Of a DNA stretch of 64,000 nt, positions 1 to 64,000 are shown one piece after another. Below the pieces are notes generated by a model, which was given only the letters and a program-made list of their open reading frames with translations, made no database searches and was not told the origin of the DNA. A program made the translations under genes and the position numbers. Numbering within the stretch: the stretch's first letter is position 1; each line of letters begins with the position of its first letter. Source of the stretch: Polychytrium aggregatum (taxonomy: Eukaryota; Chytridiomycota; Chytridiomycetes; Polychytriales); assembly GCF_025602895.1 (NCBI RefSeq), contig NW_026516214.1, forward strand, positions 310,001 to 374,000, given 5' to 3'.

Positions 1-952
1 GATCCTCCGACAGGGAGAGCGGGGGCATGGCGGGTGTAAAACGCTGGGGAGTGATATTTAAGGGTGCCGTTGACGGCTGGATGATTCAAGATTCAGGGTC
101 GCCGAGTCAGGTCGATAGCGATAGTCAGGTTGATAGGGGTAGTTAGGCTGATTGTCGAGAGCAGATGGCGGTGGGCTAAAGGACCAACCGGGGCTGACGG
201 TCGAGAGACGGTCGAGAGGGTTGATGGCCAAAGCGAACACCAGACAGAGCGAGTTCTGGGCGGTGCCGGCAAGAGGAGACCAGCGGGACGACAGGGCAAC
301 CTTGCGATGGAGATAGAGGCCACAAGACGCCCAGCCCGGCACAACAACAGCACCAGCAGCGCCAGCAGGCGAACGATCCCTCGGCCGAACGAACAACAGC
401 GCCGATGGACGAACAACAACGGCGAAGGGCGAACAACAACGGCGGCCAAAGGGGCGGCTGGCAAGGTTTGCCGCACATGATCCTGGGACAAGGTCGGACA
501 CGGTGGGACACGGTGGGACACGGGTGCGCAGCGTGCCACGCCGCCGGCGATTGGTTCGTTCAGCAAGGCGCACACAGACAGTGGCCCCGCTGCCACTCGA
601 CGGCTGGACGAATCAGCGCGCGGGGACGCAGCCGGCGAGTCTGAGTGGTCGCCGAAACCGACGAATCAGCGGGCCAGGACGAGCCCAAACGAATCGAGCC
701 CGAACGAATCGAGCCCGAACGAATCGAGCCTATATGAATCGAGCCTATATGAATCGAGCCTATATGAATCGAGCGACAGGTCGATGCAGCGAGGATTTAT
801 GACAGGCGTCCTGCTCTGTGCTTGGTGCCAACATGAAACATCGACTGCGGGCAAGGGTGAGCCAGGCTGACGGCTGCTTGGCCAGGGACAATCGGCATTC
901 GCGGTGTAGCACCCCACCCGCAGCGGCCGCGCTCACGATGACTCTGGCCGTT
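1..952. other. Left-edge region without a supported gene
   Basis: Several overlapping open frames run through this GC-rich stretch on both strands, but none shows a recognisable domain, a conserved motif or a consistent splice pattern. It lies downstream of the RPGRIP1L-like gene, which is read from the minus strand. A 15-bp tandem array sits at 691-774. I see nothing else here. Confidence 0.5.
691..774. repeat. 15-bp minisatellite in intergenic DNA
   Basis: Five full copies and one partial copy of a 15-bp unit beginning GAATCGAGCC are seen. The first two end CGAAC and the next three end TATAT, so the array holds two homogenised sub-blocks. Confidence 0.9.
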
Positions 953-3900
953 TCAGTCCGCACCGCCGATGAGTTCTCGAAGGGCGTCGCAACCGCGGAG
1001 CACGATCCGCAGCTGCCCAAGGCAGAAGGCTCCGTCTGGGGTCGTCACCGGCAGCAGCTCCTCGTAGGTGTCGCGTCCGTATTCCAGTGCATCGCGCACA
1101 TCGAGCTCGGCATATCCGAGCTCGCTGGCCTGGGTCGGCTGGGGTCCGGACTGGCTGTTCTCGGAGCCGGGGCCTGGCTCGTTGACAACGGTGATGAGGA
1201 TCCTGGACTCGGAGGGCTCGGTCGAAGTCAGCATTTGACACAGAGAGCGTCGCTCGCGCGGGGACCGATCCAGGCTCATGTCGAAATCTTGTTCAGGTGG
1301 CCATGAAAGCAGAGGTAGCAGCTGGTTAGTGCGGCGCCTCGATCTGCACAAGCAATCGCCGACACATCGGCAAGAGCACATCGGCAAGGGCACATCGGCA
1401 AGGGCACATCGGCAAGGGCACAGCGGAGAGATTGCGCAGTGCTCCAGCATACCGTTGCTGTGGTCGAAGCGAGCAAATCCATCGTCGCCTATCGTCACCG
1501 AGGGTGTCTCGAGGCTCTCGAGTGGATAGCCCAGGAAGTCGTAGCTTGCATAGAGCTGCTCGACCTCCTCGATGATCTCGCAGACATCTTCGTCGGAAAC
1601 GTCGAACTGAAGACCAACCAGCTCGATCGAGAAGGCGCACTGATCTTGGTGCCGATGCGACCGATCGCTGTCGTCCCGCTGGGCCCCAAGCTTGTCCCTG
1701 GAGCGATTCACGAACTGCTGTTCCTCTTGACCGCCGATAGAAGGCTGGGTATATGGGTGTTTGAGTGTCAGTACCTCATGGGGTGCTGGAGCACCGTGCT
1801 TTATCAAAGGTATTCCGGCAGCACGCTCTCGACTATAGCAGCGTGCGCTTACCTCGGAAGCTTGACTCTGTGAATCGGCGGCTGGTTTCTGGCCCAGCAG
1901 GTTTCCGATGCTCCAGCCCGACTCGCCAGATTCATGGACAGTTGGCAAAGGCGGTGGCTTGGGAGTTCTCCGGCCCTGTGACGACACATTCGAGCCGCGA
2001 TCCGATGCTTCCGAATCTGACTCGGCCAGAGTTCCGGCGCTCGGCGCAGACTGAGCAGGCTGAGCAGATTGAATGGGTCGAGCAGACTGAGTAGATTGGG
2101 CACCTTGACTGCTTGCTGGTTGGCGACCCATGCTTGCTGGTTGGGGACCCATGCTTGCTGGTTGGGGACCCATGCTTGCTGGAGAGCCGACAGATTGACT
2201 GTCAAAGTCGTTCTGACTGCTTGCATGACTTTGTGCCGAGGTCGACGACCGGGCGCTATGTTGTGACGAGATACTCTCGTTGCTGCCTCGGCTGTGATTC
2301 GAAAATGCAGCGCGAGTGGCATCAGGTCCTTCACGATGCTGTTCAGCAAGAGGCTGTTCATCAGATGGCTGTTTATCAAGTGGCAGTCTCTCAGGACTGC
2401 GGCGACTGTTCATGTCGGTCTTATCCGATATCCTGGGGTTCAGGCGCGCCACCGAACCAGAGCCGGATGCTAAAGAGCCAGACGACGGGCCAACAGAGTC
2501 TCTCGATCCTCCAAGAGACCGTTGCTCCGGTTCTGTTGAACGGCGGCTGTAGTCTGTTGCTCGCTGCACTTGGTCCCGCTCACGACCGAGCCGCTGACGA
2601 CCATCTGAGCTGCCTTGCGAGTCACTTTGAAACGAGCTAGTAGACGTGCTTTGGCGAATCTGGCCCGTCGATGACAGCGAGCGACTGCTGGCAGTTGATG
2701 CGTTTCGCTGGTGCTCGCTCTGATTCCGGGATAGCTCATTAAGGCTAGCTGCTGGTTTTTGGAGGCCTTCCGCCTGTATTCCCCGCTTGGTTCTTGGCTC
2801 TTGACCACCTTCTGACAACAGACTCGACTTGGAGTCCCCAGGACTGGGTCCCCGTCGGCGTGTTTTCCGGCGCATACTTTGGCGAGAGCGGGACGAGCCG
2901 TAGGAGGTATCGCTTCGGCTGGCAGTGTCCTGGTCTGGAGGCATAGAGCTGGCTCCATTGATGAGACGGAAGCTACCTGCACTGCTTTCAAAGTTCTCGC
3001 TCGATGAATGTGCCGACTCTGGCCCGTGGCTCTCGTTGCGGCTGCGATTCAAAAACATGGAATTGAGGGATAGGATCACACATTCCCCCAGTGTATCAAG
3101 GCGCGACGACATGTGGACAAGTTCACCCTCTATCTGACACTGCCATTCGATTCAAGAACGACACGGCTCCATCAAGCGTAATGCAGCTATTCCTACCGAT
3201 CGACGGAGCGCCCTCCCGTGTTGTTGTTTGAGGGGCTGTTTTGACCCATGGATCGCTCAAGCCGGGGTCCTGACTCGGAGCTGCCTGAGAGCGACGCACT
3301 CGAGCGCTCCGGGTTGCCTGCACACCTTTGAGAGTGAGTGTTGCCGGCGCGCACATCGGCGATTGATTCATCCGAACAGCTCCTTCGGTCATGTCTCGAC
3401 CCGCCCTCGGATCCATCGGCTGCAGAGCTTCGATCCAAGCGAACGTTCTGTCGACTGCATGATGACGAGCTGTCCCCGTCTTGGAGGAGTGGAGAGGGGG
3501 CGCTCCGTTTGGAAGCCAATTGCGCTCGAGTGCCGTGTGAACCAGCGCGAGCCACCGGCTTGGTCGGGAGCTCTCTATGGTTCTCCAAGAGCAGGTCAGA
3601 GTCGCTGTCCCTCGGTTGCTTGCATATGGACTTGAGCTGCTCTTCTAGCTCGACGATTGCCGGCTTGTTGTTGATGGTATAGGGTCGTTCCCAAGACATG
3701 GACACCGACACATATCCGCGGACGACACCATGCTCCTCTCGGATCTCGAACTCGCCTTGGACAGACCCGTCTTCGGCCAGCTGAACGAGAGGAACGCGAG
3801 CGACTCCATAGATGTAGTCATCCTGGTCGGGATTGTCGTCCAAGACAAACAGGTCCAGCTTGCGCGCCAGGGGAGAGACAGAGTCGAATGGAGTAAGCCC

Positions 3901-6900
3901 AGAGCGAACTCGCCGACATTCAGCATTTACGCAAAGCAGTTATCGCGATGTGCCTCGCGTAGATGCCTGCTCTCAGGCTCCATGGCATCCAGGCAACATT
4001 CACTTCATCTTTTCGGGCACCTACATATTCGGAGCGGAGGTAGTTGTGCACGTCCAGATTCATCGGCATCGGGAAGAGCCTCACAAAGTTGAACAGGGGA
4101 TTGTGTGTGCTTGCGATGGTTTCCTGGCCAATCGTGGTTGCAGCGTTAGAGTTCATGCACTTCCGGCACCGGTGGTGTACACTTGTTCTCGAGACTCCTC
4201 TGCCGCAACGCCTTACGCCATTCAACTCTGCCCTAGCCTACGTGCTCTTTGACGGCTTACCGTTGATACGTCGTCATAAGAGTAGAGTCTAAACGTCACG
4301 TACGGCGCCGGTGATCGGTTGGGCGGGCCTTTTAGTCCAGTGCAGCGCACTATTCGGACAAGGAGCTCATTCATATTGGTTCGGGACATGAATCGCTTGC
4401 TGTTCATCCAAGTTGAAATCAGAGTTTGTGTAAGCCAATGGGGTGAGCGCTTGGGCTCTGCAGCAAATTGGTAGCGTCGCCGCTTCGATCGCCGCTTTTG
4501 TGACTGTAACGTCCCGGCCGCACTGGTACTGCAACCGCCGTCGCTGTCGGTGGTTGGAACCTGAACCTGCCTGTTCTCGGTCTCATCATGGACGGTTGTC
4601 AGATTCAGGGCGACGATTCTCTCTTTGAATGCTCTGATTGCATCAACCATGGGGATGCGAGCCCTGAGCGAGTATTCCAATTTGCCCAGGATGGTTTTCT
4701 GTTGTTGAACAGTTTGAGTTGGTGTCGGTGATGATGTTATGAGTTTGTGAAGCACTCGATATGTTTTCAGTCGCTCTGAGACCCCAGACGACAGGTGCCA
4801 GCGCAAGAGTCGCGCAACGGACGTGGGTCGCTCGTTTGCTGAGTAAGAGCGGATGATTTGTTTGCTTACATTGTCGACGCTGCTGACTATGTCGGCGTAA
4901 TACTGAATGCGCTCCGTTCGCCGGGGATCCATCAAATCTTTGAATACGACATTGCTGGTAAAGTGCGGGTATAACCGTGCAAAACCTGACCGTCAGTCTG
5001 GCACGCCAGCATCGATGGCCGAGTAGATAGGGAGAGACTTCTGCGCTTGTCGCTCGAAGCAACCTACCAGGAGCCGATTTCGGAAAACTCCACGCCATCG
5101 GCACGCATCAGATAGATCGACATGGGTTGAGTTTGCATATACAGCAGGAAGAAGTCATCGACAAAGACCTTGTATCTGTTACGAAAAGCCGGAATCAGCG
5201 AGACTGCTATTCCGCCATCAGTGCAGCCGGCAGAGCGCCTAATCTGTCTAGATAGCAACCACTTTGCGCGATAGGCGAACTGTGTTTATCTGTGGCCGCG
5301 GGGCCATAACAGGTGCTCACTTTGAAGAAAACGAATACACGGGCTTGACGCCGATACCAAGAGGGCTGGCCTGGATCTCGAATTCGAAAAACTCAAAGGA
5401 CACGAATGTTGTCATGCTCTTCATGTCCTCAGACGAACTTCGGAAGGCGCGCTCAAAGAACCTTGTGGCGCTTTGACTGAAAACACACCCTTCGATGTGG
5501 ATCTCGATGAGGTTTTGTCCTGGTTGTGAAGTCAGCCAATGGAGAATGGCACTCAGAGTCATGTTGCTCCATCGCTTCCACGAACTCAGAGGGGGAGCGC
5601 AGCTGCTCAAATGGTGGGGATGAGGCAGTCGCAGCCAGAGGAGATTTGCGGCTATGTGCTGCCTCCAGCCCTTCTGCAAGTGCAAGCCAACCAACCCTTT
5701 GCAAGCACAATGCTATCGTAGTCTTCGGCCGAGTCAACGATCGTGCCGTTCACTATCCGCATTGATTATGGTACGTCGTCCAGATGCAGTGGATTGAAGC
5801 ACGGATGAGTCGTCAGTGAAGGCTCCGAAGGATATGAAGAGTGGCGCTCGGCTGAAGGCCTGCTGGACGCTGTTGTAAATGCTACAAGATAACCATTCAC
5901 CTTTAGTTGTGCCGTAGGCCATGCTCTTGAGCTGTGCCTCTAGCTTGGATATCTTGTTGGCACGGAGGTCCAGGAGCCGTGAATCCTCCTCCAGCTTCAG
6001 CTCTGCAGTGTGAGATTGTGAACACATCATCAGGAACAGAGCTGTGCTGGAAACGCCAGCCCCATTCGACTTCAGCGGTCAAGTGATCCATTAGGCTCGA
6101 TGTTGCAAAAACGTTCAAACAGGACGCTGCTTCGATCGACGAGGCAGGGGCGTCCCTCGCCGATGCACCGAGATACACACCATACTCGTTCTGTATGGCC
6201 TCGATTTTCTGGTTGAGTTCGAGAATCTCCAGTTTGTAGTCGCCACTGATCTTCTCTTGCAGGTGGAACAGCTTTTTGTACTTTTCGAGCTCCACGACGC
6301 ACTCCGCGTGCTCGACGCGGAGGTTGCGGAGCAATACCTTCTCCTGAGTGTCAAGGCGGGTCAATGCCACATCGGTGGGCTGCTCACGATTCGTTGCCCA
6401 CGCATGTTCTTTGCTCTTTGCTCTGCATTTGTTGGCGAGTGCGCTCAATCTCGTGAGAACTGATCAAACACGCACAACTCCGGCCGTGGTCCACCGCCTA
6501 CCTCGCCATTGTCCTCAAAGTTGAGCAGAAACTCAATGGTGATTCCTTTCTCCTTCTTCAGCCGGAGCAATGTCAAGGCCTCCTCGATGTCGTTCATGTC
6601 GATACCACCGTAGCGGTCAAAGACGGACAGTCGCTCCCGAAGCCTGCTCAACTCGTCCAGGAGCTCTTCAATCCGATGCCTTGCTGATTTGCACTCCAGC
6701 TGAGACTCAGTGTACCGCTCTGTGCGCATTTTGAGATGTATAACGACACAAGCGGGATGGGAATGAGCGGGGCTGCCCCACTTGGTCTTTGCGCACCGTG
6801 CAAGCGCTCGGCATCTCGTTGGCGCCAGGTACCTTCGGCGGTACTGATTTGAGCATGTAACTCCTTCTCGCTCTCCAAATGTTCAGAGATTGTCTCCCTC

Positions 6901-9094
6901 AGATCTGCATTCATCTTCTTCAGCCTCTCGATCTCGGAGAGGAGCCCTTCGTCCCGCCCGGTGCTGAATTGGCTGCTAAGCACATTGCTCATTTCTTGCT
7001 CGAGGAGCTCTTTCTCGGCTCGCAAGTCTGCGATGATTTCCCTGAGCTGCAAGTGGGGAATGTGTTGAGCACTATATACCACAGCAGAATAGACAGCAAG
7101 AGACAAGCGGCCGCGAATGGAGGTGCACAGGGTCACGTTTGGCAGAAAACTATGCCGCATCGCTCCAGACAGTGTTTCGAGGAAGTGCCTGTCAAATACA
7201 CACCTCGGCCTCGCGCTGTCGATCGTCTTCCATCTGTTGCATGAGATATTTTGCCTCAACAAGCTTTCTGCGCTCATCCTTGAGCTCCTCGGTCAGGACT
7301 CGGACGGTGGCAACAGCATCCTCATACGAAACATTCATGGCCTGGTTTTTGGACAGCGAGTTGTCCAGCTTGACTTCGAGATCCCGTTGTCGCTTTGTCT
7401 TTTCGGTGATCTCGCGCTGCAGGGCGAGACGGTCGATATCGTTCTGGGCCTGCGACCTGTCAAACGGTATTGGCTGCGATGAGTGATGATGAACGGTCCA
7501 TGCTTTATGCTGTCATCGTGGGGAACGTGGACTCGGCAAGCTATGTAACTGCCGGCGATGGCTCGGCACAGTGACTGCAGATGGCGAGGATATCAAGTAC
7601 CGCTGATATTCTTCCTGTAGAAGATCGAGCTGTCGCTGGACATCGCAACGGCACTCCTCCGACTGGCTCAGTTGACTTCGCAGCATTGCCACAAGCTTCT
7701 GACTGGACCAAAGAAGCCAGAGTCAGGTAGTGTCTGCGAGACGGGCTCCGTTGCCGGATATCCTTGAGTGTGACGGAAGCTGCGACAAATCGCATGCCAC
7801 ACAGATCTATCAAGCACGTACAACTCGGCTATCTCTTCGTTGAGCTGGTAGTTTTCCTCAAGGTGTGTGTCGGGAATCCTGTGGTTCCGTGAAGCAGTTA
7901 CATCATCCGTTATGTACGAGATGCATGTTTAAACAGCCCCGCCTGACTGTGTGCGGTAGTTGCTGAACATACTCTTGCTCTGGCGGAGGCTCCATCTCCT
8001 CCGGCTCCTCCGGCTGTGGCCTTGGCCGCCTGTGGACATGAGCAGCAGAGTTGTGGATTGATATTAGTCGCTGACGCCAGATGTGTCCGGTCGATGATGC
8101 CACGCTGGAATACAATAGGCTTGCAAATAGGCATATCCAACTGGCGAGAACGCACTCCTTCACCGTCAGGGTCGGATGCATCTTTTTGTGTGCTCCCTGT
8201 CGATCAAACATCAAATATGGCCATGTTAGCTCGCCTCATCATGAAGGTGACCCATGTTGAAAGGCAAAGCCGTTACCGTCTTGACCCGTGGTGGGATGTG
8301 GTCATAGGGCCCTCGCTTGCGAGTCTCGGCTTCATGGAGGGACCGAAAGTACTGGACCTACACAACGTATCGGCAACGCCGTGATGCGTTAGTCTCGCTG
8401 CTCGTGCAGGAAGCATGACCTCGATCTCGAGCATTTGTCGTATAAACGAATTACGCCAGCTCATCCAGCCAGCGTGCACGGTTGTTTTCGACGATGCTTC
8501 TGAGCCAGTGTTATCCCGGGCCGCCTCGATAGTTGTCGACACGCCACGGACTAACTTTTTGCCGAAGCTGTCGATTGGCCTTTGACAGATCCTGAATCTG
8601 GCTTTGATAGTCTTCAAGGTCTTCAAGCACCTTTGCATCGCGTCTGGCTGCTCCGGCTGTCTTTGCTGCGACGGAAACTCGGTGTCAGGGCAACAACGAA
8701 GGCATCAGACAAAATCGCATTGGCTATGCAGAGCTGGTTGGGCTGCGTTCACATACATGGCCGCGCATCCAGAGTATCTCGTGTCGGGTACTCGTCTGGG
8801 AGACGTTGCTTGCTGAGATCTTCGGTGAGCCGCTGCACCTTGGTGATCAGCCTGTTGAGCGATTGGAGAAAGCAGTCTCGATAAAGCAGCCCACCGAAAG
8901 AGTATGAATGCCCCGATGTCCCGGAGTCTGCAGTCGCGGGCTCTGCAAGGACAGCTTGGTCACGAACTATCGCTGTGCGCACTTTTTGGTGATGTCGTCC
9001 TGTGCATTCAGCTTTTTCTTGAGCAGCAGATTCTCATCTTTGAGCTTGAAAACTTGATCTTCGATCTGGGCATGCTTATCGTTCCGGGATGACT
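953..9094 (-). CDS. RPGRIP1L: RPGRIP1L-like ciliary transition-zone protein (multi-exon)
   Basis: A long intron-rich minus-strand gene; stop at 953. The order of parts matches RPGRIP1/RPGRIP1L, scaffold proteins of the ciliary transition zone. N-terminal coiled-coil exons carry FKLKDENLLLKKKL (about 9.0 kb), ITKVQRLTEDL (8.85 kb), GIDMNDIEEALTLLRLKKE (6.6 kb) and KISKLEAQLKSMAYGT (5.95 kb). The first C2 domain has EIHIEGCVFS and FEFFEFEIQASPL (5.3-5.5 kb), then YKVFVDDFFLLYMQ (5.2 kb) and LEYSLRARIPMVDAIR (4.65 kb). The second C2 has NELLVRIVRCTGL (4.35 kb) and YIYGVARVPLVQLAEDG (3.8 kb). A long Ser/Gln-rich linker follows, then a C-terminal RPGR-interacting-type domain with LYASYDFLGYPLESLETP and GYAELDVRDALEYGRD. 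One clear intron joins FDHSN to DFDMSLDRSP (about 1.28-1.44 kb). The first coding exon was not found: an in-frame stop lies just upstream of 9094 and the exon there begins after an AG acceptor. Confidence 0.9.
1364..1419. repeat. 14-bp intronic minisatellite
   Basis: Four tandem copies of a 14-bp unit (ACATCGGCAAGRGC) lie inside the last intron of the RPGRIP1L-like gene. The longest frame reads through the array and gives a Cys/Pro-rich stretch that breaks an otherwise conserved C2-like domain, which supports its being intronic. Confidence 0.85.
2113..2181 (-). repeat. Coding 21-bp repeat (MGPQPAS heptapeptide)
   Basis: Three 21-bp units encode MGPQPAS, MGPQPAS and MGRQPAS in the disordered linker of the RPGRIP1L-like protein. 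The period is a multiple of three, so changes in copy number keep the frame. Confidence 0.85.
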
Positions 9095-9259
9095 CTGTTC
9101 AAGTGGCATGCGTCGGAATCAAAAGCCAGTCAGGCAAATGGTATATTTTGGATGCAGAGGCACCAGCGAGAGCACCCCTGAGCTCGAGACTCGGCAATGT
9201 CGTGAAAAAACGCATGCTGGCCCATCTGCGACGAGTGGTGTGCAATCCGGTGTCGCGGC

Positions 9260-9820
9260 ATGGTGGGCACTATCGGCATGGAATGGAATGGAATGGATTT
9301 TACCCACACCGCCGGCAACGAGGCCTCCACCCCCGCGCTCGCGGTTCATCTTGCTCGGTCGGCTTGGGGGGAGAGATTCCGGGATCGCAACTGGGCTGTG
9401 AAGAGCGCTGACGATGCAGTCTCGCCAAAGCCGATACCCAAGCTGCTTCTGGGGGGGGGTGCCAGCAACTCTCGGCCGCCTGCGACTGATCCGTCCTTGC
9501 TCCAGCGGACCTGCCGATCAAGACGGCCAGAGCAGCGCGCCATTCCCTCGGCCCTTCGCGGGCATGCCGACACCGCCGTTTGCACTGCGAATTGTGCACA
9601 ATCCGGTCAAATGCAACTGGGTTCCGACTTCTTCGCTGAACGCCCCCCCCCACCGCCGGCTCAACCTTTGACACCAACAACCCCAGTGCCGAGTTACATT
9701 GATACGGATGACCGTCCGAAATATGTATTTGGCCAAGGAAAACATGTACAAATCAAAACTCAGGCTTTCGCATTCTCGTCAAAACCAATTCAAGGGAAGT
9801 TCGGCATGTTCAAAAAATAA
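9260..9820 (+). CDS. Possible hypothetical protein, 186 aa
   Basis: An open frame ends in FSSKPIQGKFGMFKK with a stop at 9820, and the stop overlaps an AATAAA. The C-terminal 40 residues look protein-like (mixed charge, aromatics). The first half is low-complexity and may be noncoding or belong to a different exon. No family is recognised. It sits between the 5' end of the RPGRIP1L-like gene and the 3' end of the cupin gene. It could equally be chance open frame in GC-rich DNA or hide an unrecognised first exon of the RPGRIP1L-like gene on the other strand. Confidence 0.25.
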   Translation: MVGTIGMEWNGMDFTHTAGNEASTPALAVHLARSAWGERFRDRNWAVKSADDAVSPKPIPKLLLGGGASNSRPPATDPSLLQRTCRSRRPEQRAIPSALRGHADTAVCTANCAQSGQMQLGSDFFAERPPPPPAQPLTPTTPVPSYIDTDDRPKYVFGQGKHVQIKTQAFAFSSKPIQGKFGMFKK

Positions 9821-9912
9821 AAGATAGAAAACCAGGCGGATATATCTCGGCACAGAGCCGCTTCGCTGTTTGGAAGGGCCGAGCGCCAGCTACAAGCTCA
9901 GGGCAATGGCGC

Positions 9913-10870
9913 TTATTCGTCCTCGTGGTCTCTATGGGTTGAAACCGGGAAGCGTCAGTGTCCGCCGGGGTGGATGAAGGCGTGGATATACACGGCAGCA
10001 AGGAGCAAGCAGGAATACTGACTTGTTGGCGAGGGAAACGAGCTCGACGGGGTGGGTGCTGACATAGAGAAGCTTGGAGTCTTCGTCGACAAAGATGGTG
10101 TGGGGGCAGCCAGCAGGGACGACAATGAACGAGCCGGCGACGAGGAGCGACTCCTCGCTGGTGCGGGGGTTGACGATGCGGACCTGGCCCTCGATGACGG
10201 TGTACCTGCGAAACAGACGCGCGCATGGAACAGCAGCAGCAGCAGCCGGGTCAGTACAGAGGGCACCGCACACAACCATAGCCAGGGCGACATGGCCAGA
10301 TCGATCACAGCGGTCGAGCAGGCGACGCAGCACACACACTCACTCGCTGTTAACGCTGCGGGTGCCGGCGGGCTGCTTGGAGCCAGCCTCGTAGCTCAGG
10401 AGAGCGCGGTAGCCGTGCTGGGGGTTGCGGAGAACAACCTGGACCTTGGCGTTGGGGAAGCTGCGGGACGCGAGGAGAAAGAGTTAGCATCAAGGACCGG
10501 AACGAGAGACATCCGTGCCATGCCATGGCGATCTGGCGAGTACGATCGCGGTGCATATGACATCGGTGGCGGCAGTAGGCAGATGTCGATCGATTGATCG
10601 GCTCGGCTGCTGGGGTTGCTGTTCGTGCCGGGTGATCGGCGACACTTGAGCAAGAGCCAGGCCGACGGGCGACATCGAACCTGCGGATCAGTAGCCGATG
10701 CAGCCAGCTGCCCGGGTGGGTGTGGACAGACGGACAGACGAGGAACAGACTTACTGAGCAGACTCCTCCTGCTTGGACTCGTCGGCATGGGAGGTGACGA
10801 AGCGGCCCTGGCTGAAGGTGGCGCCCTTGGAGGCCCAGGAGTTGGAGAGAGGAGGAGTGGAAGCCATCAT
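9913..10870 (-). CDS. Small cupin-fold protein
   Basis: Three or four short exons on the minus strand. The first runs from ATG at 10870 (a second ATG follows at 10867) and begins MMASTPPLSNSWASKGATF, ending near EESAQ before a GTAAGT donor. The next carries FPNAKVQVVLRNPQHGY and YEAGSKQPAGT. The main exon has YTVIEGQVRIVNP and AGSFIVVPAGCPHTIFV, the two strands and the turn of a single-domain cupin (G-x-V and P-x-G-x-P-H patterns). It ends at a GTCAGT donor after SLANK; joining to the AG at about 9931 gives the tail DHEDE and a stop at 9913-9915. No enzyme family can be named: the single His in PAGCPH is visible but a full metal-binding set is not. A TATA box lies about 105 bp upstream. Confidence 0.7.
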
Positions 10871-10972
10871 TGGCGCTGGGGAAGGGGTTCGGCGGGCTGG
10901 AGATCGGCGAGGGCCTGCGAGGGAGAGACTCTGGCTGGATGGGGAGCAGGCGGAGGCGGCCGCGGCAGGCGG

Positions 10973-10980
10973 TATTTATA
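10973..10980 (-). promoter_or_regulatory. TATA box of the cupin gene
   Basis: TATAAATA on the minus strand, about 105 bp before the cupin ATG, in otherwise very GC-rich DNA. Confidence 0.6.
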
Positions 10981-10989
10981 GGCGCGGCG

Positions 10990-11852
10990 GCGATGTCATG
11001 TCATGTCACTGGGCCGCGACGGCGACACGGCGGTGACACGGCCGTGTGTCACGATGACGGCTGTGGCCGTCTGTGTGTGTGTGTGTGGGCTCGGTCGCGT
11101 CTCGCCGCCGCCTCGCCGTGTCTCGGTCCTCGGTGGATCAGCTCTGTCCGGGGTCGTGCTTGGTCATGGTCATGCCGCGACAGCGCATCGGTTCCAGGCA
11201 CGGCTTGTGGTGCGGCCTGCGCTCGGCTCAGATATGCGTCACTGCGTCGGGCCTGTCTGCCTGTCTGTCGTCTGAGGGGGTCGACGGAGGCGGAAGTGCG
11301 TCGTGGTGGCAACCTGCTCCGGTGTCTCGGCGCCCAGCAGCGAGCGAATGCCCAGCAGCGAGCGAGTGCCCAGCAGCAAGCGAGTGCTCAGAGTTTTCTC
11401 GAGCCGCTGTCCTGAATCCAGCTCGGTGCCTCCGCAGCACAGCCCCGGCTTCGAGCGTTTGCCACCAATCCCGTCCATCCGGCCACTCCTTGGGGCAGAC
11501 ACGGCTCTGGGCCCATCAAGGAACCGGCGTTATCGCTGACATCAAAGATAGCAGCGAAGCAGACATCGGCCAGACACCAGGACACCAAGATATCGGCCGC
11601 CACCGATTTCCAGTCTTGGAGGGCGTACGCTTGTTCAAACGACTCTCACGGCCAGCCACAGGTGTTCCGGTGATGTGACATTCGTGTTCTTTATAGGAGC
11701 CGTGTATTCAAGGCATAGAAAAAGGTAGCAATTGCTCGCACATACCGACTTCTTCAGCTTGGCTGTATGTTGTCCGCACTCTAGATCAGCGAGCTGCTCC
11801 ACGCCAGCAGCATTGGCAACCACATCGTTCGCATTATCATGGCAACTGAGAT
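10990..11852. other. Intergenic region with microsatellite and minisatellite
   Basis: The region lies between the start of the cupin gene and the stop of the CLC gene. It holds a short TG run near 11071-11088 and an 18-bp tandem array at 11333-11386. Frames here change strand and composition without any domain. No gene is called. Confidence 0.5.
11333..11386. repeat. 18-bp tandem repeat, three copies
   Basis: Three copies of CCCAGCAGCRAGCGARTG in tandem with one or two differences between copies, in intergenic DNA. Confidence 0.85.
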
Positions 11853-14800
11853 TCAGTGCTTCGTGACGTCGGCTTCCACAGCGGGCGGGGTAGCTGTGCG
11901 CTCGTCCTCCCGCTTCTCTCGCTTCTCACGCTCCTCACGCTCCTCACGCTCTTCCTTTTCAATCTTGGGCTTCAGCAAGTCCGTGCGCGAAATCATGCCG
12001 ACCATGAATCCGTCGCGGTCCACGACGAGCATCTGGCGAAGCCCCATCTGTCGGAAGATGCTGAAGACCTTGGAGGCGGTCGAGTTGTCGCGGACGATGA
12101 AGGGCGAGGAGTTCATGATGTCGACGATCTGGCAAGATACACGAGACCGGTTAGTCAGCACGGGCCAGTTGCCGAAAGTGCTCGTCATGCGGCGGCAATC
12201 TCGCAATCTTGCAGTACTTACCGATACAATACGATCCGGGTCACTATCCTCATCGTTATAGCCTTCCACAGCCGCCTGGAGACGATCTCGGCGCACATAA
12301 CCGATGGGCTTGGGCTTGAAGTGGTCATCAACCTTTCCATCGCCGTCATGGTCAATGTTGTAGTACTCGACCACAGGGAACCCGCTGTGATGGTTCTGGT
12401 TGGCGTACTTTTCCAGACTGGAGAGCTTCATGTTCGCCTCGATGCAAGTGACGTTTCTGTTCATGATCTGGGAGGTCACGACGTACTTGAGCTCACTGTA
12501 GGGCTCGTGGCTCAGGTAGGGGACCTCGTTGTTCTCCATTTCCTTGTGGTAGATGGACTCGGGCGACATGGCCGACGAGACCCAGGCGCCGATGAAGGTG
12601 ACGATGATCAGGACAGGCAGGGCGGTGTAGTCGCCCGTGAGCTCAAAGGCGACAACCGTGACCGTGAGCACCAGTCGAGAGGTCGAGGCCCAGAACGAGG
12701 CCATGGCGACAAGGGCATAGTAGCCGGGGTCCTGGACGTACAAGCCAATCTTGGAGCCGATGATATCAATCAGTACACCAACGATTCTGCCAAAGGCGGC
12801 ACCGATGATCAGGTTGGGCACGACGACATCTGCGAAACAGAGCATTGGATAAAAAGACGGCGAGATGTGAGACGATGGCACAACAACACAGTGGTGCTTT
12901 GAGGCTGAGCACAGGGCTGAACACCGGGCTGCAGGATCATCGCAACCGCAACCGCAACCGAAACCGCGAGTGCGTACCGGTAGGCAGAGCAATGTAGTAG
13001 GTCAAGGTGCTGAGGATCCAATAGATCACAGCAAAGATGATCAGGGTCTTGATTTGCCAGACACCGTTGAGTCCACGAAGAAGCAGGAGCTTGAGCTGCT
13101 TCTCTGTCGATCAGAACCGAAGGAGGTCGAGAACGAAGCAAAATGGAATGAAATGAGTGACTGGTACCAACCCTCGCTCGGTCATCCGAATCCAGCCCAC
13201 CGAAGCCATGACCATCGGCACAAGGCTCGGCCGCGGTCTTGTACATGCGGTCGGATGAACTGACCTGGTGTCGACCACAAGAGCGATCGCAGCTCCCAGT
13301 AGCACAGATCCGAGCTTTGAGCAGCATTGGTCGAGGGCTGAGATGACTCGCTTCGGGCGACGAGGGCACCGTGGGTCGAGTCGCCATGACCGCCTTCGTT
13401 TTGGTTGAACTTGAGGCCGAGGCTGGTGAAGACGCTGAGATAAGGCCCCGCGATGGCGGTGGTGAGGTACTGCTGGCCGCCAAGGTACGTGGAGTTATCG
13501 GGACCCATGGGTGCTGGTGTGGTGCCGTTGACGGTCGAGGAGTTGGAGGCAGCAAGGACAAAGGTCTGGAGCGAGCTCGGGCAGCTGGCATCCTTGAGTC
13601 TCTGGTAGGAGAGCAGTACATTCTGGGCAGAGTAACATGTCCAAACATTAGGAGGGGGATGACAGCAGGACTGGAGTGATGAACGAGTCCCACAGCATGG
13701 GGTTGGCAGAGGAACATAGCAGTGCATGCCAGAGACGCTTTCGACACCGAATGGAGCCTGAGGGGCTGCCATCTCGAGCTGTCGGATGCAAATACTGTCT
13801 TGGACATACACAGCCCAGATCATCAAGCAAACCAGTCAAGGGATGGCCCTCACCTCAGTGAAAGCGTTGCTCAGGGTATAGGGCAGGCAGACATAGTCCA
13901 GCTCCTGGTAGCACTGGTTAAAGGTAGTTCCGGCACAAAGGTCGCTGCCAGAGGCAAACTGGGCGCAGTCTGGAGCAGCTTGCAGGGCATGCTTGACGGT
14001 GTTGTAGAGCGGGGAGCACACATCGACCGAGTTCTCGGCCATGGGCATGAGCGTGACGGCCGTGGTGATGATACAGATGACGATGACCTCGAGGATGCGC
14101 CAGACCTTGGGCCAGATAGCCCCCTTTGAGTCACGGTCGATCAGCAGACGCTTGCGCGTCCTTTGGGCGGCCGACAGCGCCATGTTATGAAGCTGGCCGA
14201 CGAGGGCCGCAAAGATGGCAATGACGATAAAGGAAGCGACATGGTATGCACTAAAGTGCTGGAAGCACGAGATGTTGGTGGGGAAGAGCGTTGCGGCACC
14301 AGTAAAGATGCGGTCCAGCAAGGTGCCATCGACGCCGGTAAATCGGTTGGCGACACAGACAACAATGTAGGCGATGGTGGTGCTGAAGATGGTGCGGGTC
14401 ATGAGATTGGGATCCCAGAAGCTGGTGGCTTCTTCGAGGGCAAAGACAGCGCCGCCGACCGGGGCACGGAAGATCGCTGCGATGGAGGCGGCAGCGCCGA
14501 GGGTGGCAAACAGACGGAGATTCTTGTGCTCAAGGACGTTGAACAGGCTGGTTGCGCCGATCGACTCGGATGTGTCGTCCGTGTCCATCTTGGCCAAGGT
14601 CGGACCTTCGCCATAGAACAGGCGACGGACGAACGAGATGTTGTGAATAGCCTCAGTGCCCAGAATGGCGATCGAAGAGCCGATCTTGGCCATGGGGCCG
14701 TCGATACCCGAGTAGAGGCCCGAGGACACGAGACCGACGACGCCGATGCACTTGCCGATAACGGTCTGCCAGGTGACGCCCGACAGAACCGCTGCGCCGT

Positions 14801-15756
14801 TGAGGAAGGCAATGACTTGGGTCATGCCGGAGCCAATCGCATCGGGCTGACAGACCACCGACAGCGACACAGGAACAGAGTGAGGGATCCGACGAGGGAG
14901 ACACGTCCGGCGAGGTCAGCGATGCTGGCAATCAGGCGTACATGTCTGGAAGCGATCGCCAACTCACTCGATGCAGCAGCGCCGTGTGCGAAATACCATA
15001 CCGTGAATACAAGAATAAACAGCGACGGGACCACAGCAAAGGCGATGCAGGTCGCCAGGGCAACACCGATGGCGGCGCCGAGCTGGCTCTCTTCAAAGTA
15101 CTTGGCAAAGAGTTCGATTCTCCACTCGCCGATCTTGTCGGTGGCAAAGGCGAGGAGGACGAAAACGAGGGCCACGATGACCGAGATGATCAGGGCCAGA
15201 ACTGGTGGTATGGAGTTTGCGATCAAGAGACAGTGTGAGCGCGGACGGAAGACGGCAGCGTAGACAAAAGCCGGCAGCGTGGACAATAGACAGCATGGAC
15301 AATAAACGGCGGCGATCAGCGCTCGGAACTTACGATAGGACATGATATTCTGGACAAAAACACTCTGGTGAAGTAGAAGAGGCGAATGTGAGCTGCAGGT
15401 ACCAGCACGCAACGACAGAGAGGCCGCAGTGCAGTTGCCGCGCTGGAGACTCACCCATTTGCGCTGGTCTTGCTCTCGGTAGTGCTGTCGGAGGAGACGG
15501 CCATCGGGCTCTTCAAAGTCGATACTCTGCAGCGAGCAAAGGCGGTGAGATCGTCAGCCAAGATGGAGCGCTGATGCAAAACGAGCAGGTCTGACAGCAC
15601 ACGTACGTCGTAGTTGGCAAAGAGATGGCGGTGGTGTGTTGAACCGGTTTGTCGGACAGAGTGCTGGCGGGGCAGCTCGGATCCGTCGTGTGGGTTATCG
15701 ACCCTGATGAGGACAGGGTGTTCTGTGGCGCTGCGGCCATCTCGTTGGGTTGACAT
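11853..15756 (-). CDS. CLC-family chloride channel/transporter with two CBS domains
   Basis: Multi-exon gene from ATG at 15756 (MSTQRDGRSATEH) to TGA at 11853. A cytosolic N-terminus with SIDFEEPDGRLLRQHYREQD precedes membrane helices such as PPVLALIISVIVALVFVLLAF. Family signatures follow in order: GSGMTQVIAFLNG (usually GSGIPE/Q), SGLYSGIDGPMAKIGSSIA (usually GxEGP), PVGGAVFALEEATSFW, and PNLIIGAAFGRIVGVLI. The C-terminus has two CBS motifs, IMNRNVTCIEANMKLSSLEK and IMNSSPFIVRDNSTASKVF, with VDRDGFMVGMISRTDL, then a charged EREERE tail. It most resembles intracellular CLC-6/7-type proteins, which exchange chloride for protons in endosomes and vacuoles. The external gating glutamate position reads Asp here (GIDGP). 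Some middle exons (13.0-13.8 kb) are uncertain. Confidence 0.88.
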
Positions 15757-16675
15757 GTTGCAAGATACTGGCGGCCGTGAGCGGTTTCCCGTGGCAGACC
15801 AGCTGGAGCAGGAGGGCAGAGGCAGGAGCTCGACGAAAGACGACGGAGGAGGGGCGAAACGGGGCGAGGACGGTGAATTTATGGTGTCGGCACCTCCATA
15901 CATCGCCCTGTCACGGACAGACCAGGGCCGACGAACAGGCAAGCCCACAGAGACTGAGGCACGCGGGGCTGATGTATAGTGGCACAAGCTTTCCTTTTGG
16001 GCGAGCCAGCAAGGTTTGCAGGCAAGGCGGCCTTGCCAAAACCCAAACGGCAAACGAAAACAATGCGTTGGGCAAGTGGAGGGAGGCGACGCAGGCGGAC
16101 AGGACATGGCCGCCGGTCAGCCGTATCTGCATTCGTCTGAAAGCGCCGCGGAGCGAGGGCGGTGGAGCGAAAGCAGCCCGTGGCGGCGCACACAAGATCG
16201 CCGTTGGTGAGGCATCCAGCCGCGAGCGCCGGCGACTGGATCTGGGCCGAGCCCGACCTCGACAGGAGCCGCGACTTCATGGGAATCATGGCTCACAGGT
16301 ACGTGATAGCCGAGCCACGTCTGCTTGGCCGGGCATATTCGTCGGTACCGTCGTTCCCCCCGAAGCTCGATGCACCCTTCCTCCACCTGCGACTCGAAAC
16401 CGCGTTGATTCACAGCTCGGATCGAAACAACGCAGCCCACCCGCATCAAGATGAATAGCCGTTTATTGAGCACACCGATGTGGAAGACACCCAGGCGCGG
16501 AAGCAGGCCACAGAGCCGAGGAGACGATGGGGCTGTTGATGAAGCGCGCAGGGCGGTGCGCCGGCCCGCCCAGCAACGCAATACCGCGACACCAAAGCTT
16601 CTTCCGAACCAGGCAGATATCTATGATTTGAAGCGAGTTTCATATTGATATGGGCGCACGTTCCGCATAGCCAGC
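15757..16675. other. CLC upstream region and LC8 3' region
   Basis: The region lies between the CLC start and the LC8 stop, both minus strand. AATAAA on the minus strand near 16457-16463 is a likely polyadenylation signal for LC8. A 234-aa plus-strand frame (15750-16454) is Arg/Ala-rich and matches nothing I know. No gene is called. Confidence 0.5.
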
Positions 16676-23950
<7,275 letters not shown>

Positions 23951-24491
23951 TGGCTGGCGTTGGCCCTGAATATACGCCTCTGTCTTCCTCTACATTGGCC
24001 GGGCGTGAAATCGAGAGGCATCGGACCTGTTCAACGAAGAACAGGAAGTGCAATCCCATTGTCCCGGGCCCGCTGGGAACGAACTACAAGGTCACCCAGG
24101 GAGACAAATCCAGGGACACAATCTAGGGACACATTGAACCATATTATCGTTCCGAACAAACTATCGCTACCAATTTTTCCGGCTCCCTCGCGGCTGCTCA
24201 TCTCGAATGTGAATACACGCTGTAGACCAAGATGCAGCAAAAGTTGGAATCCGGCCATGGTCGGTTGACGGCATTTTGTATCACCTTGAGCCGATTGACG
24301 GTGGTGGTGGGCGATTGGTGTGGAGGAATGACCAATTGTATCATTGTTGGAAGCTCCACTCCGATTGCGGACAAGAACCACCACCATCTGAATCTCTCTG
24401 GTTGGAAAGCGTGGCTGTGTGTCAGCGAGATGACATGATCGTTTGGCTATCAGGCAAGAATCACCTTGACAAGATGTCTTCCCACGACTGA
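23951..24491. other. Spacer between HEATR6-like gene and Fanzor remnant
   Basis: No gene is supported. Three loose copies of a 13-14 bp unit containing GGGACACA occur at about 24096-24135. No left-hand terminal inverted repeat (CGGGACA reading inward) is found, so the remnant's 5' boundary is not defined. Confidence 0.4.
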
Positions 24492-25409
24492 TTGAGCGAG
24501 CGATGCGTTTCTGGATCCGAATCAAGGACGCCACTGCACAGTATCTCGGCCAGCCCAAAATGCGCTGGTTTTGAGGAGATTCTTTCTTCCCCAAGGGCAG
24601 AACCAGCCATGGTCGCTATTTTCTCGCCAGATGGCTCCCCGCAAGAGAAAGACACCACCCAGGCGACCAAGTGGATCCAGAGCACCCACAAGATCCTTGG
24701 TCTGCAGGAATGGATGAGCACCACACCAAGTCCCAAGATCCCTGGGTTGGATCCCTTCCTGCAATACATTCGCCATGTGTTCGATGGAGACATGCTGGAC
24801 AAACAGCTGTGCTTCAGCCTGACCCGGCGACGGCGATTCAAGCGACTCGATCTCCACAGCAAGCGACAGCGCACTGTCCACGAGATGTGCAAGCAAGTCA
24901 TCGACCAGGCACCAAGGGAGACCGAGGTGGTGATTGCCTTTGGGAATGCATCCTGGAAACAGGGGAAGGGATATGCCTCCAGTCCCAGGAGACTCAGGTT
25001 TGCCAAGTACTTTGAGCAGTTCCACCACCACCAGAGCCACCCACCAGACCGATCCGTCTCCAAGATCCATGTGTGCTCGGTGAACGAGTTCAACACATCC
25101 CAGGTGTGCTCACATTGTCGGGAAGCCAAGCGACTCGAGAAGGTCGAGCATCTTGATATCGAGAAACCACACTTTGTCCGGAGCTGTGCAAGCTGCCATA
25201 CGCTGTGGGATCGAGACATCAATGCAGCCAGGAACATGATCACGGTATGCCAGTCGATCATCGTCCATGGAGATCGACCGGGTGTATTCAAGACCATGCT
25301 TCCCAACCAACGAAATCAAGGAGATTGCCAACGAAGACAGGAGTGCAATGCCATGGCCTGCCCGCTGGGCCTACAAGTCAGTCAGCGGGCTTCAGAAGCC
25401 AGAAAGTGA
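24492..25409 (+). pseudogene. Fanzor nuclease remnant (C-terminal half)
   Basis: An uninterrupted 305-codon frame. From WMSTTPSPK onward it matches the intact Fanzor at 38.2-40.6 kb: VVIAFGNASWKQGKGYASS, then VNEFNTSQVCSHC, FVRSCASCHTLW and DRDINAARNM. The conserved Glu of NEF, four zinc-finger cysteines and the RuvC-III Asp are kept. The first RuvC strand with its catalytic Asp (GIDPG in the intact copy) is not present in this frame; only a weak echo (AMVAIFSPDG) occupies that place. The bridge, recognition and N-terminal regions are also missing. The C-terminus runs about 35 residues past the intact protein's end, into what should be noncoding element DNA. It is probably non-functional as a nuclease, though the lack of stops is notable. 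Confidence 0.85.
25360..25390 (+). ncRNA. Candidate guide-RNA hairpin of the Fanzor remnant
   Basis: A perfect 8-bp inverted repeat, GCCCGCTG at 25360-25367 and CAGCGGGC at 25383-25390, encloses a 15-nt loop. It lies 20 bp inside the element terminus and downstream of the Fanzor homology, where the guide RNA scaffold of TnpB and Fanzor systems is normally encoded. RNA function is inferred from position only. Confidence 0.4.
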
Positions 25410-25431
25410 CTGTCCCGTTTATTTCTGGATA

Positions 25432-25561
25432 GACTGTAAGTATCTCGCACTGTTGTGCATTTCGACAGTGGATGCTGGGTCGCCCATATTCTGGGCAGTC
25501 CACTTCGGGGTTGCCATCCCTCTTGGGATGGTCGATGGGAGGTGTTTGACTCTCTTGTGCA

Positions 25562-25601
<40 letters not shown>

Positions 25602-26333
25602 CGGCGAGAGGCTTCTCGCCTTCCCTCGGGGGTCTCTCGCCAGAGACTGCTCTTCTCGCCGACCGAGGTGGCTCCGAGAGCGCGTTTTTTCGTTCTCGCT
25701 GATTTTTTTAACAAGAAATTTTTTTCATAGTGCATCGTATGGGGCCGTCGTATTCGGGTTTCTCCGCCGCGATTTTTTCATTCCTCAACATCATCTCAAA
25801 GTCACAAGGAAAGGGAAAGGAGAAAGAAGAAAGGAAGGGGAGGGGAGGGGAGGGAGGGGAGGGGGGCCTGAAGAACCTTTTCGAAGAAGGATGAGGTGGC
25901 GAAGTGAAGAAGAGAGCCGGGAGAAGGGTTTTTGTTGGATTTGCACAGAAAAAGACAACAACACCAGGAAGTTTCGTCTGTCCGAGCAGGGGGGTTATGT
26001 ATTCTAAGGAGGGAAGAAAATAAGAAAGGATAGACAGAAACGGCTTTACAACTCGAGAGAACAATAAAGGCCAACAACATTTCCCCTGCCGCACAAGAAA
26101 CAACTCTGACCTTCCGAAGAGGCCACGATCCGGGGGGAACAAAAAAAAAATACAGGAACATCCATCGGCCGTCAGCGCAGCTGGGCATGCGCACAGGAAC
26201 CCTTCGGGCGTACTGGCATTCATACATTCATTATTATCCACCAAGGAGGGGGGCCTCTGCGTCGATCATATGGATCTGAAAAGAAAGTCAAAGGGGGGAC
26301 CAGACGGACGAATCAAAATAATTTACGAGTGGT
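25432..26333. other. Intergenic, low-complexity
   Basis: Downstream of both the remnant and the convergent proton pump gene. It holds a GT run (25564-25600), a G-rich run of GGGGA units near 25836-25866, and homopolymer tracts. AATAAA near 26063 on the plus strand could belong to readthrough transcription. No gene is seen. Confidence 0.5.
25564..25600. repeat. GT dinucleotide microsatellite
   Basis: About 18 uninterrupted GT units in intergenic DNA. Confidence 0.95.
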
Positions 26334-29300
26334 CTAGACAAGGGTCTTGGTCGAAGCCTCGGCCTGGGCGGGGAGGACGTTCTTCTTGACAGTCTTCTTC
26401 CAGGCAACGAGAGCGGTGCTGATCAGGAGGACATTGCGGACCTTCTTGATGTTGGCGTGGACACGCTTGAGCTCCTCCTTGCGAGCAAGGCGGCGCTTGA
26501 GCTCGGCAGTGCGCTTGGGAGAAGGCCACAGGCGGGCAGTGAGCTCGAACGACCAGTGGCGGTAGGTCAAGACCTTGACGACATCGAGGAGACCGAACAT
26601 GGCCAGGGAGACGCAGATGACACCAATAGCCCAGGCGGGACCGCTGTGTTGCCATTGACGCAAAGGAAAGGAGCGAGATAATGGGACCGGGTCAGTGACA
26701 TTGCCAATTGAGGATCCGTCTCCGGTCACAGCGACTGGAGGCACCAGCGAATGTGCAGAGCAAACACAACATATGGCTACGAGCGCGGTTGCATAAACGA
26801 CACTTACATAGCGTACGACTCAAGGGCCTGGATACCGAACCAGGTCATGAGCATGGCAAAGACCTGGGTACCACCGACGGCAATGACGAAGATCAGCGAG
26901 GGGGCGGACTCCCAGAACCATCCGGGGACACGGGTCGAGAAGATCACAAAGTGGGGGCACGACGAGACGTTGAGGTAGATGATCGACTGGAGCTTGCGCA
27001 GGTTGTCCAGGATGGTGGGGTCCATGCCGTGGTTCTGGACCTGGTCGGTGACGTAGCTGAGATCCATGTTGGTCTGGTTGGTGAGGCCGAGGATCGAGCG
27101 GGCGGTGAAGAAGTGGGCGAACGAGATCAGGGTCAGGAGGATACCCAGGACAAACGACAGGGTGAGGAGCTGGCCGAGACGCCACTTGTCGGGGCGACCA
27201 GAGATCTTGGCGTTATCGACGGAGATGACGAGGGTGGCGGCATCGTTCAGGACGGCAATCAGGATAATGAGGAGATCGGGAAGGGCGAACTGGAAGACGA
27301 GCTGGGCAATGAAGAAGAAGATCAGGAAGTGGATGGTCGAGGAGATACGGTAGAGGGCGTACGAACGCATGCGCTGGAAGATGGCACGGGAGGTCTTGAC
27401 ACCATCGACAATGGTCGAGAGACCCGAGGCAAGGAGGACGATATCGGCAGCGGAGCGAGCAGCGTCAGTGCAGCCCTCGACGGCAATGCCGACGTTGGCC
27501 TTCTTGAGAGCAGGGGCATCGTTGACACCATCACCGGTCATGCCGACGAGGTAGCCGCGGTTCTGGAGGAGCTCGACGACACGGAACTTGTGCTCGGGAA
27601 TGACCTGGGCGAAACCATCGCACTTGACGACACGGTCAGTGAGGGCCTCCTCATCCATGGACGAATCAATCAGCTTGTGGGCATCGAGAATGGTGCGCTG
27701 CATGCCGAGGCGGAAGGCGACTTCCTTGGCAATGATCTGCTGGTCACCGGTAATCATCTTGACACCAACACCGAGGGCGGCGCACTCGGCAATGGTCGAG
27801 CCAGAGTCGGGGCGGGGAGGATCCAGGAGCGAAATCAGACCGACAAGCTCGAACTTGGTCATCTCATCGTCAATGGTACGGGCAACACCGAGAGCACGGA
27901 GACCACGGCGGGCGAGGTCGATGACGGCATCGGAACCCTGGCTGTGGCCACCGACCATGCGGATGATGACCTGGGGGGCACCCTTGATGACGCGGAACTG
28001 CTTGCCGGTGGAGAGGTCGGTGACGGTGGCCTCGGTGTACTTGGAAGTGGGGTTGAAGGGAATGAAGTTGTTGACCTTGAAGCCGGGGATGATGTGGTCC
28101 TGGACGGCACGGTTGCGGAGGAGGTCGACACGCTCCTGGGCGGCAGCACGGATGGTAGACTCGATGGGGTCCTGGGCTCCGGGCTCAGACGAGAAGAACG
28201 AGTTGAGCAGGAGGTCCTGGTCGGTGTAGGGAACGCCGGTGCCGTGGAAGTCGTCGGTGGTGTTGCCACGCATGGTCAGGAAGGGCTTGTCGAACGACAG
28301 CTGGTTGAGGGTCAGGGTACCGGTCTTGTCGGAGCAGAGAATCGAGACAGAGGCAAGCTCCTCGATGGCAGTGAGACGCTTGACAATGACCTTCTTGGCA
28401 GCGAGCTGCTTGGCACCGACGGCCATGGTGACGGACATGACAGTGGGCAGACCAACGGGAATGGCGGCAATGGTCAAGATGAGAACCTGCTTGAGGGCAA
28501 CCAGGGGGGCGTTGCCGTGGGCAAAGACGGAGATCAAGAACAGAATGATAACCATGACAAGGGAAACAACGATGAGGAAGTTGCCGATGTTGTTGATGAT
28601 CTTCTGGAAGTGGCCGGCGTCGTTGGTGATGGCAATCAGGTTGGCGGCACGACCAATGTAGGTGTTGATACCAGTCTTGGTGACGATGGCGAGCTGCTGG
28701 CCCTGCTTGATCATGGAGGACGAGTAGGCAATGGCACCCTTCTTCTTGTTGACGGGGAGAGACTCGCCGGTCAGGGCAGACTGATCGATCTGGAGAGAGC
28801 CTTCGGTCTCCTCGCCGGTGACACCGATGCCGAGGAGACGGCAATCGGCAGGAACGATATCACCGAGACGCAGGGCAATGACATCACCGGGAACCAGGAG
28901 GTTGGACTCGACTTCGACGAGCTTGGCGTTACGCCAGACACGGGACTTGAGGGCAAGGGTGTTCTTGAGGGCATCGAGGGCAGATTCGGCCTTGGCCTCC
29001 TCGTGGAAACCAATGATGGCGTTGGCGAACAGGACAGCAACAAGGATACCAAAGTCGACCCAGTCACCAAGGACAGCAGAGACGATGGCGGCGATTTCCA
29101 GCAGGTAGGAGATGGCACCACCAAAGTAGCTGAGGAACTTGAGGAAGGGGTTGGTCTTTCTCTCAGGGAGCTCTATTGACAGGGAGGAAACGAGCGGCGG
29201 ATCATGTCAGTTCGGGTGATCGGGACAGGGGGCCGGAGTGGCGATGCCACAGGCTTGGTCAGGATATGAATGACTCGAATCATAGCAGACAAGCGGTGCA

Positions 29301-29961
29301 GAGCGACATGCACGGCTGCAGCTCATCGGTGGACAGTGTCAGAAGCAGAGCACACATACCGTTCTTTCCGAACTTGGCCAGACGCTCCTCGACCTGGGCA
29401 TCGGTCAGACCCTCGAGGGGAGGAGTCTGGAGGAGGGCCTCGAGCTCGGCATCGATGTCCTCGGTGACCTCGACATGCTGCTCCTCGTCGTGGAAATCCT
29501 TGTTATCCTTGGGCTTGGCGTCTGAGCATGGTAGAGCAAAAAGAGTCAGCAGGGTAGCCAGGAGGCCGAGCGGTTACAGGACAGGAGGTGGTGTGTGCTC
29601 TGTGTTGAAGGGGGGCTGGCTTGGGCAGATGCGGGAAGAGTGCGGTGCTAGCGACGACGGCAGATGCGGAGGATCCGCAGAGGGAGACAGGAGCCTCCCG
29701 AGCCATCCAGGTTCTCGAGAGATCTGGGCACCGCATGGCTGCAGGCACCCTGGGAGTGAGAGGACCCAGGCCCACTGCCACAGCAACAGGAACAGCAACA
29801 GGACCAAGCCGACGATGGCGGTGTGATGGGGCGAGGGCGGCAATGAAGTGCACATCGCGGGGGGCACTTGGCCGAAGAACGGACGGAGGCCCGCAACAAA
29901 GGAACGAGGGGAGCAGCAGCATAACGGCAGGACAGCAAGAGTGCTCACCAGCTTCAGTCAT
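26334..29961 (-). CDS. PMA1: Plasma-membrane H+-ATPase (P3A-type)
   Basis: Four exons give a predicted 949 aa, in frame throughout: 29949-29961 (MTEA), 29360-29521 (DAKPKDNKDF through LAKFGKN), 26808-29172 and 26334-26643. Fungal pumps of this type are about 900-1000 aa. Visible signatures are LTGES of the actuator domain, the phosphorylation motif CDKTGTLT, KGAPQ in the nucleotide-binding domain, MTGDGVNDAPALKKA of the hinge, and VLNDAATLVISVDNAKIS in the membrane. The N-terminus is acidic and the C-terminus is Lys/Arg-rich (AELKRRLARKEELKRV), where fungal pumps carry an autoinhibitory tail. It pumps protons out of the cell using ATP and energises nutrient uptake. Strong codon bias makes the opposite strand open for over 800 codons. 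A TATA-like site lies about 100 bp upstream. Confidence 0.97.
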
Positions 29962-30063
29962 TTTCTTCCGTCTGGGCCGGTGATGGCAACGAACAAGATG
30001 AAAAAAAAAGACGAAACTCTAAAAAAGAAGAAGAGTTGCGAGAGGACGGGCCTGGGGTCGGCC

Positions 30064-30071
30064 TTTTAAAT
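30064..30071 (-). promoter_or_regulatory. TATA-like element of the H+-ATPase gene
   Basis: ATTTAAAA on the minus strand about 103 bp upstream of the H+-ATPase start codon, an AT island in GC-rich DNA. Confidence 0.45.
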
Positions 30072-33000
30072 GGCCGGGGGGAAGGGGAGGAAGAAGAACG
30101 AGCGAGGCCGGCGGCAGCAGGCGAGGGGACGGCGAGAAGAACGGGGGATGGAGCAGCGGGCCGCGATTGGCTGGAAATGCGCGTTTGAGGAACAGCGCGA
30201 GCGAGCGAGACGAGGGCCGGATTTGGAAGCAGCGGCCGAGAGCGGCGGATTCGGCGAGAGCACAGGCGCTTGTGTGCGCAGGAAAGAAGGAGTGACAACA
30301 AATCGCCAGCAACAAGAGCCAGGACGGCGAGAAGCGCCGAGAAGGGCGAGGCGACGACGCCGACAGCAAAGCAAGGAGAGGAGGCGACGATATGGCGACG
30401 AGATGGTGTCGAGACGGGTGTCGAGATGGGTGCCGATATGCCACCACCGAGATGATACCGAGATGATACCGGGGGCAGCGAGCGGCCAGCGAGACGCAAG
30501 TAAGAGCTCGCCACAAGCGAGAGCGAGGCCACCCGAGACCGACCAAGGCCGTCGCTATCTCTCGGCCGATCGATTTGCTGTCGGGGCCAGCGAGCATGGC
30601 CGGCCGCCGCCGATTGGCTCCGTGGCCGCGACCTATCTCGGCGCGCCCGGCTGGCCAGAAACGGCAGGACGCGATCGAGGCGCCGACCCGCGTCACAAGG
30701 CCCCGCGCAGCGCTCGACGCGCACGGCCGGCCTGGCTCCGTCTGCTCCACAAGGGCGCCTGGCTGCATGCTGAGATGGGGGGGCAATGGGCGGGCAGGCT
30801 GGCGACAGCTTACTGGCCAGCGCTGGCCCAGCGGCGACCGCCCGTTGGTGCACTGATCGGAACGGGCACGACAAACAGCCGAGCGCCATCCGCGGCCTCG
30901 CTGTGTGGCTCCTCGGCGAGACGAGAGGCCGCCTCGCTGGCTCGCCATCGTGCGGACAAGCCCGGAATCCACCTCCACCGCGCAGGGACACGCAGGAGGT
31001 GCGTGCGTTTTCATCCCGGCCCGTCGGCCAACAACCAACCAATCAACCAACCAACCAACCCGCCAACCAGCCAGCGCAGCCAGCCACCCGGTTGCTGCTG
31101 GCTTTGGGTCTGCACGATCGCCTGTCCAGATCGCCCTCGTTCTTCGGAACGATCCGCTGCTCGTCTCTTTGGCTGTCGGCTTCTCTGCCCCTGTCCTTGT
31201 CGCGCTGCCCTTTCTTCTTGAATGTCCTCCCAGCCTCGGTGGGTCACTCGTTGCGTGACACAGGTGCGCTTGCTCGCAGGCCCCATTGTGCCAGCACCTG
31301 GCGGGGCGCTGCACCTTGTCGCGCGCCAGACAGCCAGCGTCCCCACGAGGCAGCAAGGCGCTCTGTTCTGTTCTCTGTTCTCTGCTTTTCCTGTCGCTGC
31401 CCTCTGTGCACTGCGCTGTCCGTGGTGCCTGTGGCCAGCCATTTCTGTACGTTCTGTTCGTTCTGCTGCTCTGTGCGCTCTGTAGGCGCGAGCCGCTCTC
31501 GCACAGCTCCTCCCCCGCCCTCGGTGGCGGCCGCCGCCACGCCCTTGGTCCCTCGTGCCTGCAGCCCAGCTGACCCTGCGCAACACACTGTGTACAGCGT
31601 GTGGGTTGCCGCCGCTGCTGACGACATGGCTCGCGCTGCGCCGTGCGACCCCGCCGCGTTTCCCCGATTATCCGCTTGCTCTCGCCGCTGCTCTGTTGTG
31701 GTCCCCTCCTCGCGCTGCGGCGGCACAACGAGAACCTCCCGCGTCTGCTCGCGTCGCTGGCAGCGCACCACTTCCCCCACCCGCCGCGCTCCCCTTGCCA
31801 CGGGGCTGCGGATGATGCGAGCGCGGCCTGCCTCGTGACGCTCGATTTCGGAATGTTCTCGCCGTCTGGCCCCTTGTTGGCGCCGGCGCTGTGTCGGTCA
31901 GCGGGCCTGCCCAGGAGCAGTCCAGCGCCATTGCTTTGTGCTGCTGCGCGGCCCCATTGCAAATCCAGGCGCCTGCTGACTCGAGTCCATCTCCGCCTGC
32001 CCGCTGATCCGGTGTCGACTTGGTCGCCCTGTGCTATGTGTGCTGCCTCGTCGCTGCTCAGCCCGCCAAGCACATCCATATCCCGTCCTTGGCTCGCTTC
32101 CGCAGCCTGGCCCCCCCTCGCCACGCCCCCGATCCTGCGGAGGGCCTTCGAAATTCGGTTTGCCCGTTCCCACGGCTGCTTCCAGCAAATCGAACGCCTC
32201 CGCCCTTGGCCAACAATGGTCCGGGGCGTCTATGGGCTTGCGCGCTCGCGTATCTCTCTTGGCTCAGACGAGTCCCTGCCAGCGCATCCCATTCCGCCTG
32301 ATCGTCGCCATCGGCGCTATCGTCGATTTTCATGCCCCGCCGACCTGCGCTCCCGGTAAGGGTGGTATGCCCAACGCCGCAGATTGCGAGTGGTTCTGGC
32401 GGCGTCTCGCCCCAGCCTGATCATGCCTTGGCCCGGCGACCCCCCCCCCGCCTCGTCATTCGCCCGAATGACTTGCTGGCCCCATTCCGCGTCGCCCGAA
32501 TATCCCTCCTTCGACCCGACCCAACCCGGCCTGACCTGACGCCAGCCCGATGCACCCCGGCACGCGGCGGCCCTGCCCCCCCCCTCACAGCCCGGCCCTG
32601 GCAGCGGCGAACCAGGGCTATACCGCCGCTGTCTGGTGGCGTCGCTAGCCGCACGCCGTCACCGGCGGCCTGCAGCACGTTTTCGGGCGTTGCGGCGTGT
32701 GACCCAGGCCATGTATATTCGGGCGTGATACGAAGCCTGCCAGACCGGAGACCGGCGGCATGGTGGATGCGGAGAATGCGGTTGTGTGGTGCGGCGTGAT
32801 GGCGGTGGTGGTGGTGACGGTGGCCGTTCAGGTCGATGCTCGCTCGCGGTCGATTGGCACGTTTTGTTGCTTTGAGGTCGCACGTCTTGGGTCGACTCGC
32901 ACGCCGTTGCCGGGAGCGGTGCGGTGGTCAGGACACAGGCGAAGGCTTGGCCTTGCCGTGCTGGGTCCGCGGCAGGCACCGTGGTCCAGCGAGAAGGTTT

Positions 33001-33311
33001 TGTGTTGCGGCCATCAGGCGCAGCGAAACGCCGGCGTTGAGCCATCAGCCGCGATGTGGTCACCGTTGGGGGTCGCCGTTGGGTTCAGGTTCGGTTGTGA
33101 GTTGGGCAGGTGGATCGTTAGCGCCACGAAGCACCATATCACAGAGGCGGGCTTGATCCCGGCCCCTGGCAGGAACCCCTCGTTGTCCTGTCACCGATAC
33201 ACACTCCTCTCTCCTTGGGCTTGTCATTCGCATCCACGTCCATGTCCATGCTGGAGGTCCGATCCGCCCATCCCCGTCGCCTCGTAGCGTGCCTGGATCG
33301 GGTTTGCTTAC
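30072..33311. other. Long GC-rich block without a supported gene
   Basis: More than 3 kb separates the H+-ATPase start from the last supported VMP1 exon. Very long frames occur (for example 701 codons on the minus strand at 30019-32124 and 383 codons on the plus strand at 30070-31221), but they are Arg/Ala/Ser-rich, overlap one another and contain no domain. Short motifs such as CCAA runs (31030-31070) and TTCTGTTC repeats (31367-31470) occur. The H+-ATPase promoter and the 3' end of the VMP1 gene must lie here. Confidence 0.5.
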
Positions 33312-36300
33312 CTTGGCACGCAGCGTCTCGATGTCGGCATCGTGCTGTCGTCGCATCTCCTGCACCGCCAGTGACTCCACCAACGACGATACAAAGTAGC
33401 CGATCATCAGGAAGAGCACAGTGTTCCAGACCAGCGGGATTAGATTGAGCTTCTCGCCGCCGGCTCCGGGCCCATCCGCTGTTTTGCTGAACTTGTGGAC
33501 CTGGGCGTCCAACTGCCGCTCGACAATGGCGTGAAGCGAAGGCGCCGCCTGCTGCAAGTGGCGCAGGAAGTAGTCCAGAATGTCCTTCGAAAACAAAACG
33601 ATGACTGCGACGGACTGGCCGTCGTTGCAGAACCAAAGCGTCAGCCACGCAGCAGCGAGAAAGCAATGCACCGGGTCCTCGTGCAAACGGCAGCCGCCAC
33701 AAGGGCAGGGAGGCCGGTGATGGCACCCATTCCCACGCGAGAACCCGATTCCCTCCGTTGGCGCCCTCTTGCCCTGCCACAACGGCCCTTTGGCTCACCT
33801 GGATGCTGGCTTTGATTAGAGCCTTGCCAACAAAAGTCGCTCCGAAAAAGGTATGGAACGGTATCGAGAAGTGGCCGCAAATTATGCCCGCCAGGTCGAA
33901 GAGGGGGTTGGGAATCTGCCGCAGCAAAGAGATACGGTGATTGTGCACCTGTGTTAGAGATAACCCTGTCCACTCCCAGCTAAGCACTCTCGGAGCCCAT
34001 CTTCCCGGGCAAAACAGCACACGACGGCACACATTCCTCCACGGCTGGATGTGGCCTCGCTACATGGATGCACCACTTACCGATGCACACAGCAAAATAC
34101 CAAAGAATCCAAGGCGCTGCAGGAGGTTGTATACAAACACTTGTGCCCTCTCGTTAAAGGCCCTGTCCTTGGGATTCTTGGCGAGAATCTTTTCGATCGT
34201 CAAAAAGTCCTGATCGTCTCTTCCGGCAGAGGCAGCTAATGGGCCAAGCACGGGCGAAGCCACGATAGTCACGATCGCCGCGTCATTTGGTCAGTCGAAG
34301 CAGCTTTTGACAAATAGCTCTCACCATAACCCAACGGTAGAGCCGCAGATATCGGCCGATGGCATCTACACGCTTCCGTTGCACCAAACAGGGTCGCTCA
34401 GGAGGCGGCGATAGCGAGGATCGTACCGGCTCGAGCCACAAAGTACGGAGGCAGCTCGCCAATGGCAGTTCCGGCTCCCCAGAAAAAGCATTCCAGTGCG
34501 ACCTTTGAGTAGATGGTCCAGATAGTGACGATTCCTGCTCCAGCCTCTTCGGGGCAAACAAAACTGATTGACCGTTTGGTAGGGATAGGTTGGATCCAGC
34601 CATCGGTCCGAGATATCCAAAGAGGAATGACAGGTGCAGCGATGGACAGGTGAGATACGGATCCTCAGCCCGATATGATCAAGAACGGCCGAGTCGGGGA
34701 GAGCAGCCCCCCACCAAAAAAAAGCCAGCAGCCCTCAAGACTCCACCACATCCGGTCCCTTTGATGCATGCCTCCGACTTGGCTGCTTGGTCATCCTTAC
34801 CCATGAGGTCCTCTTGAGATAAAGTTCAGAGAGCCACATCTGTACGCCGTAATGGTGACGTGTGCAATATACGGTCCCAGGAACAAAAAGAACGTGTGGA
34901 GTCCTGTGCCCAGGCCGATGGAGGAGGCGATTCCCAGCAAAACCCACCAGCCGAGCCACACGACCTCCAGCTCGACCTTTTGGACAACCTGCAAGTGTTG
35001 GTTCGGTTCCACGTCCGAACCCAAAGAATAAGAAACATGTGGGTCATACGATCCGATCATGCCGACATGCAAGCTGACTCGCACCGCCAATCAGCCTTTC
35101 AACATGATGCGAGTGCCGTTCTGGCACTCCCACTTTGGCACTCCCGTTCTGGCACTCCCGGTCTGGGACTCCCGGTCTGGCACCGCAGTGCATTCAACTT
35201 CATTTCGTTCCAAAATGAACTTACGTATTGATGGGGTCCGTCCAGATGATAGGCCAGTAGAGCCGCAGCGATTGCCACCACGAACGTCAGCGTGACTCCA
35301 TAACGGCGCGACAAAACACTGGCTCCAAGCCTCAGGTTCCGGATCAGGTAGACGGCAAAGTATCCCAGAATCGTCAAGGGAGAGTTCCAGATGTTGTTAA
35401 GAGTTCGCAGCCGCTTGAGCTCAGCGATGCGCGAGAGGACTGTCCAGGCAGACGAGAAAAATGGCAAGTGGCGGATAGATACGGTGAGCCTGCTTGCTTG
35501 CTTGCTTGCTTGCCTGTCTGTTTGGCACTGTGGATTCAAGCCGATCATGTTGGCCCCCTTCACCCAGTGGCCGAAATCACAGTATCCCACCATCCCCTAT
35601 CTAGGTTGATGGCACAGGGTGGGAGGGGTGAAGAATCGCTCGATGCAGCATTCTCTCGACTTCCCCAGTAGATGCTCGATCCCAGCTCCAACAGGATATC
35701 AAATAGTACTCGAGCCCACAGCCAGGCCAACGTTGCTTGTCTCGGAGAAGCGAGAGCGATAGCAGCTTCCTCACCTTCGGCCGACTCTTCCTGATCGCCA
35801 TCTTTGACGTGCAGATCTTTGCGCGCGGCCCGAGCCTTCTGGGCCTTGGTAAGATATCCGTCGTGGGCTTCCAACCGCTCGACCAGGGTCGATCTTGGGC
35901 CGTCCATTGGCAGCTGCCAGAGACCATCACGTATACGTCGAGGGAGAGAAGGTGGGAAGAGAAGGATACGGAGACGATCAAAGAAGGTTGAGCACTCGAC
36001 CGATCCAGGATGACCCCGGCATTTCCGATCGCCGATCGCCAATCTCCAGGAGGAGCAGCAGCATTCGAGACACCCTCTTCCAAGGCCTGTTGAACCCAGG
36101 GGCTTACATTTCGCTTTCGCAACTCGTCCTTGAGCATCGAGACGGTGAATCCCTTGCCTCTGTCGAAAGCCGCACGCAGCACACGAGCAATGTTAGCTCC
36201 TCCCCTGGCACTCGCCGACTATGAGCATCGGCTTCGCGCGAATAGCGCGGATGAAACAGCGCTCATCTCTGGCAATATCGCTGATGGAGACTGCGGTGCT

Positions 36301-36315
36301 CTCGATATCGGTCAT
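33312..36315 (-). CDS. VMP1: VMP1-like ER membrane protein with apparent N-terminal SAP motif
   Basis: Minus-strand, many exons. The VMP1 core is clear: [21 protein letters not shown] (35.4 kb), YWLG-type segment [20 protein letters not shown] with [17 protein letters not shown] (34.9 kb), [20 protein letters not shown] (34.45 kb), [20 protein letters not shown] with [12 protein letters not shown] (34.1 kb), [16 protein letters not shown] and [16 protein letters not shown] (33.9 kb), then a last helix [18 protein letters not shown] (33.4 kb). VMP1 is a VTT-domain scramblase of the ER needed for autophagy and lipid droplets. Upstream on the same strand, exons joined at AAT|GTAAGC and GGCAG|CTGCCA encode [15 protein letters not shown] then [18 protein letters not shown], a SAP motif. 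No stop or start clearly separates these from the VMP1 exons, so fusion is likely but not proved. Start taken as [10 protein letters not shown] at 36315; the last exon after the donor at 33311 was not found. Confidence 0.8.
35118..35180. repeat. Degenerate 14-15 bp intronic repeat in the VMP1-like gene
   Basis: Four or five copies of a unit like GGCACTCCCGTTCT lie between the exons at 34.9 and 35.4 kb. Confidence 0.7.
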
Positions 36316-36387
36316 ATCCTGAGAGCAATGTAGGGAGACGGTCCAGCGCCCTTACTTGAACGGGGATATGAGCACATCGCCAGACAT

Positions 36388-37472
36388 GATCGGTGAAAGG
36401 GGGGGGAATGACGGCAGCGTCTGAGGATGGGAAGCAGGTGATTTGCACTTTGAGAGCGCTAACAGTGGCGGCTTGGGAGGGCGATGATGTTGCAGGTTGG
36501 CCTCGAGGACTCAGAGACGGGTTGATCTGGAGAGGGAGGGAGGGGCTGTGATTGTGGTATCGAGCCGACCTGTGGCAAGAACGAGAGCGGGCGAGTGGGC
36601 AGAGCGACCGGGATGCAGGCCGCAGGCGGTCCAGGCTCGATGAGTACGGCGGCCGAAACTCCCGCTCTGCCGCCCCTGGTTTTCATCCCGTCGTGGGTAT
36701 ATCCCAGGCCAGCACAGCAGCACCGACTTACACTGGCAGTGCAGAACAGGGAGACGAAGGAAAGAGGTGCCGCAGAAGACCGGGCTGGTCTGTCCGAAAC
36801 CAAGAGGCAATCCTGCACGCCGAGGGGGGAGGGGCTGCGACCCTGGGATTGCCGCAACCGCCGAGCTTGTTGCCTGCGATGGCAATGGCGACAGCGACAG
36901 CCGGATCAGCACCAGCCGGAGACACATGGGCATGTGCGCCCTCGGCCTGGACATGTCGTGCTCCTGGACATGCCATGGCGATCGAATATACCGTGCTGGC
37001 CGAGTATACATGCCGTGCTGGCGGGTATACATGCCGTGTGGATCAAGCACATCGCGCCCTCGTCGGTGGTATTCGTGCAGTTCCCCCTGGACGCAAGCCC
37101 TCCAGGCACTCATGGTCGGCCGGCTGTCCCAGGCGCAATTGGATGTCCTTTTCGCAGCATGCCGGGGCGCTGCACTGGGTCCATGTTCGGTGGGACATGG
37201 GATGCATCGGCCAGGAAGCCGTTCCCCTCGTCTCGACCAATCCACCGCGAGCAGACCCAGACGGCAGAGTCATGCCAACAAGGCCTTCGGCCCAGCCCTT
37301 TCGTGTTCTCTCTCCTTCGTCGACATCTGAACCTGGATCGCCGGCACATTGCGCATCTGCCTCGGGCGACCACCGCACCTTCCCTCCGTAGCCACGAGCC
37401 CGTTTCCCGGTCGTCTCAGCGTCCTTTGCCCAGCCCGTCCACAGCTTCCCCACCCGCTAATCTCAATCGGCC
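36388..37472. other. Intergenic, divergent spacer
   Basis: Separates the minus-strand VMP1-like gene from the plus-strand small membrane protein gene. Overlapping frames up to 350 codons exist on both strands, without domains. A short direct repeat (about 22 bp, containing GTATACATGCCGTG) occurs at 36980-37040. No gene is supported. Confidence 0.45.
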
Positions 37473-38104
37473 ATGTCTTGGTTCATCGAAAAGAGCATCC
37501 TCGACCATCTCGGCGTCTGGATCAGGACCAACGGTTACCAGCTGTCGGACCACGAAAAGCAGTGCGTCAAAAGCTACGACACCTCGCCCCAGTTCTATCT
37601 GCCGGCCAACTTTGTGCTCTGGGGAGGCGTCGCCTACTCGACCCTGAACTTCAATCCCAAGGTTATGCCTCGCTGGCTGCAGCTCTTTGGCGTCGTCGGC
37701 ATTTCTGCAGGTGCATTTGCGACCGTCTACTGGAGCTCCAAGTATGCCGCAAAGTCCTGTGTGCAGGTATGTCATCGGCTGTTCTGCCGATCGCTTTGAA
37801 TCGCTTTGAATCGCTTTGAATCGATCGGTGGATGGCTGTGCTTGGTCGATCTGCATATCGCTCTGCATATCGCTCTGCATATCGCTCTGCTCGGCCCTCA
37901 TTCTTTTGCTCGCCCCCTTGTATCGGATCCGCCAACGATCATCCCGACCACCTCGACCAACTCGACCCACCCGATCAGTGTTTCGTCGACACTCAAGACA
38001 AAAAGTCTGAGCTCTACAAGACCACCATCCAGATCCTGAAGCAATACCATCACAACCCCAAGGAGTTCCTGGACAAGGAAAGGCACTCGCCGTCAATGCC
38101 GTAG
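37473..38104 (+). CDS. Small two-helix membrane protein, 139 aa
   Basis: Two exons, 37473-37766 and 37979-38104, joined in phase 0 at CAG|GTATGT and GATCAG|TGTTTC. The protein starts MSWFIEKSILDHLGVWIRTN. It has two hydrophobic stretches (FYLPANFVLWGGVAYSTL and LQLFGVVGISAGAFATVYW) split by PKVMPRW, then YAAKSC and a charged tail ending NPKEFLDKERHSPSMP. The spacing of two helices, a central PK and a following Cys recalls the OCIA domain of mitochondrial/endosomal proteins, but the match is too weak to name. The 212-bp intron carries 10-bp and 12-bp tandem repeats. The stop codon is only 13 bp from the Fanzor transposon, so the transcript probably ends inside the element. Confidence 0.75.
37791..37890. 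repeat. Two adjacent intronic tandem repeats (10 bp and 12 bp)
   Basis: Three copies of TCGCTTTGAA (about 37791-37823) and three copies of ATATCGCTCTGC (about 37853-37890) lie in the only intron of the small membrane protein gene. Confidence 0.85.
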
Positions 38105-38117
38105 TTCGTACACTTTA

Positions 38118-38136
38118 TTCAGAAAAAAACGGGACA
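38118..38136 (+). repeat. Terminal inverted repeat, Fanzor side
   Basis: Reads TTCAGAAAAAAACGGGACA inward, preceded by TA. Differs from the opposite end at positions 2, 5 and 6. Confidence 0.88.
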
Positions 38137-38197
38137 ATATAGCCGTTTCCATGAACATGTAGTATGTGCTGTGCTTGCGTCAAGCAAAGCCACAAGA

Positions 38198-38203
38198 AAT
38201 AAA
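38198..38203 (+). promoter_or_regulatory. AATAAA polyadenylation signal inside the element, on the host-gene strand
   Basis: Plus-strand AATAAA lies 94 bp after the stop of the small membrane protein gene. No AATAAA is seen between that stop and the element. Confidence 0.4.
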
Positions 38204-38208
38204 ACAGA

Positions 38209-40581
38209 TCACTTTGGCAGCCTCCGAGTGAAGACCGCCGGTCGCTCTCCGATCTCCACAATCGACTTGCACACTATGATCATGTTGCGCGCCGCATTGA
38301 CGTCGCGATTCCACACTGTCCGGCAGCTGGGATTCTTGCAGCTCCTGACAAAGTGGGAATTCGCAACACTGGGCGCATCGAGTCCTTCCAACCGAACTGG
38401 CTCCAGGCACTTGGAGCACACCTGCGAGGTGTTGAACTCGTTCGTCGAGGCCACCTTGACGCTTCCATGAGGGTGATTGGGACGGCGTCGGTGGTGCTCG
38501 AACTGCTCAAAGTACCGAGCAAACCGCTGCCTCCGAGGGCTGGATGCATAGCCCTTGCCTTGACGCCATGACGCATTGCCAAAGGCGATCACCACATCGG
38601 TCCGTATTGGGGCGTGCTTCAGGACGGCCTTGCACATCCTGTCGACGGCCACTTGGCGCCTCTTGTGGCCCGTGAAGCGATGGTGACGGGCCTTCTTGCC
38701 AAGGTGGAAGTCGAGCTGCACTCGCAGCTCCGGTCGCAGGACATGGGTGAGATGGACCTTGAAAGCCTCCGAGGACGACACCTTGGGCGAGGGGGTGGTC
38801 GACATCCAGGTCTCGATGCTGAGTCGATACTTCATGGTGTTGTGCCACTTGGTGTTGGACGTATGGCCACACATGTGCTGATAGTGACCATTCGAGAATG
38901 AGACCACCTCGTCTTGGTGGCCTGGTGCTTGGATGACCGCCGTGAAGATGGAGCCGACTCCAGGATCGATGCCAATCCAAGTGGTGCGATCGGGGTCTGG
39001 GTCGCCGATGTGGGCCTGGATACGCTGCTCGGCAGTCGGAGGAGGCTCGATGGTCTCGGTGTGATCGGTTCGACGCAAAAACTTGACGAGGCCGATGGTG
39101 CATCCAATGCCATCGGTGCTGATCTCGTAGTTGAACAGCTTGTGATTGATATCCCGGTCACGGAAGAGGGAACTACGCAGCTTGAAGCAACTGCGCCAGA
39201 GACGATCCTGGTTGTTGACACCGTCATCACCTTCTTCCTTGAGCTTGTCCCTGGTGAGTCCAAGGCGCTTCTTTGGACCCAGGAGATTCCAAAGAGTGAC
39301 CGTGTCAATCTTGACATACTTGGCCCTTGCAGTGCATAGAGGAACTATCGTGCACACGGCCGGAGGAGTGTCAAGAGCGAGCTGCTTGAGTGCCCACTTG
39401 ATCCTGGATGCCAGCTTGTTGATCTTGGACTTGGTGGTGCCGAGCTCAGACTTGGCCGTGGTGAACCTCTTGTCGTCGGAGGGAATGCCTTGGGTAGTGA
39501 GCTCGTCCAGCTTGGCCTGGCGCTGCAGCTCGGTGACTCGGAGGGCGGGCATGTCACAGTCGATCCACTTGTGGACATTGTCGACCATCTTGTCTCGGGC
39601 GAGGATTCTCACATGGTGTGAGAGGCGATGGAGGGCCCGGAAGCGGTCCTGGTCGCTGCTGTACCGAAACTCGTCCAGGATGTGGCCAAAGTCTGGATAG
39701 AGGAACTCGAGATCGGCCTTGGGTGGAGTCTGCCCTGGTTTCTCGAAGAGCTCGAGACAGGCCTCGATGGCTTCGTGCTTGTGCTTGTTGGCTGGGAAGA
39801 CGGCAGCGCAGAAGCGGCGAAGGAGTCGCCAGTAGGCCAGGTCGAGGTGGGTGGTGCAGTTGGTGGCATAGGCATTGACAGCCAGTGTGAGAAGCTGACT
39901 GTGAGCACCATCAGGCAGACGAGGGGCCGGAGGCAGGTCTGCGTGCCGAGTGGTCTGGTAGTCGCGAAAGGAAGCGACCAGATGCTCGTTGTATTTCTTG
40001 GTATCCCTGGACGTCGAGAGGGCACCGGCCTCGACAATCATGGAGCATTGGCGAACGAAAGCAGGGGTGGCCCTGGAGATGACAGGGACGGGAAGACCCT
40101 TCTCGATGCACCTCAGGATATGTAGGTTGAGCAGCCTGGATGCCTCGAACTGGATCTGGGTCATGGCCTCGACGGTGGCCTGGATCTTGTCGCGGAGAGC
40201 GGGATTGAGACAACAGCCATCCATCGTCTGCTTGAAGCAGCTGAACTGAGGGGCGGATGACCTTCCATCCACGAGTGGGACGACAGAACTCTTGAGGGGC
40301 CGGTATTTGGGACATTTGCTGGTGTTGCAACGTTCGTGATCGGTGCCATCGCACTGGCGACATCGCTTGCCGGTACTCGAGGAAGTAGATGGACCAGGCT
40401 CGGTGGGATCGACATCCATTGGATCTGCAGAAGCAGTGGTGGTGAGCGACGGAGCAACAGACGACCAAGCATGCGTGGGATCAGAAGACGAACCAGAGAC
40501 AGGCTCCGACTGTGACTTGGCTTTCTTGGGCCTGGGTGGCCGAGGCTGGCCATCACCGGTACCCTTGCGCTTCGGAGGCAT
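38209..40581 (-). CDS. Fanzor RNA-guided endonuclease (TnpB-like), 790 aa
   Basis: Single-exon, full-length. The N-terminus is basic (MPPKRKGT; RPPRPKKAK at 15-23), a likely nuclear localisation signal, as expected of a eukaryotic nuclease. A small Cys/His cluster follows (C74, C77, H82, C85, C90). The middle (about 100-500) is the recognition/wedge part with many charged helices and no name-worthy motif. The RuvC nuclease is in the C-terminal third: WIGIDPGVGSIFTAV with Asp539, VVIAFGNASWRQGKGY (663-678), TNEFNTSQ with Glu715, a zinc finger C722-C725...C748-C753, and WNRDVNAARNM with Asp760. Asp539/Asp760 match RuvC-I and -III. Glu715 fits the relocated catalytic glutamate described for Fanzor proteins. 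Fanzors cut DNA guided by a small RNA from their own locus. The gene follows the transposase by 184 bp but has its own TATA box. Confidence 0.95.
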   Translation of the reverse strand: MPPKRKGTGDGQPRPPRPKKAKSQSEPVSGSSSDPTHAWSSVAPSLTTTASADPMDVDPTEPGPSTSSSTGKRCRQCDGTDHERCNTSKCPKYRPLKSSVVPLVDGRSSAPQFSCFKQTMDGCCLNPALRDKIQATVEAMTQIQFEASRLLNLHILRCIEKGLPVPVISRATPAFVRQCSMIVEAGALSTSRDTKKYNEHLVASFRDYQTTRHADLPPAPRLPDGAHSQLLTLAVNAYATNCTTHLDLAYWRLLRRFCAAVFPANKHKHEAIEACLELFEKPGQTPPKADLEFLYPDFGHILDEFRYSSDQDRFRALHRLSHHVRILARDKMVDNVHKWIDCDMPALRVTELQRQAKLDELTTQGIPSDDKRFTTAKSELGTTKSKINKLASRIKWALKQLALDTPPAVCTIVPLCTARAKYVKIDTVTLWNLLGPKKRLGLTRDKLKEEGDDGVNNQDRLWRSCFKLRSSLFRDRDINHKLFNYEISTDGIGCTIGLVKFLRRTDHTETIEPPPTAEQRIQAHIGDPDPDRTTWIGIDPGVGSIFTAVIQAPGHQDEVVSFSNGHYQHMCGHTSNTKWHNTMKYRLSIETWMSTTPSPKVSSSEAFKVHLTHVLRPELRVQLDFHLGKKARHHRFTGHKRRQVAVDRMCKAVLKHAPIRTDVVIAFGNASWRQGKGYASSPRRQRFARYFEQFEHHRRRPNHPHGSVKVASTNEFNTSQVCSKCLEPVRLEGLDAPSVANSHFVRSCKNPSCRTVWNRDVNAARNMIIVCKSIVEIGERPAVFTRRLPK

Positions 40582-40708
40582 GGGGGCAGAGGATGCTGGA
40601 TGCCTGCCAGTGGTACTGGTCAGAGCAGAGACTTTCTTTATCGTACAATAGCGCGATGATCAGATCAAGGCGAGATGAGGGAAGAAAGCAGCAGGACGAA
40701 GGTGTGGC

Positions 40709-40715
40709 ATTTATA
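40709..40715 (-). promoter_or_regulatory. TATA box of the Fanzor gene
   Basis: TATAAAT on the minus strand, between the transposase stop and the Fanzor ATG and 128 bp upstream of the latter. It suggests that Fanzor is transcribed separately from the transposase. Confidence 0.55.
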
Positions 40716-40765
40716 CCCGAGAGCAGGAACCCGTCTGCGCGGGCTGGTTGGGGAAGTGACCCTGT

Positions 40766-41761
40766 TCAAAAATCGCCGAGAGGTTCAAGCCAGGGATGTG
40801 AACGCGAAAATGGCGGCTTGATTGGAGGGAACTCAACCCCAGAAGCGCATCGCTCAATCAGCCGTGGGAAGACATCTGGAAGCACCCTCCGAACGGCAGA
40901 CTCGAACAATGTGACCATCCCGACCTTGAACCCCTCGGACGCATTCAGCGCTGTTGTCTTCCTGTACTGATGCTTCACAATCCCAAAGAAGTTCTCGATG
41001 GGATTGAAGTCGGGCGAGGCAGGTGGGGTGAAGATCACTGACCATCCTCGGCGCTCGATGCAGTCCAGGACAGCCATTGTCTTGTGCATGCTGACATTGT
41101 CCATCACAATCACAGAGTCGTCTGGGAAGCTCGCTCGCTCAAAGAACTCGACCATCGAGTGTGTCTTGAATGATGTGGGGATGTACATGCGATGCAGCAC
41201 ACCAGAGTGGTTGATGGCAAATGCAGCCGAGACAGACTTGTGCTTCATGTTGTGGCGCCTCTGCAGTCGGGCACCTCTCTCAGAGTACCCATGGAGGGGG
41301 AAAATGGATTTCCTGATCCCTGTCTCATCGACAAAAACGAATCGTCGTGGGTCGATGGAGCGGACCTGGTCCCTGAACTGTGCCACTCGCTCATCCAGTC
41401 GCTTGGACTTGTAGAGGTGTGTTGCCCTCTTGTGTGAGAGACCTGCTCGGTGGATGGCAGTGTGGCAGAGTGAGAGTGATACTTTCCTCTGGAGGATGGA
41501 CTCGAGCTTGCATCGCAACACAGGACCAGTCTGGAACGGGTCCTGTTCAATCAGGGTGCGAATGACTGGACATGCCTGCTCGAAGAAAGTGGATCTGCGA
41601 GCTGGGACCCGGGATGGGTCATCCAGCTTGCAACCTCGGTGCCATCGATGGATGGTGCTCTTGGATACACTGAATATGGAGGCGACCTTACGCAGGCTAT
41701 GGATGAGGGCGTAGCATCGCAATGCGGCGGTGCGAAAGTCGGATGTGTGGCGAATGGTCAT
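40766..41761 (-). CDS. Tc1/mariner (IS630-like) DD34E transposase, 331 aa
   Basis: Single exon, MTIRHTSDFRTAAL to SHPWLEPLGDF. A helix-turn-helix (about 12-42) has LRKVASIFSVSKSTIHRWHR. A second DNA-binding part (about 65-115) has LCHTAIHRAGLSHKRATH. The catalytic DDE domain shows Asp145 in FVFVDETGIRKS, Asp221 in VIVMDNVSMHKT and Glu256 in PPASPDFNPIENFFG, with 34 residues between Asp221 and Glu256, the DD34E spacing of Tc1-type enzymes. The length is normal for the family and all three catalytic residues are present. The ATG lies 58 bp inside the right terminal repeat. It should bind the 19-bp ends and move the element by cut and paste. Confidence 0.95.
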   Translation of the reverse strand: MTIRHTSDFRTAALRCYALIHSLRKVASIFSVSKSTIHRWHRGCKLDDPSRVPARRSTFFEQACPVIRTLIEQDPFQTGPVLRCKLESILQRKVSLSLCHTAIHRAGLSHKRATHLYKSKRLDERVAQFRDQVRSIDPRRFVFVDETGIRKSIFPLHGYSERGARLQRRHNMKHKSVSAAFAINHSGVLHRMYIPTSFKTHSMVEFFERASFPDDSVIVMDNVSMHKTMAVLDCIERRGWSVIFTPPASPDFNPIENFFGIVKHQYRKTTALNASEGFKVGMVTLFESAVRRVLPDVFPRLIERCASGVEFPPIKPPFSRSHPWLEPLGDF

Positions 41762-41819
41762 GGCCAGCGCGCGATAACATTGGGTAACAAAATATTCGAT
41801 GAATGGTCAAAATCCCGGG

Positions 41820-41838
41820 TGTCCCGTTTTTTATTGGA
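41820..41838 (-). repeat. Terminal inverted repeat, transposase side
   Basis: Reads TCCAATAAAAAACGGGACA inward from the minus strand. The innermost 13 bases match the other end exactly. Confidence 0.85.
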
Positions 41839-42243
41839 TCGCCCGTAATACCCCCCACGATTGCACCCAGAGCAGGGATCTAGCGACGACCCGGGTTCAT
41901 GCATCAAATAGATTTCTCTCTCTGTCAGACCCAGTTTCGTCCTGCCCGCACTCGTCCCCGATCGCCTATATCTTGGTCCGGGTTGGTCTGGTCGGGTGTT
42001 GATCTCCAGATCTGTCAGTTGGATCTGTCAGTTGGATCTGTCAGTTGGATCTGTCAGTCGATCGGCTTGGCCCCAGTTCATTTGCCCCGGCTCATTCGCC
42101 CCAGCGCCCATCATCCCGAACCGGCCCCTCCCTCCCCTTCTTCCTGCTGCTGCCCTCGATCTGGCCACACGACCATACGCTTGCGCTCCCACATTGCATT
42201 TCATACGACGACAGCACTTCCTGAGCCAGACCTGCCTTTTGCC
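41839..42243. other. ARP8 upstream region
   Basis: Holds a 13-bp tandem array and pyrimidine-rich stretches just before the ARP8 start. The element's transposase end abuts this promoter region. No gene is seen. Confidence 0.5.
42009..42060. repeat. 13-bp tandem repeat in the ARP8 promoter
   Basis: Four copies of GATCTGTCAGTTG, the last with one change, about 180 bp upstream of the ARP8 start codon. Confidence 0.9.
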
Positions 42244-45148
42244 ATGCCACCAAAGTCCAAGAAATCGCGGCCCTTCTCGTCAATCCCCGTCGCCGTCTCC
42301 ATCGGCAACGTGAAGAACAGCCAGTCGTCCTATCTCCGGTCATCGTCGCAGTTCCATCTCGCCAACAAGCCAACCGAGGGCGTTCGTCCCGATGTGAGCA
42401 TATGCGCCCCACGAACCGCTTGGTGATAGATGGCTGTTATACGCTCCTTCGCGAGTATACTCATTCGACTTCCGTCTGATCTGATCGCATGCCCAATATC
42501 GACCGCGTTGCATCGTTTGCCGGATAGCCGGTCAAGAACTTTGAGGATGTCATTATCATCCATCCAGGATCGCACTACTTCAGAATCGGCCTGGCATCGC
42601 AACCAGTCCCAAGGGAAGTCCCCCAGTGCCTCGCTCGTCGCATCCAGCCGCCGGCAGACTCGAGCGTCCATCCTCCAAAGCGAGTCAGACTGAACCCTGG
42701 ATCGACCAGCGATCACCCGGACGATGCCACCGTTACCGCCACCGATGGCGATCCGGCGGACGACGATATCGACCAGAAGGATCTCGATGCCATCGAGTCC
42801 CATCTCAAGCAAAAGATGAAGGCCAACAAGATTCGGCTGGTGCTCAACGCCTCGCTGACTTTGGCTGCATACAACTCACAGTCGGCTCCCGTCACAATTG
42901 AAGATCACAACGACCCGTACAAGATCGAGTGGATTCATCTGGAAAGCGATAGCGAGTGTGTCGTTGGCACCAAGGTGAGTATGCATCCGTGCCGGCTGCT
43001 TCGACACTGTTCCTTCGCGAGAGGGAGAGAACTGGCCGTCATTCCCTGCATGGGTTGTTTCGTTTCGGGGGCTCCCATCGGATGTCGCCCTAATCCATCT
43101 GTCGGTACTGCTCCCAGGCACTTCAAGTCGCCCCCGCCCCGAACGTCCAGCTGTTCTACCCGATCTCCAAGGGAACATTCAATACAAGCCAATACGGTAG
43201 CATGCGCGCCTGTCTCAGCGACCTCAGCAGAATCTGGACCTACGGCATCGAAACCGAGCTTGCCGTTCCCCGAAAGGACTTTGGGTCTTACAGCGTCGTG
43301 GTGGTCGTGCCCGACGTTCACTCCAAGCTGCTGCTGAAGGAGTGGATTGCCATGCTGCTTGGAGATATGGGGTTCCGAAGCGCCATCGCGGTACAGGCAA
43401 GTCACCGGAATGCCGTTTGGCATGGGGGGGGGCGTTCTGCTGACAGAGACATGGGCTATGTGGTTCAATTGCAGAAAAGAATGTCGGATGCAGCGACGCA
43501 CATGTAGTTTTCGGCGAGCCCTGCCCAAAGAACGACTCGCGGCCAGCGCCGCATCGCTTACGAACGAACGATTGCATGCTCCTTGACATTCCCCATCATT
43601 GTGCTCAGGAATCCATCTGCGGCGGCTTTGGAGCTGGCATCTCGCTCGCCTGTGTTGTCGACATTGGCGCAGAGACAACAAAAGTGAATTGCATCGAAGA
43701 TGGCATGTGCATTGGCGCAACGAGGTAAGTCTCTGTGTGGCTCCACGGCACACCAGTATCGCCTGGGCATTGTTGCGACCGTAGAGCAGATCTTTAACCG
43801 GGATACATCCATGCGCTTCTTCAGCAAAAGCCTTTGCTACGGCGGACAGGACGTATCAAGCTTCCTGGCTGCTCTGCTGAAGCGGCGCGACTGTCCCTAT
43901 CGAGAGCTGGATCTCAACCAAAGTATCCTGGATCGCGTGCTTGTCAACGACTTGAAGGAGCGCTTCTGCACACTGATCGAGGTGCTGTGATTCTGGATGC
44001 TCCCGCATAGCCGACCCACTCTACCACCGCCGTGAATATCGCGTATCGATCCTTTGTCAGAGTGCTCGTCGCATAGGCCGTTGCCCTGTCCCTCTATCTC
44101 CACCTGATCGGCTCATCGTCTTGTTCTTGTTCGTGCTTTGGCAGACCAATGTGAGCATGAGTCTCTGTGAGTTTTATGTTCGCCAGCCTCATCGCCCGAC
44201 TCTTTGGTACTCCATGAAGATGTATTTGGACTCAATCGTTGCTCCCATGGTACGGGCCAGGCGCACTTGCCACAACAGCTGCTTTGGGGCCTCGCATGGC
44301 TGTCGCGGAAAGTAGACAAAATGGCTTGTTGGAGTACCACGCCGTTGGCCGTTGACATATGGCTAAGCGATCCATCTTGCTGTGTTTCGCACCAGTATCT
44401 GTTTTACCCTGGTGTCCTCCGATCCAAGAGCACCGCTGTCTCATCCAAGGAAGCTTCTTTTATGCGCTGGGACGCCGATCATATGGTGCCAAACGACACG
44501 GAGCCTGACGAGCCCCCAACGGTCGTGGTAACGGCGGCCGAACCCGAGGTTCCCGGCGGAGAAGCCGGAGCTGGAACACTCCCCAGCGATTCGGCCAGCA
44601 CAAATGGCGCGACGTCCGCAAACCTAGAGGCCTCCGAGTCCGCCAGTAACATGCCTACCCCCTCGCTTCAGTCACTTTCAAAACCACCAACCCCGCCTCT
44701 CGAGCCCGACTCGGCTGCCGCCAACGCCCTGGAGCCGTTGGATGAAGCGATCGCGGGGTCTTTGATTGCATACTCCAAGTACATTAGCGCGGCCACCTCC
44801 AAAGAGAAGGATGTCGAGGAGCGACTGCAACGCATATCTCAGAACGTGCTCTTGCTTGGCGGGGGCAGTCTGGTGGCTGGTCTGGATCTGGTGCTTCAGG
44901 ACCGGATCCGCGACCACCTGGAGCTCCGGGGCGGCTGCGTACTCCCAAGCGGCCAGTCGCTGATCCCGACACAGGTGCAAATCGTTCTGCGGCCACGCGA
45001 AATCGACTCGCGCGATGTGATCTGGAAAGGAGCTAGTATCTTGTCCAAGCTTGAGTCGGCCAACGACATGTGGGTCGGCCCAGAGGAGTGGGAGTGGCTG
45101 GGGCTGAAAAAGTGCTGTGTCTTCAAGTGGCTGCTTGGGTGGGATTAG
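42244..45148 (+). CDS. ARP8: Actin-related protein 8 (INO80 complex)
   Basis: Multi-exon. Start MPPKSKKSRPFSSIPVAVS at 42244. Then FEDVIIIHPGSHYFRIGLAS with CLARR (the Arp8 nucleotide-fold start), KMKANKIRLVLNASL, QLFYPISKGTFNTSQYG, VVVVVPDVHSKLLLKEW, SICGGFGAGISLACVVDIGA with ETTKVNCIEDG, CYGGQDVSSFLAALLKRRDC, LFYPGVLRSK, a long Ser/Pro/Glu linker (about 44.49-44.72 kb), and a C-terminal RISQNVLLLGGGSLVAGLD ... DVIWKGASIL ... MWVGPEEWEWLGLK. Arp8 is a nuclear actin-fold subunit of the INO80 chromatin remodeller that helps bind linker DNA. An intron after ATCGCGGTACAG starts with GC (GCAAGT, 43397) and ends at CTCAG before ESICGG, giving the family sequence across the join. Stop at 45148. Confidence 0.92.
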
Positions 45149-45685
45149 CTTGCAACAATACATCCTGCGCCATTACTTCGGACAAGTGTTTCTGTCGACG
45201 CTGTTCTGTGCTGCTACCCGTGGGTATACTGACCCCCAATGCAAACGGGACGAGGCATCCCGCTGCAAGACTAGTTAGCGGTGCAAGTCTCAGCCTCTAC
45301 GGAACATGAAGACTGGCGGAAATAGTGTAGACATTGGTGGACATCTATACTGTCAACGAAGCTACTTGAATGCATGTGATATACTCAGGAGCAAACTGAG
45401 GGGGGGGGACTCGTTTATTCAGCAAACAGGCGCATACAGATACTACTTGCGACAAGTCTGTTCACTTGGCTTGAGCCGATTCTGAATCCGCGACTGCACG
45501 GCTCTTGAGTATGTGCGCTGCCGCTACGCTTCGAGGATAGGATCAGTGGCGGCCCCTGTGAACTGTCTTGGTCGCCATAGATTCATATTTCTGTTTCGCC
45601 CCGGCACCAGCCCCAACGAGAACGAGTTAGAACTAGTTTCTCAGATGCACGAATCCCCGGCGGCTCATAATCGCTCGGACTGTAC
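45149..45685. other. Convergent spacer ARP8 / CFAP69
   Basis: Holds the 3' ends of both genes. The last CFAP69 exon may lie here, because the exon ending at 45686 stops at a GTACAG donor rather than a stop codon. Confidence 0.4.
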
Positions 45686-48600
45686 CTGAGTGCGATGCTT
45701 CATTGAGTTTCGCTCCTTGACGCTTTGGTAAAACTGATCTTCTTCATTCCGCCGGTGCTGTACAAACAGAGACATGCTCGAATCAGCCGTCCAGGAGAGG
45801 TATCAGAGACGAACCTCCTTTTGGCCACGGACATCGTCGAGGTGCATGTCGCTCGGAGTCACTCGTGTCTCCCGTGAAACACGGCGCAACAGACTCTATT
45901 TGCGACCTCGCCGCTCTTTCATACCTCTGCGTTTTGCTCAATCAACCCGATTTGCTGCTGCTGCACGGCTTTTGCCTTCTCGGTAATCACCATCTTGGCT
46001 GCGCGAACACAGGACATGTCTGGTGACACCGGGTATGTGCCTTCCCAGTCCAGTTCGGCGGCGATTTCGTTCCAAACTTCGCCAATCTTGAAGTCCAAGA
46101 ACTTGGAAATCTGTCGTCGGTCGCAGATTTATCGGCCAGGTGAGCGCAAACCATCGAGTCTCCATAGGGAGGAATCACGCATCACTCTCGAATGGAAGAG
46201 CTACTGCGGATACCGCCATCATGACCACACAGGTCTTGTTTTTGGATTGTGAGGTGCACCTACCGCAGAAAGCTGAACCTGTTCCCGCACATTAAGGATG
46301 TCGCTGCCATACTCAAAGCCCAGTTTGCAAAACAGCGAATAGATCTTGGCCTTGAAACGGTGTCCAAGTGCCCAGCGATGGGTAGATCAAGGGCAGCGAG
46401 AGTAGTTTCAATACGCGGTAGCCAGTACAAACCACTCGGCGGGGCTCGAGTTCGCATCCACAAATGCATCCAAAGGAAGGTGAGCAAACGACACCGCTTT
46501 CAAAATCGACACTCGTACCCGTAAGTTCAGTGAAAGCTCTCTGATTGCGCTATCTGATTGCAGATCGTGCATTCCTCGCTGCGGCGTTTGGTGAGTGAGT
46601 GAGTGAGAGCCATGGTTCTACGCACGCCATAGACCACGAGTCACTCAGACACCGCGCGGCCATACATGGATGTCACCCATAAGTGGAGCAACAGTATCTT
46701 CGATGATTCCTTGTGCATTTTGCTGGACTGGCATACGATAAAGGTGTTTGGATGAGGACCAGGCACATCCAATAGTGCCGCCAAGCGAGAGAGGACCAGG
46801 AGCGGTACGAGTGTTGTCAGCGCAAGATGCACGCATAGTCTCCAAAGCGAATATGCTTCGTAGCAAGCGTGCTGATGCCATACCACCGAGAATGAGCTCT
46901 TCCTTTTGCCAGAGATCGATCAGGAAATGAACCAGTGTCTTCTTGACGTCAGCGACAGTTCGCCACTCCATCGCGTGCATTCTCGTCTGAGGAAATGGGT
47001 GCATTCAATTCGATGCGGCAGGTTCGTTTGCGATGTGGATAAGATATGCAATGCGCGATCCAGCTTCGCTGTCACGGTGGAGGCTTTGTGAACCAACCAA
47101 AGACAAAAAGGGCGCCTACCTTTGGGTTCTCCATCAGATCCAACAGTGTCCCAAGGATATGCTGCTGCAGCGTATGGGACGAGCGTTCGAGCAGATCGAG
47201 CATAAGGTAAACCCCTGCATTTGCATACCGTCTTAGAGGCTGGCGATTGTCGATATCGCTTGTCTTGCTGATCAATTAACATGACCGATCAACGATTCAA
47301 CAAACCTCGGCTCTTAAAAAATGCATCTTCATTGAGCTGATCTCCGCAAACGGCGCCCCAAATGCACTCGATGACGCTGAACAGAACTGCCTCGCGCTCT
47401 TGTGGATCGGCCGAGTGGAATCTGGGTAGATTAGGTACGAGACACACAGTGAGCCTTCCCTCTATGCCAACTCCATACGCGATTGGTATAAGTGTTCTCG
47501 GCCTGGGTGCACTTACTTCAGAAACGGAATGAGGGCCTCGACACCGTCGTAGCTTCCAAACAGTCTTTTGTTTGAGTCACATGAGCTTCCCAGTGACGAG
47601 CAGAGAAGCAAAGTGATTCTCCACACCTCCGGAGGGTAATTTTCGCACTTTATGATCCCTGGGTGGATTTCCAAGTCAGCGTGCGCTAACATGGACTGAC
47701 GTGTCCTTCACCCAACCCCAGCTTTCCCTTCCCTCCCAATGGATACCTACTTAGGAGCTGTGGCCACACTCCAAGCTCGCCAAGCGCCACGCGATGGGAT
47801 GAGCCCATCCCAGAGATCGAAAGTATGGTCCGAAGCACAGTAGGCACAAGCTGTAGTAGGTCCTCCACGCCAGGCATGTACATCTTGTGGCAAGATCGGT
47901 CAACGGCCCGCTCGAGAAAGTCGATGAGCACAGAGTAGCCCTGCGAGCTCTCCAGCACATTGGCCAACCTCGATATGTTGTGTCGAATGAAGCCCAGGAT
48001 CTTTTGGTGTACATATGTCTGAGTGGTTTGGATATTTGCGACCCCTCGACGACTGTCCGATGTCATTCAGCCCTACAAGCAAGCCGATACAAATACTGTA
48101 CCTGGATCTGGATACCTTCGAGTTGTTGAGGCGACCATCGTTTCAATAACTCTGCTTCGCGATGGACGGCAAGATACGGCATCAAGCTTCCCATGATGCC
48201 GTTCTAGGATGGAGCGGCTTATCTTGTTTAGAAAGTGCAAAACGAACCGATAGATTGCTGCGCAGGCCGGCGAGTCGATAGAATAGCCCACCTCGAGCAG
48301 ATACTGGAAGGTCCCTGGGTCGCCGCTGGCCCAGGTGAAGGCAAATACCAAGAGCCTCTTCAGCTGGTAGTCTTCCTGGCCAAACATCTGCCGGGTCGCG
48401 CAGAGTCAGCATAAGCGGCAATCAGCTCACTGCCATGTTCGCAAAAGGACTCACCGTATCAATAGTCGTCATGTGGTATGTTGGATAGATACCCGAGCCT
48501 TCGCGAAACGAAGCCAACAGCGTCCCTATCAGGCCGGTTGATAGGTATAAAGGTATGGCTCCAGTGTAGTTCATGAGAATCAGGATACTGACGTGCAGTG

Positions 48601-50473
48601 GCCAAAGGTAGTCAAGGACATAGAAAATGGAGCAAGGAATCGAGCCACCTCCCCTCTGTCAGCCAGTCGGCATCGCTTTTAACTTGACCAAGGTAAGGTC
48701 TGGCCGCAGCAAGTCCCCGATCGCCCGCACAGCAAATGCCCTGTTATCAAGGATATAATAACGATTTCGTTGCGCGCGATTCGTTGGACAACACTATGCC
48801 CGTCCCTGATGGATCTTGCAATGACTTGATTGAGACTCCCGATGGTTGCCTGAGACACGCAGCGATTCAACGTTCGGCCTTGAACAAAGCCCGCCGCTCT
48901 TTCCCAAGCATTGATGCAACCAACGGTGCGGAGTGCTAACACTACCTCGCTTGTCAAGGACTGACCAGAGGCGAATCCGTCCAAACTCAACGAGTTCCAA
49001 AGGATATCGATCCCGAGATTGAGGATCGAAGAGTCATTGGTCTCGCGCATAATATCCGCAATGATCTCGAGCAGACCCTCTACGCCGACAGGCAACAACG
49101 CGCAGAGCCCAATTCGACGCATGTCGGTGTCAGTTCGTTGGTAGCCTCGGGCCGTCAAGCGGGGTCTCTGCACCAAGCGACGGTGCATGCGCAGGATATC
49201 ATGGACTAACTAGCGGGCTGCTGCTCAACTACCCACCATATATGATCTCATGACACAGCGTTTGGTATGTCGAAAGGCGGCGAACGGTTCGCAGCATGGT
49301 CCGGCGCGATTGTAAATCCTTCTGTGTCTCGAGTGCTCTGGCCAAGTTCATGACTGTGTCGCTGGTGGAGCAAGGAGTCTCAGCCGTTTGTTGATAATCC
49401 GAGGGATGTAAGATGCACTATGCTTACCTTTGCTTGATTTGAACGATCCATTCGTCGTTGGCGGTGTTACTCTTGGTCTTGATCTTGTCCAGCATGATGG
49501 GAGGACTGTTGTTGAGCGACGCTGCCTTGTTAAAGACTCGGCCATCCGCATCCAGATCGGTGCTGGCTCCCCCGGCGAGACAGACGATGATCTAGGAGTG
49601 TATATACAGACTTTTGGGTGAGTCGGTGATTGCACAGGTGAAGCAAGCAATAGTGCTGTCGGCAGAGTATCGGTCGACCCGAACTCGATGAGCTTTGAGG
49701 ATCATGAGATCCAGGGCGGCCTATGCACCCGAGCCCACCTCAGAGACTATTTCGCATATCTCGAGGTTCTTCAAGCACAGCAAGGCAGTTATCGAGGATA
49801 GAAAATTGGCAATCGCTCGGTTCTCGCACGCCTCGTTCGTGTCGAGTCGCATGTTGCTGTATCGCCGAACCAAGAACGTCAGTGGAATGCCGACCACCGC
49901 GATATCGGCGGAGCATCGATTGGCTTGGGTGATGCTCACCGACATGCCGACAGAATTCGGACCACGGGACACTCCAAAATCGCAGCTCCGCTGAGAATCT
50001 TCTCGCGGCATATCATGAATATATCTCCAATGAATTGGAAGTCTTGCATTTCCTGAAGAACATGGCGGCGGCGTGTCAGGATGCCTGCGTTGGAACCATC
50101 AGTCCCTCTGGCCAGCCACAATCTCAACCGACGGTGGCCCGAGTCCGCGGCTGGCTTCGGCGTCAACATGCTCCAGTTCGGCATCACTCTACTCGATATC
50201 GATGCACCACTCGATACCCGTTGGGTTGCGACTTACCACTCCTCCACGGAGAACTTTGGCCAGCTTTTCCAAAATCGCGACGTGTCGGTCAAACATATTG
50301 CAGGTGTGCTTGGACGTCAAGACAGAAATGAGCTTCTCATAGTCGACAGCAGGGACCGCTGAAGCTGGACGAAAGTCCGGCATTATATCGCGCAGGTCGC
50401 TCGGTGGCTTTGGTCCAGAAAGCGGATCCAAGGCTCCGGTCCTGACTCTCGGTGCGGGTTGAAGCGCCGCCAT
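45686..50473 (-). CDS. CFAP69: CFAP69-like cilia- and flagella-associated armadillo protein
   Basis: Many exons on the minus strand from MAALQPAPRVRTGALDPL at 50473. In order: VDYEKLISVLTSK and ILEKLAKVL (50.3 kb); NRAIANFLSSITALLCLKNL (49.8 kb); PPIMLDKIKTKSNTANDEW (49.5 kb); EGLLEIIADIMRETNDSSIL with ILWNSLSLDG (49.0 kb); QLKRLLVFAFTWASGDPGTF (48.35 kb); LLQLVPTVLRTILSISGMG (47.8 kb); NAGVYLMLDLLERSS with ILGTLLDLMENPK (47.15 kb); KTLVHFLIDLWQKEELILG (46.9 kb); KFLDFKIGEVWNEIAAEL (46.1 kb) and QSVKERNSMKHRTQ (45.7 kb). The block with MLDLLE, MENPK, LWQKEE and FKIGEVWNEI corresponds in order to CFAP69, an armadillo-type axoneme protein of the central apparatus. The last exon is not identified. 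It is head-to-head with KIF6. Confidence 0.82.
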
Positions 50474-50940
50474 GGTGGATGGGCTGCTCTCAGCGACAAA
50501 ACCGATTGATCCTGCAGAAAAATGCCGTTCGAGTCATACGGCAGCAACTCTACGGCAGCAACTCTACGGCAGCAGCTTACGAGCCGAACGGCAATATCCC
50601 GCAGGCAATGGCGATTATCCCGGAAAAAGGGCGGTTGGGGGCTGATCCGCACGTCAGCCCACACCAGCAATCGCCCGCCCTCGCTCTCGCCCAGCTGCCG
50701 ATTGGATATCATCACGCAGTTGCAGCGCTCGTCTGGCTGAATACCCGTTTCTGTCTCGTCGAGAGGGACAAGTGAATAAGCGGCGCTCGAGCACGGCTCT
50801 CCAAGAATCTCGTCCCAGAAACTCCAAAGCATCACGCCACATCCCCGAGATCGATACGAAGCAAGCCCGGCACAAGTGTCTGGATTCGCTGGATTTATCA
50901 TCGATTCTCCTGCTGCACTCTCCAGCCTCCGAAAGCATCC
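50474..50940. promoter_or_regulatory. Shared divergent promoter of CFAP69 and KIF6
   Basis: 467 bp between two flagellar gene starts. A short 15-bp direct repeat (ACGGCAGCAACTCT) occurs near 50537-50572. I could not find a convincing RFX X-box by eye. Confidence 0.45.
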
Positions 50941-53900
50941 ATGCTGAGCCCGTCGAACGCCCAAGACGTCGACACGCAGAGCGCCGTCGCTGGAGACGAG
51001 CCCGCAACCACCGTGGCAAACTCGACCATCAAGATCTATGCCCGTGTTCGCCCGCTCCGCACAACCAATGCCAAGCTCCGGGTAACCCCTGGCCGATACT
51101 GGATCGAGGCGCCGATCCGAGAGTCGATGCACGACACCACCAGCTTTCCTGTCGTGGGATTCCGGATGCCAAGGGACGAGACTCAGGGCCTCGTCAACAA
51201 CCAGCGAGAGTCGTTCGAGTTCAAGTTTGACCACATTTTCAACGTCGACACGAACCAAGAAGAAGTGTTTGACCTCGTCGCCAAAGATGTTGTGTTGAGT
51301 GCGCTCGAAGGCTACAATGGAACCATATTTGCCTATGGCCAGGTTCGCCGTCTCCCGGCGCAGGAATGCGCATCGCTTCACGCTTCGATTGCGACCACTG
51401 GCGTATTTGCCCGATTCGCCCGGCTGAATCTATCCGCTGACGAGACTTGCCGATCTGGTTCATCAGACGGGCTCTGGGAAGACATTTACGATCACCGGCG
51501 GTGCCGAAAAGTATGCAGACCGTGGCCTCATTCCACGATCACTGCAGTTCATATTCAGCGAGATCAAGAAGGTACTATTGCACGGGAGCAACGGTCATCT
51601 GGACGAGTGTTTCTCGGGATTCAGCTCTGTCCCTGGTACCGTCAGAGACAGCCTGACTAATGCCGTTGTCGGTCTGGTCGGTGCTGTCTGTGTGGATGCG
51701 CGCTGTAGCGAACCGATTGCCACTATGAGGTCAGCATATCATATCTTGAAATCTACAACGAGTCAGGATACGATCTGCTCGACAGCTCAAGAGATGCCAA
51801 AAAACTGGAGGACTTGCCGTAAGATACGACGAGGCAGCTCTGTGGGGGGGGGGACGCTTTTGTTCTGCATGCTGTAGATACTGCTGCATGCTGTGGATAC
51901 TTCTGCATGCTATGAATACTTCTGCATGCTGCTTGCTACAGCTCTGGTTTTTCAACACCAGGAAGGTGGCCCTGCGCGAGGATTCGGATCAAAACATCCA
52001 CATCGGAAATCTTTCTGCACAGCCGGCCATTAACGAAGAGGAGGCCCTCAACCTTTTGTTTATTGGGGACACCAACCGAATGATTGCCGAGACACCCTCG
52101 AATCCGGCTTCGTCCAGAAGTCACTGCATCTTTATTATATCGCTCGTGAGCAAGAAAGAGGGTGGCGACCGGATTCGCCGCAGCAAATTGCATCTAGTGG
52201 ATTTAGCCGGGTACGCAAAGAACGGATGGACATAGCCTTGCAGCTGTCACATCTACCAAACATGGTGCTCGTGTTTTGCTTGGCCCTCAATGCGATACCC
52301 AGCCCGAAGCGCTTTCGTGGGCCATGGCTTGTTGACTGATACTCCCGAGCCTGCTCCAGCTCCGAGCGCACCTCTAGAACCGGCATCAACGGCACGCTGC
52401 TCAAAGAAGCGACATACATCAACCTGTCTTTACATTTTCTGGAGCAAGTAATCATTGCCCTTCACGAGAAGTCCCAGGGACGACGAGTCCATGTGCCCTA
52501 TCGCAACTCGATGATGACCAGCGTCCTTCGAGACTCGCTGGGAGGCAACTGCAAAACAACGATGATTGCCACCCTGGCTGTCGAGGACCAGCTGATTGAT
52601 GTGAGTCCAAGCGAGGCCATCTGCATGCGCATGAACCAAAGCCGAGTGGTTTCATAAGTGCCTGGGCACGACAATGGCTTTTACAGCCCCCCTCCCAGTG
52701 GATAATGTCTATGTAATGCAACATAGGAATCCATATCCACGTGCAGATTTGCCCAGCGAGTCGCACTGATCTCGAACAAGGCCACCCTAAACGAGGAGAT
52801 CGACCCTCAACTCGTGATTGTCCGGCTCAAGAAAGAGATTGTCCGGCTGCGGGCCGAGCTCGCCTTGGCCCGCGGCGAGAGCAGCGATATGGACGGAGAC
52901 TTGCCTGATTACGAAAAGGAGAGGTAGATATGCAGCGGGTTTCCCGGGGCCATAGTCAGGCACAGCAGGGATGCACGCCTGCCGGCCCGAGGTTTTGCTT
53001 CCGACGGTTCTTTAATCACATCGTGCGCCAATGGTGGATTGTTGCAGAATCAAACAAGCGGTGCGAGACTACCTCGGCGACCCTACCGGCGAGAGCCTGA
53101 ACAATCTGTTCTTTGGCGACTACCGCAAAATATCATACGCCTTTTCTGCGTTCAAGGTATCGGCTCCGGCTCGCACTACAGAGACTGAATGCAAATACTT
53201 GCAGACTTTCGTACGCATTCGTATCGATTCTAAGCCAGTCACTCTCAACTTCAATCCATGCCCTGCAATGGCTGCTCGTCCTGGCTTGGTTGCACTCTAT
53301 GTGACTACGTCTGAATTCAGGAACTGGGCCAGAGCGCAGCCCCTGCTTCTAAAGTGACCGGGCGAATTAAGGATGATGCCGATAGCGTCTCAACCCGAGT
53401 AGAAACGGCCCCAGCTCCGGCTTCGGCTTTGGGCTCGGTTAGCAGCGCCGAGCTTGATCGCTTGAGAGGCTTGGTGAGCCACCGCGACAACGAAATTAGT
53501 ATGTATATCGCCCAGAACGGAAGCGCTATATCGCGATGTGGCCTCTCGTACTGATCGTTCCTCGCACCCCTCTCCGCTGAAACTGCAGATATCCTGGTTG
53601 GAATGCTGAGCAAATATAAGGAGCAGCTCGCAGCCCGATCTTCTGATCACAGCCTTCCGCAAGCTGGGCAGGCGTCTACCGGCAGGGACTCTGAAACATC
53701 GCAGTCCAGTCAGTTGGATGCTATCCACCCTTGGGATAGATTTGCTGCAAATCCAAATGGCAGAGACTCAAAGTACGGCACGCAACCGGATACGGCCCAG
53801 GCGCACAATCAATTTGGAAGCCACTCTGCTGTCCATCATCCATCTCCGCAGCCAGTGTCGATCCCACGCGCACCACTCGACTCTTCCAAGTCCGAGGATA

Positions 53901-55156
53901 AAGGTGCTGCACGGAAAGCTGCCGAAAGTATGATATCGACAGAAAAAGCCAAGGCGTTTGAGATATTTAAAAGCGGCTATCCGTCAAGCGGCTGGATCGA
54001 TGGCCAGAAGGCCATTCTGAAGGAAAAGTACTCGCTGGCCAAGGCTCTAGGCGAGCAAGCTCACGACCTACGATCCAAAATCAGTTAGGTGTCGATCTAT
54101 ATTTGAAATGCAGGATTTCAGTCGGCCTTCGTTGTGACAAATGTGGCAGACTATAGTTGGTTGTACTGCCGCTACCTCCACTCAGATCTCGGCAACTAAA
54201 CGATCTCTCGTCTCTGCCACATCATTCGGCAGAAAATATGAAGAGCTCCCTAGACGCTGCTGGCGACGAGACCGGGAACAACAACGACGCTGTCAAAGCC
54301 GCTATTGGTGACCACGTCCAGCGGTATGAGCCACTGCTGAATTCACCTGCCTATCCAATACAGATTGCTGGTGGATAGATGTCAGTCGCGCCGCCTGCTA
54401 GCAGCATCGCTCATCACCTGTCGCTCTGCTGGCACACATAATACTCATGGACATGCAATGGACAGATACAAGAAAGCATATCAGCAGCTCAAAGATCTCA
54501 AGATTGAGATTGAGCATCTCCACCATTTGCTCGAGCAAGCGCGGCACCGGTTGACCCGCGATTTCGAGCATTGGTACGTTAGCGTATATTTATCCGGTGA
54601 TGAAGTTCCGGACACAAGCCGCACCAGGTCTCTCTCATCCACAAGCAGTCGCACCGCAGACGAAGAGACGCTCGTGACATCACATGCACGACGCCACGAT
54701 CCGGTCGCACCCAAGGGCGAGTCTGGAAGCCCGGCTGTACCAAAGTGGCAGTCAGACTCGTCAATCTACTCGGCGCGATCGTATCTCGATCAACCTCGCT
54801 CAGCCGTGGCGGCGGATGGTAGAGGCGAGGCCAGAGGAGATGGCCGAAGCGAGTCTCGATTTGGAGCCGCCTATCAGGTCAACGATCGGACAAGCCGACC
54901 AGCTAGTCGCCAGACGGCAGAGAGGAGCCGCATGCAACGCCAGGTCAGCCACAGTTCATCTTCCTCGGATGGGACGGCCGTGATGGCGAGAGCGAGTTCA
55001 CGACAAGATGTCTTAGCAGCTCATCGGCTGCCGGATCCAGTGGGTCAGACCATAGGCTCCTCGACAGACTACCATGTCAAGTCCGAAGTTGATGCCTTTT
55101 ATCAGGCGCGTGAAAAGACCCTTCGATCGCTGTCGAGGACCAACAACTCTTCATGA
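50941..55156 (+). CDS. KIF6: Kinesin-9 family motor, KIF6-like
   Basis: Start MLSPSNAQDVDTQ at 50941, stop after TNNSS at 55156, about 15 exons. The motor domain is complete: STIKIYARVRPL, FKFDHIFNVDTNQEEVFD, GTIFAYGQ joined to TGSGKTFTITGGAEKYADRG (P-loop), ISYLEIYNESGYDLLD, switch I NPASSRSHCIF, switch II LHLVDLAG joined to SERTSRTG, YRNSMMTSVLRDSLGGN, and STCRFAQRVALISNKATLNEE. After the neck come IKQAVRDYLGDPTGESL, KAFEIFKSGYPSSGWIDGQK with SLAKALGEQAHDLRSK, and RYKKAYQQLKDLKIEIEHLH, all typical of KIF6 rather than KIF9. The tail is Ser/Arg-rich. Kinesin-9 motors act in cilia and flagella, near the central pair. Several introns hold tandem repeats. Confidence 0.93.
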
Positions 55157-55465
55157 CAGTGGTCGTGATGGGGGCTCCTGGAGCGTACGCTTGCCCGCAC
55201 TGTCAAGGCACCGGATGGGTCTCAGCCTCCAATGTCTCGATCTGGCTCCATACACCCACCAATACATTTGTTTCGGCTGGCAAATCCCGCGCATGTGTCG
55301 GGTCGCATTTCGGGCTGGGTGCTGATGACCAGTTGCGCGCGCGATGGAAGGGCGATGATGGCGCCGGCGCTCCCAAATACCTTCCCGAGTCTGACGCCCG
55401 TCGTCTCAAGGAACAGCTCCATACTCTTGCACCTCTGCCTGACTCTCCTGTTGGCTGTCGGCATC

Positions 55466-57745
55466 ATGGACAAGCGCAACATCTATCAAGAGAAACTCTC
55501 GGGTGTGGTCTCGGTAGGTATCGACGCTGCAAGCACATGTCTGCTCTCCAGGCGGCGTGCAGAGTTACTCATTGTATATCCAACCCCGCCGCACAAGAAC
55601 CACTTGACGAAAACTTGGCACCACTCCAAGTCCCTTATCCATGGCCGCCTGAAGAGAATCCAGGAGTCGCAGGTCCAGCGACGCTGGCTTCGCGTCGTAC
55701 TTGCAGTTGCGCTCCTGGGCGGGTGTATTTTCCTTGCCCTCTACAAGCCTCTGCTTTCGGCGCAATATCTTCGTCGTAAATGCCTCGAGAACAAGCCCCA
55801 CTGCCTCTACGTCTTCAACGAGCTGGGTGTCGCGTTTGATCCCTCCAGCATCCAGAGGAACGTGGACGAGTACAGACTCATACATCACCCCGATCGCGAA
55901 ATCTACAACACGACCTCGATTCCCAACGTCATCCACTTTGTTTTTGGCCTCTTTGAAGACTTTGATGGAATCCCCTTCGGCATCCTGCAGTTTCTGGCCA
56001 TCAAGGTAAGGTCAAGACGCGCTTCACACGCTTCACCACTCCATCCCACGGCAAACGATCTGCCGTCATAAGTCAGTTCTGCTGGACGATTCTCGCGCTT
56101 AGGCTGAGATATCAAGCGTGGACAGTCCATTATGAGTTTAATCGAGTTCCAGCAACCCGCCATCGTTGCACCCATCCGTTCTGTGCAATGCCATGCGTTG
56201 GCTTGCGCTGCCGCCTCTCGTCATGGAACGCTTCGGCGACGCGATCATGGCTGACAGCTCTCTTTGTCAGTCGGCGGCGGAAGTGCATAGCCCTGCTGCG
56301 ATCTACTGGCACTATCTCCACCTTCCTGCAAGCGATAACCATTGGTGGGTCCAATCTCAAAAGTACCTTACCTTGAGACCAATCGATGAGACCTATGTAA
56401 TCCATAGCGAGAGCGCTGCCTCGCGCAATGAGCTCTTGGAACTGGTATGTATGTTTGTGGTGGGGATGGACGGGCCTGGTCCGAGTTCCCAGCAACATCA
56501 TCACGCACAGCTGATCCATCACCCCGACTTTGAATCTAGGTCAAAATCCACATTCTTATGAACGAGGGCGGCGCCGTTCTCGATACGGACATTATTTCCA
56601 TCAAGCCGTTTGATCCTGAGTGGAACGCCCATGGGCGCTTTATCATTGGCCAGGAAATCGAAAAGTCGCAGCATGGCGACCGAGTCACACTCTGCCCATC
56701 CGTGGTCATGTCTGCCCCAAACTCTAGCTTCGTCAACCGATGGATTAGAATGTATGAGGAAATCTCGAGCAGCAGCAGCACAAAGTACAACGCCGGAGCA
56801 GACTTTGACTTTCACCGGATGTACGACCAACTCTGGATAGAAGACCCTGAGGATATGAATGTATTGAATGCCAAGCGGTTCTCGAACCCAAGCAAGGTGC
56901 GTGCCATCTCTATCTGCTCGGCCATTCGCTCTCAACAGGCGACCTGTGCTCGTATCTCCGGCCTAGCCGATATGCACATTGCCCGGACTCTATCTCCGGG
57001 CCGGTGCCACTATAGATATTCAGGGCCTTGGATCTGGTTCGGGGCACTGCGCCAGCGCACTTGTTCCCTGGCCAGGCTTCCCTGCAACAAACCAAGGCAT
57101 TTCGGTGCTTCTCCACTCCGGCTGAGCAGCCGTGGCTGACGACCTCTTTCTTGCTGCAACTCATCCATCAAGGATCCCACGAGCTTTGCGGCTGTGTTTT
57201 CCGACGACCAAGTCGCAGCGCTCGACTTTGAGCAGACCTATGTTCTGCATTCGTTTTCCCAGCGCCACTACGATCTGTACTTTGTCAACATGACCAAGCA
57301 GACCATCATGAACTCAAACAGCGCCTTTTCCAAGTTTACTCGGCCGCTTTTGTACGGGATTCCAGATATTTCGGAAGACCAGAAGGCCGAGGAGCTGGCG
57401 TGGTATCTGCGGCTCAAAGCCATGGCCCAGGAGCGTCGGGAGCTCATGAAACAGACCAATAAGGCGTTCCGGGATGCCCGCGCTCAGAAGCGGCATGAGC
57501 AGCTCGACCGAATGAGACGGCTGGCCGACTACAAGCGCAATTTGGAGCTGCTAGAAAACACCGAGCAAGCCCGCGAAATCGACCGGATTACCGAGGAGAA
57601 GCAGCGGCTCAACGAAGAGTGGGCGCGACAGCAGATTGAGAGCGTCAACTCGGAGGTCTTTGAGACAGAGTCGATGCTGTGGAAGCGGCCCCGCCGCAAG
57701 GACATGCTGATCAACAAGTGCTTGATCGGCATCTGCGTAATGTAG
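55466..57745 (+). CDS. GT32-like type II glycosyltransferase with C-terminal coiled coil
   Basis: Possible start MDKRNIYQEKLSG at 55466, with an intron to the exon at about 55.63 kb; stop at 57745. A signal-anchor helix (VVLAVALLGGCIFLALY) follows a basic stretch, giving a Golgi-type type II layout. The catalytic part shows IPNVIHFVFG, IYWHYLHLPASDNHWW, and NEGGAVLDTDIISIKPFD with the DxD metal-binding motif of GT32 (Och1-like) enzymes. FFF-like SVVMSAPNSSF and HSFSQRHYDLYF follow. These transfer a sugar from a nucleotide donor; the substrate cannot be told. Odd is the C-terminus: about 110 residues of charged coiled coil (QERRELMKQTNKAFRDARAQ and onward), not usual in this family. This exon is in frame with LLYGIPDISEDQ, so it belongs to the gene unless a splice was missed. 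Confidence 0.75.
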
Positions 57746-58227
57746 CGGCCAAGGATGCCCTCCCCCAGTCACGCCCGGACCGGACAAGCACCTGCTGGCG
57801 ACGCTGCTGAACGACTTGTCCGCATTCTGAACCAGCGTCTGCAGCTCCGTGGATGCTTTCGTCGAGGCCAATGCCTCACATGCCGCCCCAGCGGCTTGCA
57901 CAAATACAGTGCCAGCATTTCTGTTCATCGTCTTCAGGATGCAACAGGCACATTCTAATATATCGTATATCACGATCGCCGTCTCCGCCGGTTCCGTTTG
58001 GAGGCGATTGCATACCTTGCGTCATCTGAGGAGGATCTGTCTTCTCGGGCACTGGCGCTGGGCTGGCGCGGTTTTGGGCTGCAGCCAGGGCCAGGCAAAA
58101 TGCGACCCAAGGCCTGGCGCTGCCGATCCGCCGTCAGCGTTCATCTGGGTTCCATCCCTCCCTCCCGCATCCCGAGCTTGCCCCTCCCCCACCTGGAGGC
58201 CGCTGCGTTCTCGACCTTTGCTGAACC
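57746..58227. other. Intergenic spacer GT32-like / GOSR1
   Basis: 482 bp between two plus-strand genes. It includes a pyrimidine-rich stretch shortly before the GOSR1 start. No gene is seen. Confidence 0.5.
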
Positions 58228-59829
58228 ATGTACTCGGCTGTGCCAACATCTGTCGGCACTGGCGCCTCGCCGAATTGGGAGGCTCTCCGGAAACAAGCCC
58301 GGCAGCTGGAAAACGAAATCGAACTCAAGCTCGCCACCTATGCCAAGCTCGCCTCGACCTCATCCGGCTCCACCCCGCTGGCGGCCTCATCATCTTCGAC
58401 GAATGTGCTTGCCGCTCCTGCACACGTGTGGACATCTCCTGATGTCGCCGAGCTCGAGGTCGACGATCTGCTCAAGAGGGTCTGTATTTATCGGGCAGTC
58501 AGGGACTCGAAGGCCATCTGCAACTCGATGGTCAGCGGCAGCGGCGGCTTTGTCCATAACCCACCCGGCTTCGGAGACGGGATCCGTTCGAGGAACAGAC
58601 GATCCACAAATCTGCCGATAGTTCACTTGTGGCTCTTGAGATCAAGACCGCTGGATCGGCAGGAATGTCTGCGTGGCGTACGGTTGGCTCCAGAGCCCGT
58701 CGCCCCCCCCCTGATCCCCCTGCCCGAGGGCTCTCGGACTGATATCCGGAACAGAGTCTTGTCTTGCCGGACTGACCCGATATTCCTGTCTCGTTGCTGC
58801 GCAGCTCACCGCGGTCGTCAATTCCATGGCCGATGTTCTTGAAAACTCGCCTGCCGGAGTTCCTTCCAATTCATCTATGATGCATATGCTCCAACGACAC
58901 CGCGATATACTCTTTGATTACACCAAGGAGTATAAGAAAACAAAGGTGACCAACCGCGGCTGATGGCAGCACCTTAGCAGTCGAAAGCCGAGACAGATCA
59001 TCTCCCCCATAAACGGGCGGATTACTGGAGCACACTGCTGCCGACGCGCTGGTCTGATCGGCTGTCGGCCCTCGCCTGCCGATCGTTATCCGCCTCTGTC
59101 CGCACGGCTGCGATGCTTGGTGCCGTGTCTGCTGGCTGACCGGTTTCGGCTGCAATTCTACTCCTGTCGCCATCTGCGGCTTGCTCATAGGCAAACATAG
59201 TATCGGCCAAGGAGCACGCCGAGCTCCTGACTACAATCAACAATGACATCAAGTGAGTCTTGAAACCAAACGCAACCTGGACCGTGAGATCGGCTTGCCA
59301 CAGCAGGTCACTGGACAAAGCAGTGCCGCACCAATACCAGTGACTAACAGAAGCGCCGTCAATCTCCGCAGTTCATATCGGTCCGGGGCATCGGCGCAGG
59401 ATTTCTATCTTTCCGAACGCAATCGTATCGACAACTCGCATAGCATGACAATCAACATTTTGGAACAAGCTTATGAGGCTCGCGCGTCTCTAGCAGCCCA
59501 AGGCCGGATGCTTCTTGGAGCACAGGGTCGGTTGGGAACAATCATGGGTAAGCTTGGGCTGTGTCTGTCATAGCTACAAATGCTTCTTCCGCGTCCGCGC
59601 TCGGCCACAAGTCGCCGATGTGGTATCGGGCTCGTACGCATATCGACAGCCCATGATTGCCGATTCTGCGACTGACGCCTCGAATGCCCCTTCGCAAGCA
59701 CGGTTCCCGGTCATCAACAATCTGATGAGCAAAATCAACCTCAAGAAGAAGCGGGACGCTCTGATACTCGGGGCGGTCGTGGGCGTGTGCACTTTTATAT
59801 TTTTTTGGTACTTTTTCACTCGTGGATAG
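58228..59829 (+). CDS. GOSR1: Golgi SNARE GOSR1/GOS28
   Basis: Start MYSAVPTSVGTGASPNWEAL at 58228. The first exon has the Gos1-type N-terminal helix WEALRKQARQLENEIELKL. Later exons give VVNSMADVLENSP and MLQRHRDILFDYTKEYKKTK, then SAKEHAELLTTINNDIK, then the SNARE motif region DFYLSERNRIDNSHSMTINI, LEQAYEARASLAAQGRML and RLGTIM. The last exon has FPVINNLMSKINLKKKRDAL and a C-terminal membrane anchor ILGAVVGVCTFIFFWYFFTRG. It is a Qb-SNARE for transport within and to the Golgi. Domain order and tail anchor are complete. About six exons; the one near 58.48-58.8 kb is bounded loosely. Confidence 0.92.
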
Positions 59830-60198
59830 GCGCGGTGGCCGAGAACGAAGAAGCGCGGCTGTAGCTTGCTATTCTCACTGCCGGCATCAAGCTACTGCAC
59901 TCACGCCTGTCCCTGCTATATCTAGCTCCCGTGTTTGGATTATCGTCACCCTGGACAAGTCAGAAGAAGCACGGGTTGGTTTGAGGGGGCAGGCTTTTAT
60001 TTCAACTGGGAGCAGGGCGAACCTGTACTTTGATCCAGCTCGCGGACTGTATGGTCTTGACTGTAGGATTGGCTCGGGCAATCGTTGTGGCCTTGTCCTG
60101 TACAACTAGACGCTCAATACACCTGGCCGGCCTCCTGTGGCGATCGACCATGCGCAAGTGCCAAGTTGGGCTCCGCTCACAAGGCGGTGGAGGAGGGG
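59830..60198. other. Convergent spacer GOSR1 / Sec7-PH gene
   Basis: Holds the 3' ends of two convergent genes. Nothing else is seen. Confidence 0.5.
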
Positions 60199-63100
60199 CT
60201 ATGACGGGCCGACGGGCGACCCCTCGAGGACCTCAAAGCCCTGTGCTTCGAGATCCGCGACGAGGAAATGTCTGTAGCAGCGCAACCGCTCGCAGCCCAT
60301 CTTGGTTTTTTTGAGACTCTCCAAGTTTTTTGTGATTGCCTGCTCGACCCTGGACTTGGCTTGCTTTGAGAGGGGCTGAAGAATGCTGAGGTGATCTTGA
60401 ATGCGGATCTCATTGAGAAGCTGCTTCTCCAGGCCTGACGATGTATTGTTGATCTCTTCGAGTTTCATCTGAACCAACGGCCAATCGCGAGGCACGGTGT
60501 AAATATGGTCGGATACACCATCGGGGAGATGCTGAGGAGCACGAGTGCCCCCGCAGCATCGACGGTGATTCTCTCGCCCGTTGCACGGTGTTCACCGACT
60601 TGCAAGCTGCCATTCAAATGGGCAAAGTGGTCGCTCGTGTTCGTACCTGGATAACAGCCGCTCTTCCTTCTGCGTCGGCCATTTCGTTCGTGTCTTTTTC
60701 GTCTTCCAGACCGACGTTTGGCGTCCGCACTTGGGACATTTGTGTCTGACTTGACTGTCGCTGCTGCTGCTGCTGTTGCTGTTGCTGTTGCTGTTGCACG
60801 TTCATGGCCATCTGCCTCGTGAGCTGTACTCGCGATCTTACCCCAGCAGTTTTGAAGGTGGCGGCCATGTTGATTTTTTCGACCCAGTCATGAGCCGCTT
60901 CGTCGCTCTCAGCCTGTAACAGGTACTGTGCACCGCTCGAGAGGTTGAACCGAAAGACGAATCGGCGATTCTTATAAGTCGGGTCGAACAAACAAACGGC
61001 GTTGTCGGAGCCATAGATCGACGATGCCTTTGGGGCGTTCTGGCTATCCTGTTGCCGAGGGGGAACAGTCAGAGTAAGAGCGTTGGCAAGGGGCTCCAGG
61101 TGGTGTAAGGCTCAAGCCCGAGCCTCATCGGTGCACGTCGAGCCGAAACTTCCACAAACTCGGCGGCCACCGTCGCTGTCGATGCCGAGACAAGAAATCA
61201 TAACCTCTACTATGCACCCCAACTCCCATGTTTGATATGGCTTGACTCACCGCGTCTTCGCCGTAGAGACTCAGGCCGGCATTCCTTCGCTTCACGAACC
61301 ACTCCCAGTTTCGGAACAAAATCAACTGGCTACCACTCAAGACGGCCCAGAACTTGACCCAGACGCGAGAGGTATGCTTCGTGCTAAAATCCTTCCAGTC
61401 CTTCTTGCGATGTAGGATCCCGTCGCGAGAGTGCCGCAACAGGGCAACGGCAAGGCGTTCGTTGCTACCAGTATGGCCAGCAGCTGCTGGCGCTGGGGCC
61501 GAGGCAGTGACAGGTGAGGTCTGGCCTTGCTTTCCAGCAACAACGCTGGAGACCGACGATCCAGCCGATATCCGACGCGTCGAGCTCTGTGACAATGGAC
61601 TCGATGATATGCGACACGACGCATGTGACGACGAGGTTGTCCCCATCGGCGAAGAGCCGCATTCGCTGCTGCTGGCTGAAACGGAAAGATTGCGCCCAAG
61701 GGCTTTGAAGAAAGGCTTCTCGAGCTGTTTGCTGGGATTAATGGGGTACTCGAATGACACAGCCATGATGTCTGTCTGCAGGCCTCTGTAGGCCTCGGCC
61801 ATGGTAGGAACTGGCCGGTCGGGCCCAACCTGTTGCAGTTGAGTTCGCGGTGTGTATTCAGAAGGAGGCAGGCAGGCAAGAGTAAAGCATGATTAGTATT
61901 TCAGGGATATAAACTTCGCGACAGTCGAGTCCCGATATGGCTATGCAACGACAACCCACGGTCATTCAAGCGGATACACCTTTGGCGCAACGAGCGGCCA
62001 CATCTCCGAAGAAGCCACTTGATCCAAGCATGACAGAGAAAATGCCGCGATTGAGTTGAAGTATTACCTGATTGCTCTTGGTTTCATCGCCATGGAAGAT
62101 GGAGAGCCAGCTCTTTGCTTGATCGACTTTGACGCCGCTGATCTTTTTCTTGTTTTTCTTGATCAGCACGCCTCCATCGACGGGATCAACATCATCGACC
62201 ATGTACTGGAAGGACTGGTGCTTGATGTTTTCGTAGAACAGCTCCAGAATGTCAGTGGGTATCACAGAGGAGTCTGGGCAGGCGCACTTCGTGTTGTCGA
62301 TAAAATCCTGTATGCGCATTTTGTTCCGGTGGGCGGGGTTGTGTAGGTCCGAGTTCAAGAGGACCAGTGCAAATGATATAATGTGGATAGTTTCTGGTGG
62401 AAGACGATGATGGGTAAGCAAGACTTGGGCGATCATTGGGGAGGCCTCGATTTGTCCTCCCTGCGCTCGTCTACACATGAGCCTGTAATGAAAAGCGTTA
62501 CCTGCGCTGTCGAGAATTCGTGGATTGGTTTCAAAGTACCGCCGAGCAAAGGCCATCAAGATTCGATCAATCTCCTGTGACTCGGGCGGCAGCATGAACG
62601 AGTATAGGAACTTTCGGAGAGCCATATCAAGGGCAATTTGCTCAAAGTTGTACCGGCGCATGAGACACTCTAGTACGGCGGCGTGGAAGTCATCTCTGTA
62701 GGTGCGGGCAGTATAGTTTCACGATCCGCAGGTCAGGAGAAACGACACGATGTTAGAGAGTCATCCACACACATTCGTGACATATAACAGCTGCAGCCTC
62801 GACGACATACGGCTGCGGCCGTCCAAGAATGCTGACTGTGGCCCTGTTCACTTACTCCTTTGAGAGGAGTTTGGCGAGCTCCTTCTTTGAGATGGTCACC
62901 AGAAGCTTCTCCAGGTACTCTTCTGGGTTCTCCTTCCGTGGCGGATTTACCATGATGTTTCCGATTACGACCTGGCTCTTTCTCCGGGTCTCGACAGTCG
63001 GTTTGTGCTGCGTCACTATTTGCTGCGACAAAGATGGGGCCGCTTGTGCCGAGTAGACTTGCTGCTCCGATAATCTGGCCTGCTGCTCATATGGCGACTG

Positions 63101-64000
63101 CGGCGCTAGTGGGGGTAAGTTGCACGGATCAGCAAGTACTTGGGAGCCAGCGACTGCGACAGTATAGCCGGGTGTCGCCAGGGTGCTGCCTCCTTGTTGG
63201 TCAATGGTTGGGAGCACCTGAAGGGGCTCTTGAAACACCTGGGTCGGTTGACTCGATCCAGATCCAGATCCAGATCCAGATCCAGATCCGCCGATCAATA
63301 ACGATTGCGTTGACGGCTTTTCAGCTAGTCGGGACGAGGAGCTTTGTCCGATCGGCAAAGCACTCTGTAAGCCTTGAGACTGGAGATGAGGCAGAGACTG
63401 GGGGCTCACGTGCTGAAGCGAGAGCAGAGATGCGTCCAATGCCTGGGATTGAAAGAGATGGGTGGACTGCGCGGCTTGCTGACCAAGAGGTTGTGGAGGT
63501 CCTGGTGGAATCTGGAGCTGCACAGGAAGCACATGGACTTGCTGAGGCTGTATCGATTGGGACCTCAACGGCTGGGCGGCGAGTTCAGAAAAGGCATGGG
63601 AAAAGTTTGAAGAAACCGGCGAGACGGGAACGTCGTCGGTGGGTACGGTGGCGTTGCTGGAAAGCTGTGTCGGTGGTCTCGCTGGAGCGACTTTGGCGAG
63701 CTTTGGGAAACTGCTGGCGATGGCAAGCTCCGTGGCCGTCAGGATGGAGGGAGTCAGCTCGCTGGCCTCAGGGATGCCGCCGTCAGTTGGAATGGTCAGC
63801 GTCACACTCACGGTGACGTGGCGGGTCGATGCTGATGGAATAGACGGAATGGACTGGATAGATGGATAGAGAGTGTGCTTTGGCGACATGGGGCCGATAG
63901 AGCCCGATGGTGGATGACCTTGCTGCTGATGGTCCGGTCCTGGACGGACACCGCCCAGACCATCGTCGTTGTCCAGGTTATGGTACGATCCTTCGGCCAG
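60199..64000 (-). CDS. Sec7-PH ARF guanine-nucleotide exchange factor (partial, start off window)
   Basis: The minus-strand frame is open to base 64000 (reads LAEGSYHNLDNDDGLGG), so the N-terminus is missing. A Pro/Gln/Ser-rich N-terminal region (62.9-64.0 kb) ends SKKELAKLLSKE. The Sec7 domain follows: NFEQIALDMALRKFLYSF, PPESQEIDRILMAFARRYF, and IHIISFALVLLNSDLHNP, which corresponds to the conserved helix that holds ARF. Then FIDNTKCACPD and ELFYENIKHQSF. A PH domain comes next, split by introns: GILHRKKDWKDF, RVWVKFWAVLSGSQLILF, then RRFVFRFNLSSGAQYLLQAE and DEAAHDWVEKIN. A poly-Gln run and a C-terminal coiled coil (LVQMKLEEINNTSSGLEKQL) finish the protein. Sec7-PH-coil is the order of EFA6/PSD and the yeast Syt1-type exchange factors, which activate ARF at membranes. 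The active-site Glu region of Sec7 lies in or near the part around 62.7 kb and was not firmly read. Confidence 0.85.
60760..60797 (-). repeat. CAG/CAA run encoding polyglutamine
   Basis: On the minus strand it encodes about 12 consecutive Gln between the PH domain and the C-terminal coil of the Sec7 gene, with both Gln codons mixed. Confidence 0.9.
63255..63289 (-). repeat. 6-bp coding repeat (Gly-Ser run)
   Basis: Tandem GGATCT units on the minus strand encode a Gly-Ser linker in the N-terminal region of the Sec7 gene. Confidence 0.9.

Follow-up and report, generated by a model that had tools for sequence, protein, structure and literature searches.

What does an RNA-guided nuclease do for the cut-and-paste transposon that carries it? 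The role of Fanzors for their transposons is an open question in the field, and it is raised by a locus in a 64,000-nucleotide stretch of the genome of the chytrid Polychytrium aggregatum (NW_026516214.1, positions 310,001 to 374,000; hereafter the window, whose coordinates are used throughout). A Fanzor-bearing Tc1/mariner transposon had been predicted here as a 3.72-kb unit at 38118..41838 with 19-bp inverted ends. The element stands, but the comparison of 39 copies places its boundaries 7 bp further out at each end, and the inverted arms, though present, are only the inner part of imperfect 26-bp terminal inverted repeats (TIRs). Its features are as follows:

38111..41845, no strand: whole element, 3,735 bp, with ends from the comparison of 39 copies
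38109..38110, no strand: TA target-site duplication, RE side (Fanzor-downstream)
38111..38136, plus strand: 26-bp TIR, RE side
38114-38119, Fanzor strand: AATAAA within the RE-side TIR, putative polyadenylation signal
38209..40581, minus strand: Fanzor nuclease ORF, putatively Fanzor1-type and RNA-guided, 790 aa
40710..40715, minus strand: TATAAA box in the spacer between both genes, putative Fanzor promoter, read from the sequence
40766..41761, minus strand: IS630/Tc1/mariner DD34E transposase ORF, 331 aa
41820..41845, minus strand: 26-bp TIR, LE side
41846..41847, no strand: TA target-site duplication, LE side (Fanzor-upstream)

The terminus CACTTTATTCAG is exact in 36 of the 39 copies, with one change in the other three, and it is in the outer 12 bp that the two TIRs differ (CACTTTATTCAG vs CAGGCAATCCAA). 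TA is found on the right of all 32 distinct insertion sites and on the left of 30. By a by-eye count, the AATAAA of the RE-side TIR is conserved in 51 of 52 sequences, and we infer that it serves as a polyadenylation signal.

Both proteins are recognizable by profile and by residue. The transposase scores 79.5 bits against DDE_3 (cut-off 28.6, profile search) and 120 against the IS630 transposase model (cut-off 100), 17 homologues reach E 0.001 among 1,611 candidates scored, and the catalytic triad D145, D221 and E256 lies where it had been predicted, with 34 residues separating the latter two. Its description as intact holds for the catalytic residues and the 331-aa ORF but not for the C-terminus: the window copy lacks 4 bp present in 37 of the 39 copies, and its C-terminus is therefore unlike that of the 310-aa form, the commonest (19/39), with the catalytic residues unaffected. 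The Fanzor, in contrast, was rightly called intact, measuring 790 aa in the window copy and at least 780 aa in 31 of the 39, and the residues D539, E715 and D760 and the zinc finger (C722/C725/C748/C753) attributed to it are in place. The profile search that had been named beforehand as a check returned PF07282, the TnpB/Cas12f C-terminal domain, at 36.3 bits (cut-off 26.3), while the TnpB model NF040570, which aligns there too, stays under its cut-off (25.4 vs 100). The Fanzor motif given by Bao & Jurka (PMC3627910), D-X(125,275)-[TS]-[TS]-X-X-[C4 zinc finger]-X(5,50)-RD, is matched by D539, T718-S719, the four cysteines and R759-D760. Likewise present is the Fanzor fingerprint described in PMC10711439, a DPG with the RuvC-I Asp plus an alternative Glu: D539-P540-G541 and E715 with C722 (ExxxxxxC) are invariant in 25/25 aligned copies, which had been chosen as uninterrupted. 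The exact expression in that source, DPG-x(120-160)-E with CxxC twice, does not fit this protein, in which DPG and E715 are separated by 173 residues and the second pair of cysteines has the spacing CxxxxC; it is, however, its authors' search filter, and the fingerprint itself is there nonetheless. Like the TnpBs of IS200/IS605 and IS607, the protein has the PF07282 end, and it differs from them in its DPG and alternative Glu signature and its eukaryotic Tc1/mariner context. Its best PDB match is SpuFz1, with marginal similarity that does not extend beyond the C-terminal tail (E 0.43 single, E 0.048 with a profile); this match and the IS630/Tc1-type, non-IS607 context would fit Fanzor1 rather than Fanzor2. 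No Fanzor homologue reached E 0.001 among 7,999 candidates scored, and the two stretches of viral contigs that fit a pattern encode no relatives.

Further copies, for which the original prediction had proposed a search, were recovered both through the ends and through the whole element. Across the 64.7-Mb assembly, the TIR patterns match 279 ends of the RE type and 418 of the LE type at up to three mismatches (reversed control patterns: 0), and the whole 3,721-bp query is covered by at least 32 matches, at least 31 of them besides the window's own. Profile hits, active-site residues, TA duplications and the large size of the family, whose ends are conserved, together support the predicted identity as a Fanzor-bearing Tc1/mariner-type transposon family with its own transposase. 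As had been stated, Fanzor passengers in such elements are known: the mariner elements PGv-1 and PUl-1, with transposase and Fanzor1, have been in print since 2013 (Bao & Jurka, PMC3627910). Compared by description, they are alike in that a single TA-flanked, TIR-bearing element encodes a mariner-like transposase and a Fanzor1, whereas PGv-1 is single-copy and has an extra GIY-YIG gene; the account of both in PMC3627910 gives no analyses of a TAM-like motif, deletion derivatives or selection. Thus, the element type is already known, and the window element adds a further family.

This family bears a one-sided motif at its insertion sites. Seven copies sharing one or both flanks with another (L014, L016, L026, L027, L029, L038 and L047) were left out of the count; among the 32 distinct full-copy sites, the LE-side TA is followed by A in 29, whereas the RE-side TA is preceded by T in 6 (p 6.6e-9). 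A wider sample, which overlaps the first, gives 77/81 for this A and 4/37 for the mirror T at RE (p 1.9e-20), against a background in which A follows 12.7% of 3,131 TA sites within the flanks. This one-sided insertion-site footprint is a new observation here. Because A follows TA at the LE end and the mirror T is rare at the RE end, we predict a target-adjacent motif (TAM) for the Fanzor:

41846..41848, minus strand: predicted TAM 5'-TTA (TAA on plus), from the one-sided insertion-site motif

Since no empty site was found, the A at +1 is placed in the target solely by the TA rule. The tested TAM of SpuFz1 from Spizellomyces punctatus, CATA as against the TTA predicted here, includes a dinucleotide that is conserved immediately upstream of the LE (PMC10432273).

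It is plausible that the 38118 end gives rise to a guide RNA, whose scaffold would reach 38109 and whose guide would lie in the flank:

38109..38200, minus strand: putative omega-RNA scaffold with two hairpins, from folds of the window sequence and 26 distinct sequences
38089..38108, minus strand: putative guide of the window copy, its own flank, by analogy with SpuFz1 (PMC10432273)

The putative guide lies immediately beyond a neighbouring ORF's stop codon, the last hairpin of the predicted scaffold is the TIR paired with subterminal sequence, and the RNA may start as far upstream as about 38275, within the 3' end of the Fanzor. The fold improves only weakly on shuffled sequences (z -2.1 and -1.7); variable columns occupy 7/56 paired versus 20/51 unpaired positions (p 0.0018), the structure having been derived from the same sequences on which it was tested. 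Third-codon-position diversity in the last 60 Fanzor codons is 0.019 versus 0.074 elsewhere, as low as in 0.8% of 60-codon windows, and diversity in the non-coding stretch of the putative omega-RNA (38137-38208) is only slightly below that of the intergenic spacer (pi 0.031 vs 0.036). A lone Rfam match within 37900-42000 (18.6 bits, gathering score 100) was taken as chance.

Short derivatives that have lost both genes occur in four structures (279, 308, about 380 and 1,110 bp; 13 sequences). All four retain at least 164 bp of the RE, whereas the LE can be down to 95 bp, and the putative omega-RNA region is kept in 13/13 sequences; they were selected for closely spaced ends among the matches listed (the first 100 RE-type and 100 LE-type), and the bias toward RE retention therefore rests on the four structures. 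As described in PMC10432273, SPu-1/SpuFz1 of S. punctatus is alike in its TIRs, TA, omega-RNA at the RE (there known, here putative) and many gene-less "ghost" elements retaining the omega-RNA region, and unlike in that no transposase was found between its TIRs. For the window family, derivatives of this kind, stripped of both genes but with the putative guide-RNA end retained, are a further new observation.

Transposases of the Tc1/mariner superfamily excise at the TIRs and insert at TA. We consider it reasonably probable that the window element represents a Fanzor1-bearing IS630/Tc1/mariner family whose Fanzor recuts emptied sites at TTA, forcing the element to be copied back. The transposase, judging from its residues, the TIRs and the TA, would excise the element and reinsert it at TA, while the Fanzor would bind an omega-RNA composed of the RE end and the adjoining flank and would cleave DNA bearing that flank sequence beside 5'-TTA. 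An emptied and rejoined site would present TTA plus the guide match and would be cut repeatedly until repair recopied the element from the sister or homologous chromosome; through such recutting, insertions oriented with TTA on the LE side would be retained, and the short derivatives with the omega-RNA end would use the Fanzor in trans. What we infer in this scheme is the omega-RNA, the TAM function, the recutting and the copy-back. Unlikely, in our view, is its fullest form, wherein recutting at TTA plus flank leaves the one-sided motif, the lack of empty sites, the RNA-end derivatives and a pool of copies recombining by template switching, with the TIR polyadenylation hexamer setting the guide length.

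Variation among the copies, which like the failure to find empty alleles is newly described here, bears on this proposal. Selection, diversity and linkage were evaluated in 32 copies, without the seven named above, and divergence, variant types and private versus shared variants in all 39. For shared variants pN/pS is 0.34 in the Fanzor and 0.26 in the transposase (first 300 codons), and both ORFs are kept by selection. The copies are sequence mosaics in which linkage is gone within about 25 bp, and most allelic copies differ although their flanks are near-identical. The commonest changes are C>T and G>A (186/493 shared variants); repeat-induced point mutation as the sole source of variation was rejected given the intermediate-frequency shared variants and the synonymous excess over expected, and independent reinsertion at one site is an unlikely origin for allelic pairs of the same orientation with near-identical flanks. 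Fischer, Wienholds and Plasterk reportedly showed in 2003, by strain comparison, that C. elegans Tc1 copies exchange sequence; these too are said to be dispersed and mostly intact, each a unique mosaic of variants, whereas the mosaics here come from one assembly, where an artefact is possible. To our knowledge, Tc1 carries no Fanzor. As a sign of Fanzor action, the mosaicism is ambiguous: in a retroelement control (12 stretches fetched, six distinct related ones compared), 51/105 site pairs are incompatible among the six copies versus a mean of 55% in element sextets, which weakens a Fanzor-specific reading, and retroelements recombine also in reverse transcription. A Fanzor-less DDE_3 family for use as a control was not recognised among 150 matches scored (77.5-92.4 bits), which form no separate score group and many of which fall in copies of the Fanzor-carrying family.

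The mosaics and allelic differences could also be an assembly artefact, the consensus having mixed reads of many copies, and we put the chance of this only a little short of even. The loss of linkage lies below the length of usual conversion tracts, the retroelements share the mosaicism, and contig C329 begins in the sequence that flanks the window element on the right; against this, a pair of retroelement copies from separate contigs shows no difference across 1 kb (0/1,001), majority calling should leave fewer intermediate-frequency variants, and at one site, where 160 bp of flank is identical, a 0.3-kb derivative occurs in two structurally different forms (L050/L070).

The suggestion that the element is possibly active is borne out in coding capacity, both genes being long (Fanzor at least 780 aa, transposase at least 300 aa) in 18 of the 39 copies and kept by selection, but not in recent transposition: the closest non-allelic pair among the 39 copies, L034/L037, is 1.8% different, and searches at 38 sites recovered no empty allele. 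The latter searches covered 29 of the 32 distinct full-copy sites (without L017, L024 and L036) and 9/9 distinct derivative sites; neither the 12 joined sites of the first search nor the 26 of the second, for some of which flanks were listed, yielded a junction-spanning match among the candidates scored (40/94 and 40/146), where a true empty site would be expected to rank first, the ranking itself being unproved. In the 12-site search both flanks of seven sites recurred on a second contig, as did a single flank of one more site; occupancy of both haplotypes may just reflect the age of the insertions. An old, dying family, once active and now fixed and drifting with a Fanzor devoid of present function, would agree with these results, as it would with the weaker selection on singletons (pN/pS 0.50 in the Fanzor, 0.65 in the transposase) and with the lengths below threshold of 8/39 Fanzors and 17/39 transposases. 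We regard it as possible but rather doubtful, in that the Fanzor singletons still lie under neutral pN/pS, 50 of the best-scoring 57 Fanzor matches have no internal stop (frameshifts left unjudged), and allelic differences within near-identical flanks need ongoing exchange, unless they are artefactual.

It is improbable that the TAA/TTA motif is the transposase's own preference, with the Fanzor an uninvolved passenger: the differing outer 12 bp of the TIRs would permit oriented target contact and the gene-less derivatives show the same motif in 9/9 distinct sites, but all those examined keep the RNA end, and so leave Fanzor and transposase unseparated as its cause, and Tc1/mariner target preferences are usually symmetric. 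The S. punctatus precedent, moreover, connects a motif of this kind with the TAM (PMC10432273).

We therefore return to recutting and copy-back: the motif, the retention of the RE end, the pN/pS values and the missing empty alleles suggest that the Fanzor probably helps the element to survive its own excision, a reading that we hold with measured confidence. In many copies of this family, a transposase, a nuclease and a putative guide RNA lie inside the same terminal repeats, accompanied by gene-less derivatives. Together with the concrete TTA prediction drawn from the insertion sites, this would make it possible to test, in one system, what a Fanzor contributes to cut-and-paste transposition.

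The two ORFs, the catalytic residues and the inverted ends of the original prediction are all present in the sequence, but the exact limits proposed for the element were too narrow: a comparison of 39 full copies fetched from the assembly places both further out. The features concerned are as follows:

38111–41845: Fanzor-bearing IS630/Tc1/mariner transposon, 3,735 bp
38209–40581, minus strand: Fanzor ORF, 790 aa
40766–41761, minus strand: transposase ORF, 331 aa, DD34E
37832–38104, plus strand: neighboring ORF, stop codon TAG at 38102–38104

The Fanzor is encoded on the minus strand; hence, position 38111 is the end of the element downstream of it (RE), and position 41845 the end upstream (LE). 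The family start, CACTTTATTCAG, is exact in 36 of the 39 copies, with a single change in each of the other three, and the opposite end is GCCTG or a near variant followed by TA; the terminal inverted repeats (TIRs) span 26 bp, their inner part matching well and their outer half poorly. The element sits a few bases past the stop of the neighboring ORF (38102–38110), the terminal part of which thus falls within the putative guide; the element may supply the 3′ end of that frame. The flank on the right of the window element holds the start of a second contig (C329:1–106), suggesting that the assembly is broken here in the other haplotype.

The HMM search bore out the proposed identity of the 790-aa protein, with PF07282 scoring above its cut-off; for the NCBIfam TnpB model, the match, over the C-terminal part, falls below the cut-off. 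The Fanzor fingerprint described in PMC10711439, a DPG motif plus an alternative glutamate placed six residues ahead of the zinc ribbon, is invariant in all 25 aligned copies. The protein departs from the exact search expression given there in a spacing of 173 rather than 120–160 residues and in its second Cys pair (CxxxxC); the broader motif of Bao and Jurka (PMC3627910) is found in it. Of the proteins with solved structures, SpuFz1 matches best, marginally and only over the C-terminal tail; LaTranC was a second marginal match in one of the solved-structure searches. It is well supported that the element is a further member of an already known kind.

At ≤3 mismatches, the 64.7-Mb assembly (418 contigs) contains 279 ends of the RE type, 418 of the LE type and no match to the reversed control patterns; the RE-type count misses some ends due to changes in A-run length, seen among the 39 copies. 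There are at least 57 Fanzor matches, 50 of the 57 listed being free of stops, and at least 131 transposase matches, some representing two pieces of one copy. Among the fetched copies, the Fanzor reaches ≥780 aa in 31/39 and the transposase ≥300 aa in 22/39, its commonest form being 310 aa (19/39). A 4-bp gap, common to one other copy among the 39, makes the end of the window transposase unlike that form. A fragment 68–69% identical to the Fanzor 3′ region (C99:20696–21066 and C402:129232–129602), beside the copies L017 and L029 at one insertion site on two contigs, is perhaps a second, diverged element of the same kind.

The insertion sites carry a one-sided motif, which on the Fanzor strand reads 5′-TTA immediately before the element. 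An A follows the LE-side TA at 29 of 32 distinct full-copy sites, whereas the mirror base T precedes the RE-side TA at only 6 of 32 (p = 6.6e-9 versus the LE side); in the flanks, A follows 12.7% of 3,131 TA sites. Short derivatives, which lack both genes, have the A at 9/9 distinct sites. A wider sample overlapping the first, drawn from 100 of the 235 matches to the LE-end pattern and 42 of the 335 to the RE-end pattern, has A at 77/81 distinct LE-side sites and T at 4/37 distinct RE-side sites. In S. punctatus, according to PMC10432273, an analogous CA before the TA belongs to the tested target-adjacent motif (TAM), CATA. We propose that the footprint likewise predicts the TAM of this Fanzor. 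One TA is left after excision and would be part of the motif; hence, the RE-side TA probably belongs to the scaffold rather than to the guide.

The last ~90 nt at the RE of the window sequence, the putative omega-RNA region, are predicted to form two hairpins, in the second of which the TIR pairs with subterminal sequence; the LE folds differently and less stably. Variable columns number 7/56 among paired and 20/51 among unpaired positions (26 distinct sequences, from which the structure was itself derived), and third-codon-position diversity is lower in the last 60 Fanzor codons. The diversity of the non-coding part of the putative omega-RNA is hardly below that of the spacer, and shuffled sequences fold with energies little worse than those of the RE. 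The derivatives keep ≥164 bp of the RE in all 13 sequences examined, comprising four structures, much as the S. punctatus “ghost” elements retain their own omega-RNA end (PMC10432273).

The suggestion that the element is possibly active fared unevenly. In 32 copies, the pN/pS of shared variants is 0.34 for the Fanzor and 0.26 for codons 1–300 of the transposase, the values for singletons being 0.50 and 0.65; both genes were thus under selection while the family spread. Recent movement is not indicated: non-allelic copies diverge by 1.8–4.9%, and no junction-spanning match, as from an empty allele, was found for 12 and 26 joined sites among the best 40 of 94 and best 40 of 146 candidates, respectively. 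For 7 of the 12 sites, both flanks occur on a second contig among the matches listed, separated by an element-sized gap in six and by ~32 kb in one; an eighth has one flank there.

The copies are mosaics, with linkage between variants falling from an r2 of 0.6 at 1–2 bp to background by ~25 bp. In five of six allelic pairs (same insertion site on two contigs) sharing both flanks, the elements are 1.1–3.5% apart (L011/L016, L013/L014, L019/L026, L025/L027 and L017/L029), with aligned flank pieces 95.6–100% identical and, in two of these pairs, 100% identity across 2 kb; in the sixth pair, the elements are 0.03% apart. Most allelic differences (31/40 to 109/131) have both states in other copies. 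Of four allelic derivative pairs, one, L050 and L070 at the same site on two contigs, combines a 279-bp with a 308-bp structural form, another differs by 8 bases, a third by a single base, and the members of the fourth are identical; in every pair the flanks match exactly over 160 bp. The mosaicism resembles the outcome of sequence exchange among dispersed copies, which reportedly occurs for Tc1 in C. elegans. Both it and the allelic differences could also stem from mixing in the assembly rather than conversion between copies. A retroelement family of the same assembly has 51/105 incompatible site pairs, versus a mean of 55% for the element, and this near-equality counts against a Fanzor-specific reading. 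That family (G000; e.g., on C115, C173, C201 and C366) encodes a reverse transcriptase, has an open 1,284-aa frame and is present in numerous copies, which often lie in clusters at a spacing of a few kb, with the related stretches compared ranging from identical to ~2% apart. Separately, the copies L020 and L047 have the left flank in common and different right flanks, that of L047 recurring beside another copy (C52:94777–94808), which reflects either crossing-over between copies or a misjoin.

Among the Fanzor publications listed in the searches, with most subscription journals outside their scope, none is evidently on this family or its footprint. With a footprint predicting the TAM, the role of the Fanzor in cut-and-paste transposition becomes testable.
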